Assembly: GCF_025152745.1 (NCBI RefSeq)
Contig: NZ_CP104040.1
Location: forward strand, 4,791,629 to 4,855,628
Origin: Rhizobium sp. WSM4643
GTDB taxonomy: Bacteria > Pseudomonadota > Alphaproteobacteria > Rhizobiales > Rhizobiaceae
Length of the DNA: 64,000 nt
Direction: 5' to 3'
The translations under genes were made by a program, and so were the position numbers. Shown here piece after piece: positions 1 through 64,000 of this stretch (its first letter is position 1; each line of letters opens with the position of its first letter). The notes beneath the pieces are model-generated. The model was not told the origin of the DNA. It saw nothing but the letters and a program-made list of their open reading frames with translations, and did no database searches.

Positions 1-2162
1 ACTTCGGCGGGGCCATCGTCAACCCGGCCTTCTTCGGATCGACGGAAGCCCTTCACGCGCTGCTGCGCGATACGTCCCGCGTGGGGATCATCGCGGTCGG
101 AATGACGTTCGTCATCGCCAACAAGGATCTCGATCTTTCGGTCGGCTCGACATACGGCCTGGTCGCCGTCGTCTTCGCCAGGCTTTTCGCCCCGAGCTTT
201 CTCGATTTCGGCGTGACCCAGTCGGTGCTCCTCTGCGTGCTGCTGGGCACGGCGATCGGCCTGATCAACGGCGTGCTCGTCACCGTTCTGAAAGTGCCGG
301 CCTTCATCGCCACGCTGACGATCCTCTTCATCGGTCGCGGCTTTGTGCTGGCGCTGACGCACGGCCAGGCAATCTATTACTCCGACAAGGCGAAAGACCA
401 TCCGCTGTTCTTCCACCTGGGCGGGACGAATATCCTCGGCTTCAACAACCAGATCGCGATCTTCTTCCTCATCGCCATCATCGGGGCCTACGTGCTTGCC
501 AAGACCCGCTGGGGCTATGAGACTTTCGCCACCGGCGGAAACGAGCAGGCGGCGGTCTATGCCGGCATTCGCACACGCTGGGTGCGCATTCGCGCCTATC
601 TGCTCTCCTCGCTTTGCGCGACCCTTGCAGCCCTCCTGTCGGCCGCACAGGACAAGGGCGTCACCCCTCTCTACGGGGTCAGCTGGGAACTTACGGTCAT
701 CGCATCCGTCGTCATCGGCGGAGCATCGATCCTTGGTGGCCGCGGCCGCGTCGTCGGGTCTTGCATGGGTGCTGCGGTCGTCGTCTTGATCGACAAGGTG
801 CTGCGCGAGGGATGGCCGATCACGCGCATCGTCGTGATCGACGGTCAAAGCATCGCCGTCGGCGCCAAGTTCACCCTGCCGGCGGGCGCCGTCTTGGTTT
901 TCCTGGGTCTGCTTCTCGTCATCGCCGTGCTGATCGAGCCCGTCCTTATCCGGCGCCAGGTTGCGGCCCGGCTATGGGCCTGGCTCAGCGGCCGGCCGCC
1001 GCCGCCGGCCTACGAGACGGGCGGCGTGGCGATCGAGGGTGTCCAGACCAAGGGGGCGATGGCGACCGACACGGCGCTGTCTGCCACCGGGCTCGGCAAG
1101 TTTCTCGCCCGCCGCGACGCGCTGGCCATCATCCTGACCGCCGTGTTGTGGCTGACGGGCCTCGCGCTGAGGCCGGACTACTGGTGGAACCTGCCCAACA
1201 CCTTTGCCATCCTGCTCAACTATACGGAGCTGGCCCTCATCACCGTCGGGCTCACCTATGTCATCGCGGCCGGCGATATCGATCTCTCCGTCGGCGCGGT
1301 GCTTGCCCTTGCCGGCAGCACTGCGGCCTATTTCCTGAAGGTGCTCGGCGCCGACCCGCTCACCGCCGTGACGATGGGCCTGCTTGCGGGGACGGCGGCC
1401 GGAGCCGTCAACGCCATGGTCGTCGTCGGCTTCAAACTGCCTGCCTTCATCGCCACGCTCGGCATGTTCTACATTGCCCGGGGGCTCGCCGCCTGGTTCG
1501 TCGCGGGACAGCAGCTGACCGGCTGGCCCGAGAGCTATAACCTGCTCGGACGCAAGGTGAACGACGTTCTCCTGCATTTCGGCCTTGCATTGCCGCCGGG
1601 GATCGTTCGCACGGTGGCCGAGGTCGTCAGCGTCCAGACGATCTGGATGTTTTTCATCGCCCTGATCGCCGGCATCATGCTGGCCTATACCCCGTTCGGG
1701 CTGAAGGTCTGCGCGGCCGGCGGCAACGTGCGCGCCGCCGCTTATGCCGGCATCAACACCAACCGCGTGCGCTTCATCGCACTGATGCTGTCGGCGCTCT
1801 GCGCCACCATGGCCGGGATCATCAACGTCGCCTATTTTCGCAGCTTCAACCCGGTCGCCGGCCAGTTTCGCGAGCTCGATGCGATCGCTTCCGTCATCAT
1901 CGGCGGCGGATCGATCTTCGGCGGTTACGGCACGATGATCGGCTCGCTTGCCGGTGCCGCCGTCATCACGCTCGTCCGGGCACTGCTTCAACTCAACGTC
2001 CAGGGGTTCAGCATGCCGCAGCACTGGATCAACGTCTTCATCGGCGTCATCCTCATCGTCGCGGTGCTGATCGACATATGGGTGCGCCAGGCCAATATTT
2101 TCGGGCGCCTGCGCACCCGCCTCGCAAGAGGCGCGCCAACACGGGAGAGCAGCCATGGCTGA
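1..2162 (+). CDS. Sugar-type ABC transporter, fused double permease (5' end outside window)
   Basis: Inner-membrane permease of a ribose/fructose-type (BPD_transp_2, RbsC-like) importer. The frame is open to the left edge, so the true start lies upstream; the GTG at 81 is only the first start-like codon. Two RbsC-like domains lie in tandem, each with the family signature: GMTFVIANKDLDLSVGS near the left edge and GLTYVIAAGDIDLSVGA around residue 390 counted from codon 81. A hydrophilic linker (about residues 300-340) joins them. Usual RbsC permeases have one domain of about 320 residues and dimerise, so here the pair is fused. The stop overlaps the ATPase start by 8 bp, showing translational coupling. 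Substrate is unknown; the binding protein should lie upstream, outside the window. Confidence 0.9.
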   Translation, partial: FGGAIVNPAFFGSTEALHALLRDTSRVGIIAVGMTFVIANKDLDLSVGSTYGLVAVVFARLFAPSFLDFGVTQSVLLCVLLGTAIGLINGVLVTVLKVPAFIATLTILFIGRGFVLALTHGQAIYYSDKAKDHPLFFHLGGTNILGFNNQIAIFFLIAIIGAYVLAKTRWGYETFATGGNEQAAVYAGIRTRWVRIRAYLLSSLCATLAALLSAAQDKGVTPLYGVSWELTVIASVVIGGASILGGRGRVVGSCMGAAVVVLIDKVLREGWPITRIVVIDGQSIAVGAKFTLPAGAVLVFLGLLLVIAVLIEPVLIRRQVAARLWAWLSGRPPPPAYETGGVAIEGVQTKGAMATDTALSATGLGKFLARRDALAIILTAVLWLTGLALRPDYWWNLPNTFAILLNYTELALITVGLTYVIAAGDIDLSVGAVLALAGSTAAYFLKVLGADPLTAVTMGLLAGTAAGAVNAMVVVGFKLPAFIATLGMFYIARGLAAWFVAGQQLTGWPESYNLLGRKVNDVLLHFGLALPPGIVRTVAEVVSVQTIWMFFIALIAGIMLAYTPFGLKVCAAGGNVRAAAYAGINTNRVRFIALMLSALCATMAGIINVAYFRSFNPVAGQFRELDAIASVIIGGGSIFGGYGTMIGSLAGAAVITLVRALLQLNVQGFSMPQHWINVFIGVILIVAVLIDIWVRQANIFGRLRTRLARGAPTRESSHG

Positions 2163-2937
2163 CGCGACACCATCCGCGCCGATCGTGGAAATGCGGGGCA
2201 TCGAAAAGGCCTTCGGGGCCGTGCAGGCGCTTCGCAAGGTCGATCTGAGGCTTTATCCCGGCGAGATCCTCGGCCTGGTCGGCGACAACTCCGCCGGCAA
2301 ATCGACGCTGATGAAGATCCTGACCGGCGCTTATCAGCGCGATGCGGGCGATATCATCGTTGCCGGGCAACCGGTGCGGTTCAAGAGCCCGCATGAGAGC
2401 CGCGACGTCGGCATCGAGATGATCTACCAGGATTTCGCGCTCTGCGGCAATATGGATGTCGGCCAGAATATCTTCCTTGGCCGCTGGCCGCTCAAAGGCC
2501 CTTTCGTTAACAGGCGGAAGATGTATGCGGAAGCCGACAGCGTGCTGAAACGGCTCAAGGTCGACGTGAACTCCGTCTATCAGAAGGTCGAAAGCCTGTC
2601 GGGCGGCCGCCAGCAATCCGTCGCAATCGCCCGCGCAATCTCGTTCGAGCCGCGCGTCGTGATCCTCGACGAGCCGACCGCCAACCTTTCGGTGATGGCG
2701 ACGGAACGGCTGCTCGAAACCATGCTGGAACTGAAGAGGCAGGGCGTTGCCCAGATCATCATCTCACACCGCCTTATCGACATTTTCGCCGTGGGCGATC
2801 GCGTCATGGTCCTCAAGCGCGGCGAATATGTCGGCGATCGCTACATCAGGAATACCGATGAGCATGAAGTGCTGGAGATTATCGTTTCCGGCACGCGAGA
2901 GAATGCGCTGACGGCCGATGAGGCAAGATCCATTTGA
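2155..2937 (+). CDS. Sugar ABC transporter ATP-binding protein (FrcA/RbsA-like, single domain)
   Basis: Cytoplasmic ATPase partner of the preceding permease. One nucleotide-binding domain (260 aa): Walker A GDNSAGKST at residues 43-51, signature LSGGRQQ around 148-154, Walker B VVILDEPTA around 168-176, and the switch His in IISHRL. RbsA-type ATPases normally carry two such domains in about 500 aa. The single-domain form resembles rhizobial FrcA, where the single ATPase must dimerise. Walker A has Asp-Asn-Ser in place of the usual Glu-Asn-Gly. The ATG has a GGGAG ribosome site and overlaps the permease end. Substrate not deducible. Confidence 0.9.
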   Translation: MADATPSAPIVEMRGIEKAFGAVQALRKVDLRLYPGEILGLVGDNSAGKSTLMKILTGAYQRDAGDIIVAGQPVRFKSPHESRDVGIEMIYQDFALCGNMDVGQNIFLGRWPLKGPFVNRRKMYAEADSVLKRLKVDVNSVYQKVESLSGGRQQSVAIARAISFEPRVVILDEPTANLSVMATERLLETMLELKRQGVAQIIISHRLIDIFAVGDRVMVLKRGEYVGDRYIRNTDEHEVLEIIVSGTRENALTADEARSI

Positions 2938-3032
2938 ATAGCCACGGTGAATCAGAAGCGAAGGTTGACACCGGTCTGGTTGCTATCTCCCGACCCCTAC
3001 ACCACCTGCCGGGACACGATCCATTCAGGGTC

Positions 3033-3671
3033 TCAGAACCAGAAAACCCCGTCCTCCAGCGCCGTGAACAGACTGTCGACCCCGTAAGAGAGCTTGCGGT
3101 CAACGATGTGCAGATACTCGGTCCAGCCCGAAATATGCTGCAGTTCGACGGCGCCGTCGGAAATGCCGCGAAGGCCGATCAGCGGCAGCTTGTAGCCCTG
3201 GCAGGCCCGCAGTACCGCATAGGTCTCCATATCGACCATGTCGGCGTCGACGCCCGTATAGGCGGCGCCCGAGATGATGTTGCCGCCGGTGGAAAGGCTT
3301 GCTTCGGCAATGCCGGGAATGCGCAGCGGCAGCTCGAGCGTTGCCGGCAGGTCGAGAAAGGGTGTCTTGCCCTTTTCGAAGCCGAGCGGCGAGGCGTCCA
3401 TGTCGCGGTAGGAAACCGAGGTCACCTGATAGATTTCGGTCTGCTCCAGTTTCGCCGAGCCGGCCGAGCCGAGGGACACGACGAGATCAGGCAGGTCGTC
3501 GGCTGCATCCAGCCGCGCCAATGTCTTGCTCAGCGCGATGGCAGCCTCGACCGGGCCGACGCCGGTCATCAAAGGTTCGATGCGCGAACGCAGGAAGGGA
3601 CCGTATTCGGCCTCCGCCGCCATGACGAAAAGGATGGATTTCCCCGCGACCGATTTCAGTTCGAACTTCAT
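3033..3671 (-). CDS. 5'-methylthioadenosine / S-adenosylhomocysteine nucleosidase-like protein
   Basis: Family of purine nucleosidases (PNP_UDP_1) that cleave MTA and SAH to adenine plus a thioribose sugar in the cytosol, feeding methionine salvage. 212 aa; the conserved phosphorylase-fold pieces are visible: ILFVMAAEAEYGP at the start, TGVGPVEAAIA, VVSLGSAGS, and VDMETYAV (Met-Glu binding the ribose) followed by GLRGISDGA with the catalytic Asp. The start ATG overlaps the stop of the upstream thioesterase, so the two are translated together. Slightly short of the usual about 230 aa. The exact substrate could also be another nucleoside. Confidence 0.8.
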   Translation of the reverse strand: MKFELKSVAGKSILFVMAAEAEYGPFLRSRIEPLMTGVGPVEAAIALSKTLARLDAADDLPDLVVSLGSAGSAKLEQTEIYQVTSVSYRDMDASPLGFEKGKTPFLDLPATLELPLRIPGIAEASLSTGGNIISGAAYTGVDADMVDMETYAVLRACQGYKLPLIGLRGISDGAVELQHISGWTEYLHIVDRKLSYGVDSLFTALEDGVFWF

Positions 3672-4117
3672 CCCGTAATGCCCTCTCTACCGCGGATCAC
3701 CATCATCGTTCCGGTCATGGAGGCGATGAGTTTCGCCGGCCCGTCGCTGATCGCGTAGCCTCGTCCGTCGGCGACGATGATGGTGGAGCCGGGTTTGGTG
3801 ATTTCCCCGCGAAACAGGAAACGATCGCCACGCCCCGGCGACATGAGATTGACCTTGAACTCGATCGTCAGGATCGAGGCTTCCGGGTCGATGACGCTGT
3901 AGGCGGCAAAGCCGCAGGCCGAATCGAGCGCTGCGGAAATGATGCCCGCGTGCAGGATGCCGTGCTGCTGTGTCAGTTTGACGTCGAAGGCAAGCTCGAT
4001 CTCGACGACGCCGTGCTCGACGCGCGTCAGCTCCGCGCCGATTGTCTCCATCGCCGCCTGCCGCGCAAAATTACGGCGGATTCGCGCGCGGAAATCGCCC
4101 CTGTCAGTCTCGCTCAT
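3668..4117 (-). CDS. PaaI-type hotdog-fold thioesterase
   Basis: Small cytosolic acyl-CoA thioesterase of the PaaI/YbgC hotdog family, 149 aa. The diagnostic stretch QQHGILHAGIISAALDSACGFAAYS contains the HGG-like turn (here HAG) and the catalytic acidic residue region; it is followed by the β-strand VNLMSPGRGDRF. The reading frame is open much further upstream, but the start MSETDRGDF at 4117 is chosen because upstream sequence has no family similarity and overlaps the divergent DUF2252 gene. Forms a two-gene operon with the MTA nucleosidase (4-bp overlap). Substrate unknown. Confidence 0.8.
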   Translation of the reverse strand: MSETDRGDFRARIRRNFARQAAMETIGAELTRVEHGVVEIELAFDVKLTQQHGILHAGIISAALDSACGFAAYSVIDPEASILTIEFKVNLMSPGRGDRFLFRGEITKPGSTIIVADGRGYAISDGPAKLIASMTGTMMVIRGREGITG

Positions 4118-4384
4118 GTCTGCCCCTCTTACAGCCGCGAAAGTGGCATGGCGCGCCGCATTCGACAAGCTGGACATTGCTGAAATCGGTCCGGGCGCCG
4201 ATGGAAACCCAGGACCGTGTCGCCGGGGCAACCTTTCACCTTTCCGTCGCCGTGCAAGCCGGTACAGCTGGCCAATACCGCTGGCCAGTACCGCTCGACT
4301 ATGGCCTCCCGATGCGAAGACGATTGCAGCTTCGCGCGGTGTGCGTATTCTCCGCATCGGGTCGCGAAATGATGGAGCGCCAGC

Positions 4385-5461
4385 ATGACGACGATATCGC
4401 AATCGGTCCGGAATTTCGAGACCTGGCTGGCCGGCGAACTCGGCGACGATCTCGTCAAGGACGATCTCAGGGAGAAGCACGAGAAGATGCGAAGCGGCGA
4501 TTTCGTCTTCCTGCGCGCCACCTATTGGCGCTGGTGCGAGATCATCCTCGATATCTGTCCGGAACTCACAGGCGCGCCCGAGGTGCTGGCGATCGGCGAT
4601 ACGCATCTGGAGAATTTCGGCACCTGGCGCGATATCGAGGGCCGGCTCGTCTGGGGCGTCAATGATTTCGACGACGCGGCGGTGATGCCCTATGCATTTG
4701 ATCTCGTTCGGCTTGCGGCAAGCGCCGTCTTGGCGCGCGGTGACGACGGTCCCTCGGTTCGCATGATCGGCGAGCTGATCCTCAGCGGCTATCGCAGGGG
4801 CCTTGAAAATCCGCTGCCCGTCATCCTCGAGCGCGACCACAAATGGCTGCGCAAGGCGTTGATGCTGCCGAATTCCGGACGCAGGGAATTCTGGGAGAAA
4901 TACGAAATGTTGCGTCCCGGCAGCAAGCCGCCGCCACCAGCCTACGCCAAGGCGCTCGCCGCCGCGCTGCCGTCCGGGGCGGGGCCCTTCGTGCCAAAGC
5001 CGCGCAGCGGCGGCACCGGCAGTCTCGGCCGGCCGCGTTTCGTCGTCTATGCCGAATGGCAGGGCGGGCCGGTGCTGCGTGAGGCAAAGGCGCTGCTGCC
5101 GTCGGCCTGGTCGCTTCGCCACAGGCCACAGGACGTGGCGATCCACGCAAGCGAGATCGCCAATGGGCGGGCGCGCTCAGCCGATCCGCACTACCGGGTT
5201 TCCGGCCGCATCCTCGTGCGCCGGCTCTCGCCGAACAGCTGCAAGATCGAAATCGACCGGCGTCCCGAGATCCTGCTTTCGCCGACGATGCTGGAACTGA
5301 TGGGCTTCGAGATCGCCAATTGCCATTCCGACGATGCGGCAGCGGTTGCAGCGATCCTGAAGGATCTGGCGGTGCGGGGAAACGAATGGCTGCACGAGGC
5401 GGCAAGAGCCGCGGCATCGAGCGTCAGCGCCGAGCAGAAAGCCTATTCGCGTTCAGGCTAG
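4385..5461 (+). CDS. DUF2252 family protein
   Basis: 358 aa, matches the DUF2252 family, whose fold resembles aminoglycoside-phosphotransferase/kinase-like proteins. The hallmark GDTHLENFGTW at about residues 65-75 and NDFDDAAVMPYAFDLVRLA at about 95-113 correspond to the HxxN and D-F-D motifs seen in that family. No signal peptide. Start ATG has a GGAG sequence about 10 bases upstream. Biochemical role is not established. Transcribed away from the thioesterase; followed by a RIME-like palindromic repeat. Confidence 0.8.
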   Translation: MTTISQSVRNFETWLAGELGDDLVKDDLREKHEKMRSGDFVFLRATYWRWCEIILDICPELTGAPEVLAIGDTHLENFGTWRDIEGRLVWGVNDFDDAAVMPYAFDLVRLAASAVLARGDDGPSVRMIGELILSGYRRGLENPLPVILERDHKWLRKALMLPNSGRREFWEKYEMLRPGSKPPPPAYAKALAAALPSGAGPFVPKPRSGGTGSLGRPRFVVYAEWQGGPVLREAKALLPSAWSLRHRPQDVAIHASEIANGRARSADPHYRVSGRILVRRLSPNSCKIEIDRRPEILLSPTMLELMGFEIANCHSDDAAAVAAILKDLAVRGNEWLHEAARAAASSVSAEQKAYSRSG

Positions 5462-5560
5462 AGCGGTTCAGCTTTTAACGGAAGCGCAGGACCGCTCTAG
5501 CCTTTTGTTTTTACGCAATTCCGGACGGAAAACCGCTTCACACTTTTCCTGGAATTGCTC
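5461..5560. repeat. RIME-like intergenic palindromic repeat
   Basis: Two successive inverted repeats: GAGCGGT (5461-5467) with ACCGCTC (5491-5497), then GCAATTCC (5515-5522) with GGAATTGC (5551-5558). The composition and the CTTTTGTTTTTACGCAATTCCGGA segment style match the rhizobial intergenic mosaic elements scattered between genes. It lies between two convergent genes and could also act as a transcript-end hairpin. Confidence 0.7.
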
Positions 5561-5579
5561 TGAAGCTCTGCTTCCGTGA

Positions 5580-6659
5580 TCAGATCCGCACGATGTGCTG
5601 ATCCCAGGCGACGTCGCTGCGGGTCGACAGGAAATCGCCGTCATAGGAGGAGACGGCAAAGCCGCTCTTTGCCGGCGCGATGCCCGCTGCATCCGGAATG
5701 GTCGCTTCGGCCAGCACCTTGCCCGTCCTTGCGTCGATCGTCACCGAGGCGCCGCCCTTCGGGGAGGTGATGCCGACGAGGCCTTCGCTGCGATTGACGG
5801 CGATCGCTCCGACGTAATTGGCTAGCCGGCGCGTCGTCTCCTCCGGCAGGTCGATGAAGGAGAGATTCTCGCCCTTGGCGAAATGGCCGACAAGCGGCGG
5901 CAAATCCTTGCGGTGACCTTCATACTGGCAGGCGAACCAGATGCGGCCCTCGCCGTCGAGATCGACGTGGCGGGTGGAGAGTTCCGCCCATTCCGCCGGC
6001 AGCACATGTTTCTCGACCAGCGCCCCGGTCGCCGCATCGATCAGCGCCAGCGACGGCTGCATCTCGCCGAGATTGAGCTTGGTGCGGCCGAAATCCGGAT
6101 GCGTCTCGATGCCGCCATTGGCGACGACGAGAAGGCGTCCGTCTTCGGAAACCGTCATGTCGTGCGGACCGATGCCGTAAGTCTCGAATTCGCCGATGCG
6201 GGTGAAGCGGTCGGTGGCGTCGTAGAGACCGATCATGCCGCGATTGCCGTCGAAGTCGTTCTCGCTGGCATAGAGCAGACGACCATCGGGAGAGAAAGCG
6301 CCATGACCGTAGAAATGCCGGCCCTCTGGCGAACTGATGGCGACCGGCTCGCCCTTGTTCCGGGGATCGAAGATCATCGCAAAGGTGCCCGGCCGGCGCG
6401 CGAAGGCGACCGTCTTGCCGGTGCTGGCGCTGAAGGCCATACCGTGGGCGCGGGCGGGAAGCATCATCTGATCGACGATCTCGCCGCGCTCGGTCACGGT
6501 CGCAATGGCAAAGGAGCCGTCGGCTGCCCGAATGCCCGAGGCATAGACCGCATCAGTCTGCTCCAGCGCCATCAGCGACCTTGGCGTCAAGGTGGCAAGG
6601 AAGCCGAGGCCGGCCGCCTTGACGAAGCTGCGTCGGTTGATTGCGGCACTTCGCATCAT
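5580..6659 (-). CDS. DUF1513 family exported protein (Tat signal)
   Basis: 359 aa β-propeller-like protein of the DUF1513 family, found next to imelysin and di-heme cytochrome genes in many proteobacteria. The N-terminus carries a twin-arginine signal, NRRSFVKAAGLGFLATL, so the folded protein is likely exported to the periplasm. The chosen start (MMRSAAINRRSF) follows GGAG at a normal distance; the frame's further upstream Met would lie inside the preceding gene. Repeated blade-like segments (GHGAFSPDGRLLYASEND, GIGPHDMTVSEDGRLLVVANGG) suggest a seven-bladed propeller. Last gene of the imelysin operon, 4 bp after the previous stop. Function unknown; a role in iron or metal handling is inferred from its neighbours. 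Confidence 0.82.
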   Translation of the reverse strand: MMRSAAINRRSFVKAAGLGFLATLTPRSLMALEQTDAVYASGIRAADGSFAIATVTERGEIVDQMMLPARAHGMAFSASTGKTVAFARRPGTFAMIFDPRNKGEPVAISSPEGRHFYGHGAFSPDGRLLYASENDFDGNRGMIGLYDATDRFTRIGEFETYGIGPHDMTVSEDGRLLVVANGGIETHPDFGRTKLNLGEMQPSLALIDAATGALVEKHVLPAEWAELSTRHVDLDGEGRIWFACQYEGHRKDLPPLVGHFAKGENLSFIDLPEETTRRLANYVGAIAVNRSEGLVGITSPKGGASVTIDARTGKVLAEATIPDAAGIAPAKSGFAVSSYDGDFLSTRSDVAWDQHIVRI

Positions 6660-6663
6660 CGTC

Positions 6664-7764
6664 TCAATCTCCGTCCGAAAAGGAAAAGCCGGCCGAAAGG
6701 CCGATCGCTGCGCCATATTCGTCGCTGATCCGGGTGATCAGGTTGCGGCTGTCGGCAAGCAGCGTATCGAGCTTGGCCTTCTCTGCATCGCCGGTGGCGA
6801 CGTCGATGTCGGGATTGAGCTTCGGTACGCTGTCGAGCAGCGATTTGAAGTCCTCGTCGATCGAGGCGGCAATCGGTTGCTTGTCCGGCGGCAGAAGCTC
6901 GGCCATGCCGGCCTTCTGCCAGAGCGTGCGCAGGCCTTCGAGATTGGCGGCCATCGATTTCCAGGTATTCTTGGAGCGCCAGTAGATCGCCATGCGCGGC
7001 CGTGGCGCAGCGTCCTTGCCCTTGTAGAACTGCTCCAGCCGCTGGTCGCGGACATTCTCCGCACCATGGACGAGAATGCCGAGCAGCGCCGTCACTGCTT
7101 CCTTGTTGTCCATGAAATCGTTGCTCTGCGGGCCTGTATGTTTCCAGCTCGCCTGCACGCCGTCGGGCTTTTCCCAGGCGGCGACGACTTCGCCGGCTTC
7201 ACGCTGGATATTGCCGGCGACCGCCTGGCCGTAAAGGCAGCGGAAGCCGTTTTTCTGCCCGACGAGATCGTTGGAGCCATTGCCGTAGAGCACGTATTCC
7301 AGCGCCGTCAGGCCTTGCAGCGCAACACTCTTGCCGGCGATCGCATCGACCGTCGCATCCTTCGGATCGGCCTTGGCAATCAGCGCCTGCACCTGCTTGA
7401 GGCCGACGCCCTTGCGGTCGGGATAAAACAGGATGTGCTCGAAGAGATTGTCCTGGATAACCGGTCCGGTCTGGACGATTTCGATGATCGACCAGTAGCG
7501 GATTGTATCGTCGAAGGCCGATTTCGCCTTGTCGAGCGTCTGCTGCGTGCCGTCGCTGCAAAGATCCTTCATCGCCGTCGTCAGCCGGGCGGCCGATTGC
7601 TGCATGTTGCGATAGCCGGGACGGATCACCTCGTCGACGGCGCGCTGCATGACGGCGGGAACGGCATCCTCGTTCAGCCCTGCCGGGGGAGCTACGGTCT
7701 GGGCGGCTGCTGATGTGGCGAGGCCGATCAGAGGAAGGCAGAGCAGGGGGTGCCAAAGGCGCAT
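6664..7764 (-). CDS. Imelysin-like periplasmic protein (second copy)
   Basis: 366 aa, imelysin (peptidase M75 / IrpA-like) family with an N-terminal signal peptide (RLWHPLLCLPLIGLATSAAAQ). The family GxHxxE motif is replaced by GLTALE in QGLTALEYVLYG, so the usual motif His is absent; the neighbouring copy at 9350-10627 retains it. The start is the ATG at 7764, which overlaps the stop of the di-heme gene by one base (TGATG); a TTG just before it is less likely. Third gene of the operon. Members are linked to iron uptake in several bacteria; the molecular role here is inferred. Confidence 0.82.
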   Translation of the reverse strand: MRLWHPLLCLPLIGLATSAAAQTVAPPAGLNEDAVPAVMQRAVDEVIRPGYRNMQQSAARLTTAMKDLCSDGTQQTLDKAKSAFDDTIRYWSIIEIVQTGPVIQDNLFEHILFYPDRKGVGLKQVQALIAKADPKDATVDAIAGKSVALQGLTALEYVLYGNGSNDLVGQKNGFRCLYGQAVAGNIQREAGEVVAAWEKPDGVQASWKHTGPQSNDFMDNKEAVTALLGILVHGAENVRDQRLEQFYKGKDAAPRPRMAIYWRSKNTWKSMAANLEGLRTLWQKAGMAELLPPDKQPIAASIDEDFKSLLDSVPKLNPDIDVATGDAEKAKLDTLLADSRNLITRISDEYGAAIGLSAGFSFSDGD

Positions 7765-9302
7765 CAAAGTGACTCCAGGAATGTAATCAGGGCCGCCCTG
7801 TCGTCTTTCGGCAGGGAGGAGAAAGCGTTGCGGGCCTTTTCAGCTTCACCGCCATGCCAAAGGATCGCTTCGGTGAGGCTCCGCGCACGGCCGTCATGCA
7901 GGAAAAAGCTGTGTCCGCTGACAGTCCGGGTCAGTCCTATACCCCATAGTGGCGGCGTGCGCCATTCACGTCCGCTTGCAAGGCCGACCTGCTGCCCGTC
8001 GGCAAGGCCGTCGCCCATGTCGTGCAGAAGAAAGTCGGAATAGGGCCAGATCAGCTGGAAGGACTGTGCTTTTTCAGGCGTATCCCGCCGGGTGACGAAT
8101 TTCGGCACATGACAGGAAATGCAGCCGCTTTCGTAGAAGATCCGCTTGCCCCGCAGCGTCTCGGCGAAGCTTGCCTTGCGCCGTGCCGGAACGGCGAGAT
8201 TTTCGGAATAGAAGGTGACGAGGTCGAGAATGGGACCTGGCGCTTCTTCTGCGCCCAGCCGTTTCTGCACGCCGGTCGGCATATCAAGGCATTTCTCTTC
8301 GGCCTTGGTGCAATCGCCCTGCGCATCCGGGTGATCGGGCGTCGAGATACCGATATCATTGGCGAAGGCATCGGCACTCTGGTCTCGCACCGTGGCGTTC
8401 TGCGCCTTCCAGCCGAATCGGCCGAGGACGATCTTGCCGCTGCGGCGGTCGCGCACAACCGCAGCCTTCCCCGAAATGCCGTCGCCATCGGCATCGTCCG
8501 GATCGGCATGGGCGAGGATATCGGCTTCGGGAATGGCCTCGATCAGTCCGAGGCCGATCATCGCCGAGGCGACACGCGGCGAAATCGTCGTCGCGGGATC
8601 GAGCGGTCCATAGGCGGGATTGACAACCGCATAGCTCGGCCGGCGCAGCGAGGCGATCTCGCCGTCGACGAGCGTCACCCTCTCTTCGCGGTAGCTGATC
8701 GCCATCTTCCCCTCGGCAGCAAGGCCGGGAACGGCGAGGTCCTGCAACTGATGGCCGTAGACCGGATCGGGAAAATTGACGACATCAGCACGCGCAACCG
8801 CCTTTTCTTCCTCCGGCGTCCTGGCCGCACGGGAAAGCCGCAGCAACATCGAGGTGGCGCTCGGGCCTCCCTCCGGCGGCCTGCCGCGGCCATCATTGAC
8901 ATGGCAGCTCATGCAGGAGCGGGCGTTGAACAGCGGCCCGAGACCATCGGAGGCCTGCGTCGAGGACGGAGCGGACACCCAGAGCTTGCGGAAGAGCGCG
9001 TTGCCGAGCTTGAAATTCTGCTCTTCCTCGAAGGGGATATTGGCCGAAATATGCGAGAAGCTGTCCTCGGTGACAGGGTCGATCGAGGTCGTCGCCCCTG
9101 CCTGCATGGCCTCGTATTGTTCGGCCTTGGAAAAATCCACCGTCGGCCGGGTGACGTCGGCGACGCGTTGCAGATCGGCTTCGGAAAGGTCGGTACGTTT
9201 CGTCGGCAGATCGAAACCGGCGGCGATGCTGACGGAATAACCGGCAAGTGTGGCGCAGAGCGCTGCGCTGGCGATCAATCGGCGGGCCGGGACATGCGAC
9301 AT
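7764..9302 (-). CDS. Di-heme cytochrome c oxidoreductase (DUF1111 family)
   Basis: 512 aa periplasmic protein of the DUF1111 / di-heme thiol-oxidoreductase family, distantly related to cytochrome c peroxidases. Two c-type heme attachment motifs are visible: CMSCH at residues 130-134 and CISCH at 394-398. An N-terminal hydrophobic stretch (LIASAALCATLAGYSVSIAAG) serves as export signal. Lies between two imelysin genes, 47 bp after the upstream one and coupled to the next. The constant association with imelysins points to a redox step in periplasmic metal (probably iron) acquisition; this is inference from context. Confidence 0.87.
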   Translation of the reverse strand: MSHVPARRLIASAALCATLAGYSVSIAAGFDLPTKRTDLSEADLQRVADVTRPTVDFSKAEQYEAMQAGATTSIDPVTEDSFSHISANIPFEEEQNFKLGNALFRKLWVSAPSSTQASDGLGPLFNARSCMSCHVNDGRGRPPEGGPSATSMLLRLSRAARTPEEEKAVARADVVNFPDPVYGHQLQDLAVPGLAAEGKMAISYREERVTLVDGEIASLRRPSYAVVNPAYGPLDPATTISPRVASAMIGLGLIEAIPEADILAHADPDDADGDGISGKAAVVRDRRSGKIVLGRFGWKAQNATVRDQSADAFANDIGISTPDHPDAQGDCTKAEEKCLDMPTGVQKRLGAEEAPGPILDLVTFYSENLAVPARRKASFAETLRGKRIFYESGCISCHVPKFVTRRDTPEKAQSFQLIWPYSDFLLHDMGDGLADGQQVGLASGREWRTPPLWGIGLTRTVSGHSFFLHDGRARSLTEAILWHGGEAEKARNAFSSLPKDDRAALITFLESL

Positions 9303-9349
9303 TTCAGGGTCCGGGCCGCCCCGGCTTTCGAAGCGGCCCGCCTTTTTGC

Positions 9350-10627
9350 TTATTTGAAGACGGCGTTAGGATTATCCAAGCTGTCGGAACCTTCAAGCTG
9401 AACCGTGCCGAGATCGAGTGCGGCAATGACGCGCTGCACCGATTTCGTCTGGTCGATCAGGCCGTCGATGGCGGCCTGGACGACGGCGTTGCCGTCCTTG
9501 TTGCCCTCGCCGATCATCTGGTCGTACTTCTCGACGGTCTCGCCGCGCTTTGCCATGGCATTCATCGCATCGAGCGTCTTGTTGAGCTTGCCTTCCACTT
9601 CGGCATCGAGCGCCTTGTCCTTGGCGGCCACCAGATCGTGCAGCGACGGGCCGCTGAGCTTGGTGCCGTCGGCGCGGGTATAGTTGCCGGTGTAGGCAGC
9701 AGCGATGCCGATCGCGTCGTTGAGATGCGAGTTGTAGGTGTTGTCCGAGAAGCAATCATGTTCTTCTTCCGGATCGTGCAGCAAGAGGCCGAGCTTCATG
9801 CGCTCGCCGGCAAGCTCGCCGTAGGAAAGCGAACCCATGCCCGTCAGAATCGCCACGAGGCCGGCCTTCGGATCGGCTTCGATGTTCTTGGTCGCCGCAC
9901 CGTCCGGCGTCCAGTTGTCGGTCATTTCCTGCAGGTCGGAAACCAGCAGGGTGGAGGCGGACTTCAGATATTCGGCGCGCCGGTCGCAATTGCCGTGCGT
10001 GCAATTCTTGAGGTCGTAATCGGTTGCCGGGCGGTCGCCGGCGCCAGGGCCCGTGCCGTTCAGATCCTGTCCCCAGAGCAGGAATTCGATGGCGTGGTAG
10101 CCGGTCGCGACATTGGCTTCGATGCCGCCGGCCTCGGCCAGCGTGCCGGAGAGGAATTCCGGCGTCAGCTTGGAGGCGTCGACATCCTTGCCGTCGATCT
10201 TGATCGTCTTGTTGGCAATGACATTGGCCACATAGAGAGAATTTTCGTCGCTCTCGGTGCCGTAGGAGGCATCGACATAGTCGACCAGGCCTTCATCGAG
10301 CGGCCATGCATTGACCCTGCCTTCCCAGTCGTCGACAATCGGATTGCCGAAGCGATAGACTTCCGTCTGCTGGTAGGGAACGCGCGCCTTGATCCATGCC
10401 TCCCGGGCGGCCTTGAGCGTCGCATCGGTCGGCGCCTTCAGAAAGGCGTCGATCGCAGCGTCGAGCGCCTTGGCCGTCGTCAGCGAGTCCTCGTATTTCG
10501 CATGCGCCACATCGGCATAGTGTTTCACCACGCTAGCGGCATCGGTCTCGGCATGCGCGGGAAGGGCGAGCAGGGCGGCGGGGGCGATCGCCAGCACGGC
10601 TGCACGGAATTTGCGGTTGAGCTTCAT
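9350..10627 (-). CDS. Imelysin family periplasmic protein (first gene of operon)
   Basis: 425 aa, insulin-cleaving metalloprotease-like (ICMP, IrpA) imelysin protein. Signal peptide KFRAAVLAIAPAALLALPAHAE at residues about 6-27. The family motif GxHxxE is intact in ATGYHAIEFLLWG, and the second imelysin sequence block NCDRRAEYLKSA follows. Good ribosome site GGAGAGG before the ATG. It is the promoter-proximal gene of the four-gene operon running down to DUF1513. Most family members are not proteases but cell-envelope proteins tied to iron; a metal-binding role is the best guess. Confidence 0.85.
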   Translation of the reverse strand: MKLNRKFRAAVLAIAPAALLALPAHAETDAASVVKHYADVAHAKYEDSLTTAKALDAAIDAFLKAPTDATLKAAREAWIKARVPYQQTEVYRFGNPIVDDWEGRVNAWPLDEGLVDYVDASYGTESDENSLYVANVIANKTIKIDGKDVDASKLTPEFLSGTLAEAGGIEANVATGYHAIEFLLWGQDLNGTGPGAGDRPATDYDLKNCTHGNCDRRAEYLKSASTLLVSDLQEMTDNWTPDGAATKNIEADPKAGLVAILTGMGSLSYGELAGERMKLGLLLHDPEEEHDCFSDNTYNSHLNDAIGIAAAYTGNYTRADGTKLSGPSLHDLVAAKDKALDAEVEGKLNKTLDAMNAMAKRGETVEKYDQMIGEGNKDGNAVVQAAIDGLIDQTKSVQRVIAALDLGTVQLEGSDSLDNPNAVFK

Positions 10628-10640
10628 GATCCTCTCCTGT

Positions 10641-10760
10641 GACGGATTTTCCGTCTACGGCACCGGCCCGAAAATCGGAATCGATTTTCGGAAAGCGCGA
10701 TGCGTCGATTCAAAGTGTTACAGCGTCCTTTGCGCGTCTGATAAGACGCGCGGCGCTGTC
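10641..10760. repeat. RIME-type palindromic repeat cluster
   Basis: Upstream of the imelysin operon are nested palindromes: GACGGA-ttt-TCCGTC (10641-10655), a perfect 10-bp stem CCGAAAATCG / CGATTTTCGG (10668-10691), and GCGCGTC-tgataa-GACGCGC flanked by ACAGCG/CGCTGT (about 10730-10759). This succession is typical of a rhizobial intergenic mosaic element. It separates the operon from its presumed promoter further upstream. Confidence 0.75.
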
Positions 10761-10910
10761 ATCGGGCTTCGTCTCTTCGCGCAAAAGCAAACTGGTGTCA
10801 AACACTCTAGTTTGGAATGATTTTAAGAATGGACAGGCGCGGCTAACCGGTCATTTTGAACGGCATTTGCTTGAAAAACCGGCAGCTGCGTATGCCTCCG
10901 CTAAACCGCG

Positions 10911-12200
10911 TCAACCCTTCCGCTGCATGCGGCAGAAGAAGAAGCCGTCGGTATCGGTGGAGGCGGGGGTCAAAGTCACCGACAGGCCGTCGGAAGAGTG
11001 CGGACGCGGGGCGTCCTTGCCGAAGAGCTGATCCCAGGCAGGCAGGGCACTGACGATCTGAAAATCAGGATTGTCAGCCGTGAAGCGGCGCGCCTGTTCC
11101 TCGTTTTCCTGAGGCAGGACCGAGCAGGTCACATAGATCAGGTCGCCGCCTGATTTGACGAAGCTGCTCGCCTGCGCCAGCGCGTCCTGCTGCTGGGCGG
11201 TGCGCTCGTCGAGGTTCTTCGCCGTCAGCCGCCACTTCGTATCGGGGCGGCGGCGCCACGTGCCGGTGCCGGTGCAGGGTGCGTCGACCAGCACCTTGTC
11301 GCAGCGTCCGGCAAGGCCGGAGAGCGCCCTGGCGTCGTCATGCACCTGGACATTGCGTGTGCCCGCCCGCTTCAGCCGCTCGATGATCGGCGCCAGCCGT
11401 TTGCGGTCGGCGTCATAGGCGTGAACCTGTCCCTTGTTCTGCATGGCCGCCGCCATGGCGAGCGTCTTGCCGCCGCCGCCGGCGCAATAGTCGAGAACCT
11501 GTTCGCCGTCGTGGGCGAGCACTAGGTCGGCGACGATCTGCGATCCCTCGTCCTGAACTTCGAACCAGCCTTTCTGGAACGATAGCTCGGCTGTCACGTT
11601 GGGAAGACGCGAGGCGCCTTCGCCGGCGGCAATCCGGATGCCGTGGCGGGCGATCTTCGCTGCATGCGCGTTGGCTCTTTCGAGCGCCTTGACGACCTTG
11701 TCGCGGGAGGCTTTGAGCAGGTTGGCGCGCAGATCGAGCGTCGGGCGCGCTGCGAGTGCCTGTGCCTCGGCGAGCCAGCCGGCGCCGAAGGCCCGCTCGA
11801 AGGAGGGTTGGACCCATTCGGGAATATCGCCGCGGATATGCGGCGGCGCATCGTCGAGCGAGCGGCTTTGAAAGGCCGAGACGGCGTCGGCTGAAAGCGG
11901 CGCCGGCGCGAACTTGTCATCTGCCAGCTCAGTGGCAAGACTGTCTGGCGTGAAACCCCATTGGCGGAACATGACGGCATGGGCAATGGCCGCGGCACTC
12001 TCGTCATCCATCAGCCAGGCGTGGGAAAGCCGCATGCGCAGTGCGTCATAGACGATGTTGCCGATCGCTGCACGATCGCCGGAGCCGGCGAAGCGGTGCG
12101 CGAGGCCCCAGTCCTTCAGCGCGTCGGCGACGGGCCGCTTGCGGGCATCGATGTCCGCGAGCACAGAAATCGCCCCTTCGAGGCGGCCGCCCAGACGCAT
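10911..12200 (-). CDS. RsmB/NOP family RNA (cytosine-5) methyltransferase
   Basis: 429 aa cytosolic enzyme that transfers methyl from SAM to C5 of cytosines in RNA. N-terminal NusB-like region (residues about 1-130), then Rossmann SAM domain with DYCAGGGGKTLAMAA (motif I), and the two family cysteines: VLVDAPCTGTGTWRRRPD (proline-cysteine motif IV) and VTCSVLPQEN (catalytic motif VI). Start ATG has GGAGACA upstream. The target nucleotide is not deducible; 16S C967 is one possibility, but rhizobia have several paralogues. It stands alone, transcribed toward the RIME repeat. Confidence 0.87.
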   Translation of the reverse strand: MRLGGRLEGAISVLADIDARKRPVADALKDWGLAHRFAGSGDRAAIGNIVYDALRMRLSHAWLMDDESAAAIAHAVMFRQWGFTPDSLATELADDKFAPAPLSADAVSAFQSRSLDDAPPHIRGDIPEWVQPSFERAFGAGWLAEAQALAARPTLDLRANLLKASRDKVVKALERANAHAAKIARHGIRIAAGEGASRLPNVTAELSFQKGWFEVQDEGSQIVADLVLAHDGEQVLDYCAGGGGKTLAMAAAMQNKGQVHAYDADRKRLAPIIERLKRAGTRNVQVHDDARALSGLAGRCDKVLVDAPCTGTGTWRRRPDTKWRLTAKNLDERTAQQQDALAQASSFVKSGGDLIYVTCSVLPQENEEQARRFTADNPDFQIVSALPAWDQLFGKDAPRPHSSDGLSVTLTPASTDTDGFFFCRMQRKG

Positions 12201-12344
12201 TCACATGTCTCCTGTTGCCGTGGCGTGGGAACGACCAGCGCAAACGTGAGTGTCACGCAGTCAATTGTTCACAAGTCTCAACCGCGTGGTAACCGCGATT
12301 GACGGCAAGAGCAAGCGCCGCTTCCGGCGCAGTCAGTGCTGGCC

Positions 12345-12707
12345 TCAGCTGATGATCTGGTAGCAGACCTTCGCAGTGCCGGAGCTCACCATGCCGATAT
12401 TCTGTGCGGCGGCGCGCGACAGGTCGAGCACACGACCGCGGATGAACGGACCACGATCGTTGATGCGAACGACGACGGTGCGGCCATTGTTGCTGTTGGT
12501 GACCTTCACCTTGGTGCCGAAAGCAAGCGAACGATGTGCGGCAGTCAAGATGGCAGGGTTCATACGTTCCCCGGAAGCAGTTTTGGAGCGAAGTGCGTAC
12601 CATGAAGCACCGCCACAGCCATTGCCAGCAAAACCTTCCGCCGGAAGCATGGAAGAACAGGCTGCAATAGTTACAGCGGCGACAATAGAACGACGTATTT
12701 TCTTCAA
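12345..12707 (-). CDS. RlpA-like septal ring protein (double-psi β-barrel)
   Basis: 120 aa exported protein with a signal-like N-terminus ([22 protein letters not shown]). The RlpA double-psi β-barrel core is clear: [37 protein letters not shown], and [24 protein letters not shown], which contains the conserved D-R-G-P. RlpA proteins cleave or bind denuded peptidoglycan glycans at division sites. Full-length E. coli RlpA also has a SPOR domain; this short version does not. The only start matching the signal peptide is TTG at 12707 (GAGGGA lies about 9 bases before). Preceded by a long AT-rich region. Confidence 0.8.
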
Positions 12708-13113
12708 AACAGAGTATCCCTCAACTATTGAACTCGCGCCCTTGCAGGCGGCGGGGCTTAAATCTGTGAAAAAGTGGCGAAAAAGTGCCGCGCAGCTTCA
12801 CGGAATATTACAATCTGTAACATTCGTGAGTGTGACGTCGGGATTCCGGGAATGCACGCCGCGCCCAAGCGTGGAAAAAACCTAATAAAATCAGCTAAAA
12901 TCCGAACGAATTTTCCGAAGGGATAGTTAACGCCTCGGCGTTCACGAAAATCGCGAAAATATTTTTCCGATTTCGCCATATTTACTGCCACATTTGAGCA
13001 AATTCAAAGGCCGTTAACCATAAGATGCGGCGAAAATTGTCCGGCCAAAGCGGGAAAGTAGGAATTTCCTACTCATTCTGGGTGAATGCGTCCGTCGCAA
13101 ACAAGACTGCGTT
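12708..13113. other. AT-rich intergenic region upstream of rlpA
   Basis: About 400 bp with no credible coding frame. It is noticeably more AT-rich than its surroundings and must hold the rlpA promoter. Visible elements are a palindrome AACGCC-tc-GGCGTT at 12929-12942 and an exact TTAACCAT at 13014-13021, which equals the CtrA half-site known from alphaproteobacteria. No convincing -35/-10 pair was fixed. Confidence 0.5.
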
Positions 13114-13983
13114 CTAACCGCGCCAACATCCGTCCCGCCACAATTGCGCAAGCGACATAGGATAGTTCGGGAAGGAAAATGCGAAGCCGGCGGCCTTCAG
13201 TTTGGCATTCGAAACCCGTTTGTTCTCGCCGTAGAAAGTGCGCGCCATCGGCGTCAATTCGGCGGTCTCGAACGCCTGCTCCGGCGGCGATTCTACCCCC
13301 ATCAGGCGGGCTGCCTCGACGATCACATCCTGCGGCGGGCCGGGTCGGTCGTCGGTGACATTATAGATGCCGCCGAGGCCGCGCTCCGACAGGAAACGCG
13401 TCGCCGCGCCGATATCCTCGACGCGGATGCGGTTGAACACCTGGTCCTTCTTGATCAGCCGTCGCGCCGTGCCCTTGTCCAGATTGCAGAAGGCGTTGCG
13501 TCCCGGCCCATAGATGCCGGAAAGGCGAAGCACCGCCGCCGGCAGGCCGCGCTCCCGGCCCATCGCCAGCCAGCCCTCTTCCGCCTCGAGCCGCTCGGTC
13601 GACCGCCCGGAAACGGGCAGGCACGGCGTTTCCTCACTCACCCAGTCGCCCTGGTGATCGCCATAGACGCCGACGGTCGAGAGATAACCGATCCATTCGA
13701 GCTTCAGCAGCAGGCGTGCGCGGTCTTTACCGAGCAGCCGCAGCAGTGGGTCGGCCTTTCCAGGGGCGATCGACTGCACCAGATGGGTGACGCCTTCCAA
13801 GGCATGGCAGAGCCCCTCTTCCATGCTCTCGCCGTCGAAAAGGAATGCTTCGATGCCGTTTCGGCGGAGCGCTTCCACTTTGTCAGGTGAGCGCGTGGTG
13901 CCGGAAACACGCACGCCGTCGCCGGCAAAGGCTTTGGCGATTGCCATGCCGGAATAACCGCAGCCAAAGATCATCACATGCAT
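13114..13983 (-). CDS. NAD(P)-dependent epimerase/dehydratase-like (SDR) protein
   Basis: 289 aa cytosolic protein of the YeeZ-like extended SDR group. N-terminal Rossmann motif MIFGCGYSGMAIAKAF (GxGxxG form) with SGTTRS after the second strand. The expected SDR catalytic Tyr lies in YLSTVGVYGDHQGDWVSEETP. Start MHVMIF at 13983 overlaps the queG stop by one base (TGATG), so both genes form an operon. Substrate unknown; homologues are annotated as SDR family oxidoreductases. Confidence 0.78.
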   Translation of the reverse strand: MHVMIFGCGYSGMAIAKAFAGDGVRVSGTTRSPDKVEALRRNGIEAFLFDGESMEEGLCHALEGVTHLVQSIAPGKADPLLRLLGKDRARLLLKLEWIGYLSTVGVYGDHQGDWVSEETPCLPVSGRSTERLEAEEGWLAMGRERGLPAAVLRLSGIYGPGRNAFCNLDKGTARRLIKKDQVFNRIRVEDIGAATRFLSERGLGGIYNVTDDRPGPPQDVIVEAARLMGVESPPEQAFETAELTPMARTFYGENKRVSNAKLKAAGFAFSFPNYPMSLAQLWRDGCWRG

Positions 13984-15140
13984 CAGCCCACTCCTGCCAA
14001 TCGCCATTCGTTCAAGACGTCGTCATCTCTCTCATCCGCCCTTTGTGCGGCAAAGGCCGCAAATTCGTCAGCCTCCATCAGCCGTGAAAGCGCCCAGACC
14101 GCCATGCCGCGCACCATGGGCGAGGGATCCTCCGAAAGTTCGCGACATGGCCCGATGAACGCCTTGTCGCCGGAATTGCCGGCGGCGATCAGCACGTTGC
14201 GGATAAAGCGGTCGCGGCCGATCCGCTTCACCGGCGAGCCGCTGAAGAAGGTGCGGAAGGCGGCATCGTCGAGTGTCAGCAGAAAGGCGATCGACGGCTC
14301 CTTCAGATCTTCCCGCGCCTTGAGCTTCATCTCGGAGGCGGAGCTTGCAAACTTATTCCAGGGACAGGCGGCAAGACAGTCGTCGCAGCCGTAGATGCGG
14401 TTGCCGATCAGCACGCGCAAATCGGCGTCGATCGGCCCCTTGTGCTCGATGGTCAGATAGGAGATGCAGCGCCGCGCGTCGATCTGGTAAGGCGCCGGGA
14501 AGGCAGCCGTCGGACAGATGTCGAGGCAGGCGCGACAGGAGCCGCAATGATCGGTCTCCGGTGCGTCGACGGCAAGATCGGCGGTGGTAAACATCGTGCC
14601 GAGAAACAGCCAGGAGCCATGAACGCGGCTGACGAGATTGGTGTGTTTGCCCTGCCAGCCGAGCCCGGCTGCCTCCGCCAGCGGCTTTTCCATCACAGGC
14701 GCCGTATCGACGAAGACTTTGACATCGGCGCCCGCCCGCGCTGCAAAGCGCGTGGCGATCTCCTTCAGCCGGCCCTTGATGACGTCGTGATAATCGCGGT
14801 TGCGGGCATAGACCGAAATCGCCGCCTTATCAGGCTTGTCGAGAATGCCGCGGGGATCTTCTTCGGGGGTGTAGTTGAGGCCGAAGACGACGACGGAGTG
14901 TACCTCGCTCCAGAGTGTGCGCGGATCGCCGCGCCGGTCGCGCGTCTCCGCCATCCAGGCCATCGTCCCGTGGCGCCCGGCATCGATGAACTGGCCGAGA
15001 CGCTCCTTCGCTTGCGGGATCGCATCCGGGCGCGTGATGCGGCAGAGATCGAAGCCCTTGGCGGCAGATTCCGCCCGGACGAACTCGGTCAAATTGTCGC
15101 GGCGCCGGCGTTCTTTGTCGTCATTGTCAGGTTCGGGCAT
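13983..15140 (-). CDS. queG: Epoxyqueuosine reductase QueG
   Basis: 385 aa cytosolic cobalamin and iron-sulfur enzyme that performs the last step of queuosine tRNA modification, reducing epoxyqueuosine to queuosine. Two [4Fe-4S] motifs are visible: [16 protein letters not shown] and [13 protein letters not shown]. Upstream conserved stretches [13 protein letters not shown] and [15 protein letters not shown] (bearing the catalytic Asp region) are typical. A HEAT-like C-terminal region follows ([35 protein letters not shown]). Coupled to the SDR gene downstream; the GST gene lies 12 bp upstream in the same direction. Confidence 0.93.
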
Positions 15141-15152
15141 GAAGAGCCCTCG

Positions 15153-15845
15153 TCAGAAATCCAGATCGGCATAGTGGGAAACCGGTGTCAGGCCGCGTAC
15201 GCGCTCGGTCAGCATCGGCCGGAAGGACGGACGCGACTTCAGCCGCTGGTACCAGTCCTTGACGACGGGCGAATCCGCCCACTCGATCTCGCCGAGATAA
15301 TCGAGGATCGAGATCGAAGCCGCAGCGGCAAGGTCGGCATAGCTCATCCGCTCGCCCGCCAGCCATTGACGCGAGCCGGCAAGCCAGGTGAGGTAGCGCA
15401 TATGCTGGCGGATATTCGCGCGAGCCGTGCGCAAAACCTTCGAATCCGGCGCTCCGCCGCCCTGATCGGCGCTCATCTGCAACTTATAGACACGCTCGCG
15501 CGCGAGCGGCTTGGTCACGTCGTTTTCCATCTTCTGCATGAACCATTCGGTCAGCCGGCGGATTTCGGCCCGCTGGAAAGGGTCTTCGGCGAGCAGCCGC
15601 CGGTCGCGCTTCAAGACGCCATGCGTCTCGTCCAGATATTCGGAAATGACGCTCGCGCCGCAAAGCGCGCGCATGCTGTCGTCGACATAGACCGGCAGCG
15701 TGCCGGCCGGATTGAGCGCCAGGAAATCCCGGCGCTTCTCCCATGTCTGCTCGTCGATCAGATCCGCCTGATAGCCGTATTCCGCCAGGATCAGCCGAAC
15801 GAAGCGAGATGCGGATGACATGGGATGATGATAGAGCGTGGGCAT
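15153..15845 (-). CDS. Glutathione S-transferase family protein
   Basis: 230 aa cytosolic protein. N-terminal thioredoxin-like domain (MPTLYHHPMSSASRFVRLILAEYGY) with Ser residues in the position of the catalytic Tyr/Ser, cis-Pro in AGTLPVYVDD, and the glutathione-binding ALCGASVISEYLDE. The C-terminal helical domain has AGERMSYADLAAAASISILDYLGEIEW (the N-cap/Asp motif). Reads into queG with a 12-bp gap, so probably the first gene of a GST-queG-SDR operon. Substrate unknown. Confidence 0.85.
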   Translation of the reverse strand: MPTLYHHPMSSASRFVRLILAEYGYQADLIDEQTWEKRRDFLALNPAGTLPVYVDDSMRALCGASVISEYLDETHGVLKRDRRLLAEDPFQRAEIRRLTEWFMQKMENDVTKPLARERVYKLQMSADQGGGAPDSKVLRTARANIRQHMRYLTWLAGSRQWLAGERMSYADLAAAASISILDYLGEIEWADSPVVKDWYQRLKSRPSFRPMLTERVRGLTPVSHYADLDF

Positions 15846-16077
15846 CGATACTCGGGCGTTGTGATTGCTGTTACAGGACTGTGTGGCAGCTCGATTATAG
15901 CGCCCTAGTCATGACTCATTGGTTGAAGCTATAGGAGTTTGACCCCGCCAATACAAGCGAATCGGATTTTTCGGGCCATCTGATAATGGCGAAACACGGT
16001 CTAACGAACGAATGGAAGCGGCAGTCTGATCGGCCCAAGCGCTCAGGCCCGACCGAACTTTAAACCGGAGACAATGT

Positions 16078-16875
16078 ATGGATTATATAAATGCTGCAAT
16101 TCTCGGTGTCATAGAGGGGATCACCGAGTTCCTGCCGATCTCGAGCACCGGCCATCTGATCATTGCCGAGCAATGGCTCGGACATCGGTCGGACATGTTC
16201 AACATCGTCATTCAGGCGGGCGCCATCCTCGCCGTCACCATCATCTACTGGCGTCGTCTGCTGGATCTGGTGCTTGGCTGGCGCGACCCCGCCAACCGCG
16301 ATTATGCCGCCAAGCTGATCGTCGCCTTTCTCATCACCGCGATTCTCGGACTGATCGTCAAGAAGCTCGGCTTTGAACTTCCGGAGACCGCAACACCGAT
16401 CGCCTGGGCGCTCATCATCGGCGGTATCTGGATGATCTTTGCCGAATGGGCCGCCGCCCGCAGGCCGCCTCATAAGGAGATCACCTGGCTTGTCGCCATC
16501 CTGGTCGGCATCGCCCAGATCGTTGCCGGCGTCTTCCCGGGAACCTCGCGCTCCGGCGCCACGATCTTCGTCGCGATGCTGGCAGGCACGGGCAACCGCG
16601 CTGCGGCGACGGAATTCGCCTTTCTCGTCGGCATACCCACAATGTATGCCGCCAGTGGCTATGAATTGCTGAAGACGTTTAAGGATGGCGGAGCGGCAGG
16701 CGAAGACTGGACGGCGCTCGGCATCGCCTTCGTCGTCTCAACGATCGTTGCCTTCATCGCCGTCAAATGGCTGCTTGCTTATATCAGAAGCAACCGGTTT
16801 ACCCTGTTTGCCATCTACCGCATCATTCTCGGTGTCTTGCTGCTCGGCATGGCCGCGACCGGCTTCATTGCCTGA
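16078..16875 (+). CDS. uppP: Undecaprenyl-diphosphatase UppP (BacA)
   Basis: 265 aa inner-membrane enzyme that dephosphorylates undecaprenyl diphosphate to recycle the lipid carrier for peptidoglycan and polysaccharide synthesis; also gives bacitracin resistance. Signature motifs: EGITEFLPISSTGHLI at residues about 13-28 (Glu and Ser/His catalytic cluster) and VFPGTSRSGATIF at about 150-163. About eight hydrophobic segments. CGGAG ribosome site 7 bases from the ATG. Alone, followed by a strong hairpin. This BacA-type UppP is distinct from the SbmA-like BacA peptide transporter of rhizobial symbiosis. Confidence 0.95.
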   Translation: MDYINAAILGVIEGITEFLPISSTGHLIIAEQWLGHRSDMFNIVIQAGAILAVTIIYWRRLLDLVLGWRDPANRDYAAKLIVAFLITAILGLIVKKLGFELPETATPIAWALIIGGIWMIFAEWAAARRPPHKEITWLVAILVGIAQIVAGVFPGTSRSGATIFVAMLAGTGNRAAATEFAFLVGIPTMYAASGYELLKTFKDGGAAGEDWTALGIAFVVSTIVAFIAVKWLLAYIRSNRFTLFAIYRIILGVLLLGMAATGFIA

Positions 16876-16889
16876 GACATCCGTCCTTA

Positions 16890-16921
16890 TTGCATTCGCG
16901 CAACTCCCGGCGCGAATGCAA
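16890..16921 (+). terminator. Perfect 12-bp hairpin after uppP
   Basis: TTGCATTCGCGC (16890-16901) pairs perfectly with GCGCGAATGCAA (16910-16921) around an 8-base loop, 14 bp after the uppP stop. There is no T-run, so it may be a transcript-stabilising or factor-assisted end. Confidence 0.6.
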
Positions 16922-17094
16922 ATGCCCCGTCGGACCGCACAAACAGGCACCCGATTACCGGCAATGTGCCGATCTCTCAGTTAGTCATTGAGGGGCAGGC
17001 GAGACATGACGTTCACTGTCGAGCGCCCTGTTTCAGGCGTTCCGATCGACTGCTTGGTTGGAGCAGGATGCCGGCGCAGGGGCCAGGCTTTTCG

Positions 17095-17247
17095 TCAATG
17101 GATGATCGAAGCCGTCGAGCAAGGATCGACGCCGTAGGCCGGCGAGCAATCGCCCTTCACCGCCGCGACCGAACCGGGCGCAACGAAAGAGCCTGCAAGG
17201 ATAACCAGCGCCGCACACGCAAACAGGAGCGCGATTGACTTGCCCAT
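17095..17247 (-). CDS. Small exported hypothetical protein (50 aa)
   Basis: Starts at MGKSIALLFACAALVIL, with AAAGG 8-10 bases before the ATG. A hydrophobic signal peptide (residues about 4-22, ending near SVAAV) precedes a mature part of only about 27 residues with two cysteines (GDCSPAYGVDPCSTAS) that could form a disulfide. No family recognised. It stands alone between uppP and the NDUFA9-like gene with a 285-bp upstream region. Support comes from the signal peptide, ribosome site and composition; homologues were not checked. Confidence 0.5.
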   Translation of the reverse strand: MGKSIALLFACAALVILAGSFVAPGSVAAVKGDCSPAYGVDPCSTASIIH

Positions 17248-17476
17248 CGAGAATTGCCTTTCACAGTGATTGCCGCGCGCGACCGCTGGCGTTGAGTCCG
17301 TTGGAAGACGCGCGGGTTTGGTAGTCAGTGGAATGGCAAATAGCAATAAACGTTCCTGCTAAATTTGGCGTTAATTCCACAAAAATTCCGATGCGTCTTT
17401 TATGCCACGCCGCTGAATATGCCGAGCACCAGAACACTTCAAACTTGCGCCGGGCTTTGCGGGACACGGCAACGCC
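17248..17476. other. Intergenic region upstream of the 50-aa gene
   Basis: No supported gene. It should carry the promoter of the small exported protein on the minus strand. The AT-rich stretch 17330-17400 is the probable promoter area, but no clear -35/-10 pair could be fixed. Confidence 0.35.
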
Positions 17477-17507
17477 AAAAGGCCGCCCGCGGGATCCGCA
17501 GACGGCC
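17477..17507 (-). terminator. Rho-independent terminator of the NDUFA9-like gene
   Basis: On the minus strand a 12-bp stem with two G-U pairs (17496-17507 with 17481-17492, 3-base loop) is followed by TTTT. It lies 26 bp after the stop of the gene ending at 17533. Confidence 0.65.
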
Positions 17508-17532
17508 AAATCTCATCGTCTGGAAAAGATGC

Positions 17533-18513
17533 TCAGGCGGCCTTGCCGGTGCCGGTATATTGGCCGTGCGGACGATAGTGCACGAGATAGGAGCCGAGCA
17601 CCGATGCCACCATGGTGGGCGTAATGCCGAGGCCCTTCAGCGTGCGGCCCTCCGCCTCCGCTTCTCTCGAGACGACATTGTCGCGCTTCAGCAGGCGCAC
17701 CTGATCCGGCGTGATCGGCGGCGTTATGAAGGGGATCAGCGAGGCGATGCTGCCGATCATCGAAGCGATGCCGAAGGGCAGGGATATCAGCCGGTTCTTG
17801 CGGCACGTTACCTTCAGCATCGTCTCGAGACATTCGCGGAAGCTGAGCACCTCAGGCCCGCCAAGTTCGTAGACCTTGCCGCCGGCGACCTTGCCGTCGA
17901 CGGCGCGGGCGACAGCCTCGGCGACGTCCTCGACATAGACAGGCTGGAATTTCGTCTTGCCGCCGCCAACCAGCGGCAGGATTGGCGACATGCGTGCCAT
18001 CTCGGCGAATTTGTTGAAGAAGCTGTCCTCCGGTCCGAAGACGATCGACGGACGGAAGATTACTGCATCGGGCTTGACCGAGAGGATGGCTGTTTCGGCG
18101 CGGCCCTTGGTGCGGCCATAGTCGGAATCGGATTTCGCGTCGGCGCCGATCGCCGAAATATGCGTCAGCGCCGCACCTGCGCCGCGCGCCGCCTCAGCAA
18201 TCGCACGGCCGCCGAATTCCTGCACGGCGTCGAAAGTGTTGCGGCCGGTTTCGTGCAGAATGCCGACGCAGTTGACGACGTGGCTCGCACCGTCGACGGC
18301 GCGGTCGATCGAGCTGCGGTAGCGCAGGTTCGCCTGGACGAAGGAGATCTGGCCGACATTGCCGAGCGGCTGCAGGAAGCCGGCGAGATCTGGACGGCGC
18401 ACCGCGACGCGGATGCGATAGCCGCGCTTGGCCAGCGCCCGAACCACGTGCCTGCCCACGAAGCCCGACCCTCCGAACACGGTAACGAGCGGCGGCAGGT
18501 TGGCAAGGGTCAT
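17533..18513 (-). CDS. NDUFA9-like complex I-associated SDR protein
   Basis: 326 aa atypical SDR of the NDUFA9 / NAD(P)H-binding group. N-terminal Rossmann motif VTVFGGSGFVGRHVVRALAKRG (TGxxGxxG type) at residues about 9-30, RVAVRRP for NADPH preference, VNCVGIL, and HISAIGADAKSDSDYGRTKGRAE with the Tyr-x-x-x-Lys pair. C-terminal hydrophobic segment PFGIASMIGSIASLIPFI. Mitochondrial NDUFA9 is an accessory subunit of complex I; bacterial versions are thought to be quinone- or lipid-linked oxidoreductases. Strong GAGGAG ribosome site. Single gene with its own terminator. Confidence 0.82.
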   Translation of the reverse strand: MTLANLPPLVTVFGGSGFVGRHVVRALAKRGYRIRVAVRRPDLAGFLQPLGNVGQISFVQANLRYRSSIDRAVDGASHVVNCVGILHETGRNTFDAVQEFGGRAIAEAARGAGAALTHISAIGADAKSDSDYGRTKGRAETAILSVKPDAVIFRPSIVFGPEDSFFNKFAEMARMSPILPLVGGGKTKFQPVYVEDVAEAVARAVDGKVAGGKVYELGGPEVLSFRECLETMLKVTCRKNRLISLPFGIASMIGSIASLIPFITPPITPDQVRLLKRDNVVSREAEAEGRTLKGLGITPTMVASVLGSYLVHYRPHGQYTGTGKAA

Positions 18514-18627
18514 GGCAGGCTCCTCGAAAGGCTTTGCGGGATGCTGAATTGGCTCTCGTCTTAGACGAATCCCGGCGCGACGGGAAGGCCCATCACGCCG
18601 TCAGTTTTTTGGCGCATGCGAAGGCGC

Positions 18628-18915
18628 TCAGACGCCTTCGACGACGACCATTTCCGCATCCGCGACTTCCTGGCGGATTTTGGCGGCGATCTGGTATTCC
18701 GGCGAATTGTAGCAGTCGACCGCATGCTGCATCGAGGGGAATTCGATCACCACGTTGCGGGCGCGAGCCTTGCCCTCGAGTTCGGTGAAGGCGCCGCCGC
18801 GCGCCAGGAAATTCGCCCCATATTTTTCGAAGGCCGGCTTGGCCGCCGCCACGTAATCCTTGTAGCGCTCGGTATCGCGAACGTCGACGCGGGCGATCCA
18901 GTATCCTTTGGCCAT
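18628..18915 (-). CDS. DUF1330 family protein
   Basis: 95 aa ferredoxin-like dimeric α/β-barrel protein of the DUF1330 family: KGYWIARVDVRDTERYKDYVAAAKPAFEKYGANFLARGG and NVVIEFPSMQHAVDCYNSPEYQ are the conserved segments. GGGAG ribosome site. Last gene after pyrF (23-bp gap), so probably in the pmtA-phosphatase-pyrF operon. Function not established. Confidence 0.85.
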   Translation of the reverse strand: MAKGYWIARVDVRDTERYKDYVAAAKPAFEKYGANFLARGGAFTELEGKARARNVVIEFPSMQHAVDCYNSPEYQIAAKIRQEVADAEMVVVEGV

Positions 18916-18938
18916 GGTCTTCTCCCTTTTGTCCCTGG

Positions 18939-19646
18939 TTAGCGGTTTGCCGGCCAGAGTGCGCTCACCATCTCGCTGAGGATCGCGCGGGCGGCATCCC
19001 GGGGATCCGGCGCCTTGACGACAGGCCGGCCGACGACGAGATGCGTCGCTCCCGCCTTCAGCGCGTCGAAAGGCGTCATCACCCGCTTCTGGTCGCCCCT
19101 GTCGCTGCCATCAGGGCGAATGCCGGGGGTGACGATCGCCAGGTCGGGTCCGACGATTTCGCGCACTGCTGTCGCTTCCTCCGCCGAGCAGACGATACCG
19201 CCCATGCCGGCTGCGCGCGCCTGTTCGGCGCGGCGTAGCACCAGGCTGTGCGGATCTTGGCTGTAGCCGGCCTCGGCAAGGTCATCGGCATCCATCGAGG
19301 TCAGCACGGTGACGCCGAGCAGACAGAGGCCGGAGCCGGCCGCGGCCTCGACCGCCGCCTTCATGGCTTTCGGATAGGCATGCAGCGTCAGCATCGACAT
19401 GCCCATCTTGGCGATGTTCTCGACGCCGGAGGCAACGGTGTTGTCGATATCGAGCAGCTTCATGTCGAGAAAGATCTTCTTGCCGCTTGCGGCAAGGTCG
19501 CGGGCGAATTCCAGGCCGCCGGCAAAGACCAGCTGATAGCCGATCTTGTAGAAGAGAATGTCGTCGCCGAGCGTGGAAACCAGTCTTTCCGCCTCGCCGA
19601 TCGTTGGAACATCCAGGCCGACGATCAACCGCTCGCGTGCGTCCAT
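18939..19646 (-). CDS. pyrF: Orotidine 5'-phosphate decarboxylase
   Basis: 235 aa cytosolic TIM-barrel enzyme making UMP from OMP, the last step of de novo pyrimidine synthesis. The catalytic Asp-Lys-Asp array is seen in [13 protein letters not shown] (residues about 60-72). Also present are RLIVGLDVP at the start, [12 protein letters not shown] in the middle, and the phosphate-binding [20 protein letters not shown] and HLVVGRPV near the end. Full length. Follows the phosphatase gene by 6 bp and precedes DUF1330. Confidence 0.95.
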
Positions 19647-19652
19647 CTGAAG

Positions 19653-20234
19653 TCACCCTTGCCAGTCTTCGATGGGTGTCCAGTCGCATGATAAGCGGCG
19701 ATCCGCAAGGCCGAAAGCATAGAGATTGCCGCCGCCGCCGGGCTGGTCGCGGTCACGGCCGATCGGCCTGCCCGCCAGGTGGCATTTGAGCAGCGTGCCG
19801 ACGCCGCCATGGCCGACAAAGGCGATCGGCGCCGTCGCATCATGCGTGGCAAGAACGACATTAACGGCCTCGACGATGCGGGTCTGCGCATCGACGGCGC
19901 GCTCCCAACCCTTGAAGCTCTGCTCCGGATGGGCGAAGAACCAGTTGGCGGCTTCTTCGAATTGCGGCGGCGGCAGGAAGCCGGTGGCGGAGCGGTCGTT
20001 CTCGTGCATGCCGTGCACGACCTCGACGGGCACGCCGGAAGCTTCCGCCAGTATTTCGGCCGTCTCGATCGCCTTCGTCTCGTCGCTGGAGACGATGCGC
20101 CGCAATTGCCTGGCCCAGCCGCTTTCGGCCGCCTTGCGCGCGCGCGCGGCGCCCACATCGGAAAGCCCCCATTTCGGCACGGGCACGTTGGCGTCGATCC
20201 TGACTTGCGGATGAGTGATATAGATCCCGAACAT
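19653..20234 (-). CDS. Histidine phosphatase family protein with altered RHG motif
   Basis: 193 aa phosphoglycerate-mutase-like protein. The first catalytic motif, normally RHG near the N-terminus, reads YITHPQV, so the His is kept but the Arg and Gly are replaced. The second catalytic His lies in AFVGHGGVGTLL, and the internal SSDETKAIETAEI (normally SxxxRaxeTA) is recognisable. The retained His pair allows for activity but the Arg substitution makes it uncertain. Sits between pmtA (1 bp) and pyrF (6 bp) in an operon. Confidence 0.8.
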   Translation of the reverse strand: MFGIYITHPQVRIDANVPVPKWGLSDVGAARARKAAESGWARQLRRIVSSDETKAIETAEILAEASGVPVEVVHGMHENDRSATGFLPPPQFEEAANWFFAHPEQSFKGWERAVDAQTRIVEAVNVVLATHDATAPIAFVGHGGVGTLLKCHLAGRPIGRDRDQPGGGGNLYAFGLADRRLSCDWTPIEDWQG

Positions 20235-20235
20235 C

Positions 20236-20835
20236 TCAACCGCGCTTATAGATCCAGAGCTGCGCCGGCGGAATGTTGCGCATGACGAAGTCGAAATGCT
20301 GGATATGGTAGCGGTCGGGATTGGCGGCGATCGGCGAGATCGCGCCGTAGGAAATCTGCACCATTGGCCGGCCGGCCGGCAGTCGATCGAGCAGGCTTTC
20401 GAGCAGCGAGATGCGCTTCGCCATTGGGAAATTCAGAAGCGGAATGCCCGAGACGACCGAATCGAAGGTGAGACCGCTGAAAGTGCCAAGAGTGGTCTGA
20501 AGATCGAAAGCGTCGCCGTTGATGAAGTGCACGCCGGGATAGGTCCGCTGCAGATGTTTATGAAAATCCGTCGAATATTCGATCGCCACGAGATTTTCCG
20601 GCCGGACGCCGCGGCCGAGGATGGCCTTGGTGATGGCGCCCGTGCCCGGTCCCAATTCGAGCACCGGCAGCCCGGAATGGATATCGACGACGCTTGCCAT
20701 GCGCTTCGCCGTGATCGAGGAGGTCGGCACGATCGAGCCCACCGTCTTCGGCCCCTGCATCATGCCCCGGAAGAAGCGGATCTCGTCGTCGAACCTCTTG
20801 CCCAGCCGTTCCTTCACCTTGACCCGTAAGCTCAT
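20236..20835 (-). CDS. pmtA: Phospholipid N-methyltransferase PmtA
   Basis: 199 aa SAM-dependent enzyme of the rhizobial PmtA type, which methylates phosphatidylethanolamine three times to give phosphatidylcholine, a lipid important for plant interaction. SAM-binding motif VLELGPGTGAITKAIL at residues about 58-73; downstream GDAFDL and VVSGIPLLNFP. The N-terminus RFFRGMMQGPKTVGSIVPTSS is characteristic of this family. Acts at the cytoplasmic face of the inner membrane. First gene of the pmtA-phosphatase-pyrF-DUF1330 operon; GGTGGAG ribosome site. Confidence 0.9.
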   Translation of the reverse strand: MSLRVKVKERLGKRFDDEIRFFRGMMQGPKTVGSIVPTSSITAKRMASVVDIHSGLPVLELGPGTGAITKAILGRGVRPENLVAIEYSTDFHKHLQRTYPGVHFINGDAFDLQTTLGTFSGLTFDSVVSGIPLLNFPMAKRISLLESLLDRLPAGRPMVQISYGAISPIAANPDRYHIQHFDFVMRNIPPAQLWIYKRG

Positions 20836-20930
20836 TCTCCACCCATCCGCATGTTGATCGAATGCCTTAATATGCCGCTTGTCGCTTAAGGGACAAGGAT
20901 TTTCGCAACAAGGATATCGACATCAACAGC

Positions 20931-21842
20931 TCATGCGGCTTTCGGCGCCGAACCCGGCATGAGATCGCCGAGCCTTTCGCTCAGATGATCGGCGTCGACG
21001 GGGGCGCGCAGCTTCACGTCGGTATTGTCGAAATAGAGATAGACGTCGCGGCCCTTGTTGCGCGCCGGTACGGGCGCCAGCACCCGCGTCGCATTCTCCG
21101 GTTCCCCGCCCGTGGCCCAGGCGCGGATGCGTTGTGCCCACATGTCCAGCGCCTCGTCCTCGTAGCCGCTGACATAGAGCTTTTCCGAGCCATGCAGGCG
21201 GCAATAGACGAAATCGGCGGTGATATCCATCAGTAGCGGCCATTGCACCGTATCGGCGCAGACGAGGGCGACCTTGTGGCGCCTGAGCATCTCGATAAAA
21301 GCGGGTGCGCGGAAGCTTTCGTGGCGAATCTCCAGCGCATGGCGGATCGGCTGATGTCCGTCGCATGTAAGCCAGGCTGGTGCCTTGATATGCCAGTCGT
21401 GCCGTTTCGCCAGCGCGATCGCCGCGTCGCGGGTGTGCGGCAGCAGCGACAAAAAACTTTCGAACAGGGATGGGTCGAAGACCATGTTCGGCGGGAATTG
21501 CCAGAGGATCGGCCCGAGCTTGGGGCCGAGCCGCAAAACGCCGGAGGCGAGGAAATTGGCGAGCGCCGTCTGGATATCCTGCAGCCGCAGCATATGGGTG
21601 ATGAAGCGCGGTCCTTTGATCGCGAAGACGAAATCATCCGGCGTTTCCTCGCGCCAGCGGCCGAAGCTTTCGGGCCGCTGCAATCCATAGAAAGTGCCGT
21701 TGATCTCGATCGACCGGAAGTGCCGGGCGGCGTAGGAAAGTTCCTGCTTCTGCGGCAGGTCCTTCGGGTAGAATTGACCGCGCCAGGGCGCATAGGTCCA
21801 GCCGGATACGCCGATGCGCACCGTTGCCGTCTTTTTGGTCAT
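20931..21842 (-). CDS. DUF72 family protein
   Basis: 303 aa TIM-barrel-like protein of the DUF72 (YecE) family. Conserved pieces: VRIGVSGWTYAPWRGQFYP near the N-terminus, LSYAARHFRSIEINGTFYGLQ, FVFAIKGPRFITH, GPILWQFPPN, and FVYCRLHGSEKLYVSGY near the end. The start is taken as MTKKTATV at 21842 because GGAGG lies 5 bases before it; an in-frame ATG four codons earlier overlaps that ribosome site. No biochemical function is established. Alone on the minus strand between dnaN and pmtA. Confidence 0.83.
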   Translation of the reverse strand: MTKKTATVRIGVSGWTYAPWRGQFYPKDLPQKQELSYAARHFRSIEINGTFYGLQRPESFGRWREETPDDFVFAIKGPRFITHMLRLQDIQTALANFLASGVLRLGPKLGPILWQFPPNMVFDPSLFESFLSLLPHTRDAAIALAKRHDWHIKAPAWLTCDGHQPIRHALEIRHESFRAPAFIEMLRRHKVALVCADTVQWPLLMDITADFVYCRLHGSEKLYVSGYEDEALDMWAQRIRAWATGGEPENATRVLAPVPARNKGRDVYLYFDNTDVKLRAPVDADHLSERLGDLMPGSAPKAA

Positions 21843-21896
21843 GGGATCCTCCATTTTGACAGGAGGAAAAACGGCAATGGGCGGCCTTCGTTCCGG

Positions 21897-23015
21897 TCAG
21901 ACGCGCATCGGCATCAGCACGTAGAGCGCATCGTCGCCCGCCGTGTCGCGGATCAGCGTCGGGGAGCCGGCATCGGCAAGCAGGAAGATCGCTTCCTCGC
22001 CGGAAAGCTGGGCGGTGATGTCGAGCAGGTATTTGGCGTTAAAGCCGATTTCCATCGCATCCGTGTCGTAGCCGACGGCAACTTCCTCCGTCGCGCTGCC
22101 GGAATCCGGATTGTTGACGGTCAGCATCAGCTGCCCCTCGGAAAGCGCCAGCTTGACGGCGCGGCCGCGCTCGGAGGAGATGGTGGAGACGCGGTCGACG
22201 GCCTGGGCGAAACTCGTGCAGTCGACGCGCATTTCCTTGTCGTTGCCGGTGGGGATGACGCGCTGATAGTCCGGGAAGGTGCCGTCGATCAGTTTCGAGG
22301 TCATGACGATCGAGCCGATCGTCAGGCGGATCTTGGCGTCGGAGACCTCGACGGTCACCGTCACCTCGGGATTATCGACCAGCTTCTGCAGTTCGCCGAC
22401 CGTCTTGCGGGGAATGATGATGCCGGGCATGCCCTCGGAGCCGGAGGGCGCATCGACATCGGCGCGCGCCAGCCTGTGGCCGTCGGTCGCAACCGCCCTG
22501 AGTTTCAGCTGGCCGTTACTCTCGATCGTGTGGAAGAAGATGCCGTTCAGATAATAACGGGTCTCTTCCGTCGAGATCGCAAACTGGGTGCGGTCGATCA
22601 GCATCTTCAGATCGGTCGCCTTCAGCTTGAAGGAATGCGTGAAGGTGCCGGCTGTGAGATCCGGAAAGTCCGATTCCGGCAGGCACTGCAGCGAGAATTT
22701 CGAGCGGCCGGATTGCACGGTCATTGAGCCGCCATCGGTGCTGGTGGCAAGCAGCACTTCCGAGCCGTCGGAGAGCTTGCGCACGATATCGTAGAGAAGA
22801 TGGGCGGGAACGGTGGTGGCGCCGGGCTGCTCGACGCTTGCCGGGGTCGCCTCGGTGATTTCGAGGTCGAGGTCGGTCGCCTTCATGTCGAGCTTCTGGC
22901 CGTCGGCCTTGAGCAATACGTTGGACAGGATCGGGATCGTGTTGCGACGTTCGACCACGCGGTGGACGTGGTTCAGCGATTTCAACAGGTTTGACCGCTC
23001 AATAGTAATACGCAT
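21897..23015 (-). CDS. dnaN: DNA polymerase III β subunit (sliding clamp)
   Basis: 372 aa; three repeated clamp domains of about 120 residues each. Starts MRITIERSNLLKSLNHVHRVVERRNTIPILSNVLL, the canonical clamp N-terminus, and ends with the conserved ALYVLMPMRV. The ring-shaped dimer tethers Pol III to DNA and recruits repair enzymes. As is usual in rhizobia, it is not next to dnaA. Monocistronic, divergent from rsmI with about 260 bp between. Confidence 0.97.
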   Translation of the reverse strand: MRITIERSNLLKSLNHVHRVVERRNTIPILSNVLLKADGQKLDMKATDLDLEITEATPASVEQPGATTVPAHLLYDIVRKLSDGSEVLLATSTDGGSMTVQSGRSKFSLQCLPESDFPDLTAGTFTHSFKLKATDLKMLIDRTQFAISTEETRYYLNGIFFHTIESNGQLKLRAVATDGHRLARADVDAPSGSEGMPGIIIPRKTVGELQKLVDNPEVTVTVEVSDAKIRLTIGSIVMTSKLIDGTFPDYQRVIPTGNDKEMRVDCTSFAQAVDRVSTISSERGRAVKLALSEGQLMLTVNNPDSGSATEEVAVGYDTDAMEIGFNAKYLLDITAQLSGEEAIFLLADAGSPTLIRDTAGDDALYVLMPMRV

Positions 23016-23274
23016 GGGATGCTACCGCTTTCGACCGTGACTGTCCGGGCGCGTCGAGCACCCGAAGAATGCTGTCCCGGCCTGAAGCCGGGGGAGTGGA
23101 CGGGCAAAATGGCAGACTTCAGCATTGCTTTGCAAGAGGCATGGACGCCGGCGCCCCTGCATTTGCGGTTTTCCAGAGCGATGCTCACAGAAATCCGAAC
23201 CCTTGCCGAAGCGGTGCGGCTCGCCCATAAGGGTTCGATGCCGACGACGCGCCGGCTGGACGAAAGCAAATGGC

Positions 23275-24192
23275 ATGACTGAGGAAACCACAGCGGACGC
23301 CGCCAGCCGGCGAAGCTTCCGCCTGCACAATATGGCGGTGCCGGCACGGCCGCTGGAGCCGGCGCTCTATCTCGTCGCCACCCCCATCGGCAATCTCGGC
23401 GACATCACCCTGCGGGCGCTGGAAACGCTGGCCGGCGCCGACGTGCTTGCCTGTGAGGATACGCGCGTCACCCGCGTGCTGCTCGACCGCTACGGCATCC
23501 AGAACCGTCCCTTCGCCTATCACGAGCACAATGCCGATGAGGCTGGCCCAAGGCTGCTGCAGGCGCTCGAAGCCGGCCGCTCGGTGGCGCTGGTTTCCGA
23601 TGCCGGCACGCCGCTGGTCTCCGATCCCGGTTATCGGCTGGCGCAGCAGGCGATAACGGCAGGTTACCGCGTCATCCCCATTCCCGGGGCGTCGGCCCCG
23701 CTCGCAGCCCTTGTCGGCTCCGGCCTGCCGAACGATGCCTTTCTTTTCGCCGGTTTCCTGCCGGCCAAGGACAAGGCCCGCCGCGACCGCCTCGGTGAAC
23801 TTGCAGCAGTACCCGCGACGCTGATCTTCTTTGAATCGCCGCATCGCATCGGCGCAACGCTTCTCGCCGCCGCCGATGTGCTGGGCGCCGCCCGGCCCGC
23901 CTCTATCTGCCGCGAGCTGACCAAGACCTATGAGGAGTTCCGCCGCGGCACGCTTGCCGACCTTGCGGCGCATTATCAGCAGGTGGAAAACGTCAAGGGC
24001 GAGATCGTCCTCGTGATCGGTCCGCCGGAGCCGGTCGAGACCGATGCGGCCGATGTCGAAGCCATGCTGGCCGACCTGTCGAAATCGATGCCGACGGCAG
24101 CTGCTGCGACCGAGGCGGCCCGCCTCACCGGCCTGCCGCGCAAGGTGCTCTACCAGCGCCTGCTGGAGATCAAGAACGCTGATGGGCGATAG
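23275..24192 (+). CDS. rsmI: 16S rRNA (cytidine-1402-2'-O)-methyltransferase RsmI
   Basis: 305 aa tetrapyrrole-methylase-fold enzyme that methylates the ribose of C1402 in the ribosomal P site. Family motifs: LYLVATPIGNLGDITLRALE, ACEDTRVTRVLLDRYGI, SDAGTPLVSDPGYRLAQQA, and PGASAPLAALVGSGLPNDAFLFAGFLP. The start MTEETTAD at 23275 follows a weak GGA; the frame is open upstream but that part has no family similarity. Overlaps yraN by 11 bp. Confidence 0.93.
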   Translation: MTEETTADAASRRSFRLHNMAVPARPLEPALYLVATPIGNLGDITLRALETLAGADVLACEDTRVTRVLLDRYGIQNRPFAYHEHNADEAGPRLLQALEAGRSVALVSDAGTPLVSDPGYRLAQQAITAGYRVIPIPGASAPLAALVGSGLPNDAFLFAGFLPAKDKARRDRLGELAAVPATLIFFESPHRIGATLLAAADVLGAARPASICRELTKTYEEFRRGTLADLAAHYQQVENVKGEIVLVIGPPEPVETDAADVEAMLADLSKSMPTAAAATEAARLTGLPRKVLYQRLLEIKNADGR

Positions 24193-24550
24193 TGATCTCA
24201 CCGCCATCAGAAGGAAGGCGCTGCGCCGGGGCCGCATGTCGGAATATGTCGCGGCCGTCTTCCTGATGCTGAAGGGCTACCGCATCCTGGCTCTGCGCCA
24301 CCGCACCCGGCTCGGCGAGATCGACATCATCGCCCGTAAGGGCGATCTCGCCGTCTTCGTCGAGGTCAAGGCCCGCCATGGCGAGGCGGCGGCGGTCGAT
24401 GCCGTCTCTATCGCCGCGCAAAAGCGGATCCGGGCGGCAAGCGATCTCTGGCTCGCCCGCCAGGCAGATCAAGCCCGCCTTTCCCAGCGTTACGACATTG
24501 TGGCGATTATGCCCGGCCGATTGCCGCGGCACTTTATTGATGCCTTCTGA
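24182..24550 (+). CDS. YraN family (UPF0102) endonuclease-like protein
   Basis: 122 aa protein with the PD-(D/E)xK-like nuclease core LGEIDIIARKGDLAVFVEVKAR (Glu, Asp, Glu-x-Lys). Almost always lies after rsmI, as here with an 11-bp overlap. Start MGDSDLTAI at 24182 lies within the rsmI end. Exact role is unknown; a Holliday-junction-type nuclease or DNA repair function has been proposed from the fold. Confidence 0.87.
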   Translation: MGDSDLTAIRRKALRRGRMSEYVAAVFLMLKGYRILALRHRTRLGEIDIIARKGDLAVFVEVKARHGEAAAVDAVSIAAQKRIRAASDLWLARQADQARLSQRYDIVAIMPGRLPRHFIDAF

Positions 24551-24664
24551 CCTCCTTTCGACCCGTTGGAGTTCCGGATCGTTAAACTTTTAGTTTCCGC
24601 GTGAACCAGGTTCTTACGACTCTCTGCTACCCCCTCGGTAGGGATAACAATTGGGGGTTGTTTC

Positions 24665-25168
24665 ATGGCCTGGAAGCTGATGCTTGCAAGTGCGGTCGCC
24701 ACGGCCGCGCGCTCCGTGCCGTATGCCGTGGCGAAGCCGGCCGGCAAGTCTTTCGTCGCACATGCGAGCGATCTACTGCCGCTGAAATCCACGCCAATCA
24801 ATCCGGACTGGATCGTCAGCGGCAATCCGCAGGCCCGCACCGCCGAACATTCGCGCGGCCATGACGAGGCGTCACTAACGGCGATCTGGGATTGCACGGC
24901 GGGCGAATTCCGCTGGTATTTCGGCTGGGACGAGACGGTGATGATCCTCGAAGGCGAGGTCCATATCACCGCCGAGGACGGCACCGAACGAACGCTCTGC
25001 GCCGGCGACGTCGCCTTTTTCGCCGGCGGAACCTGGGCAAGTTGGCGGGTCGACAATTACGTCCGCAAGGTCGCCTTCCTGCGCAAGCCCTTCCCGAAGC
25101 CCTTGGCGATCGCCTACCGCCTCCGCAACATGTTGCGCAACAACGGCAACCAGGGCATCGCTGCCTGA
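24665..25168 (+). CDS. Cupin domain protein
   Basis: 167 aa; single β-barrel cupin of the Cupin_3 (ureidoglycine aminohydrolase-like) type. Core: AIWDCTAGEFRWYFGWDETVMILEGEVHITAEDGTERTLCAGDVAFFAGGTWASWRV, residues about 74-130. The usual metal-binding HxH is absent from the first motif (FGWDE), as in many Cupin_3 members. Preceded by about 110 bp with a G-rich stretch immediately before the ATG. The product may be cytosolic; no reliable signal peptide. Function unknown. Confidence 0.75.
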   Translation: MAWKLMLASAVATAARSVPYAVAKPAGKSFVAHASDLLPLKSTPINPDWIVSGNPQARTAEHSRGHDEASLTAIWDCTAGEFRWYFGWDETVMILEGEVHITAEDGTERTLCAGDVAFFAGGTWASWRVDNYVRKVAFLRKPFPKPLAIAYRLRNMLRNNGNQGIAA

Positions 25169-25253
25169 AAACCGCGACCGGAAGCCCTTGATTGCCCGTT
25201 GCGTTTGATATCTGGCCGACCTACATCTGTCCGGCATTCAGCGAGGGATGGAA

Positions 25254-26201
25254 ATGGCCAAGATCACCAATGTAGCGGTCCAGATGGACCATGTCGCCGG
25301 CATCAATATCGCAGGTGATTCCACCTTCGCCATGAGCCTGGAAGCCCAAGCGCGCGGCTACAGGCTCTTCCATTACACCCCCGAGCGCCTGAGTTTTCGC
25401 GACGGCAAGCTTTATGCCAGCGTCGAGCCGATGGTGCTGCGCGACGTCAAGGGCGATCACTTTGAACTTGGCGCGCCGGAGCGTGTCGATCTCTCGACTA
25501 TGGATGTCGTGCTGCTGCGCCAGGACCCGCCCTTCGACATGGCCTATATCACCTCGACGCATCTGCTCGAGCGCATCCATCCAAAGACGCTCGTCGTCAA
25601 CGATCCGGCCTGGGTGCGCAACTCGCCGGAAAAAATCTTCGTCACCGAATTCTCCGACCTGATGCCGAAGACGCTGATCACCAAGGATGCCGACGAGATC
25701 CGCCGCTTCCGCGACGAGATGGGCGATATCATCCTGAAGCCGCTCTACGGCAATGGCGGCGCCGGCGTCTTCCATTCGACCCGCGACGATCGCAACCTCT
25801 CTTCGCTGCTCGAAATGTTCGGCCAGCTTTTCCGCGAGCCCTTCATCGCCCAGCAATATTTGCCTGACGTGCGCAAGGGCGACAAACGCATCATCCTGGT
25901 CGACGGCGAATTCGCCGGCGCCATCAACCGCGTGCCGGCCGAGCATGACAGCCGCTCCAACATGCATGTTGGCGGCCGCGCCGAGGCGACCGAGCTGACG
26001 CCGCGCGAACAGGAAATCTGCAACCGCATCGGCCCGGCGCTGAGGGAACGCGGCTTCCTACTCGTCGGCATCGATGTGATCGGCGACTATATGACCGAGA
26101 TCAACGTGACCTCGCCCACCGGCATCCGCGAGGTGAAGAAATTCGGCGGCGCCGATATCGCGAGCCTGCTTTGGGACGCGATCGAGCGCAAGCGCGGCTG
26201 A
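25254..26201 (+). CDS. gshB: Glutathione synthetase
   Basis: 315 aa ATP-grasp enzyme joining γ-glutamylcysteine and glycine. Visible features: [30 protein letters not shown] (N-terminal domain), [19 protein letters not shown] (prokaryotic GSH synthetase domain), [16 protein letters not shown] (ATP-binding lysine and glycine loop), [18 protein letters not shown], and [21 protein letters not shown] (metal and substrate residues). The ATG at 25254 is preferred over 25248 because the GAGGG ribosome site is 6 bases from the former and touches the latter. Confidence 0.95.
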
Positions 26202-26330
26202 GCCTGCTGCCCATGACCGTTCTGGTCCCGCGGCCGAGCGCAACCAAGGTCACAACGAATGCCTGACTACGTTCTTTGATTGTTCTTGTTTTATTCCGGC
26301 GTCCATGCCAGATTGCAACCGCTGGCCTTA

Positions 26331-26423
26331 ATGCCTGTCGCCCAAAAGTGCGAAACGGTTTTGGGGCCACGACATGCATCAAATAAAGACCTGAAGCGCA
26401 TCGCATCGATGCGACGCGCTTCA
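26331..26423. repeat. RIME-type repeat, copy A of a 100-bp element
   Basis: Intergenic element between gshB and comM ending in the palindrome GAAGCGC-atCGCATCGATGCGac-GCGCTTC (26393-26422). Its left part (AAAAGTG, CGGTTTT, ACGACATGC, AAAGACCT, AAGCGC in this order) matches the element at 48343-48445. Confidence 0.75.
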
Positions 26424-26470
26424 AGGGTCGGCGGGCGGTATCGTAGAATTTGCGGCAAGGGGATGGGCAT

Positions 26471-28003
26471 ATGGTCGCGCGTGTCAGTACGGTGGCATTT
26501 CAGGGCATCGAAGGTGTGCCGGTCGAGGTTCAGGTCATGGTCGCGCCCGGCAAGGTCGGCATGCAGATCGTCGGTCTGCCCGACAAGGCGGTTGCCGAAA
26601 GCCGCGAGCGCGTGCAGGCGGCCCTCCACGCCTCCGGCCTGGCGCTGCCGGCCAAACGCGTGACCGTCAATCTGGCGCCGGCCGACCTGCCGAAGGAAGG
26701 CTCGCATTTCGACCTGCCGATCGCGCTTGCCCTGATGGCGGCGCTCGGCGCCATTCCCGCCGATGCGCTGTCGGATTTTGTCGTCGTCGGCGAGCTCAAC
26801 CTCGACGGAACGATCGCCGCCATATCAGGCGCGCTGCCGGCGGCGATCGGCGCCAATGCGCTCGGCAAGGGGCTGATCTGCCCGGCCGAAAGCGGCGCCG
26901 AAGCCGCCTGGGCAGGCGCCGAGGTCGATATCCTCGCCCCGCGCAGCCTGATTGCCCTTGCCAATCATTTCCGCGGCACGCAGGTCCTGTCCAGGCCGGA
27001 AGCGTCGATCCGCGCCAATGCCGCAAACCTGCCGGATCTTGCCGAGATCAAAGGCCAGGAAAGCGCCAAGCGGGCGCTCGAAGTCGCTGCTGCCGGCGGT
27101 CATAATCTTTTGATGGTCGGTCCTCCGGGCTCCGGCAAGTCGATGCTGGCGGCCAGGCTGCCGTCGATCCTGCCGCCACTTTCGGCCGCCGAGCTGCTGG
27201 AGGTGTCGATGGTCCATTCGATCGCCGGCCAGCTCTCCGGCGGCAAGCTTTCCGATCGAAGGCCCTTCCGCACGCCGCATCATTCCGCCACCATGGCAGC
27301 CCTCGTCGGCGGCGGGATACGCGCCCGCCCGGGCGAAGCCTCGCTTGCCCATCACGGCGTGCTCTTTCTCGATGAGTTTCCCGAATTCACGCCGCAGGCG
27401 CTGGATGCGTTGCGCCAGCCGCTCGAAGGCGGCGAATGTGTCATTGCCCGCGCCAACCACCGCGTCTCCTATCCGGCGAAATTCCAGCTGATCGCGGCAA
27501 TGAACCCCTGCCGCTGCGGCATGGCCGGCGAGCCCGGCCATAGCTGCGCCCGCGGCCCGCGCTGCATGAGCGATTACCAGGCCCGCATCTCCGGCCCGCT
27601 GATGGACCGCATCGATATCCGCATCGACGTGCCGGCCGTCTCCGCCGCCGATCTCATCCGGCCGATGGCCGCCGAAACCAGCGCCGACGTCGCCCGCCGC
27701 GTCGCCCGCGCCCGCGAGATCCAGCAGGAGCGCTTCGAAAGCGCCGGCGCAAAAGGCATCGGCACCAATGCCCGCTGCTCGACTGCGATGATCGAGAAAC
27801 TGGCCGAGCCCGATGCCAGCGGCCTGCAGCTGCTGCGCGACGCCGCCGAGAAGATGAAATTCTCCGCCCGCGGCTACCACCGTGTCCTGAAGGTCGCCCG
27901 CACGCTGGCCGATCTCGACGGCAAACCGACCGTCGGCCGCATCCATCTCGCCGAAGCGATTTCCTACCGGATTGCTGGGGAGAGATTGACGGCGGCGGCG
28001 TGA
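26471..28003 (+). CDS. comM: YifB/ComM family Mg-chelatase-like AAA ATPase
   Basis: 510 aa. N-terminal Lon-like domain (VSTVAFQGIEGVPVEVQVMVAPG and ADLPKEGSHFDLPIALALM), then AAA+ Mg-chelatase domain with Walker A GPPGSGKSMLAARLPSILPPL at about residues 217-237, Walker B GVLFLDEFPEF, and AAMNPCRCG. ComM is a branch-migration helicase that promotes integration of DNA during natural transformation; family members exist in many non-competent bacteria. Start at 26471 (AAGGGGATGGGCAT before the ATG) rather than 26450. Ends just before the heptamer repeat. Confidence 0.9.
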   Translation: MVARVSTVAFQGIEGVPVEVQVMVAPGKVGMQIVGLPDKAVAESRERVQAALHASGLALPAKRVTVNLAPADLPKEGSHFDLPIALALMAALGAIPADALSDFVVVGELNLDGTIAAISGALPAAIGANALGKGLICPAESGAEAAWAGAEVDILAPRSLIALANHFRGTQVLSRPEASIRANAANLPDLAEIKGQESAKRALEVAAAGGHNLLMVGPPGSGKSMLAARLPSILPPLSAAELLEVSMVHSIAGQLSGGKLSDRRPFRTPHHSATMAALVGGGIRARPGEASLAHHGVLFLDEFPEFTPQALDALRQPLEGGECVIARANHRVSYPAKFQLIAAMNPCRCGMAGEPGHSCARGPRCMSDYQARISGPLMDRIDIRIDVPAVSAADLIRPMAAETSADVARRVARAREIQQERFESAGAKGIGTNARCSTAMIEKLAEPDASGLQLLRDAAEKMKFSARGYHRVLKVARTLADLDGKPTVGRIHLAEAISYRIAGERLTAAA

Positions 28004-28024
28004 GGATAGAAGCGAATAGGAGTA

Positions 28025-28086
28025 CGAATAGGGAATAGTTAGCTAATTGGCTTGCCTGAATGGCAAACCGTTTCGCACCCTATTCG
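28025..28086. terminator. Possible bidirectional hairpin between comM and cysK
   Basis: CGAATAGGG (28025-28033) is the exact reverse complement of CCCTATTCG (28078-28086), which overlaps the start of the heptamer array. The loop is 44 bases, so folding strength is uncertain; the position between convergent genes fits a shared transcript end. Confidence 0.4.
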
Positions 28087-28134
28087 CTATTCGCTATTCG
28101 CTATTCGCTATTCGCTATTCGCTATTCGCTATTC
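28081..28134. repeat. Tandem heptamer array (TATTCGC)7 plus partial copy
   Basis: Seven perfect TATTCGC units (28081-28129) followed by TATTC (28130-28134). The array runs into the cysK stop codon (complement of 28133-28135). Degenerate inverted units (GCGAATA at 28013-28019 and CGAATA at 28025-28030) sit 50-70 bp to the left. A slippage-prone microsatellite-like tract. Confidence 0.95.
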
Positions 28135-29095
28135 AGCTCCCAAGCCCCTCGAACAGCGCCGTCGAAAGATAACGCTCGGCGAAAGAGGGGATAATGATGA
28201 CGATGTTCTTGCCGGCGTTCTCGGGACGGACACCGACCTTGATGGCCGCCGTCAGCGCCGCACCCGAGGAGATGCCGACCGGTACGCCTTCGAGCCGGGC
28301 GACGAGGCGCGCCTGTTCGAAGGCTTCGTCATTGGTCACGGTGACGACCTCGTCATAGATGCCGGTATCGAGGATCTTTGGCGCGAAGCCGGCGCCGATG
28401 CCCTGGATTTTGTGCGGGCCGGGATTGCCGCCGGAGAGGATCGGCGAATCGGCCGGCTCGACGGCGATGATCTTGATCTCGGGCTTGCGGCTCTTCAGCA
28501 CCTGTCCGACGCCGGTGATCGTACCGCCGGTGCCGATGCCGGAGACGACGATATCGACCGTGCCGTCGGTATCATTCCAGATTTCCTCGGCCGTCGTCTT
28601 GCGGTGGATCTCGGGATTGGCCGGGTTTTCGAACTGCTGCGGGATGACGGCATCGGGAAGCGACGACGCCAGTTCCTCGGCCTTGGCGATGGCGCCCTTC
28701 ATGCCCTTCGGTCCCTCGGTCAGCACCAGCTCGGCGCCGAGCAGCGCCAGCATCTTGCGGCGCTCGACGGACATCGTCTCCGGCATGGTGAGGATCAGCC
28801 GATAACCCTTGGCGGCGGCGGCAAAGGCGAGCGCGATGCCGGTGTTGCCGGAGGTCGGCTCGATCAGCACCGTCTTGCCGGGGGTGATCTTGCCCTGGGC
28901 TTCGAGGCCCTCGATCATCGCCACGCCGATACGGTCCTTCACAGATGCGATCGGGTTGAAGAATTCGAGCTTGCCGATCAGGTTCGCGACGACGCCTTTT
29001 TCCCGCGCCAGCTTGTCGAAGCGCACGAGCGGCGTGTCGCCGATGGTCTCGGTGATCGAAGAATAGATGCGGCCGCGGCCGGGCTTGTGCGACAT
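28133..29095 (-). CDS. cysK: Cysteine synthase A (O-acetylserine sulfhydrylase)
   Basis: 320 aa PLP enzyme making cysteine from O-acetylserine and sulfide. PLP Lys in [17 protein letters not shown] (about residues 42-58), substrate loop [25 protein letters not shown] phosphate loop [15 protein letters not shown], and [17 protein letters not shown]. Start [13 protein letters not shown] at 29095 has GGGAG 8 bases upstream; the Met 18 codons earlier lacks family similarity. The stop codon abuts the heptamer array, so slippage could change the last codons. Confidence 0.95.
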
Positions 29096-29239
29096 GGGTG
29101 CTCTCCCTTTGAAATCCTGCTCCTGAAATCGAGGGGAGAATAGGGTCAAAGGCCCGTCTAGGCCAGACCGCGTTCGACCTGGAGGAGCGATCAGGAGAGA
29201 AAAAAACCTTTGAAAACCGTTTCTTGCCGAATGTTTATT

Positions 29240-29857
29240 TCAGGCCGCCCGCGTGGCGATAAAGGCGGCCGTGCCAGCGAGGATGCCGGCGGCTACCCGG
29301 TTCAGCGCCTGCAGGGCGCGCGGCTGTTTCAGCATCGTGCGGGCCCGCGAGGCAAGCAGCATATAGGGCACGAGCACGACGATCAGCACCACGAAGGTGA
29401 CGGCGAGCAGGATCGCATAATCTCGCAGGCCGATATTGCCGATATCGATCAGCGTCGGCACCAGGGCGACATAGAAGAGCATCGTCTTCGGATTGCCGAG
29501 CGTCACCAGCAGGCCGGAGAGGAAGGATAGGCCGATATTGGTGGATTTGCGTGCCGCGATATCCTGCGGCAGCAGCCCCGCTGTCCAGAGTTTCCAGGCA
29601 ATGTAGCCGAGATAAAGGGCGCCGGCGATCTTGATGACGATGAAAACCTCGGTGAAGGTCTGCGCTACGAAGGCCAGGCCGAGAATGACTGCCGTCAGAT
29701 AGGTCATGTCGCCGAGCACCAGGCCGAGACCCATGAAGAAGGTCTCGCGGAAATTCGAGCCGAGCGCACGCGCAACGATCGCGGTAATCCCGGGTCCCGG
29801 AATGGCCGCGGCGATGAACAGCGCTCCGGCATAGGTGATCAGGACGGTGAGGCTCAT
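29240..29857 (-). CDS. LysE/RhtB family translocator
   Basis: 205 aa inner-membrane exporter of the LysE superfamily (amino acids or derivatives). Six hydrophobic segments; typical GPGITAIVARALGSNFRETFFMGLGLVLGDMTYL after the first helix (the PGP motif region) and SFLSGLLVTLGNPKTMLFYVALVP with the conserved NPK. The palindrome AACCCT-c-AGGGTT (29864-29876) lies 6 bp before the start codon. Exported compound unknown. Confidence 0.88.
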   Translation of the reverse strand: MSLTVLITYAGALFIAAAIPGPGITAIVARALGSNFRETFFMGLGLVLGDMTYLTAVILGLAFVAQTFTEVFIVIKIAGALYLGYIAWKLWTAGLLPQDIAARKSTNIGLSFLSGLLVTLGNPKTMLFYVALVPTLIDIGNIGLRDYAILLAVTFVVLIVVLVPYMLLASRARTMLKQPRALQALNRVAAGILAGTAAFIATRAA

Positions 29858-30089
29858 CTTCTTAACCCTCAGGGTTCAACCGCCCATCTATAGGCAAGCG
29901 CTGCTTCCTCATCAATGCATTGGCGCTGATCGGTCCATAACCATAAGGAATAGGTCTGCTGGACCATGATCTACTTGGAAAGCGACCAGGCCTTGCTATT
30001 TCTCTCTCTGCAAATGCGCGATCAGCGCGGCCCGCCGCGGTTTTCCCGGCCGGTGGCGCTGGAGATTTTCATTACCAAGGAGAGATTAA

Positions 30090-30608
30090 ATGTCCCATAC
30101 GCCGGCCGAAACCCGCAGACTTTCGCCACTCAAGACGCCGTCCAGCCTGTCGACCAACGCCATTACCGATATTTCGGCGGCGCTGACCGCACTGCTCGCC
30201 GATGTCTTTACGCTTTATGTGAAGACCAAGAATTTCCATTGGCACATGTCCGGCCCGCATTTTCGCGACTATCATCTGCTGCTCGACGAACAGGCGGAAC
30301 AGATCTTTGCGATGACCGACGACATTGCCGAGCGTGCCCGTAAGATCGGCGGCGCGACGCTGCGCTCCATCGGCCAGATCGCTCGCCAGCAGCGCCTTTC
30401 GGACAATGACGCGGATTTCGTCACGCCCGAGGACATGTTGTCGGAACTGCGCGAGGACAACGCTCAGCTGGTTTCGCTGCTGCGCGAGGTGCATGGCCTC
30501 TGCGACGAGCATAATGATGTCGCGACCGCCAGCCTGATCGAGAACTGGATCGACGAGGGCGAGCGCCGCACCTGGTTCCTGTTCGAAACGACGCGCCCGC
30601 AGAGGTAA
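30090..30608 (+). CDS. dps: Dps family ferritin-like DNA-protecting protein
   Basis: 172 aa. Four-helix bundle that forms dodecamers, oxidises and stores iron and shields DNA in starvation and oxidative stress. Ferroxidase-site residues lie in VKTKNFHWHMSGPHFRDYHLLLDEQAEQIFAMTDDIAERARKIGG (HWH, then D and E residues). N-terminus is rich in Ser/Thr/Lys. AAGGAGAG ribosome site. The 230-bp upstream region has no other gene and should hold the promoter; an OxyR or Fur/Irr-type site was not identified. Confidence 0.92.
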   Translation: MSHTPAETRRLSPLKTPSSLSTNAITDISAALTALLADVFTLYVKTKNFHWHMSGPHFRDYHLLLDEQAEQIFAMTDDIAERARKIGGATLRSIGQIARQQRLSDNDADFVTPEDMLSELREDNAQLVSLLREVHGLCDEHNDVATASLIENWIDEGERRTWFLFETTRPQR

Positions 30609-30652
30609 TGTCGGCACCAGGCGTCTCAGCCATCCCTATCGAAACGCCCGGT

Positions 30653-31555
30653 TCAGCTCTCCAGCGCCCGCGGCCGCAGCCAGCGCGGCGTCCAGCCGAG
30701 ATTCATGCCGGCGGCGGCAAGAAGAATGATCGCTGCACCGGCGATCTGCATCGGCTGCAGCGCGTGGCCGAAGGCCAACCGGTCGACGAGGATCGCCGCG
30801 ATCGGATAGATGAAGGACAGGGCGCCTGTGAGATGCGTCGGCAGCCTCTGGATCGCGCCGTAGAGCAACACATACATCAGCCCGGTATGAACGACGCCGA
30901 CGGTCACCAGGATCGCCCAGCCTCCTGCATCTTGCGGCGGATTTGAAAAGTCCGTGATCGGCGCCAGCATCAGCATGCCGGTGGCGACCTGGATGAGCGC
31001 GATCAGATGCGGCGGCGTGCCCTTCAGCCATTTCGCGGCAAGGGCTGCGAGCGCGTAGAAGAAAGCCGCACCCAGCGCCATCAGGATGCCGAGGCCGTAA
31101 CTGTCAGACGCCGCCCCGCCTGTCCCCGGTTTTGCCTCGACGATGGCAACCATGCCGGCGAAGGCCAGTGTCAGCCAGAACAGCTTGGTGGCGGTGATCT
31201 TCTCGCCGAGAAAGAGCGCGCCGAGTACCAGCAGCATGAAGGGCTGGGTGTTGTAGACGGTCGTCGCGATCGAGATCGTCGCATGCGAATAAGAGGCAAA
31301 CAGCAGCAGCCAGTTCAAGACGATGGCGATGCCGCCGAAAACGGCGATGCCGAAAGCGCGCAGCGTGATGATGCCGGGCCGCAGCAGCCCGAGAGCGCCG
31401 CAGATGATAAGCAAAGTGAGCCCGCCGAACAGGCAGCGCCAGAAGACCACGCCGCTGACCGGCTGGCCCGACATGACGACGAACCAGCCGATCGTCCCCG
31501 AGATCAGCATCGCTGCCGTCATTTCCGCCGTGCCTCTTTTGATGTCGCTGCCCAT
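30653..31555 (-). CDS. EamA/DMT family transporter
   Basis: 300 aa inner-membrane protein with ten predicted hydrophobic segments in two EamA repeats: MLISGTIGWFVVMSGQPVSGVVFWRCLFGGLTLL in the first and GILMALGAAFFYALAALAAKWL in the second. DMT proteins export metabolites such as amino acids. Start taken at 31555 (MGSDIKRG) since GGAGG lies 5-6 bases before; an in-frame ATG four codons upstream overlaps this site. Divergent from an Lrp-type regulator 111 bp away, the classic exporter/regulator layout. Confidence 0.85.
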   Translation of the reverse strand: MGSDIKRGTAEMTAAMLISGTIGWFVVMSGQPVSGVVFWRCLFGGLTLLIICGALGLLRPGIITLRAFGIAVFGGIAIVLNWLLLFASYSHATISIATTVYNTQPFMLLVLGALFLGEKITATKLFWLTLAFAGMVAIVEAKPGTGGAASDSYGLGILMALGAAFFYALAALAAKWLKGTPPHLIALIQVATGMLMLAPITDFSNPPQDAGGWAILVTVGVVHTGLMYVLLYGAIQRLPTHLTGALSFIYPIAAILVDRLAFGHALQPMQIAGAAIILLAAAGMNLGWTPRWLRPRALES

Positions 31556-31666
31556 GATTGCCTCCATTTCGGTGGCATAAGAATATTGCGGCCAGGGGCA
31601 ATTTTATATAAGGATAGAAAGGGAGATGACCGATATAATCTAATAAAAGAAGGAAAATTGATCGCC

Positions 31667-32131
31667 ATGGCTAATGATGTGCAATCGCTCGACGAAATCG
31701 ATCAGGCCATTCTGGAGGCGCTGGCCGGCAATGCGCGGATCTCGCTGAAGGAACTGGCCCAGCAGGTCGGCCTGTCCTCGCCGAGTGCCGCCGAGCGTCT
31801 GCGCCGGCTGGAGGAGCGCGGCGTCATCAAGGCCTTCACCATCGATCTCGATCCCGCCGCCGTCGGTTACCCCCTGCAGGCGATCGTGCGCGTGCGTCCG
31901 CTGCCGGGACAGCTGCACATCGTCGAGCGGATCATCCAGGACATTCCCGAAATCATCGAATGCGACAAGGTGACGGGCGAGGATTGCTTCATTGCCCGCC
32001 TGGTCGTCCGCTCCATGGCCGACCTCGACGGCATTCTCGACCGGGTCGCCGAAAGGGCGGAGACCAACACGGCGATGATCAAAGCCTCGCCCGTCAAGCG
32101 CCGCCTGCCACCGCTTTCCCGCCGAAAATAG
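31667..32131 (+). CDS. Lrp/AsnC family transcriptional regulator
   Basis: 154 aa. N-terminal helix-turn-helix (LDEIDQAILEALAGNARISLKELAQQVGLSSPSAAERLRRLEERGVIKAF) and C-terminal RAM ligand-binding domain (ERIIQDIPEIIECDKVTGEDCFIARLVVRSMADLDGILD). The ATG at 31667 is the safe start. A TTG at 31658 in the same frame sits closer to AAGGAAAA and might be the real start, adding three residues. Probably controls the divergent EamA exporter and itself from the 111-bp shared region. Confidence 0.88.
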   Translation: MANDVQSLDEIDQAILEALAGNARISLKELAQQVGLSSPSAAERLRRLEERGVIKAFTIDLDPAAVGYPLQAIVRVRPLPGQLHIVERIIQDIPEIIECDKVTGEDCFIARLVVRSMADLDGILDRVAERAETNTAMIKASPVKRRLPPLSRRK

Positions 32132-32137
32132 AGCGAT

Positions 32138-33037
32138 TTAGAATTCCGCTATCGGCGACAGCATCGCCGGAAAATCCAGGGTGGCATCGCCGAGCCCGCG
32201 CAGCATCAGCCTCGTACCGCTTTCCAACGGCTGTGGAACACCCTCCCAGCCGAGCTTGTCGGGACGGAAAAGCACCTCGACGGAAGCCGGCGTGATCTCC
32301 AGCCCGCCGAGGATTACTCCAAGCGGCGGTATATCAGCCGCCACGACATCGAGAAGGCTGAAGCGGCCCGCCTCATCGATCTTCCAGGCGATGGCCGCCT
32401 GCCGCTCTGCCAGAAAGCTGATGCGGACATCGGGATCGAGCCGGGTGTTGATCAGAAACATCGCCGCATTGACTGTGACCGCCAGCGAGGTCGAAACCGG
32501 GCTTCGTCTTTTCAGCAGCGCTTGCAGCAGGGCAAGATCATCCGCGTTTGTCGGCAAAAGCGGCCGGGCGGATGTGGCTGGTGTCGAAGGGGCGGGTGCC
32601 GCTCCCTCGTATCGATGCAGTGCTATCGCGTGGAAACCATAGGGCTCGTAAAGCGACGGCTTGTCGGTATAGAGGATGACGGCTTCAAAACCCTGCCGCT
32701 CGCACCAGTCGAGCGCTTTCACCGTGACGTCGCGATAGAGGCCGCGGCCGCGCCATGGCGGCCGCACCGCGCCCGATTGCAGCCCGGCGGCATGGACGAT
32801 CCTGCCGTTGAGGACGAAGGGCAGCGCAAAGGCCGAGATATTGGCCGCAAGTTCGCCGTCGGCATCAAACCAGCCGAAGGGCATGCTCGTCGGATCGGGT
32901 CCGCCAAGCTGTTGCAGCGGCCCGATATCGATGCCGAAAATATCCTTGAGCAGGCAGACCAGCGCCGCCCAGCCGGCAGGGTCGCCAAAATAGTCCTGCC
33001 GGAAGGTCAGGCCGGCGCTGTCGAGACGCTGTGCCAT
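32138..33037 (-). CDS. GNAT family N-acetyltransferase
   Basis: 299 aa cytosolic acetyl-CoA-dependent transferase. The acetyl-CoA binding region is AVRPPWRGRGLYRDVTVKALDWCERQGFEAVILYTDKPSLYEPYGFHAIA (R-G-x-G-L variant of the A motif). A C-terminal extension of about 150 residues resembles the sterol-carrier-like part of Eis-type proteins. Its ATG overlaps the dut stop (TGATG), so it is translated with dut. Substrate unknown. Confidence 0.82.
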   Translation of the reverse strand: MAQRLDSAGLTFRQDYFGDPAGWAALVCLLKDIFGIDIGPLQQLGGPDPTSMPFGWFDADGELAANISAFALPFVLNGRIVHAAGLQSGAVRPPWRGRGLYRDVTVKALDWCERQGFEAVILYTDKPSLYEPYGFHAIALHRYEGAAPAPSTPATSARPLLPTNADDLALLQALLKRRSPVSTSLAVTVNAAMFLINTRLDPDVRISFLAERQAAIAWKIDEAGRFSLLDVVAADIPPLGVILGGLEITPASVEVLFRPDKLGWEGVPQPLESGTRLMLRGLGDATLDFPAMLSPIAEF

Positions 33038-33507
33038 CAGACGCCGGTGGAGCCGAAGCCGCCTGCGCCGCGCGTCGTTTCGCTTGCCGCGGTATTCTCC
33101 GCCACCCGCGCTTGGGTTACCGGCGCGATCACCATCTGGGCGATACGCATGCCGCGCGAGATGACGAAGGGCTCGTCGCCGAGATTGATAAGCAGCACCT
33201 TCACCTCGCCGCGATAGTCGCTGTCGACGGTGCCCGGCGAATTCAGGCAGGTGATGCCGTTTTTGAAGGCCAGGCCGGAACGTGGCCGTACCTGTCCCTC
33301 GAAACCTTCGGGGATCTCGAAGATGAAGCCTGTCGGCACCAGCGCCCGTTCGCCGGGCAGAAGTGTCAGGGGTGCTGCCTCGTCGACGGCGGCGCGCAGG
33401 TCCATGCCGGCCGCTCCCTTGCTTTCATAGGCGGGCAGATCGAGGCCTTCGCCATTGGCTAAGCGGATCAGGTTCAGCGTCGGGCTGAGATCGTGATGAA
33501 TGGTCAT
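33037..33507 (-). CDS. dut: dUTP diphosphatase
   Basis: 156 aa trimeric enzyme that hydrolyses dUTP to dUMP and keeps uracil out of DNA. The conserved motifs are in order: [12 protein letters not shown] (motif 1), [12 protein letters not shown] (motif 2), [20 protein letters not shown] (motif 3, catalytic Asp and substrate Tyr region), [12 protein letters not shown] (motif 4), and [11 protein letters not shown] (motif 5, the C-terminal flap). First gene of dut-GNAT. In many alphaproteobacteria dut follows coaBC; here coaBC lies 11 kb away. Confidence 0.95.
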
Positions 33508-33542
33508 GGTCCATTACTTTGCGCCCGAGGGCCCGAGGTCAA

Positions 33543-33570
33543 TTGCATTGCCGGGCTTTAATCGCTAGAT
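33543..33570 (+). promoter_or_regulatory. Putative prfC promoter
   Basis: TTGCAT (33543-33548), 16-base spacer, CTAGAT (33565-33570), 28 bp before the prfC ATG. It resembles the rhizobial housekeeping promoter pattern, but with two imperfect boxes. Confidence 0.3.
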
Positions 33571-33598
33571 ACGCGGCAATTCCACAGGATTCACAAGC

Positions 33599-35182
33599 AT
33601 GGCCGAAAGTCTCGCCGAGGCGGTCTCCCGCCGCCGCACATTCGCTATTATCGCCCACCCGGATGCGGGCAAGACGACGCTCACCGAAAAGCTGCTGCTG
33701 TTCGGCGGCGCCATTCAGCTTGCCGGCGAAGTCAAGGCGAAGAAGGATCGCATGCAGACGCGCTCCGACTGGATGAAGATCGAGCGCGAACGCGGCATCT
33801 CCGTCGTCACCTCGGTGATGACCTTCGAATATAACGACAATGTCTTCAACATCCTCGACACGCCCGGCCACGAGGATTTCGCCGACGACACCTATCGCAC
33901 GCTGACCGCCGTCGACGCCGCCGTCATGGTCATCGATGCCGCCAAGGGCATCGAGCCGCGTACGCTGAAGCTCTTCGAAGTCTGCCGCATGCGCGATATC
34001 CCGATCATCACCTTCATCAACAAGATGGACCGCGAAAGCCGCGATCCCTTCGAGATCCTCGACGAGGTGGAAGAGAAGCTGGCGCTGGATACCGCGCCGA
34101 TCACCTGGCCGATCGGTCGCTCGAAGACCTTTTGCGGCTCCTACAATATCGCCGCCAACACGGTGCGCGGTTCGGATACCGAAATCGAGGGAACGCCGGT
34201 CAATGGCCCGCAAAGCGTGGCCGGCAGGCTGCCGGAAAACGAACGCCAGGTCTTCATCGAGGAGACCGAGCTGGCGATCGAGGCCTGCCGTCCCTTCGAC
34301 CGCGAATCCTTCCTGGAAGGCCATATGACGCCGGTCTTCTTCGGCTCGGCGCTGCGCAATTACGGCGTTCGCGACCTCATCAACGCGCTCGGCGATTTTG
34401 CGCCGCCGCCGCGTGACCAGATCGCCGATACCAGGACCGTGCATGCGACCGACGACAAGATGACGGCCTTCGTCTTCAAGATCCAGGCCAACATGGACCC
34501 CAACCACCGCGACCGCATCGCCTTTGCCCGCATCTGCTCCGGCAAGCTCGAGCGCGGCATGAAGGCAAGGCTTGCCCGCACCGGCAAGCAGCTCGGCCTG
34601 ACGGCGCCGCAATTCTTCTTCGCCTCGCAGCGCCAGCTCGCCGACACCGCCTATGCCGGCGACGTCGTCGGCATTCCGAACCACGGCACATTGAGGATCG
34701 GCGATACGCTGACCGAAGGTGAATCGCTGGTCTTCCAGGGCGTGCCGAACTTCTCGCCGGAGATCCTGCGGCGCGTGCGCCTGGAAGATGCGATGAAGGC
34801 GAAGAAGCTCAAGGAAGCCCTGCAGCAGATGGCCGAAGAAGGCGTCGTCCAGTTGTTTTCGCCGGAAGACGGCTCGCCGGCGATCGTCGGCGTCGTCGGC
34901 GCCCTGCAGCTCGACGTCTTGAAGGAGCGGCTGATGGCCGAATACGGCCTGCCGGTCTCCTTCGAAATGTCACGTTTCTCGGTCTGCCGCTGGATCTCGG
35001 CCGATCAGCCGGCCGATCTGGAAAAATTCCTCACCGTCAAACGCGGCGATATCGCTCGCGATCTCGACGGTGATCCGGTCTTCCTCGCCCAGGACGGTTT
35101 CTCGCTCCGCTACGAGTCCGAGCGCCATCCGGCGATCAAGATGGTCGCCATCAAGGAATATCACGCCGCCAAGGCGGCGTGA
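33599..35182 (+). CDS. prfC: Peptide chain release factor 3
   Basis: 527 aa translational GTPase that recycles RF1/RF2 from the ribosome after peptide release. G motifs: AHPDAGKTTLTEKLL (G1, residues about 20-34), GISVVTSVMTF (switch I), DTPGHEDFADDTYR (G3), NKMDRESRDPFEILDEVE (G4, RF3-specific continuation). The C-terminal RF3 domain ends with FLAQDGFSLRYESERHPAIKM. Full length. Monocistronic. Confidence 0.96.
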   Translation: MAESLAEAVSRRRTFAIIAHPDAGKTTLTEKLLLFGGAIQLAGEVKAKKDRMQTRSDWMKIERERGISVVTSVMTFEYNDNVFNILDTPGHEDFADDTYRTLTAVDAAVMVIDAAKGIEPRTLKLFEVCRMRDIPIITFINKMDRESRDPFEILDEVEEKLALDTAPITWPIGRSKTFCGSYNIAANTVRGSDTEIEGTPVNGPQSVAGRLPENERQVFIEETELAIEACRPFDRESFLEGHMTPVFFGSALRNYGVRDLINALGDFAPPPRDQIADTRTVHATDDKMTAFVFKIQANMDPNHRDRIAFARICSGKLERGMKARLARTGKQLGLTAPQFFFASQRQLADTAYAGDVVGIPNHGTLRIGDTLTEGESLVFQGVPNFSPEILRRVRLEDAMKAKKLKEALQQMAEEGVVQLFSPEDGSPAIVGVVGALQLDVLKERLMAEYGLPVSFEMSRFSVCRWISADQPADLEKFLTVKRGDIARDLDGDPVFLAQDGFSLRYESERHPAIKMVAIKEYHAAKAA

Positions 35183-35185
35183 TCA

Positions 35186-36076
35186 TCATCCCGCCAGCCG
35201 TTCCGCCAGGAAATCGACGACGGCGCGCACCGCCGGCAGCTGGCCGCGACGGTGCGGCATCAGGATGGTCGTCTCGATACTGCCGGCCGTCCATTCCGGC
35301 AGTACCCGCACCAGCCGCCCGTCCGCCAGCGCCTTGCGGCAGACGGATGTCGGCAGGCAGGTGATGCCGAGCCCCGCCATGGCCATTTCCATCAAGACAT
35401 AGGGCTCATCCGCGGCCATGACCGAATGCAGCGTGACGAGAGCCTCATCGCCGCCCGAATAAAGCCGCCACTGGTCCTCCGTCAGGCTGGTCATGATCGT
35501 CGCATGCTGTGCCAGTTCCTCCGGCCGGCGCGGCTCGCCATGGGCACTGATATAATCCGGCGAGGCGAGGATGAAGAAAGGATGGCTGGCGAGCTTCCGC
35601 TGCACCAGCGCCGAATCCGGCAGCGGCGTCCGGTGGCTGCGCAGCGCGATGTCGAAACCTTCCTGGACGATATCGACGAAACGGTCCGTCACATGCACGG
35701 AGAGCCGGAGCTTCGGATAGCGTGCCGCTAGCGTCGGCAGATGTTCCGTCAAGGTAAACTGCGCCGTCGGCACCGAGGCGGTCAGGCGAACGCTGCCGGC
35801 AGGTTCGGCCAGATGCCGCCGCACGATGCCCTCGGCCATCTCCGCCTCGATGATCGAGGCCTGGGCATGCTGAAAGAACTCTCGGCCGAGTTCGGTCAGT
35901 GCGAAGCTTCGCGACGTGCGCTGGATCAGCCGCACGCCAAGCCGCCTCTCCAACTCCGCAACCCGCTTGCTCACGGTCGATTTCGGAATGCCGAGATGTC
36001 TGGCGGCGGCGGTGAAGCTGCCGCTGTCGACTGCCTGCACGAAGAGATGGAGGTCGTTGAGGTTGAAGAGCGTCAT
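35186..36076 (-). CDS. LysR family transcriptional regulator
   Basis: 296 aa. N-terminal winged HTH MTLFNLNDLHLFVQAVDSGSFTAAARHLGIPKSTVSKRVAELERRLGVRLIQRTSRSFALTELG, then the periplasmic-binding-like effector domain. Belongs to the subgroup with SFTAAARHLGIPKSTVSKRV. The start at 36076 (GGAAG before it) is used; the longer frame has no family similarity. Divergent from a GST gene 114 bp away, which it probably controls. Confidence 0.9.
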   Translation of the reverse strand: MTLFNLNDLHLFVQAVDSGSFTAAARHLGIPKSTVSKRVAELERRLGVRLIQRTSRSFALTELGREFFQHAQASIIEAEMAEGIVRRHLAEPAGSVRLTASVPTAQFTLTEHLPTLAARYPKLRLSVHVTDRFVDIVQEGFDIALRSHRTPLPDSALVQRKLASHPFFILASPDYISAHGEPRRPEELAQHATIMTSLTEDQWRLYSGGDEALVTLHSVMAADEPYVLMEMAMAGLGITCLPTSVCRKALADGRLVRVLPEWTAGSIETTILMPHRRGQLPAVRAVVDFLAERLAG

Positions 36077-36190
36077 CGCCAGCTTCCAGATATGTGGACA
36101 TTGCGATGCATTTATAGCCTCTACCGCATGATCGTCCACGTCTTCACATTCATCGCGTCCAAACGGGTTCAATTCTGAAAGGAACGATTG

Positions 36191-36898
36191 ATGTCACCCA
36201 TATTGTTTTACGGCGTCCCCGAAGGCTGCTCCTTCGGCTCGATCGTCGCGCTGGAATGGTCCGGCCTGCCTTATCGGCTCTGCCGCGTTGAGATGCCGGA
36301 AATAGTCTCCAGCGAAGAATACAAACGGATCAACGCAGTCGGCGAAACGCCGTCGCTGCTGCTCGAAGATGGCAGGGCGATCAGCGAAAGCATGGCGATC
36401 CTCCACCATATCGGCGCCCGCGCAGTCGGCAACGGTCTGGGTTTTGTGCAGGGGTCGGCGGATTTCGATCGCCTGAACCAGATGCTCGCCTTTCTCAACA
36501 CCACCTTCTTCAAGGCCTTCGGCCCGCTCTGGTATGCGATCGAGCATCCGATGAAACCCGAGGAGAAGCAGGTCCTCACAGCCTATGGCATCGCCGCGGT
36601 CGAAAAGGCGCACCAGACGCTGGAGCGTCTGCTCGACGGCCGCGAATGGCTTCTCGGCAACGGGCCGGGCCTGGCGGATGCCTATTTCGTCGGCATCGCC
36701 CGCTGGAACGACTTTCACCAGGTCGTCGACCGCCGGCAGTTTCCCGGCCTGCATCGCCTCTATGAGCGCATGCAGCAGGAGCCGGCCGTGCGTTTCGCCC
36801 ATGCGATCGAGCATCGGCAGGAGGCGAAAAGCAGTGGCGGTTTCCGCGGTGAGGTCGATCTGGCCGAGGCGCTCGGCCTGTTGAAACAGGCGGCCTGA
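36191..36898 (+). CDS. Glutathione S-transferase family protein
   Basis: 235 aa. Thioredoxin-like N-domain (ILFYGVPEGCSFGSIVALEWSGLPYRLCRVEMPE, with Ser/Cys near the catalytic position), cis-Pro and GSH site in AVGETPSLLLEDGRAISESMAILHHIG, C-terminal helical domain with LLGNGPGLADAYFVGIARW. ATG at 36191 chosen: AAAGGA is 8 bases upstream; a TTG just before it is less likely. Divergent from the LysR gene. Role in detoxification inferred. Confidence 0.83.
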   Translation: MSPILFYGVPEGCSFGSIVALEWSGLPYRLCRVEMPEIVSSEEYKRINAVGETPSLLLEDGRAISESMAILHHIGARAVGNGLGFVQGSADFDRLNQMLAFLNTTFFKAFGPLWYAIEHPMKPEEKQVLTAYGIAAVEKAHQTLERLLDGREWLLGNGPGLADAYFVGIARWNDFHQVVDRRQFPGLHRLYERMQQEPAVRFAHAIEHRQEAKSSGGFRGEVDLAEALGLLKQAA

Positions 36899-36906
36899 TT
36901 GCCGCA

Positions 36907-36934
36907 GCCGTCGCATCCCTGCGGATGCGACGGC
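36907..36934. terminator. Perfect 12-bp hairpin between convergent GST and ridA
   Basis: GCCGTCGCATCC (36907-36918), loop CTGC, GGATGCGACGGC (36923-36934). It follows the GST stop by 8 bp and the ridA stop (minus strand, 36945) by 10 bp, so it can serve both transcripts. Confidence 0.7.
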
Positions 36935-36944
36935 CAATCTGCCG

Positions 36945-37331
36945 TCAGCCGGCGGCGATGATTTCGATCTCGACGAGCCAGTCGTCGCGGAGCGTTTCGA
37001 CGATGATCGCCGTGGTCGGCACGGCGCGGCCGTTAAGGGCTCCAAGACGGGCATTCTGGTTCGCCTCGATAAAGGCGCCGTCGCTGAGATAGCTCGTCAG
37101 CCGCACGATATTGTCCACCGTCATATCAGCGGAAGTGAGGATCGCGCGCAGATTGGACCAGATGAGATCCAACTGGCCTTCCAGATCGGCCGCCGCCATT
37201 CCCTGTTGATCGAGACCCATGGTGCCGCTGACGAAGAGCAGCCGGGATGGATGCCTGACCTCCAGCGCATGGATGTAATCAGGGCTGGCCGCATAGATCC
37301 CGTTTGCTGGATTGTGCGCGATCATCTCCAT
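36945..37331 (-). CDS. RidA family enamine/imine deaminase-like protein
   Basis: 128 aa trimeric YjgF/YER057c/UK114 family protein: SRLLFVSGTMGLDQQG, LIWSNLRAILTSADMTVDNIVRLTSYLSD, and the C-terminal GRAVPTTAIIVETLRDDWLVEIEIIA. The family residue Arg105 of E. coli RidA is replaced in the segment PTTAIIVETLRDDW by a different context, so it may belong to another Rid subgroup. Strong GGAGG ribosome site. Divergent from an Lrp-type regulator 81 bp away. Confidence 0.85.
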   Translation of the reverse strand: MEMIAHNPANGIYAASPDYIHALEVRHPSRLLFVSGTMGLDQQGMAAADLEGQLDLIWSNLRAILTSADMTVDNIVRLTSYLSDGAFIEANQNARLGALNGRAVPTTAIIVETLRDDWLVEIEIIAAG

Positions 37332-37412
37332 GAGATTTCTCCTCCTCCGAATATTCTATTGAAGAATGCCAGTATCGGCGATTATTCTTCGGCAGAAAGG
37401 GGAGTTTGCGGA
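37332..37412. promoter_or_regulatory. Divergent promoter/operator region, ridA-like gene and Lrp-type regulator
   Basis: 81-bp AT-rich spacer with repeated CCGAAnATT-like segments: palindrome GAATATTC at 37348-37355 and ATTCTTCGG at 37384-37392 in opposite orientation. Plausible Lrp-family operator half-sites, not proven. Confidence 0.35.
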
Positions 37413-37940
37413 ATGGTGAAAAATACAGACGATCTTCGGCGGAGACGGCCCCAGCCGCCGGTCATCGATGCCTTCGACCGAAGAATATTAGCCGCGCTCG
37501 CCGCCGACAGCAGCCAGAGTTATGCCAGGCTTGGCGAAGCGGTCGGCCTGTCGGCGCCGGCCGTGCATGAGCGTGTGCGCCGCTTAAGACAATCCGGCGC
37601 CATCACGGGCGTGCACGCAGCACTCGATGGCGCAGCCCTCGGCAAACCGCTGCTTGCCTTCGTGCATGTGGAGGCGGCCGGCTGGGGCAAGAGCGAGCGG
37701 CTGATGCAGCTTCTGCAGTTTCCCGAGGCCGAGGAGATGCATTCGGTCGCCGGCGACGCCAGCGTTCTCTTCAAGGTCCGCACCGCCAGCCCGCAGGCCT
37801 TGGAGGCTTTTCTCGCCCAGATCCATGCCGTCCCCGGCGTCACCGGCACCCGCAGCTATATCGCCCTATCCACCTATCTGGAGCGTCCGGTCCAGGCCGG
37901 CGTGACCGATCGCTGGCCTGGTATGCCGCTGCCGGAATAA
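37413..37940 (+). CDS. Lrp/AsnC family transcriptional regulator
   Basis: 175 aa. HTH domain DAFDRRILAALAADSSQSYARLGEAVGLSAPAVHERVRRLRQSGAITGVHA and RAM domain LMQLLQFPEAEEMHSVAGDASVLFKVRTASPQALEAFLAQIHAVPGV. Start at 37413; the AAAGGGGAG site is 10-15 bases upstream. An about 20-residue basic N-terminal tail (DDLRRRRPQPP) precedes the HTH. Probably regulates the divergent ridA-like gene in response to an amino acid or derived enamine. Confidence 0.88.
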   Translation: MVKNTDDLRRRRPQPPVIDAFDRRILAALAADSSQSYARLGEAVGLSAPAVHERVRRLRQSGAITGVHAALDGAALGKPLLAFVHVEAAGWGKSERLMQLLQFPEAEEMHSVAGDASVLFKVRTASPQALEAFLAQIHAVPGVTGTRSYIALSTYLERPVQAGVTDRWPGMPLPE

Positions 37941-37966
37941 AGGCGCGATGGTAAGCCGGCCTGAGC

Positions 37967-38368
37967 CTAATCCTCTCTCTCGAAGCGTGGCAGCTTTTCG
38001 ATATTCGCCAGCCCAGGCAAAGCCGAGCGGCACCATATCTGCTTTTTCGGCACCAATTCCCGCCGCTGGTCGATGCCGCCGACGCGGATGCCGATGGCGC
38101 CGCCTTCGCCGTCTGTGCGGTAGAGCGGCGATCCGCAATTCGGGCAGAAGAATTGACGGCTGAGACCGCCGCTGTCGCCATATTTTGCATAGGCTTTTGG
38201 CTCACCTGAGGTGAGCGTGAAACTTCCCGGCCGCGCTGGTGCTGTGATGCGATAGGCGGAGCCCGTCAACCGCTGGCAATCGGTGCAATGGCAGATCGAG
38301 ACCCGCTCCGGGTCGATCTCCGCTTGATAGCGGATCGCCTCGCAGTGGCATCCTCCGGTGATGTGCAT
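37967..38368 (-). CDS. GFA family (glutathione-dependent formaldehyde-activating-like) protein
   Basis: 133 aa zinc-binding Mss4-like fold. Zinc/GSH motifs: GGCHCEAIRYQAE, ICHCTDCQRLTGS, and FFCPNCGSPLYRT. Gfa proteins were proposed to speed the glutathione-formaldehyde adduct formation; most family members are uncharacterised. Start MHITGGCHC at 38368 with GAGGAA 7 bases upstream. It ends 26 bp after the convergent Lrp-type gene and lies 10 bp from the end of the S10 peptidase gene in the same direction. Confidence 0.85.
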   Translation of the reverse strand: MHITGGCHCEAIRYQAEIDPERVSICHCTDCQRLTGSAYRITAPARPGSFTLTSGEPKAYAKYGDSGGLSRQFFCPNCGSPLYRTDGEGGAIGIRVGGIDQRRELVPKKQIWCRSALPGLANIEKLPRFERED

Positions 38369-38378
38369 CGGCGATTCC

Positions 38379-39911
38379 TCAGTCTGCCGGCTGAGCGGCC
38401 GGGTGTGTGGCGTAGAAGGCCTTCGCATCCGCCGTGAAGGCGGCCCGCTGATCGGCTTTCGTATAGAACATATGGCCGCCGCGATAAAGCTTCAGCCCGA
38501 CGCGGCCGCCGGCGAGCGAGGGCGGCAGATGGTCGACCACGTAGCGGCTGACGCCATAGGGCGTTACCAGATCGCTGTAGCCATGCGCAATCAGCAGACG
38601 GAATGCCGAGTTCGAGGCGAGCAGCTGCCGGATGTTGTCGGTGGCGCTGGCCTGGAAGCGCGATCCGCCGCCACGTCCTCCACCCCATTCCCAGCGTCGG
38701 CTGATATCGCCGTCGAGCAGCGAATAGGTCATCTCGGTCTTGAAGCCGAGCTCGTTGCGGGCGTAATCGGCAAAGGCGCCGCCATAGGCGCGGGCGAAGC
38801 CGTCGAGGATGGCGTCGTCGCCGCGATCGTAATCCGATTCCGGATAGGGATCGGGTGCTGCAAAGGAAGCGTCGTAGGCGCTCATCACCTCGCCGCTGCC
38901 GGCGTCCGAATGTTTGACGTAGGAATTGCCGAGGAAGCCGCGGTTGCGGGTAACGATATCCTCGGGAATGCCCGTCAGCCCGGCGATCCTGCCATAGAAG
39001 ACGGCGGCGTCGGCACCCGTCGGCGGCGGCCCGGCCAGCGTCGTCAGATAGTCGCCGAGCGCGAAGGTCTCGGCCTCCTTCTGCTTTTCTTCGTCAAAGG
39101 CCTTGTGCCGATCGAGTTCGGCGGCGGCCAGCGACGGCAGCTCCAGCGCTGCGCCGAGCGCGAACTGATCGGCATTGAACATCAACTGGCCCTCGAGCAG
39201 GGGGGAAAGCATCACCGCGCCGGCGACAATGATTCCCTGGCTTTCCTGCAGCACCGAGGCGACCTTGGCCGCACGGAAGCCGCCATAACTCTCGCCGAGA
39301 AGATATTTTGGCGAGTTGGAACGGTTGTTGTGCGCGACATAGAGCGCGATCGCCTTGGCGATGCTTTCAGCATCTGAGTTGACGTTATAATAATTGGAGG
39401 CGTCGTCGGCCTTCGCCGTCCGGCTCCAGCCGGTGCCGATCGGGTCGATCAGCACGAGATCGGTGAAATCGAGCCAGCTTTGCTCGTTATCGACGAGTTT
39501 CGCATTGGCGCCGTCGCGTCCGTCCGGCCCGAAATCGAGCACCTTCGGCCCGACCAGCCCGAGATGCAGGAAGGCGGAAGCAGCACCCGGCCCGCCGTTG
39601 AAGGCAAAGGTCAGAGGCCGGTTCGGCCCGCCATCCCGCGCGACATAGGCGGTGTAGAAGATCGCGCCGGTCTGGGCGCCGTCCTGGCCGAAGAGATCCA
39701 GCGTGCCGGCGGTGGCGGTATAGGCGAGTTTCCGGTCGCCGATCGTCAGCGCGTGCTCTGTGACGGAATCGGCCGGCAGCAGCTTCAATACGCCGTCGCG
39801 CGTGCCGCTCTGGACATTCGCCCTCGGCGGATCGCTTTCCTGCGCATGGGAAAGGGCAGGTGCCAGCGACGCCATAAACGCAGCGAGCAGAAACAGGGTT
39901 CGTATGCGCAA
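38379..39911 (-). CDS. Exported S10 family serine carboxypeptidase
   Basis: 510 aa α/β-hydrolase-fold peptidase. Ser nucleophile in YLLGESYGGFRAAKV, Asp in AHGYSDLVTPY, His in YRGGHMFY; oxyanion FAFNGGPGAAS and DPIGTGWSR are S10 signatures. The start is placed on TTG at 39911: GGAGGAG stands 7 bases before it and it gives a clean signal peptide (RIRTLFLLAAFMASLAPALSHAQ). The ATG at 39959, 16 codons upstream, lacks a ribosome site. The product is expected in the periplasm, trimming peptides from the C-terminus. Confidence 0.85.
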   Translation of the reverse strand: MRIRTLFLLAAFMASLAPALSHAQESDPPRANVQSGTRDGVLKLLPADSVTEHALTIGDRKLAYTATAGTLDLFGQDGAQTGAIFYTAYVARDGGPNRPLTFAFNGGPGAASAFLHLGLVGPKVLDFGPDGRDGANAKLVDNEQSWLDFTDLVLIDPIGTGWSRTAKADDASNYYNVNSDAESIAKAIALYVAHNNRSNSPKYLLGESYGGFRAAKVASVLQESQGIIVAGAVMLSPLLEGQLMFNADQFALGAALELPSLAAAELDRHKAFDEEKQKEAETFALGDYLTTLAGPPPTGADAAVFYGRIAGLTGIPEDIVTRNRGFLGNSYVKHSDAGSGEVMSAYDASFAAPDPYPESDYDRGDDAILDGFARAYGGAFADYARNELGFKTEMTYSLLDGDISRRWEWGGGRGGGSRFQASATDNIRQLLASNSAFRLLIAHGYSDLVTPYGVSRYVVDHLPPSLAGGRVGLKLYRGGHMFYTKADQRAAFTADAKAFYATHPAAQPAD

Positions 39912-40012
39912 GATGTCTCCTCCGGCGGTGGGTAATGAGAGGCTGAGATAGCGTAACATCCGCGGCCGATAACGAGCATCAAGAGATGGTGATGGACAGG
40001 TGAGCGAAGGGC

Positions 40013-41305
40013 TCAGCCGTCCTTTTCGACCGCATGGACATTGATCTCGACCGCCCGCCCGGCCTTCCAGCCGTTGATCGCCGCTCCAAGCCCGAGCGCA
40101 ACGAAGAGAGCCGCGCACCAGGAAAAACTTCCGGTCCAGCCGCGGATGAGGCCGACGATGAGCGGGCCGATGGCGGCGAGCAGGTAACCGACGCATTGCG
40201 CCATGCCGGAAAGATGGGCTGCGATATCGGGATCGCGCGAGCGCAGCACGATCGTCGTCATGGCCGCCGCGATCAGCCCACCCTGGCCGATGCCCTGCAG
40301 CACCGCCCACAGCCAGACCGTCGAAAGCGGCGCAAAGAGCAGGCCGAGCAGGGCGATGACGGCAACGCCACAGAGGCTCGCATTGATCAGCCGCTGGTCG
40401 CGGCCGCGCACGGCGACATGCGGCACGATCAGGCAGGATGCTGCTTGCACCATCACCGACAGGGAAACGATTGCCCCGGCGGTGACCCCGTCGAGCCCGC
40501 GTTCGCGCAAGATCGGAACCAGCCAGCCGAAGACGCAATAGGCAAGCGCCGATTGCAGCCCCATGAACAGCGTCACCTGCCAGGCGAGCCGGTCACGCCA
40601 GAGGCCTTTGAGGTGGAAGCCGTTTTGTCTTGCCTGGGTGCAGCTGCGAAGAACCTCAGGCAGCCAGAGCAGGCTGACGGCGAGCGCCGGCAGCGCCCAA
40701 ATGGCGAGCGCGCCCGCGAGAGAGCCGCCGAGTGCGTGCTCGATCGGCAGCGTCAGCCCGGCCGCACTGGCCGCCCCGGCGCAAAGCGCCATCGTGTAGA
40801 AGCCGGTCATCAGCGCGGCGCGCTCGGCGAAATCCCGCTTCACCAGCCCCGGCAGCAGTACATTGCCGACGGCGATGCAGGCGCCCGCAAGGGCGGTGCC
40901 GATGAAGAGCAGCGGTATGGAGGAAAGCCCGCGCAATGCGGTGCCGAGTGCCAGAAGCAGGAGAACGCCGAGCAGCGTGCGTTCCGTCCCGAAGCGCTGG
41001 GCAAGACGAGGGGCAAGCGGCGAGAAGGCGCCGAGGCAGACGACCGGAAGCGTCGTCAGCAGGCTGGCGCCCAGCGCGCTCAGGCCGAATTCCCCACGGA
41101 TTTCCGGCAGCAGCGCCGAGGCGCTGGAGAAGACCGGGCGCAGGTTGAAAGCGATCAGCACCAGGCTTGCGCCGAGCAGAATCCGATCCGCAACTCCCCG
41201 TACCGGGGTTGCCTGCGGCGGTGGAAGGCTGCCGGCCTCGGCATCAACAAGCAGATCGTCGGCAGGCTCAAGCGCGCTGGCGGCATGGTTGGCAGGCGTG
41301 TTCAT
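40013..41305 (-). CDS. CynX/NimT family MFS transporter
   Basis: 430 aa, twelve hydrophobic segments after a 40-residue hydrophilic N-terminus. LVLIAFNLRPVFSSASALLPEIRGEFGLS is the CynX/NimT family start; LAPRLAQRFGTERTLLGVLLLLALG carries the MFS loop 2-3 motif. Family members move cyanate, nitroimidazoles or other small organic anions. The start overlaps the FadR-type regulator's stop by 4 bp, so both form an operon, and the substrate is likely the inducer. Confidence 0.87.
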   Translation of the reverse strand: MNTPANHAASALEPADDLLVDAEAGSLPPPQATPVRGVADRILLGASLVLIAFNLRPVFSSASALLPEIRGEFGLSALGASLLTTLPVVCLGAFSPLAPRLAQRFGTERTLLGVLLLLALGTALRGLSSIPLLFIGTALAGACIAVGNVLLPGLVKRDFAERAALMTGFYTMALCAGAASAAGLTLPIEHALGGSLAGALAIWALPALAVSLLWLPEVLRSCTQARQNGFHLKGLWRDRLAWQVTLFMGLQSALAYCVFGWLVPILRERGLDGVTAGAIVSLSVMVQAASCLIVPHVAVRGRDQRLINASLCGVAVIALLGLLFAPLSTVWLWAVLQGIGQGGLIAAAMTTIVLRSRDPDIAAHLSGMAQCVGYLLAAIGPLIVGLIRGWTGSFSWCAALFVALGLGAAINGWKAGRAVEINVHAVEKDG

Positions 41306-41991
41306 GACAGGATCATCCGGTCGAGTGCGGCAAGAACCGGCGCCATGAAGCGGCGCACCGCCGCATCCGCACTATCGGGGTCGCCGGTTTCGATGGCGTC
41401 GACGATATCGGCATGCGCCTGCATATCCGGCTCGGGAATGTCCTTGCCGAGCGTCGCCGCGATGGTATCGGCGATCGAGGTCGAGAAGAAATCGTAGATC
41501 TCGATCATCGCCCGGTTGCCCGAAGCGGCGATGATAGCCTTGTGAAAGGCGAGGTCGCGTTCGATGAAGGCGGCCTGGTTGCCGCCGTCGTAATTGCCGC
41601 GTTCGGCAAGCAGCCTGCGAAGCCCGGCGACCGTCTCCGGCGTCTTGCGCATCGCCGTCAGCCGGGCAGCCTCGACGTCGAGTGCCAAGCGCGCCTCGAA
41701 CTGGTCGCGCAGGCTGGCGCGCCGCGCCATCGTCAGCGGCCGGCCGGCGTCGCTGGTCGCGCGGACATAGGTTCCCGAACCCTGCCTTGTTTCGAGATAA
41801 CCCTGAGAGGCGAGAACGCGCACCGCCTCGCGCACCGTGCCGCGGCTGACGGAAAGCATGGCCGAGAGCGAGGCTTCATTCGGCAATTTTTCGCCGACCG
41901 CCCAGCGTTTGCCGAGAATGTCGCCGCGGATCGCCTCGATCGCCTCATCGGCGAGATTGGTTTTGCTGAGCGCTCGCATCTCACTACTCAT
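41302..41991 (-). CDS. FadR-type GntR family transcriptional regulator
   Basis: 229 aa. N-terminal wHTH (EAIRGDILGKRWAVGEKLPNEASLSAMLSVSRGTVREAVRVLASQGYLETRQGSGTYV) and FCD effector domain (AFIERDLAFHKAIIAASGNRAMIEIYDFF with the Asp/His metal site). Start: ATG 41991 or the Met at 41979 (MRALSKTN); neither has a strong ribosome site. A 43-bp palindrome covers the first codons, so it probably represses itself and the downstream MFS gene, with inducer release. Confidence 0.88.
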   Translation of the reverse strand: MSSEMRALSKTNLADEAIEAIRGDILGKRWAVGEKLPNEASLSAMLSVSRGTVREAVRVLASQGYLETRQGSGTYVRATSDAGRPLTMARRASLRDQFEARLALDVEAARLTAMRKTPETVAGLRRLLAERGNYDGGNQAAFIERDLAFHKAIIAASGNRAMIEIYDFFSTSIADTIAATLGKDIPEPDMQAHADIVDAIETGDPDSADAAVRRFMAPVLAALDRMILS

Positions 41992-42022
41992 AAAGTCATC
42001 AGATGACCTTACGAGTAGTGAG
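41980..42022. promoter_or_regulatory. 43-bp near-perfect palindrome, probable FadR-type operator
   Basis: Two 21-base arms centred on A42001 match at 19 of 21 positions. Outer arms are CTCACTACTC / GAGTAGTGAG; inner arms GTCATC / GATGAC. It overlaps codons 1-4 of the regulator if translation begins at 41991. Size and dyad symmetry fit a site for a dimer, or two overlapping sites. Confidence 0.8.
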
Positions 42023-42047
42023 ATTTCGATCTTTCGTCAACGCCTGG

Positions 42048-42081
42048 CATCAAGACAATAAAGACATCAAGACAGTAAAAA
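42048..42081. repeat. Direct repeat of 17 bp
   Basis: Two adjacent 17-bp copies beginning CATCAAGACA (42048-42064 and 42065-42081) differ at two positions. They lie between the regulator's palindrome and the terminator of the 23-codon ORF. Confidence 0.7.
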
Positions 42082-42103
42082 AGGGCCGCCTCAGCGACCC
42101 TTT
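42077..42103 (-). terminator. Rho-independent terminator of the 23-codon transcript
   Basis: On the minus strand AAAGGGTCGC, loop TGAG, GCGGCCC followed by six T. The stem is complete with one G-U pair. About 60 bp after the small ORF stop. Confidence 0.8.
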
Positions 42104-42161
42104 CCATGAGTTTGGCCTCTAACTGGCCTGGACTGTCTATGCAGCCCTAGGAAGGCGGGGA

Positions 42162-42233
42162 TTAGAGCGAGGGCTGCCTCGCCTTCGTCACCTCTTCCAT
42201 GCCCGTTACGAGGTCCGAAATCTCATTAGACAT
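42162..42233 (-). CDS. Candidate 23-aa small protein / structured small transcript
   Basis: ATG at 42233 with the strong ribosome site AAGGAAGGTG six bases upstream; the peptide begins MSNEISDLVTG and ends ARQPSL before TAA. No signal peptide; charged and amphipathic. The RNA continues about 60 nt through internal complementary segments (AGCCCT ... AGGGCT, GGCC-agttaga-GGCC) to a rho-independent terminator. It lies 79 bp after the pirin stop, so it may be cotranscribed or have its own promoter (possible TTGCAT near 42296). No family known; could be a leader-type peptide or a small RNA with a chance ORF. Confidence 0.45.
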   Translation of the reverse strand: MSNEISDLVTGMEEVTKARQPSL

Positions 42234-42311
42234 TGGATCACCTTCCTTTCGTTCTGTTGCTGATGACTTAAAGTTAGGCTGATTCTTCGCAGATGCAAGA
42301 GAGAAATGCGT

Positions 42312-43223
42312 TCAATGCGCAGCTTTGATGAAGGTGCCGTTCTGCAGTTCGCGCATCGCCTGCATGATTTCCTCGCGCGAATTCATCACGATCGGGCCGT
42401 GCCAGGCAACCGGCTCCTCGATCGGCTTGCCGGAGACAAGCAGGAAACGGATGCCCTGGTCGCCTGCCTGCACCGTCACTTCGTCGCCGCTGTCGAAGAC
42501 CACGAGCGTGCGGTTGCCGGACATGTCGCGGATATTCAATTCCTCGCCGTCGACTTCCTTCTCGACGCGCACGCCGAAGGGTTTCGATGCATCGCGGAAG
42601 GTGCCGGAGCCGGCGAAGATATATGCGAAGGCATTGCGGTAGGTATCGACCGGCAGGCGCTTCTTCCGGCCGGGCGGCACCGACACGTCGAGATAGATCG
42701 GCTCGGCGGCGACACCATCGACCGGACCGGCCTTGCCCCAGAAATCGCCGCAGATCACCCGCACCGCCGTGCCGTCATCATCGACGACGACAGGAATATC
42801 GGTGGATTTGACGTCCTGGTAGCGCGGCGCCGTCATCTTCAGCGAGGAGGGCAAGTTCGCCCAGAGCTGGAAGCCGTGCATTCGGCCGGCAAAATCGCCC
42901 TTCGGCATTTCCTGGTGCATGATGCCGCTGCCGGCTGTCATCCACTGGATGTCGCCGGCGCCGAGCAGGCCGCTATTGCCCAAGCTGTCGCCGTGCTCGA
43001 CGGTGCCAGCGAGCACATAGGTGATCGTCTCGATGCCGCGATGCGGATGCCAGGGAAAACCGCGGATATATTCCGCCGGATTGTCGTTGCGGAAATCATC
43101 CATCATCAGGAAGGGATCGGTCATCGCGGGATCGCCGAAGCCGAAGACGCGGTGCAGCTTGACGCCGGCGCCTTCCATGGTCGGTGTGGCAGTACTTTCA
43201 TGCTTGACGGGGCGGATCGACAT
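42312..43223 (-). CDS. Pirin family protein
   Basis: 303 aa bicupin. N-terminal metal site HPHRGIETITYVLAGTVEHGDSLGN (His, His, His, Glu) and pirin signature FRNDNPAEYIRGFPWHPHRG; second half begins with GVAAEPIYLDVSVPPGRKKRLPV. Pirins act as quercetin dioxygenase-like enzymes or redox cofactors in transcription. AGGAGG ribosome site. Alone, followed by the 23-codon ORF. The biological substrate is unknown. Confidence 0.9.
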   Translation of the reverse strand: MSIRPVKHESTATPTMEGAGVKLHRVFGFGDPAMTDPFLMMDDFRNDNPAEYIRGFPWHPHRGIETITYVLAGTVEHGDSLGNSGLLGAGDIQWMTAGSGIMHQEMPKGDFAGRMHGFQLWANLPSSLKMTAPRYQDVKSTDIPVVVDDDGTAVRVICGDFWGKAGPVDGVAAEPIYLDVSVPPGRKKRLPVDTYRNAFAYIFAGSGTFRDASKPFGVRVEKEVDGEELNIRDMSGNRTLVVFDSGDEVTVQAGDQGIRFLLVSGKPIEEPVAWHGPIVMNSREEIMQAMRELQNGTFIKAAH

Positions 43224-43479
43224 GGCGTCCTCCTAGGGGTTCAACTTGGCGGCGACTATAGCCGCCCGGCTGCCGGGCGCGAAGTCTGCGGGGCAGACAA
43301 CGCAGTGTTCACAAAAGAACACAGCATTTCGCCGAATTTGAAGAGGTCAGGCGTCAAGAAATCGTCATGTTTCACTTGCAAACCGGCCGGGCGTTAAGCT
43401 GTTATTAGCGACGACATTCGACAATTCAGTTGAGTTTCAGCATTTCCCGCCGATGCGGCGGGTTCCGGAGCAAAGAGCC

Positions 43480-44292
43480 ATGTGTCGCTGGGCAGCCTAT
43501 CGCGGAGACCCTCTCTATCTCGAAGATCTGGTATCCTCGCCCGCCCATTCCCTGATCGAGCAGTCGCATTGCGCCACCCGCGCCAAGACGGCGACGAATG
43601 GCGATGGTTTCGGCATTGCCTGGTATGGTGACAGGCCCGAGCCCGGCCGCTACCGCGATATCCTGCCGGCCTGGTCGGATTGCAATCTGAAGAGCCTGGC
43701 ACGGCAGATCCGTTCGCCGCTCTTCCTCGCCCATGTCCGCGCTGCCACAGGCGGCGGCACGCGCCGCGACAACTGCCATCCCTTCACCAATGGCACCTGG
43801 TCCTTCATGCACAACGGCCAGATCTCCGGCTTCGAGCGCCTGCGCCGGCCGATGGAGGCGATGCTCGACGATGAATTGTTCAATGCCCGCGGCGGCACGA
43901 CCGATTCCGAGCTGATGTTCCTGTTGGCGCTGCAGTTCGGCCTGCGCGAAGCGCCGGTCGCCGCGATGGCGGAAATGATCGGCTTCATCGAGGACCTGGC
44001 GGAAAACACCATCGGCTCGATCTTGCTGCGTTTTACCGCTGCCTTCTCCGATGGCAACACGCTCTATGCGATCCGTTATGCCACAGATCGCAGGGCCCCG
44101 ACGCTCTATGCTTCTCCCGTCGGCGCGGGCTATTGCCTTGTGTCCGAGCCGCTGAACGACGATGGCGATGCCTGGGCGGAAATTCCGGATGGCAGCGCCG
44201 TCACCGTCGGTAAAGGCGGCATCGATGTCGCCGACTTCCGGCCGGAGAAGCGGAGCGCCTCCAAGCCGCAGCGGGTCGCCATTCCTGCCTGA
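43480..44292 (+). CDS. Class II glutamine amidotransferase (YafJ/EgtC-like)
   Basis: 270 aa. Starts MCRWAAYRG; Cys2 is the Ntn nucleophile after Met removal, so the start at 43480 is certain and the in-frame Met nine codons earlier is wrong. Further family motifs: NGDGFGIAWYG, FLAHVRAATGGG, NCHPFTNGTWSFMHNGQISGFERLRRP, and GGTTDSELMFLLAL. It hydrolyses an amide, probably of a γ-glutamyl compound; no partner synthase domain is nearby. Confidence 0.88.
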   Translation: MCRWAAYRGDPLYLEDLVSSPAHSLIEQSHCATRAKTATNGDGFGIAWYGDRPEPGRYRDILPAWSDCNLKSLARQIRSPLFLAHVRAATGGGTRRDNCHPFTNGTWSFMHNGQISGFERLRRPMEAMLDDELFNARGGTTDSELMFLLALQFGLREAPVAAMAEMIGFIEDLAENTIGSILLRFTAAFSDGNTLYAIRYATDRRAPTLYASPVGAGYCLVSEPLNDDGDAWAEIPDGSAVTVGKGGIDVADFRPEKRSASKPQRVAIPA

Positions 44293-44322
44293 GCCGCTTG
44301 CGATCAGCTGAGCCGCTCGGCG

Positions 44323-45528
44323 TTAGCCGATCTGCTTGGCGATCAGCGCCGCGAGTCGCTCGGCAACCTCTTCCTTCGTCAGGTCAGGCCATTGCTCGAC
44401 CCCGTCGCGGCGAATGAGTTTGACGCTGTTGCGGCTGCCGCCCATGATGCCTGTCGTGGGGGAAACGTCATTGGCGACGATCAGGTCGGCGCCTTTCCTT
44501 TCGAGTTTCGCCTTCGCATTGCTTTCGACGTCCTGCGTCTCGGCGGCAAAGCCGATCACCAGCCTAGGCCGCATCGTATGATGGCCGACGGTTTTCAGGA
44601 TGTCCGGATTCTCGGTCAGCGCCAGCGTCGGAATGGATTCGCCCGGATGTTTCTTCAGCTTCTGGTCGGCGGCCGAGGCGACGCGCCAGTCCGCCACCGC
44701 TGCCACCATCACCGCGATGTCGGCCGGCAGTGCCGCAAGCACGGCATCGCGCATTTCCTCCGCCCGTTCGACATGCACGGTGCCAACGCCGACGGGGTCG
44801 GCGATCGCCACCGGCCCCGAGACGAGCGTCACATCAGCCCCGAGCTTTGCCAGGGCCGCGGCGATCGCGTGCCCCTGCCGGCCAGAGGAGCGGTTGGCGA
44901 TATAACGCACCGGATCGATCGGCTCATGCGTCGGTCCTGACGTGACGATCGCCTTGCGTCCCTTGAGCGGCTTTTCTCCATCGTCGAGCAGGGTTTCGGC
45001 CGCAGCGACGATCTCCAGCGGTTCCGCCATCCGGCCAAGCCCGGCCTCCCGGCTTTCCGCCATCTCACCGGCCATCGGCCCGACGAAGCGGATGCCGTCG
45101 GCTCGGAGCATCGCGGCATTCCGCCGCGTCGCCGGGTGCGCCCACATGGCGGGGTTCATCGCCGGTGCGGCAAGCACCGGTCTGTTCGTCGCCAGAAGCA
45201 CGGTCGAAGCGAGATCGTCGGCAAGCCCGTTCGCCATCTTCGCCATCAGATCGGCGGTGGCAGGAGCGATCAGCACGAGGTCGCAGTCGCGCGCCAGTCT
45301 TATATGACCGACATCCTGTTCGTCCTGGCGCGAAAACAGATCGAGGAAGACATGGTCAGCCGCCAGTGCACCAATGGCAAGCGGCGTGACGAATTCCTGC
45401 GCGCCTTTGGTCATCACAGGGCGCACACTCGCGCCGCGCTCGCGCAGCCGGCGGATCAGATCCAGGCTCTTATAGGCCGCGATGCCGCCTGAGATGATGA
45501 GGAGGATGCGTTTGCCGCTGAGAGCCAT
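44323..45528 (-). CDS. coaBC: Bifunctional phosphopantothenoylcysteine decarboxylase / synthetase CoaBC
   Basis: 401 aa enzyme catalysing two steps of coenzyme A synthesis. N-terminal flavin decarboxylase (CoaC): LLIISGGIAAYKSLDLIRRL, LIAPATADLMAKMANGLADDLAS, APAMNPAMW. C-terminal synthetase (CoaB): VTSGPTHEPIDPVRYIANRSSGRQGHAIAAAL, VAAVADWR, and FAAETQD. The start at 45528 (MALSGKRILL) is chosen; the frame continues upstream without similarity. In many alphaproteobacteria it follows ubiB; here 12.9 kb separates them. Confidence 0.95.
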   Translation of the reverse strand: MALSGKRILLIISGGIAAYKSLDLIRRLRERGASVRPVMTKGAQEFVTPLAIGALAADHVFLDLFSRQDEQDVGHIRLARDCDLVLIAPATADLMAKMANGLADDLASTVLLATNRPVLAAPAMNPAMWAHPATRRNAAMLRADGIRFVGPMAGEMAESREAGLGRMAEPLEIVAAAETLLDDGEKPLKGRKAIVTSGPTHEPIDPVRYIANRSSGRQGHAIAAALAKLGADVTLVSGPVAIADPVGVGTVHVERAEEMRDAVLAALPADIAVMVAAVADWRVASAADQKLKKHPGESIPTLALTENPDILKTVGHHTMRPRLVIGFAAETQDVESNAKAKLERKGADLIVANDVSPTTGIMGGSRNSVKLIRRDGVEQWPDLTKEEVAERLAALIAKQIG

Positions 45529-45667
45529 GGCCTTCTTCCCGTTGCCTTTTCTGACCACCCTCGACCCTAAGCCTTTGGCGTTGAACATGCAATCGCGGGG
45601 ACGGCACCCATCGGCCGCAGCCGGCGGGACCGCCCCGTTCATGACGTTAGCTGTCATCTTCGTGGGT

Positions 45668-46417
45668 TCAGAGGTTGCTCATCCCGCCGTCGATGATGAG
45701 TTCGCTGCCGACGATATAGGCCGCCTCATCGGAGGCGAGGAAGACGATCGTCTTGGCGACTTCGCCGGGATTTCCGAAACGGCCGACGGGGATCTGGGCC
45801 TGGATCTGCTCGGCCATCGCCTTGGATTGGGCTTCCGAGGCGCCGAGCTTGCTGTAAAGCGGTGTGGCGATCGGACCGGGGCTGACGGCGTTGACGCGGA
45901 TGCCGCGGCCGATGAGTTCGCCCGACAATGTCTTGGCAAGCGTCAGCAGCGCCCCCTTCGTCAGCGAATAGACGCTGGAGTTCGGCATTCCGATATGGGC
46001 GTTGATCGAGGTGTTGAGCACGATCGCGGCCTGCTTCGAAAAAATCGGCAGCAGCGCCTGAATCAGGAAGAAAGGTCCTTTGACGTTGATATCAACCGAC
46101 TTGTCGAAGGCGGCTTCACTCCACTGTTCCAGCGGCCCGAATTCGGCGACCCCGGCGTTGACGAAGAGGATGTCGAGCGTGCCGAAAGCCTCTCTCACGC
46201 TATCGGCGACGGCCTTCTGGCCGACCGCATTGCCGGCATCGGCTTGGATGACGGTGGCTTCGCCGCCAAGTTCGGCGCGGGCCGCCTCGACGCTTGCCGC
46301 GCTGCTGCCGGTAACGACGACGCGGGCGCCCTCGGCGATGAATTGGCGGGCGGTCTCGAGACCGATGCCGCTGGTGCCGCCGGTGATGAGGGCTGTCTTG
46401 TTTTGCAGGCGTGACAT
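45668..46417 (-). CDS. SDR family oxidoreductase
   Basis: 249 aa classical short-chain dehydrogenase. NAD(P) motif ALITGGTSGIGLETARQF, NNAG equivalent VNAGVAEFG, catalytic SINAHIGMPNSSVYSLTKGAL (Ser, Tyr-x-x-x-Lys), PG motif AVSPGPIATPL. AAGGAAC ribosome site before ATG 46417. Tandem with another SDR gene 128 bp upstream, both minus. Substrate unknown; the pair probably depends on the divergent, now broken, LysR gene. Confidence 0.9.
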   Translation of the reverse strand: MSRLQNKTALITGGTSGIGLETARQFIAEGARVVVTGSSAASVEAARAELGGEATVIQADAGNAVGQKAVADSVREAFGTLDILFVNAGVAEFGPLEQWSEAAFDKSVDINVKGPFFLIQALLPIFSKQAAIVLNTSINAHIGMPNSSVYSLTKGALLTLAKTLSGELIGRGIRVNAVSPGPIATPLYSKLGASEAQSKAMAEQIQAQIPVGRFGNPGEVAKTIVFLASDEAAYIVGSELIIDGGMSNL

Positions 46418-46545
46418 GATGACGTTCCTTTGATCGAATTTTGGGCCGCGGCCCGTTGTTGCGAGAATGCCCTGAAAAAGGCGGCGCGATAAGCCGGCGC
46501 GTTGAAGGATCATCAACCCGCAGCGGATAATCGCGCCGCGCCGTC

Positions 46546-47310
46546 TCAGGTGCGGGTGATCGAAGCGCCGCCGTCGACCAGCGAGGCCGTGCCGGTGACG
46601 AAGCTCGCATCGTCGGAGGCGAGATAGAGAACCGAGCGGGCAAGTTCTTCGGGTGTCGCGACACGCTTCAGCGCATGCAGGTTGGTGACGAAGGCCTGCT
46701 TCTCAGGCGTGTCGTTCATGTCCCGATACATGTCGGTATCAACAGCACCCGGCAGGATGGCATTGACGCGCACGCCCTGCTGGCCGAATTCGGCGGCAAG
46801 CGCCTGCGTCAGGCCGATCAGGCCGGATTTGCTGGCGGCATAGGCGGCAACGCCCGGAAAAGCGAAGCTGTAGCCGACGAAGGTCGAGGTGAAGATCACC
46901 GAGCCGCCGCCATTCTCCACCATTGCGCCGATCTGGTGCTTGGCAGCGAGGAAGGAGGCCGTCAGATTGATCGCCAGTGCCTCGCTGAAGCCTGCTTCCG
47001 AAACGGCGGTGCTCGGACCGGCTTCGCCGAGCGTGCCGGCATTGTTGAAGGCGATGTCGAGCTTGCCGTAATTCGTCACGGCGGCAGCGACCAGCGCCTT
47101 GTGATAGTCTTCCGAGCGCACGTCCCCGGCAATGGCGATGGCGTCGCCGCCCTCTGCCTTGATCTCCGCGACAAGGCTGTCGAGTTCGCGCTCGCGGCGG
47201 GCGCCGACGACGATCTTGGCGCCTTCGGCGGCGAAGAGCTTTGCCGTGGCGCGGCCGATGCCGGAGCTTGCGCCGGTGACGATCGCGACCTTGTTGTTCA
47301 AGCGGTTCAT
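46546..47310 (-). CDS. SDR family oxidoreductase (glucose/ribitol dehydrogenase-type)
   Basis: 254 aa classical SDR. TGASSGIGRATAKLFAAEGAK (cofactor), NNAGT, FTSTFVGYSFAFPGVAAYAASKSGLIGL (catalytic Ser, Tyr-x-x-x-Lys), NAILPGAVDTDM. AGGAG ribosome site. Similarity to the following SDR is limited to family motifs, so not a recent duplication. Divergent from the frameshifted LysR gene. Confidence 0.9.
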   Translation of the reverse strand: MNRLNNKVAIVTGASSGIGRATAKLFAAEGAKIVVGARRERELDSLVAEIKAEGGDAIAIAGDVRSEDYHKALVAAAVTNYGKLDIAFNNAGTLGEAGPSTAVSEAGFSEALAINLTASFLAAKHQIGAMVENGGGSVIFTSTFVGYSFAFPGVAAYAASKSGLIGLTQALAAEFGQQGVRVNAILPGAVDTDMYRDMNDTPEKQAFVTNLHALKRVATPEELARSVLYLASDDASFVTGTASLVDGGASITRT

Positions 47311-47437
47311 GGTTCCATCTCCTGCGTTTAAGGTGAGGCGGCCCCTGCCGTCCCTTTCGATGAAGGTTAAGATGGCATTTTCCTTTCGTTCGGATTAGTC
47401 TCCAGATCGGGGAACTCGAATTCGGAAAAGCCGAACG

Positions 47438-48342
47438 ATGATCAGGATCGAAGGTATTGCGGCTTTCGTCGCCGTGGTTGAGGCGGGCTCGGTCAGCGAG
47501 GCGGCCCGCGCCTGCGGCTGTCCAAATCCGTCGTCAGCGAAAGGCTGACCGAACTGGAGAAGTCGCTGGGCGGCATGCTGCTGCACCGAACGACCCGCAA
47601 GCTCACCTTGACGGAGGATGGCACGGTCTTCCTGGAGCGCGCCGCGCGCATCGTGCGCGAGATCGAGGAGGCCGCAGCCGATATGGCCGAGCGGCGCGGA
47701 ACGCTGACCGGTCCTATCCGCATTGCCGCCCCCGTCACCTTCGGCCGCATGCATCTCGGCCCGGCGCTTTATCCCTTTCTTGCCGAACATCCCGAGATCG
47801 AACTGACCCTCGATATCGATGACCGGCGCGTCGATGCCGCCTCGGACGGTTATGATGCCATTATCCGCAACGGCCCGATCGCCGATAGCCGGCTGGTCGC
47901 CTGGAAACTCACGCGCAGTCGCCGCCTTCTCTGCGCCTCGCCCGATTATCTCGCCCGCCAGGGAATTCCGTCGTCGCTTGATGATCTCAACAGCCATCGC
48001 GGCATCTTCTACACCAATCGCGGCGCTGCCGACTGGCGCTTCCAGACGCCCGACGGTGCGATCGTCGTCCGCGCGAAACTGGCGCTCGGCATCAACAATG
48101 GCGACATGCTCCGCGACGCCGCGATTGCAGGGCTCGGCATCGCGCTGCTGCCTGCCTTCATCGCTGGCCCGGCCATCCGTGAGGGCCGGCTTGCCGAAAT
48201 CGATGTCGGCCACAAGCCTGAGGCCGAATTCATCTACATGGCCCATCCCGAAGGCCGAAATCCCTCCGCCAAGCTCCGCGCCATCGCCGATCATCTGAAG
48301 AAGAGTTTTGGTGATCCGCCCTATTGGGATCCAGTGGGTTAG
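47438..48342 (+). pseudogene. LysR family regulator, frameshifted
   Basis: The start ATG at 47438 opens an HTH (MIRIEGIAAFVAVVEAGSVSEAAR) that shifts to another frame near 47505-47512 and hits TGA. After shifting by one base the frame continues as RLRLSKSVVSERLTELEKSLGGMLLHRTTRKLTLTEDG and the complete effector domain (GPIRIAAPVTFGRMHLGPALYPFLAEHPEIELTL to the stop at 48342). This equals loss of one base, probably a C, in the CCCGC(C)GCC tract. The HTH is the part split, so DNA binding is lost unless the shift is bypassed or is a sequencing error. Divergent from the two SDR genes. Confidence 0.85.
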
Positions 48343-48445
48343 AGCATGTCGCGCAAAAGTGTGCAGCGGTTTTGCGGGAACGACATGCGCAAAACAAAGA
48401 CCTAAAGCGCGAAGAGCGAATCTGAAAGATCGCCACGCGCTTTAG
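48343..48445. repeat. RIME-type repeat, copy B of a 100-bp element
   Basis: Follows the frameshifted LysR gene. Shares with 26331-26423 the ordered blocks AAAAGTG, CGGTTTT, ACGACATGC, AAAGACCT and AAGCGC...GCGCTT. Contains the inverted pair GCATGTCG / CGACATGC (48344-48351, 48380-48387 region). Confidence 0.75.
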
Positions 48446-48822
48446 CTAGCTCAGCAAGCTGATCAGGTTCTCGGTGACCGGCGAGCGATGTGTTTTCAGC
48501 ATTGCCAGCGCCAGGCCGCCACGGCCGGCGGCCCCTCGATCGGCCGGTAGGCCGCACCTTCGAGCTTCATCTGCGAAATGGAGGCCGGCACGATCGAGAC
48601 GCCGGGATCGGCGGCACCAGAAGGAAATCTGCGGCGCCTCCTGCGCCACGGTCAGCTCGAACCCCGCCCCGCGGCAAGCGAGCACGACATCGTCTTCCGT
48701 TCCAGGTCGCGGATCTGCTGGCTGAGCGGCGGCTGCCCGATGCCGAGTTTGCCGGCGGCACGGGTGAAGTTGCCTTCTTCCGCCACCAGGAAATATCGCA
48801 AGTGCCGCAGCTCGATCGTCAT
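48446..48822 (-). pseudogene. LysR family regulator remnant (internal deletion and frameshifts)
   Basis: Start ATG 48822 gives a sound LysR N-terminus ([41 protein letters not shown]) that breaks after about 43 codons. Farther on, in other frames, come pieces of the C-terminal half: [21 protein letters not shown], then GVSIVPASISQMKLEGAAYRPIEGPP, then LALAMLKTHRSPVTENLISLLS to a stop at 48446. Only 377 bp remain of about 900, so the middle is deleted and at least two further shifts occurred. Divergent from the MFS gene at 48908, its probable former target. Confidence 0.82.
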
Positions 48823-48907
48823 CTCCAAAACCTATCGAAATCGCCAGTTTCATATATTGGACAAATGGAGTGGCGTTGACTAGATCGAAGGTCGGAGGGA
48901 TGAAGAG

Positions 48908-50541
<1,634 letters not shown>

Positions 50542-50558
50542 CGTCCGCCTCCCGCACA

Positions 50559-52220
50559 TCAACCAAGCCGGATATAGGGCACGTCCTTCTTCGCCACCTC
50601 ATCAAGCGCCTCCTCGTAACCCGCATCGGCGTAACGCATGACGCCAAGCGCCGTGTCGTTGGTCAGCGCATGGTCGAGCCGTTCGTCGGCGGCATCCGTG
50701 CCGTCGGCGACGACGGTGACGCCGCAGCTCGTCATGTAGCCGGCATAGCCGCCGCCGCCGGAATGGACGACGACCAGATCGGCCATCGACGAGCAGAGCA
50801 TCATCGCATCGATCAGCGGCCAGTCGGCGATCGCATCGGAGCCGTCCTTCATTCGCTCGGTCATGATATTCGGATGCGCCATGGCGCCGGCGTCGAGATG
50901 GTCACGGGAGAAGGCAACCGGCCCTTTGAGCGTGCCGTCTGCCACAAGCGTGTTGACGCGGCGTGCGAGTGCCGTGCGTTCGCCGTGGCCGAGCCAGGCG
51001 ATGCGCGCCGGTAGCCCCTCGAAGGGCACGTGCTCGCGCGCCAGCCGGATCCAGTTGGTGATAATCTTGTTATCAGGGAACATCTCGAGCAGCAAATCGT
51101 CGATCCGGGCGATATCGCTCTCCTCGCCCGATAGCGCCATCCAGCGGAATGGGCCGATCGCCCGGGCGAACAGCGGCCTCAGATAGGCTTCGGTGAAAAT
51201 TGGAATGTCGAAGGCATTCGCAACGCCGCCCGCTTTGGCCTGCGTGCGGATCAGATTGCCGTTGTCGAAGACTTCCGAGCCGCGCTTCTGGAATTCCAGC
51301 ATCGCCGTCACATGCTCGACGATCGAGGCGCGACTTGCCGCCATCAATTGCCCCTGGCCGTCGTCACGCAGGCCCTTGACCTGCTCGAGGCTCATGCCCT
51401 TCGGCACGTAGCCATAGACGAGGTCATGCGCCGAGGTCTGGTCGGTGACGATATCAGGCACGATGCCGCGCCGGGCGATTTCCGGATAGACCTCCGCCGC
51501 ATTGCCGACGAGGCCGACGGAAAGCGCCCGCCTGTCCTTCACCGCCGCATCGATCATCTGAAGGGCGGTATCGAGATCGGGTGCGATTTCCTGGAGATAA
51601 CCGATCTGCTGGCGCTTGCGGGCGCGTTCCGGGTCTATGTCGACGCAGAGGATCGCAGCGCCTGCCATACGGCCGGCAAGCGGCTGCGCCCCGCCCATGC
51701 CGCCGAGGCCGGCCGTCAGCACGAACCGCCCGAGGAGATCGCCGCCGAAGCGCCGCTCGGCGATGCGCATGAAGATCTCGTAGGTGCCCTGGATGACGCC
51801 TTGGCTGCCGATATATTGCCAGGCGCCGGCTGTCAGCCCGCCCCAGCAGATCAGTCCCTTGCGCTGCAACTCGTAGAACACTTCGGCCTTTGCCCATTGC
51901 CCGACGATATTGCAGTTCGCCATGATGACCAGCGGCGCCTTGGCATGCGTCCGAACGAGCCCGATCGGCTTGCCGGACTGGATCAGCAGCGTCTGGTCCT
52001 CTTCCATCTCGGTCAGCGCCTTGACGATGCCCTTGTGCGCCGCCCAGTTGCGGGCCGCCTTGCCGAGCGCGGCATAGACGATCAGATTGTCGGGATCCTC
52101 ACCGACGGAGAGCACGTTTTCGAGCAGCCGCAGCAGCGCTTCCTGCCGCCAGCCCTTGGCGCGCAGCTCCGGCCCGCCGGGGATCGGAAATTTCGGATGA
52201 CGTGGATTGGCCTTCGGCAT
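50559..52220 (-). CDS. Urocanase (HutU) family protein, divergent paralogue
   Basis: 553 aa. NAD-binding core GLGGMGGAQPLAGRMAGAAILCVDIDPERARKRQQIGYL; VGLVGNAAEV; GIVPDIVTDQTSAHD; ERMKDGSDAIADWPLIDAMMLCSSMADLVVVHSGGGGYAGYMTSCG; ADAGYEEALD. Urocanases hydrate urocanate to imidazolone propionate. The canonical HHGGGVGMGYS segment reads HSGGGGYAGYM here, so substrate or efficiency may differ. Start MPKANPRHPKF at 52220 with GAGG upstream. Last gene of the minus-strand cluster, 228 bp after the TfoX-like gene. Confidence 0.85.
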   Translation of the reverse strand: MPKANPRHPKFPIPGGPELRAKGWRQEALLRLLENVLSVGEDPDNLIVYAALGKAARNWAAHKGIVKALTEMEEDQTLLIQSGKPIGLVRTHAKAPLVIMANCNIVGQWAKAEVFYELQRKGLICWGGLTAGAWQYIGSQGVIQGTYEIFMRIAERRFGGDLLGRFVLTAGLGGMGGAQPLAGRMAGAAILCVDIDPERARKRQQIGYLQEIAPDLDTALQMIDAAVKDRRALSVGLVGNAAEVYPEIARRGIVPDIVTDQTSAHDLVYGYVPKGMSLEQVKGLRDDGQGQLMAASRASIVEHVTAMLEFQKRGSEVFDNGNLIRTQAKAGGVANAFDIPIFTEAYLRPLFARAIGPFRWMALSGEESDIARIDDLLLEMFPDNKIITNWIRLAREHVPFEGLPARIAWLGHGERTALARRVNTLVADGTLKGPVAFSRDHLDAGAMAHPNIMTERMKDGSDAIADWPLIDAMMLCSSMADLVVVHSGGGGYAGYMTSCGVTVVADGTDAADERLDHALTNDTALGVMRYADAGYEEALDEVAKKDVPYIRLG

Positions 52221-52249
52221 CGTGGGTTCCTCGTTTGGTTGCTTTTCCC

Positions 52250-52440
52250 TTCTCCCCTCGGGGGTCCGAAGGACGGGTCGAGACCTGTGGCTCGACCCCG
52301 GTTGGTGGCCCGAAGGGTCGGAAGGGGGCTGCACGGCATGCACTTGCCTGCCTTCGCTTGCGCTCAGGCACTCGCGGCTTTGCCGCTCGCCCCCACCTGT
52401 CCTTCGGACATCTTCTCCCCGCTGGGGAGAAGGGGAAAAG
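52250..52440. repeat. Rhizobial intergenic palindromic repeat (two hairpins)
   Basis: Between the TfoX-like and urocanase-like genes. The right part contains TGTCC-ttc-GGACA (52398-52410) and CTTCTCCCC-gct-GGGGAGAAG (52412-52432); the left part has a related CTTCTCCCCTCGGGG stretch near 52249-52264. The sequence style is common in rhizobial intergenic regions. Confidence 0.7.
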
Positions 52441-52448
52441 CTCAGTCT

Positions 52449-52778
52449 TTATTTCTCCGGCATCGATTCCACATAGGCGAGTGCCGCATCGAGCAGACGC
52501 CGTCTCAGGGCATCGTCGCCGTAAACCTCGGCATTGCCTCGCACCCAGCCATGCATCACCCTTTCGCCCGACAGCATCCGGATCACGCCTGGCAGTGCCA
52601 GCGCCCAGCCGTCATTGCCCTTGCCGAGACGGATCAGCATGCCGTCATGGCGCGCGCAGCAGAGAAGATTGCCGTTGAGCATGAAGGCCAAGCCGCCGAA
52701 CATGGATTTCTCGGCAAGGCCCGGCCGACCGCCGAGTTCCTCACGCATCAGTTCTTCGAGACCGGGATCGCGCGCCAT
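52449..52778 (-). CDS. TfoX N-terminal domain protein
   Basis: 109 aa with the TfoX_N fold only: EKSMFGGLAFMLNGNLLCCARHDGMLIRLG in the first half, MHGWVRGNAEVYGDDALRRRLLDAALAYVES after. TfoX/Sxy regulates competence in gammaproteobacteria, but the isolated N-terminal domain occurs widely with unknown function. It begins 3 bp after the DUF917 stop, thus within the same transcript. Confidence 0.82.
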   Translation of the reverse strand: MARDPGLEELMREELGGRPGLAEKSMFGGLAFMLNGNLLCCARHDGMLIRLGKGNDGWALALPGVIRMLSGERVMHGWVRGNAEVYGDDALRRRLLDAALAYVESMPEK

Positions 52779-52781
52779 GGC

Positions 52782-53879
52782 TCAGGCCCTCGTTGCCAGT
52801 GCATAACGTGCGATCTCGATCCCCATCGCCTTTTCGACGACGGGGTAGACGGTCGGATCGAGCACGCTTGCCGACAGCGGAATGATATCCATCGGCACAT
52901 GCAGGATGAAGACATGCATGCCCTCCTTGAGCTGGCCGACGCTGAGCGGTTCGCCCTCCGGTGAAAGCGTGGTGATGACCGCGGGGAAAGTCGCAAGCCT
53001 TTTGCCATCCGCATCGTCCACCGCCATATATTCGTTCATCACATGCAGCGTCACCGACATTTCGCCTGCGCCGACGGTGATCGTGCCGATGTCGAAGGCT
53101 TCCTTGGTGTAGACGACCTCCCTGCGGGTAATGATCCCTTCGGCAAGGATATGCCCGCCCGTCGTCTTGCAGATCGCGTCGATGATGGCTGATCCGCCGC
53201 GCTTCTCCGCCGCGATAATTGCTTCGCCGAGCGCAAGCGCCATTGAGATGCCGCCGAGCGCCGCATGGGTGCGGACATAGGAGGCCTTCAGCGGATTGCG
53301 GCAGCTGGCGATGAAGCCGCCGGATTGGTCGGCAGCAGTGCGCAGCACCGGCGAAATCTTTGCCGTCGCCCCTTTCACCACCAGCTCGATGTAACGGTTC
53401 TCGGTGCGATTGCCGCCGACAGCGGTCTGGATCATCGGCTCGGGCGAACCGGCCATGCCGATCGACCCCATGTCGCCTGTCGGGTGCGCGCGGATGTCGC
53501 CGACCGCGTCGACCACCTTGGTGCCGAGGATTGCCGACGGCAACCAGCCGTTCAGCGTCGAGGATTTGCCGTTCTGGCCGATGATCAGCCCGGAAAGCTT
53601 TTCGCCGAGCGCCTCCTGCAGCAATTGCACCGCCTTCACATAGTCGATGCCCTGCATTTCCCAGGGCGTCGTCGAGGCCGGTGCGCCGATCGCGGCTGCG
53701 GTCGCAATCCAGTCCTCGTCCTGCAATTCGTCGATCGAGACAAGCTCCGGCTTGCCGACATTGACGGCGGCAAGCCCAAGCATCCGCCCGTGATCGGCCC
53801 AGCCGCCGCCGCCGGCGGCATAGACGGAGCCGCCCTTGACGGCAGCTTCCACGTCCTTCTCAACGAGTATGCGTCCCAT
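52782..53879 (-). CDS. DUF917 family protein
   Basis: 365 aa. The two-domain DUF917 layout is seen: N-terminal part with GGGWADHGRMLG, SIDELQDEDWIATAAAIGAPASTTPW and IIGQNGKSSTLNGWLPSAILGTKVVDAVGDIRAHPTGDMGSIGMAG; C-terminal HGGG-type domain with GEMSVTLHVMNEYMAVDDADG. Members often accompany hydantoinase-type genes and are unassigned. Start overlaps the M20 gene end by 20 bp; GGAG before ATG. Translationally coupled in the cluster. Confidence 0.87.
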   Translation of the reverse strand: MGRILVEKDVEAAVKGGSVYAAGGGGWADHGRMLGLAAVNVGKPELVSIDELQDEDWIATAAAIGAPASTTPWEMQGIDYVKAVQLLQEALGEKLSGLIIGQNGKSSTLNGWLPSAILGTKVVDAVGDIRAHPTGDMGSIGMAGSPEPMIQTAVGGNRTENRYIELVVKGATAKISPVLRTAADQSGGFIASCRNPLKASYVRTHAALGGISMALALGEAIIAAEKRGGSAIIDAICKTTGGHILAEGIITRREVVYTKEAFDIGTITVGAGEMSVTLHVMNEYMAVDDADGKRLATFPAVITTLSPEGEPLSVGQLKEGMHVFILHVPMDIIPLSASVLDPTVYPVVEKAMGIEIARYALATRA

Positions 53880-55155
53880 TCGCCTTCTCCTGATTCAAGC
53901 CCCTGTTAATCAAGCCCTTGTCCATCTCGCGCACCGCCTCGAAAAGCACGGCGGCGCCGAGTGCGATATCGTCGTTGTCTGCCCACTCGTCGGCCGAATG
54001 GCTGCGGCCGTCCCGGCAGGGCACGAAGATCATCGCCGCCGGCGCCACCTTGGCGATCCAGGCCGTATCGTGCCCCGCGCCGGAGGCCATGCGCCGATGT
54101 TTCGCGCCGACCCGTTCGCAGGCAGCCTCCAAGATCGACAGCAGCCCGGCATCGCCAGGCGTCGGCTGATTGTCGGAAACCCGGTTCGGCGTTTTGATCG
54201 TCACGCCATAGGCCCCCGCCAGCTTTTCGACATGGCCGTCGAGCCAGCGGCAGAATGCCTGCATGTCGGCGCGGATTTCGGCACGGCCATCGATCAGCAG
54301 CACCACCTTCGAAGGCACGACATTGGCGGCGTTCGGCTCGATCGTGAATTCGCCAACCGTCGCTGCGAAATGCCCCGGCGTTTTGGCAAATTCGGCGGCG
54401 GCATTGCGGATATCGAGCACCAGCTGTGACGCCGCCACCAGCGCGTCCGCCCGGCGGTCCATCGGCGTCGTGCCGGCATGGTCGGCCCGCCCTTCGACGG
54501 TGATCTCGATGCGGGTGATGCCCGATATCGCGGTGACGATGCCGATATCCTCCTTTTCAGCTTCGAGCACCGGGCCCTGTTCGATATGAAGCTCCAGAAA
54601 GCCTGCTATATCGGGTCTGTTCTGCTGCATCAGCACGTCAGGTCGGCCGCCGACCTCGGCGATGCCCTTGGCCAGGTCGCGCCCGTCGCTGACGCGCGAA
54701 AGCCAGGCCTCCGGCAGTTGGCCGGTCATGCCGCGGCTGCCGATGCAGGACACGCCGAAGATGCTGACCTCCTCGGCAAGGAAGTCGACGATTTCGAGAT
54801 CGTGATCGAGTTCGATATTCTGATCGCGCAGCGCCCGCGCCACCTCCAGCGCCGAGATCACCCCGGCAATGCCGTCAAAGCGGCCGCCATCCGGCACCGT
54901 GTCGGAATGCGAACCGGCCATGATCGTGCCGAGCCACGGTTTCCGGCCTGTCCGCCGTCCGATCAGATTGCCGGCGGCATCGATCCGTGTTTCCAGTCCC
55001 GCCGCCTTCATCCGCGCTTCGATATAGGCCCGCCCGTCGAGGAAGAGCGGCGAGAAGGCTCGCCGCGTCCAGGGATGCCCCGGCTCGGTAATCCCGGCCA
55101 GCGCCTCGATATCGTCAGCGATCCGGCTGGCATTGACGGGAAGATTGCGGCTCAT
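53860..55155 (-). CDS. M20 family Zn-dependent hydrolase (N-carbamoyl-amino-acid / allantoate amidohydrolase type)
   Basis: 431 aa. Di-zinc site motifs: GSHSDTVPDGGRFDGIAGVISALEV (His-x-Asp and bridging Asp), FLAEEVSIFGVSCIGSRGMTG (Glu-Glu), ELHIEQGPVLEAEKEDIGIVTAISGI (His), and the dimerisation lid region with RADHAGTTPMDRRADAL. This group hydrolyses N-carbamoyl amino acids, allantoate or ureidoglycine, releasing ammonia and CO2 or related products. Overlaps the amidohydrolase gene by 4 bp. Together they fit a hydantoinase-carbamoylase pair. Confidence 0.9.
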   Translation of the reverse strand: MSRNLPVNASRIADDIEALAGITEPGHPWTRRAFSPLFLDGRAYIEARMKAAGLETRIDAAGNLIGRRTGRKPWLGTIMAGSHSDTVPDGGRFDGIAGVISALEVARALRDQNIELDHDLEIVDFLAEEVSIFGVSCIGSRGMTGQLPEAWLSRVSDGRDLAKGIAEVGGRPDVLMQQNRPDIAGFLELHIEQGPVLEAEKEDIGIVTAISGITRIEITVEGRADHAGTTPMDRRADALVAASQLVLDIRNAAAEFAKTPGHFAATVGEFTIEPNAANVVPSKVVLLIDGRAEIRADMQAFCRWLDGHVEKLAGAYGVTIKTPNRVSDNQPTPGDAGLLSILEAACERVGAKHRRMASGAGHDTAWIAKVAPAAMIFVPCRDGRSHSADEWADNDDIALGAAVLFEAVREMDKGLINRGLNQEKANGTHTR

Positions 55156-56531
55156 GCGAAGGCTCCCGCAATGACCTGGCGCGGCAGCGGCCGCACGAAC
55201 CTGCCGGTGCCGGGCTTGGCCAGCACCTTGGCACCCTCGGCGATCTTTTCGCCCCTGAGGTAGGTGGCCGAGACGGTCCAGGGCAGGCGGATGCCGTTAT
55301 ACGGGCTCCAGCCGACGACGTTGTTGCTGCTTGCCGATGCATCATAGACGCTTTCGCGCGGCTCGAGCACGACGATATCGGCATCCTTGCCCGGGGTCAG
55401 CGCACCTTTGATATGGTCGAGCCGGAAATGCTTCGCCGGGTTTTCCGCCATTAGCCTGGCTGCCCATGTCAGCGGAATGCCGCGTTCGACGGCGCCTTTG
55501 ATGAAAAGCGGCATCATCACCTCGAGGCCGGGAATGCCGGAGGCGTTGGCGAGCATGTCGGGGTTGGTCTTGCGGTTTTCCGACCAGCTGACGTGATCGG
55601 TCGAGACCAGCCAGACATCGCCCTCGGCCACCTTCCGCCAGAGCGTCTCCACCTCGGCACGCGGCCGCACCGGCGGATTGATCTTCGCCTTGCCGCCGAG
55701 CCGCTTCACGTCGTTTTCCTCGTCGAGCGTCAAGTAGTGAATGCAGCATTCCACCGTCGCCGCAAAGCCGTCGCGGCGATAGGCGCGCGCAATATCGTAG
55801 CCGCGCCCGAGCGAGCAGTGCACCACATGCGCCGGGCAGCCGGTATTGGCGCCGGTCTCGAAGATCGTGTGCATCGCCAGCAGCTCGGTGATCGGCGGCC
55901 GCGACAGGCCGTGCGCCCGCCAGTCGGTGATGCCGCTCACCTTCACCTGCTCCATATAAGTGCGCACCGCCTCGTCGTCTTCATTGTGCACGCCCGCCGT
56001 CAGCCCTGTCGGCGCGATTGCCGCAAAGCAGGCGTCAAGCAGGGCCGGCGGAATGCGCGGAAAGCGCTTGGGGTCGGTGCCGAAGGTCGAGAATTTGAAG
56101 GCGGCAACGCCTGCCTCCACCATTTCGCGGATCCGTGCGGGGCCTTCTTCCGGATCGACGGTGCCGTAAAGCGCGAAATCGACGCGCGCTTGCGGACTGG
56201 CATGGTCGATCTTCCGCTTCACCGCCGCCGCCGAGCAGACGAGATTGCCTTCGTCATAGGGCATATCGACAATGACAGTCACCCCGCCAGCCGCCGCCGA
56301 GCGCGTCGACCAGAGGAAATCCTCTTGGTCCTTCTGGGAAAGCGAATGCACCTGCGCGTCGATCGCGCCGGGCAGGATCAGCGCTTTTCCGAGCAGATGC
56401 CGTTCGCGGCCCGCAGGCGGCACGCCGAGGCCGACCTCGGCGATTTTGCCGTCGCGCACGGCGACATAACCCTCGTCGAGAATGCGCTCCGGCAGCACCA
56501 CCGTGCCCTGCAGAACGAGATCGAAATCCAT
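55152..56531 (-). CDS. Cyclic amidohydrolase (dihydroorotase/hydantoinase/allantoinase-like)
   Basis: 459 aa metal-dependent hydrolase of the amidohydrolase superfamily. Residues 54-62 read PGAIDAQVH: the first metal-binding pair is D-x-Q-x-H rather than D-x-H-x-H, a form known in some dihydroorotase-like proteins. Others: AAAGGVTVIVDMPYD, VHCSLGRGYDIARAY, and VSTDHVSWSENRKTNPD (Asp). C-terminal KDADIVVLEPRESVYDA. Excellent GGGAGG ribosome site. Second gene of the cluster, 97 bp after the lyase-like gene; a RIME-like hairpin lies between. Confidence 0.88.
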   Translation of the reverse strand: MDFDLVLQGTVVLPERILDEGYVAVRDGKIAEVGLGVPPAGRERHLLGKALILPGAIDAQVHSLSQKDQEDFLWSTRSAAAGGVTVIVDMPYDEGNLVCSAAAVKRKIDHASPQARVDFALYGTVDPEEGPARIREMVEAGVAAFKFSTFGTDPKRFPRIPPALLDACFAAIAPTGLTAGVHNEDDEAVRTYMEQVKVSGITDWRAHGLSRPPITELLAMHTIFETGANTGCPAHVVHCSLGRGYDIARAYRRDGFAATVECCIHYLTLDEENDVKRLGGKAKINPPVRPRAEVETLWRKVAEGDVWLVSTDHVSWSENRKTNPDMLANASGIPGLEVMMPLFIKGAVERGIPLTWAARLMAENPAKHFRLDHIKGALTPGKDADIVVLEPRESVYDASASSNNVVGWSPYNGIRLPWTVSATYLRGEKIAEGAKVLAKPGTGRFVRPLPRQVIAGAFA

Positions 56532-56568
56532 GCCGCTTCCTCCCTAAACTGGATCAGACTGCCGGCTG

Positions 56569-56616
56569 GAGCATGATGTCGAGAAGTGTGAGCGGTTTTC
56601 GGACGGCATCATGCTC
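56569..56616. repeat. RIME-like hairpin repeat
   Basis: GAGCATGATG (56569-56578) pairs with CATCATGCTC (56607-56616). A second copy of the same hairpin is at 58276-58322, so the ammonia-lyase-like gene is bracketed by both. Confidence 0.75.
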
Positions 56617-56628
56617 TAACTCTTTCAT

Positions 56629-58197
56629 TTAGCTGGTCAGCCGCTCCTCGACACGCTCCTGCGATCCGAGGGCGAAGAAATCGTCGAAGGACGCGATCGG
56701 AACCTGTTCGGTCAGCTTCGAGACGAAGTCGTCCGAGCCGAGCTCCTCCTCGATCGCCTCGACCTCAGCCGAAAGCGGCCGGTCGACCGTATAGAAATCC
56801 GCATGTTTGCGCACGACCTCATAGAGCATGGCGGCGACACCCTTCGGCTCATCGCCGAGAATGTCGATTGCCTGGGCAGACAGCAGCGCCTCGAGGGCTG
56901 CGAGACGCTTCAGCGCCCGCATCTGCCGGTCGAAGCGCTCGATGACGAGCGGCAGGAAGGCAGCTTCGTCCTCCAGCCCGGCCGCAACAACCAGTGACTG
57001 GGCCGACACGGGATTGGACATCGACAGCACGCGCGAGAAGATCTCGCCGGCAAGTTTGATGATCGGCCCGAAACCGGTGGCAATCCGCCCCGGCGGCACG
57101 AGATTGACCGGCAGGTCGCGCCGCTGGCCGTTGCCGAGAATGACGCACCGGTTGAAGGCGTTGCGCGCTGCATGCGCCATACAGAGTGCTGCCGATTCGA
57201 GCAGGATTGTCACATCGAGCGGCAGCGAACCGCCCGACGTCATCACCCGGCCTTCGACCACGACGGGATTGTCGTCCGAGCGCCCGGTGGCGGCAAGGAT
57301 CTTGTGGCCGGTCGATAAGAGGTTTTCGATCACCGCGCCGAACACCTGCGCGATCATGCGCAGGCTGAGCGGATCCTGCACATGCGTTGCAACGGGCCAG
57401 TTCCATTCGTCGGCGGCATTGCAAAGCCAGGCGCCGATCAACGCTTCGCGCGCCGTTCCGACATGCCGGACCGCCTTCCAGGGATCGCGGGAAGCACCGA
57501 GCGCGCCGGCCGCCATCATCGCCGTTGCCAGCAGGACGCGGATCGAGGCAGCAGCATTGCGCGTCGTTTCCGCCGCCGAGGCAAAGCTCACCGCATTGAT
57601 GCTGAGCGAGGCGAGGCTATCGCGCGGCGCCATCTGCATCGGTTCCAGCCCGGCCGCCTGGAAAGCCTCGGCCGCCTGCATCCGGTTGCCGCGATAGATC
57701 GCTTCGCCGACGCCGGTCAATACCGCGCCGATCTGTCCCATCAGGCCGATATCCGCACAGCCGATCGAGCCGGTACGGCGCACGACCGGAATGAGATCGG
57801 CCTCGAGCATCCTGATATAGGCCTGGATCAGCTCCGGCGTGCAGCCGACTTGGCCGGTCAACGCCGTGTTGATACGGATCGCCATGGCATTGCGCACGAT
57901 ATTGCAGGAAAAGGGTGTGCCGGTGCCGAAATGATGGGCCCGCACCAGGCCGAGATTGAAGGTGTCGAGTTCGTCGGCCGACCATTCCACATCCTTCATG
58001 GCGCCGACGCCTGTCGTCGAGCCGTAAACGGGCATGCCGGAGGCAATCGCATCCTCGACGACCTCGCGGGCGATTGCGATGCGAGCCATGCCTGTCGCCG
58101 AAGCCGAAATCACAGCCTTGCCCGCACCAATCGTCACCATCTCGGCAAAACCGAGCGGTCGTCCGGAAAGTTCGATGCCAGGGCGTTCGTGCTTCAT
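56629..58197 (-). CDS. HAL/PAL family ammonia-lyase homologue lacking the MIO triad
   Basis: 522 aa. Clear histidine/phenylalanine ammonia-lyase fold: YGSTTGVG at residues 58-65 (catalytic Tyr loop), HVQDPLSLRMIAQVFGA, GRSDDNPVVVEGRVMTSGGSLP. The MIO-forming segment, normally G-S-x-G-A-S-G-D-L, reads GSIGCADIGLM at 143-153, with Cys147-Ala148-Asp149 in place of Ala-Ser-Gly. Without that Ser the MIO prosthetic group is not expected to form in the usual way, so activity as a classical ammonia-lyase is doubtful. First gene of the minus-strand cluster with GGGAG before ATG. Confidence 0.85.
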   Translation of the reverse strand: MKHERPGIELSGRPLGFAEMVTIGAGKAVISASATGMARIAIAREVVEDAIASGMPVYGSTTGVGAMKDVEWSADELDTFNLGLVRAHHFGTGTPFSCNIVRNAMAIRINTALTGQVGCTPELIQAYIRMLEADLIPVVRRTGSIGCADIGLMGQIGAVLTGVGEAIYRGNRMQAAEAFQAAGLEPMQMAPRDSLASLSINAVSFASAAETTRNAAASIRVLLATAMMAAGALGASRDPWKAVRHVGTAREALIGAWLCNAADEWNWPVATHVQDPLSLRMIAQVFGAVIENLLSTGHKILAATGRSDDNPVVVEGRVMTSGGSLPLDVTILLESAALCMAHAARNAFNRCVILGNGQRRDLPVNLVPPGRIATGFGPIIKLAGEIFSRVLSMSNPVSAQSLVVAAGLEDEAAFLPLVIERFDRQMRALKRLAALEALLSAQAIDILGDEPKGVAAMLYEVVRKHADFYTVDRPLSAEVEAIEEELGSDDFVSKLTEQVPIASFDDFFALGSQERVEERLTS

Positions 58198-58212
58198 GTG
58201 CTGTGTCTCCCT

Positions 58213-58261
58213 AGAACAGGATGATTTTAGGCCGATCGGTCTAAAATCTGAATCCTGTTCT
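58213..58261. repeat. Imperfect palindromic repeat upstream of the lyase-like gene
   Basis: AGAACAGGAT (58213-58222) pairs with ATCCTGTTCT (58252-58261), with an inner ATTTTAG / CTAAAAT pair around GCCGATCGGT. Typical rhizobial repeat; being in the 5' region it would form a strong hairpin in any leader RNA. Confidence 0.75.
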
Positions 58262-58275
58262 CAATTAAAGAGTCA

Positions 58276-58322
58276 GAGCATGATGTCGCCTGAAAACCGT
58301 TGACACTGTCGGCATCATGCTC
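58276..58322. repeat. RIME-like hairpin repeat, second copy
   Basis: GAGCATGATG (58276-58285) with CATCATGCTC (58313-58322); same arms as at 56569-56616. Confidence 0.75.
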
Positions 58323-58395
58323 GGAACGAGAGACTAAGCGAGCCTTCCGTCACATGGGATATCCCAAATGCCGAACACCGCATGTTGGCAGGCGG

Positions 58396-59970
58396 TCAGC
58401 TCAGCATCCAGGCAATATAGACAAGCGTCAATGCGATGATCCACAGCGCAATCCTGCCCGAGCGGTTGTGCCGCGCTTCGGACTTGCCGATCGCCTCCGC
58501 CGTCTCATTGTCGAAACGTAAGCCGTGCTCGCTCATATGCAGCAGCTGATGGTGGAATTTTTCGGTCTTCGCCGCGATTTCCGGCACGGCTTCGGCGAGC
58601 TTGACCGCCGCTTTCAGCCCGTCCTTGAGATCGGTGGCGATCCGTTTCGGACCGAGATTGGTGCGGATCCAGTCGCCGACGACAGGTTCGGAGGCCTTCC
58701 ACATGTTGAAGCGCGGATTGAGCATGCGCGACACGCCCTCGACCACGACCATGGTCTTCTGCAGCATCACCAGCTCCGGCCGTGTTGCCATGTCGAAGAG
58801 TTCGGTCACTTCGAACAGCAGCGTCAGCAGCTTGCCCATCGAGATCGTCTCGGCCGGCTGTCCATGGATCGGCTCGCCGATCGCCCGGATCGCTTGGCCG
58901 AAGCTTTCGACATTGTGGTGGCCGGGCACATAGCCGGCCTCGAAATGCACCTCGGCGACGCGGATATAGTCGCGGGTGATGAAGCCATAGAGGATTTCGG
59001 CGAGGAACCGCCGTTCCTTCTTGCCCAGCCGCCCGACGATACCCATGTCGACGGCGACGATCATGCCGCCCGCATCGACGAAGAGATTGCCCGGATGCAT
59101 GTCGGCATGAAAGAAGCCGTCGCGCAGCGTATGACGCAGGAACGACTGGATCAGCGTATCGGCAAGCAGGTTGAGGTCGTGGCCCGCCGCGCGCAGGCCC
59201 TCGACATCGGACATCCTCGTGCCGTCGATCCACTCCATGGTGATGACGTCGCGCCCGGTGCGCTCCCAGTCGACCTTCGGCACACGGAAGCCGGGATCCT
59301 TTTCGGTATTCTCGGCGATCTCGGAAAGGGCTGCCGCCTCGAGGCGAAGATCCATCTCCACCTTCGTCGTCTGCTCCAGCGTCTTCGTCACCTCGACCGG
59401 ACGCAGCCGCCGGCTGGACGCCAGGAAACGCTCCTGCATATGAGCAACGAGATACATTGCCTCGATGTCATGGGCAAAACGCTGGCGCACGCCGGGCCGC
59501 ACGATCTTGACGGCGACCTTCTTCCGGCCGTCGGCGCTGTCGACCTCGGCGGGATGTACCTGCGCGATCGAGGCGGCGGCGATCGGATCGCCGAAGCTTG
59601 CATAGAGTTCGCCGATCGGCCGCCCGAGCGAGCCTTCGATATTGGCCTTGGCGGCTGCCGAGGGAAAGAAGGCCATCCGGTCCTGAAGCTGCGACAGATC
59701 GTTGGCGAATTCGACGCCGACGACATCCGGCCGCGTCGCCAGGAACTGCCCGATCTTTACATAGGAAGGGCCGAGCCGCTCGACTGCCTTCGCCAACCGG
59801 TCGCTGCGCTTCTGATGCCGCGCCTTGCTTCGCTCGAAAATCGTGACGAAAGATTTGGCGAGCGCCACCGGCGGCGGCAATCCTTCGGAAGGAAGGGCTG
59901 ACACGACACCCTCACGCACGAGCACCCAGCCGACGCGCCAAAGGCGGAAATATGCGCCGAAAGTACTCAT
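58396..59970 (-). CDS. ubiB: UbiB family protein (ubiquinone biosynthesis, ABC1-like kinase)
   Basis: 524 aa atypical protein-kinase-like ATPase needed for ubiquinone synthesis at the inner membrane. Family features: the KxGQ motif in LGPSYVKIGQFLATRPDVVG (about residue 72), the A-rich loop AASIAQVHPAEV in place of a glycine loop, VAVKIVRPG with the ATP-binding Lys, and HADMHPGNLFVD plus AVDMGIVGRL (catalytic and metal residues). Hydrophobic C-terminus (IALWIIALTLVYIAWML) is a membrane anchor. Weak ribosome site. Follows ubiE. Confidence 0.93.
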   Translation of the reverse strand: MSTFGAYFRLWRVGWVLVREGVVSALPSEGLPPPVALAKSFVTIFERSKARHQKRSDRLAKAVERLGPSYVKIGQFLATRPDVVGVEFANDLSQLQDRMAFFPSAAAKANIEGSLGRPIGELYASFGDPIAAASIAQVHPAEVDSADGRKKVAVKIVRPGVRQRFAHDIEAMYLVAHMQERFLASSRRLRPVEVTKTLEQTTKVEMDLRLEAAALSEIAENTEKDPGFRVPKVDWERTGRDVITMEWIDGTRMSDVEGLRAAGHDLNLLADTLIQSFLRHTLRDGFFHADMHPGNLFVDAGGMIVAVDMGIVGRLGKKERRFLAEILYGFITRDYIRVAEVHFEAGYVPGHHNVESFGQAIRAIGEPIHGQPAETISMGKLLTLLFEVTELFDMATRPELVMLQKTMVVVEGVSRMLNPRFNMWKASEPVVGDWIRTNLGPKRIATDLKDGLKAAVKLAEAVPEIAAKTEKFHHQLLHMSEHGLRFDNETAEAIGKSEARHNRSGRIALWIIALTLVYIAWMLS

Positions 59971-59990
59971 GTTCTGTTTGATTCTCGCGC

Positions 59991-60027
59991 GACGCTATTC
60001 GAAAACCGCTCTATACTTTTCGGCGTC
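59991..60027. repeat. RIME-like short hairpin between ubiE and ubiB
   Basis: GACGC (59991-59995) and CGAAAA (60000-60005) pair with TTTTCG (60017-60022) and GCGTC (60023-60027). A fragment of the same repeat type as at 5461 and 10641. Confidence 0.6.
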
Positions 60028-60032
60028 ATGCG

Positions 60033-60809
60033 TCAGAGCTTCCAGCCGGAATGGAGTGCGGCGATGCCGCCGGTATAATTGGTGAAGGTGACGCGCGAAA
60101 AGCCGGCCTGGCGGATCATTGCCGCGAAATTCTCCTGATTCGGGAACTTGCGGATCGATTCCACCAGATATTGGTAGGGTTCGGCATCGCCGGTGATCGC
60201 CTTGCCGAATTGCGGAATGGCGTTGAATGACCAGGCGTCGTAGATCTTGTCGAGAACCGGCATATCGACTTCGGAAAACTCCAGCACCAGCAGCCGCCCG
60301 CCGCGCTTCAAGACGCGATAGGCCTCCGACAGCGCCGCATCGATCCTCGGCACGTTGCGGATGCCGAAGGCGATCGTATAGGCGTCGAAACTTCCTGCCT
60401 CAAAGGGCAGTTCCTCGGCATTCGCCTCGACGAAGGTGAGATTGCCGGAGAGCTTCTTCTTTTCCGCCCGCTCGGCACCGACGCCGAGCATCGAGCCGTT
60501 GATGTCGAGCACGGTGGCATGCGCCTGCCTGCCCGAAGCCTCGACGATGCGGAAGGCTATATCGCCGGTGCCGCCGGCAACGTCGAGCACCTTGTAGCCA
60601 GGCTCCTTGCGCGGGTTCAGCGCCGAAATCATCGCGTCCTTCCAGGCGCGGTGCATGCCCATCGACATGACGTCGTTCATGATGTCGTAGCGCTTGGCGA
60701 CCTTGTGGAATACCTGGTTGACCAGGCCCTGCTTCTGGCCATCAGGCACCTCGCGGAAGCCGTAGGAGGTCTCCATGCCGCCATCGGCGGAAGTGCGGCT
60801 TTCTGACAT
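60033..60809 (-). CDS. ubiE: Ubiquinone/menaquinone biosynthesis C-methyltransferase UbiE
   Basis: 258 aa SAM-dependent methyltransferase acting on the benzoquinone ring in ubiquinone synthesis. Motifs: [50 protein letters not shown] (motif I), [50 protein letters not shown], and the C-terminal [15 protein letters not shown] typical of UbiE. Start at 60809 with GGAG; the frame's upstream Met lies in the fpg promoter region. First gene of ubiE-ubiB; divergent from fpg. Confidence 0.95.
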
Positions 60810-60958
60810 CAGACTGCTCCGTTCCTGAAGATTCGGGCGCCGCGGCCATAGCGAAAGACCGCGCGCGACGTTATCTATGGGCCGCGTTCTCCACGGCACA
60901 CTGGCGCTATAGCGCACATCGTCGCCGGTTGAAACACGTTAGAGATAGATGGGTTAAG

Positions 60959-61864
60959 ATGCCGGAATTGCCAGAAGTCGAAACGGTGAAACGCGGCCTG
61001 ACGCCGGCGATGGAGGCCACCCGCATCACCAGGCTGGAGCTGCGCCGCGGCGATCTGCGCTTCCCCTTTCCCGACGCTTTCGCAGATAGAGTTTCCGGCC
61101 GCACCATCGTTGGCCTTGGCCGCCGCGCCAAATATCTGCTGGTCGATCTCGACGACGGCAACACGCTGATTTCGCATCTCGGCATGTCCGGTTCTTTTCG
61201 CATTGAGGAGGGCCGCATTGAGGAGGGAGCCGCCTCCGGCGTGCCGGGCGAATTCCACCATGCCCGCTCGAAGGACGAGAAGCACGATCACGTCGTCTTC
61301 CATCTGCAAGCCGCAAGCGGCCCGCGTCGTGTCATCTACAACGATCCGCGGCGTTTCGGCTTCATGGATATGGTGGGACGTGCCGATCTCGCAGCCCATC
61401 CCTTCTTCCGCGATCTCGGCCCGGAGCCGACAGGAAACGAGCTCAGCGCCGCCTATCTGGCCGAACGCTTCCGGGACAAAGCGCAGCCGCTGAAGAGCGC
61501 GTTGCTTGACCAGAAGAACATTGCCGGTCTCGGCAATATATATGTCTGCGAGGCGCTGTGGCGCGCGCATCTTTCGCCGATCCGCGCCGCCGGCACGCTG
61601 GTGACGGCAGGGGGACGGCCGAAGGCGCAGCTCGACCTGCTCGTCGCCTCGGTCCGCGACGTCATCGCCGATGCGATCGCCGCCGGCGGATCGTCGCTGC
61701 GTGATCACATCCAGACCGACGGATCGCTCGGCTATTTCCAGCATTCCTTCTCCGTCTATGATCGCGAAAGTCAGGCTTGCCGCACGCCCGGCTGCGGCGC
61801 TACGGTCGCCCGCATCGTCCAGGCGGGTCGCTCCACCTTCTATTGCGCCACCTGCCAGAAGTAA
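60959..61864 (+). CDS. mutM: Formamidopyrimidine-DNA glycosylase
   Basis: 301 aa base-excision repair enzyme removing 8-oxoguanine and Fapy lesions. After Met removal Pro2 is the catalytic nucleophile ([14 protein letters not shown]), with Glu3. Helix-two-turn-helix around [20 protein letters not shown] and C-terminal zinc finger [28 protein letters not shown]. An insertion rich in Glu/Arg ([29 protein letters not shown]) contains a short duplicated EEGRIEEG. The start must be 60959 because of Pro2. Precedes the enoyl-CoA hydratase by 37 bp. Confidence 0.96.
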
Positions 61865-61901
61865 GCCTGCCAGAAGAAGAGTGAGAAACCGGGAGAACAG
61901 C

Positions 61902-62675
61902 ATGGCCTATGAGACCCTGATCGTCGAAACCCGAGGCAATGTCGGCCTCGTCACGCTGAACCGACCCCAGGCGCTGAACGCGTTGAATTCCACCGTCCTG
62001 AAAGAGCTGAAAGAGGCCTATGCCGCCTTCCACGCCGACGAGATGGTCGGGGCGATCGTGCTGACCGGCTCCGAGCGCGCCTTTGCCGCCGGCGCCGATA
62101 TCAAGGAGATGCAGCCGCTTGAGTTCGCCGATATCTATAAGAGTGATTTCATCAGCGGCTGGGATGAGGTCGCCAAGGCGCGCAAGCCGGTGATCGCTGC
62201 GGTCAGCGGTTTTGCGCTCGGCGGCGGCTGTGAGCTCGCCATGATGTGCGATTTCATCATCGCCTCGGAGACGGCGAAATTCGGCCAGCCGGAAATCACC
62301 CTGGGCGTCATTCCCGGCATGGGCGGTTCGCAGCGGCTGACGCGCGCCGTCGGCAAGGCGAAGGCGATGGATCTTATCCTGACCGGCCGGATGATGGATG
62401 CGGCGGAAGCCGAACGATCGGGACTCGTTTCGCGTGTGGTGGCCCCCGAGCGTCTGCTCGACGAGGCTTTTGCCGCGGCCGAAAAGATCGCTTCGCTTTC
62501 GCGTCCCTCGGTCATGATGGCCAAGGAGGCGGTCAACCGCGCATTCGAGACGACGCTGCAGGAGGGCTTGCGTTTCGAGCGCCGCCTGTTTCACAGTCTC
62601 TTTGCCACGGATGACCAGAAAGAAGGTATGGCGGCCTTCGTCGAGAAGCGCAAACCGGCTTTTACGCACCGTTGA
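61902..62675 (+). CDS. Enoyl-CoA hydratase
   Basis: 257 aa crotonase-fold enzyme for β-oxidation: hydrates trans-2-enoyl-Co[34 protein letters not shown] (oxyanion hole), [51 protein letters not shown] with both catalytic Glu residues (GCELAM and PEITLG), [22 protein letters not shown] ribosome site. Close behind fpg; known as fadB1-like in rhizobial neighbours. Confidence 0.94.
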
Positions 62676-62718
62676 ATGCTTTTCGGCGGTTGCCAGCGGT
62701 AAAGCTTGAAAATCCGCG

Positions 62719-62746
62719 TTGACGTGGGCCGGCTTTAGAGTTATAT
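62719..62746 (+). promoter_or_regulatory. rpsT promoter
   Basis: TTGACG (62719-62724), 16-base spacer, TTATAT (62741-62746). Close to the housekeeping sigma consensus of rhizobia. Gives a leader of about 115 nt before the rpsT ATG, enough for autoregulation by S20 although no specific structure was identified. Confidence 0.65.
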
Positions 62747-62867
62747 GCCCGCCCACGGTTCGGAAAGCCGGTTTGGTTTTCCGCGATTGCTCCCGCATTG
62801 CTGGATTTTGTGGCCGCAGGGCCCGCGGTAATGGCGGAGTTTGTTCGAATTCTTGAGAGAGGCATCC

Positions 62868-63146
62868 ATGGCCAATACAACTTCGGCGAAAAAAGCGACC
62901 CGCAAGATCGCCCGCCGTACCGACGTCAATAAGGCTCGTCGCTCGCGCGTTCGTACTTTCGTTCGCCAGGTCGAAGAGGCCATCGCATCCGGTGATGCCG
63001 CCAAGGCGAAGGAAGCTTTCCTGGCTGCTCAGCCCGAGCTTGCCCGCGCCGCCAGCAAGGGTGTGCTGCATGCCAACACGGCATCGCGCAAGGTCTCGCG
63101 CCTGGCCGCTCGTGTGAAGGCTCTTTCGGTCACCACGACCGCGTAA
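62868..63146 (+). CDS. rpsT: 30S ribosomal protein S20
   Basis: 92 aa, strongly basic primary 16S rRNA-binding protein: [43 protein letters not shown] and [23 protein letters not shown]. The start MANTTSAKK at 62868 is the family start (GAGAGAGG upstream); an in-frame ATG nine codons before is rejected. Own promoter and terminator. Confidence 0.97.
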
Positions 63147-63176
63147 TCTTCCATTAACAACTTCTTCTTTATGATT

Positions 63177-63202
63177 AGCCCGGTAATTTTACCGGGCTTT
63201 TT
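63177..63202 (+). terminator. rpsT rho-independent terminator
   Basis: AGCCCGGTAA (63177-63186), loop TT, TTACCGGGCT (63189-63198), then a T-run. Perfect 10-bp stem 30 bp after the rpsT stop. Confidence 0.9.
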
Positions 63203-63203
63203 C

Positions 63204-63474
63204 GATTCCGCCGATCAGCCCTGCATGGTTAATCTCACGACTGTTTCGTGTCAGCGCCATGACAGGAAATAGTGTTTAAAAACAACGGCTTGCGCAAGGA
63301 TGCTTTCACGCCGCGCGACTCTGCCCCAAGCTTCCGGGACCACAGGGGAGTCAAGAGGATTTTATTTTTTTTCTTTCAATGCGTGTCAAAATAGCCCGAA
63401 CGGGGGAATCTCTTTGATTCAACTGCGATTCTTTTTTGACGCTGGTGTGACGCCCGAAAAGGGCAGGCGGAGTC
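63204..63474. promoter_or_regulatory. Cluster of seven GANTC (CcrM) sites with CtrA-type half-site
   Basis: GANTC at 63204, 63317, 63348, 63406, 63416, 63427 and 63470. Three of them (63406, 63416, 63427) are spaced by 10 and 11 bp. An exact TTAACCAT lies on the minus strand at 63225-63232 and a TTAA-N7-TAAA at 63487-63501. An AT-rich run (63358-63379) separates the groups. The region precedes the gene expected next (dnaA). Confidence 0.55.
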
Positions 63475-64000
63475 AATGCCCGCCTGTTAATTTTGCGTAA
63501 AATTCATCGTTGATATTGCCGTTTGATCCTGCCTAAATGGCTTCCAACAAAGGGCGCGGACATCACCTGCAGAGGCTCGGTTTTAACTGCCACGTCGGCA
63601 GGGCGATGAGTTTGTGCCTTTTGTTACGGAGCCTTGCGCTTCCGTTTTTTCAAGCACTCGACGGATTTGAGCCGTAACGTGGCTGTTACGGAGCGGGGAT
63701 GTTTTGTGCCTTCATTGGCCACACGTTTAAGGCGAGGCCAGCGGAGAAGGTTAAAGTTATATTGCGTTCGGGCTGGTCGGCCGAAAACGAGGTTCGACCG
63801 CCAGCCTGGCACGGAAAGCCGATGAAGGTTGCCGCATGAGCGCGCCACCTGCAACGGAGTTCTGCGCCGGTCCCTTATGGGGCAGTGTTTGAGTGAACCG
63901 GCAGGCGAGCGGCTCATGAGGATCCGTCAGCCCGCCAAAGCGGGGATGATCGGGCGGCCGTATTAGCGGATGCCGCCCGGTGGAATTGAAAGGCGGCATT
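63475..64000. other. Non-coding region at right edge (presumed long 5' region of dnaA)
   Basis: No credible gene. Structures seen: a terminator-like hairpin followed by TTTTTT (about 63626-63653), a perfect inverted repeat CCGTAAC-gtggct-GTTACGG (63672-63691) with a further GTTACGG at 63623-63629, and hairpin GGGCGGC / GCCGCCC (63952-63978). No TTATCCACA-type DnaA box was noticed. dnaA is expected just beyond the window from gene order in relatives. Confidence 0.5.

Follow-up and report, generated by a model that had tools for sequence, protein, structure and literature searches.

We have found a gene in Rhizobium sp. WSM4643 that, judged by its sequence and neighbors, very probably encodes an ergothionase. 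Its product would represent a divergent ergothionase lineage (the Rhizobium type) serving a known pathway of ergothioneine breakdown. The gene lies in a stretch of 64,000 nucleotides of contig NZ_CP104040.1, hereafter the window. We infer the substrate, the release of trimethylamine, the absence of the MIO cofactor and the direction of the pathway.

The lyase and its shortened loop

The following features of the lyase gene were located:
56629..58197, minus strand, lyase of 522 aa, proposed ergothionase (ergothioneine trimethylamine-lyase), Rhizobium type
57994..57996, minus strand, Lys68 codon
57751..57759, minus strand, Cys147-Ala148-Asp149 codons, shortened loop where histidine ammonia-lyase (HAL) reads Ala-Ser-Gly-Asp
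57055..57057, minus strand, Lys381 codon
56971..56973, minus strand, Glu409 codon, pairing with Glu411 of chain 6s7j_A

A profile search assigned the product to the PF00221 aromatic lyases (277 bits), with their aromatic-lyase fold, and its predicted model has a pLDDT of 92. A sequence-only reading had stated that the fold remains; the predicted fold is intact, and so are several catalytic positions. The hutH model TIGR01225 gave 206 bits, below its cut-off of 539. The same reading had put Cys-Ala-Asp at residues 147-149, which is what the minus-strand open reading frame encodes, and had taken the three residues as a replacement of Ala-Ser-Gly. The HutH triad is indeed missing at this position, but the ungapped alignment was off by one. 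HAL G-A-S-G-D-L aligns with G-C-A-(gap)-D-I, such that Asp149 pairs with the Asp next after the triad, and Cys-Ala plus a one-residue deletion takes the place of Ala-Ser-Gly. The QDPLSLR and DDNP motifs, said to be kept, are present but not in the HAL form: Leu277 within QDPLSLR stands where all five HAL rows have Tyr, and the first Asp of DDNP (Asp308) occurs in 18/18 ergothionase-type rows and 0/14 others.

Conservation was assessed in 97 relatives with 37-98% identity to the window lyase (94 distinct proteins over residues 21-500), in which two pairs that look like duplicate records, the contigs of each pair being equally long (L034/L069 and L035/L065), were left. Eighty of these rows are the best 80 of 161 relatives, and their loci belong to Rhizobium, Shinella and further Rhizobiales/Hyphomicrobiales. 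All 97 rows have the shortened loop, as GCA-D in 95 and as GTA-D and GAA-D in one each, and none has Ala-Ser-Gly. The altered loop is therefore conserved in a clade and is not a single mutation. The 28 other PF00221 rows comprise 24 with GASGD, three with a one-residue deletion and other letters, and one with a three-residue deletion. Tyr58, Asp149, Lys381 and Glu409 are invariant across the clade rows, and in one alignment with 31 lyase rows Glu409 does not vary either. Residue 68 is Lys in 95 and Arg in two of the 97, Lys in 3/3 rows of the Treponema denticola type (see below) and Ala in 5/5 HAL rows; Lys also occurs there in two rows bearing Ala-Ser-Gly (L167 and L168). Position 381 is Lys in all clade rows, in 3/3 T. 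denticola-type rows and in 4/4 rows of the del1 group, and Val or Ile in the five HAL rows.

A phylum-wide search matched the lyase in 4/299 genomes, namely its own and three of the same genus. The public record of Rhizobium sp. SL42 annotates such a protein as 'aromatic amino acid ammonia-lyase', and a literature search over titles and abstract openings found no paper on this lyase clade.

Other lyases without Ala-Ser-Gly were observed. A second one in the same genome (L002; C4:117819-119306, L147:17819-19306) has the loop GSAGY with three residues missing. It adjoins ABC transporter genes whose best resemblance, below cut-off, is to those for histidine; hutC, hutH and a gene of urocanase type are close by. 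Lyases of this type occur in 15/101 Rhizobiaceae genomes (E <= 1e-100), with GY followed by three gaps in 15/15. The del1 group (four rows: L007, L008, L009 = L145:8961-10469, and L169) has a one-residue loop deletion and Lys381 without Lys68; L009 adjoins a glutaminase gene, with a class-III aminotransferase gene nearby.

Operon, co-occurrence and transport

The lyase gene is followed on the same strand by these neighbors:
55152..56531, minus strand, ErtD, hydantoin-5-propionate amidohydrolase (NF058538, 777 bits, cut-off 600)
53860..55155, minus strand, ErtE, N-carbamyl-L-glutamate amidohydrolase (NF058540, 634 bits, cut-off 520)
52782..53879, minus strand, thiohydantoin desulfurase (NF058529, 602 bits, cut-off 440)
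52449..52778, minus strand, TfoX_N-domain protein (PF04993), between desulfurase and hydratase
50559..52343, minus strand, thiourocanate hydratase, ORF as listed (NF058530, 1061 bits, cut-off 930)

The order is lyase, ErtD, ErtE, desulfurase, TfoX_N, hydratase, and the genes partly overlap, ErtE overlapping the ErtD stop by 4 bases. Since the NF058530 match begins at residue 59, the true start of the hydratase is probably inside the listed ORF. Four of the neighbors pass the NCBIfam equivalog cut-offs of the ergothioneine-utilization pathway, and no difference from that pathway was seen. We take them to be the steps that follow ergothionase on the way from ergothioneine to glutamate, an order based on the family names and on work on Burkholderia sp. 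HME13. NCBIfam release 20.0 has equivalog models for these later enzymes; no ergothionase-named model in it was matched by the window, Burkholderia or Paracoccus lyases.

Among the best 80 of 161 relatives, the order lyase-ErtD-ErtE-desulfurase-hydratase is kept in 76/80 loci and the TfoX_N gene is present in 68/80. One of the four departures is cut by a contig end (L081); in the others (L126-L128) the lyase stands alone in the same place, with hydratase and desulfurase located elsewhere in the L126 and L128 genomes and present only as fragments in that of L127.

In order to examine co-occurrence, 297 genomes of the order were searched for the lyase (E <= 1e-60) and for the hydratase (over the model cut-off); each search drew 297 genomes with matching labels, which were treated as one set. 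The lyase was found in 16/297, the thiourocanate hydratase in 17/297 and both in 14 (Fisher p = 2e-19, a value that overstates independence because the genomes are related). Of 21 lyase-bearing genomes, 18 carry the hydratase as well as the desulfurase above cut-off, a genomic link to the later steps as expected of an ergothionase, with G259, G322 and G688 as exceptions. The first two are the genomes among the 297 with lyase and no hydratase. In G259 neither hydratase nor desulfurase is over cut-off; its lyase (L142:8994-10628) is 37% identical, has the CA-D loop and adjoins a LysR regulator. In G322, rated 98% complete, a 14 kb contig carries the lyase and the transporter described below, followed by no gene of the pathway; neither hydratase nor desulfurase was matched anywhere in this genome. 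In G688 (Shinella sp. UYSO24; L163, G688:C8) both genes occur only as fragments with frame breaks, which are either pseudogenes or sequencing errors. At L129 (G015) hydratase and desulfurase are present, with no ErtD or ErtE match within 20 kb.

Conversely, G347, G376 and G434 have the hydratase without a lyase of this clade. Their other PF00221 proteins carry Ala-Ser-Gly in 5/6 cases, and one of G434 has a different one-residue deletion. Three genomes with a del1 lyase have neither hydratase nor desulfurase over cut-off; G434, which also has a del1 lyase, carries both genes on another contig than that lyase. G434 thus indicates that the hydratase is not always paired with the lyase described here.

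Hydratase-desulfurase modules were also seen in G347, G376 and G434 (L157-L159) and, together with ErtD and ErtE, on plasmids of Paracoccus aminophilus (L189), Thalassospira marina (L190) and a Neorhizobium sp. (L193), and no lyase match was found in the stretches examined of these six loci. The L189 and L190 modules lie near TRAP transporter genes and that of L193 near amino-acid ABC transporter genes. Such lyase-less modules are possibly thiourocanate scavengers. The PF00221 proteins L167 and L168, from G434 and G347, where the hydratase is present and a lyase of this clade absent, have an intact Ala-Ser-Gly but a GVGLFKD stretch resembling Lys68-Asp69 of ergothionase.

Ergothioneine, an antioxidant, is a betaine (2-thio-histidine betaine). 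Transporter genes were compared in 14 relatives outside the 80 loci, with query proteins from one of them (L141). A glycine-betaine-type binding protein gene (OpuAC) adjoins the lyase in 12/14; in 11 of these the genes for both permeases and the ATPase are there too, which makes the betaine-type ABC transporter complete. L129 and L142 have no binding protein beside the lyase. Neither the window nor any of the 80 loci (best 80 of 161) has these transporter genes next to the operon, and the closest binding protein of the genome itself, 62% identical, is encoded elsewhere. EgtD was not found in the genome, in a search whose control matched in 1/14 genomes, below cut-off; the ergothioneine degraded is therefore probably imported.

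Relatives of the lyase and competing explanations

The closest solved relative, by sequence and by fold, is the ergothionase of T. denticola (PDB 6s7j and 6s7q), an enzyme with, reportedly, four essential catalytic residues. It shares with the window lyase the PF00221 fold, a loop one residue shorter, Lys at 68 and 381, and the Tyr58, Arg280, Glu409, Asp308 and Gly377 positions. Tyr58, Lys68, Lys381 and Glu409 match, but the loop Glu does not; the two proteins are 25% identical and lie on separate tree branches. At pathway loci in Burkholderia arboris (L188) and in Paracoccus denitrificans (L192), the lyases are by similarity of the T. denticola type (35% identity and 286-298 bits to T. denticola, 137-144 bits to the window lyase). 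Like the window lyase, these have the shortened loop and lie near hydratase and desulfurase; at L188, the one of the two whose neighbors were scored, the other pathway genes pass equivalog cut-offs. They differ from it in overall sequence (27-29% identity) and in the loop, which reads GEA-D, against GEG-D in T. denticola and Cys, or Thr or Ala in two rows, in the window clade. HutH (L001 of the same genome, and 1b8f of P. putida) resembles the window lyase in fold and in several active-site positions, but has Ala-Ser-Gly, Ala at 68, Val or Ile at 381 and Tyr at 277.

An unrooted tree of 32 rows, built by one method with the loop columns left out, joined the Rhizobium and T. denticola types against HAL, two other loop-deleted groups and an Ala-Ser-Gly group (support 97/94). 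A long-branch warning in an earlier tree with T. denticola alone was gone after L188 and L192 were added, with the grouping unchanged; the final tree still flags L009 as a long branch and T. denticola for letter composition. Members of the T. denticola type average 28.6% identity with the window clade, 27.6% with HAL and 32.4% with the del1 group. At ten positions the window clade agrees with the T. denticola type but not with HAL, and at six it is the other way round (12 versus 17 with T. denticola alone), so that the counts do not lean strongly to one side. These identities and counts were dropped as proof of ergothionase, as symmetric controls were not clearly favorable, and membership consequently rests on the operon, the co-occurrence, the loop deletion, the key lysines and the tree.

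The enzyme could in principle be a decayed, inactive HAL, given the lost MIO triad, the low hutH score and a normal hutH elsewhere in the genome. The shortened loop, Tyr58, Lys or Arg at 68, Lys381 and Glu409 are nevertheless kept in 97/97 rows, down to 37% identity, and the operon order in 76/80 loci (best 80 of 161). Conservation over the clade led us to drop decay, which we regard as scarcely credible. Because there is no Ala-Ser-Gly, the change is conserved in the clade and the predicted fold is intact, a functional MIO-independent lyase appears far likelier, in line with the sequence-only reading, which had favored MIO independence over decay. Its further suggestion of a new reaction fared worse: the operon, the closest solved structure and the co-occurrence point to the known ergothionase.

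Related substrates were also weighed. S-methyl-ergothioneine has NCBIfam models related to those of this pathway, and the neighbors match them, but below cut-off (hydratase NF058531, 740 versus 880; desulfurase NF058532, 280 versus 450), while the thio versions pass; a lyase for this substrate is very improbable and was dropped on these scores. Somewhat less remote, though still improbable, is a lyase that acts in this pathway and releases trimethylamine, but prefers oxidized ergothioneine (the sulfonate) over ergothioneine. It would fit the loop residue, unlike that of the T. denticola type, and the placement of the 80 loci (best 80 of 161) in Rhizobium, Shinella and other Rhizobiales/Hyphomicrobiales, an ergothioneine-sulfonate catabolic pathway of Agrobacterium radiobacter being cited in a passage of PMC13405746. 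Hydratase and desulfurase are, however, above the thiourocanate and thiohydantoin cut-offs, and a thione-acting desulfurase would be without a role on a sulfonate. Less unlikely than any of these, but still doubtful, is a second ergothionase with a mechanism of its own: the Rhizobium type would then take the pathway role that in Burkholderia and Paracoccus belongs to the other type. The near-invariant Cys147 (95/97) in place of Glu would change proton transfer or the handling of the thione; Cys147 might briefly touch the sulfur of the substrate, or oxidized ergothioneine might be preferred.

Proposed pathway and significance

As an ergothionase of the known pathway, the lyase would eliminate trimethylamine from ergothioneine to give thiourocanate without MIO. 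The hydratase would convert thiourocanate to a thiohydantoin, and the desulfurase would turn this into hydantoin-5-propionate with release of sulfide. ErtD would then yield N-carbamyl-glutamate and ErtE L-glutamate, so that ergothioneine taken up by the cell would supply it with nitrogen, carbon and sulfur. MIO may be unnecessary because the amine, as a quaternary ammonium, leaves readily without an electrophilic cofactor, and because charge can be accepted by the thio-imidazole, which cationic side chains, Lys68 and Lys381 among them, would hold and polarize. A conserved base in the Tyr58/Glu409 region would take the beta-proton. The model for this mechanism is the substrate activation reported for the T. 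denticola enzyme.

Passages of PMC13405746 (2026) describe ergothionase as a trimethylamine lyase without MIO (citing Maurer 2019), reported from T. denticola and Burkholderia. There it is judged to be restricted to few genera on the basis of BLAST with one Burkholderia sequence, with the remark that divergent homologues might be missed; the window clade is likely such a case. A protein annotated as 'aromatic amino acid ammonia-lyase' would thereby move into ergothioneine catabolism, as a divergent lineage in Rhizobium and its relatives. Our analysis also suggests that loss of Ala-Ser-Gly from PF00221 proteins need not mean decay, and that such proteins can form functional classes.
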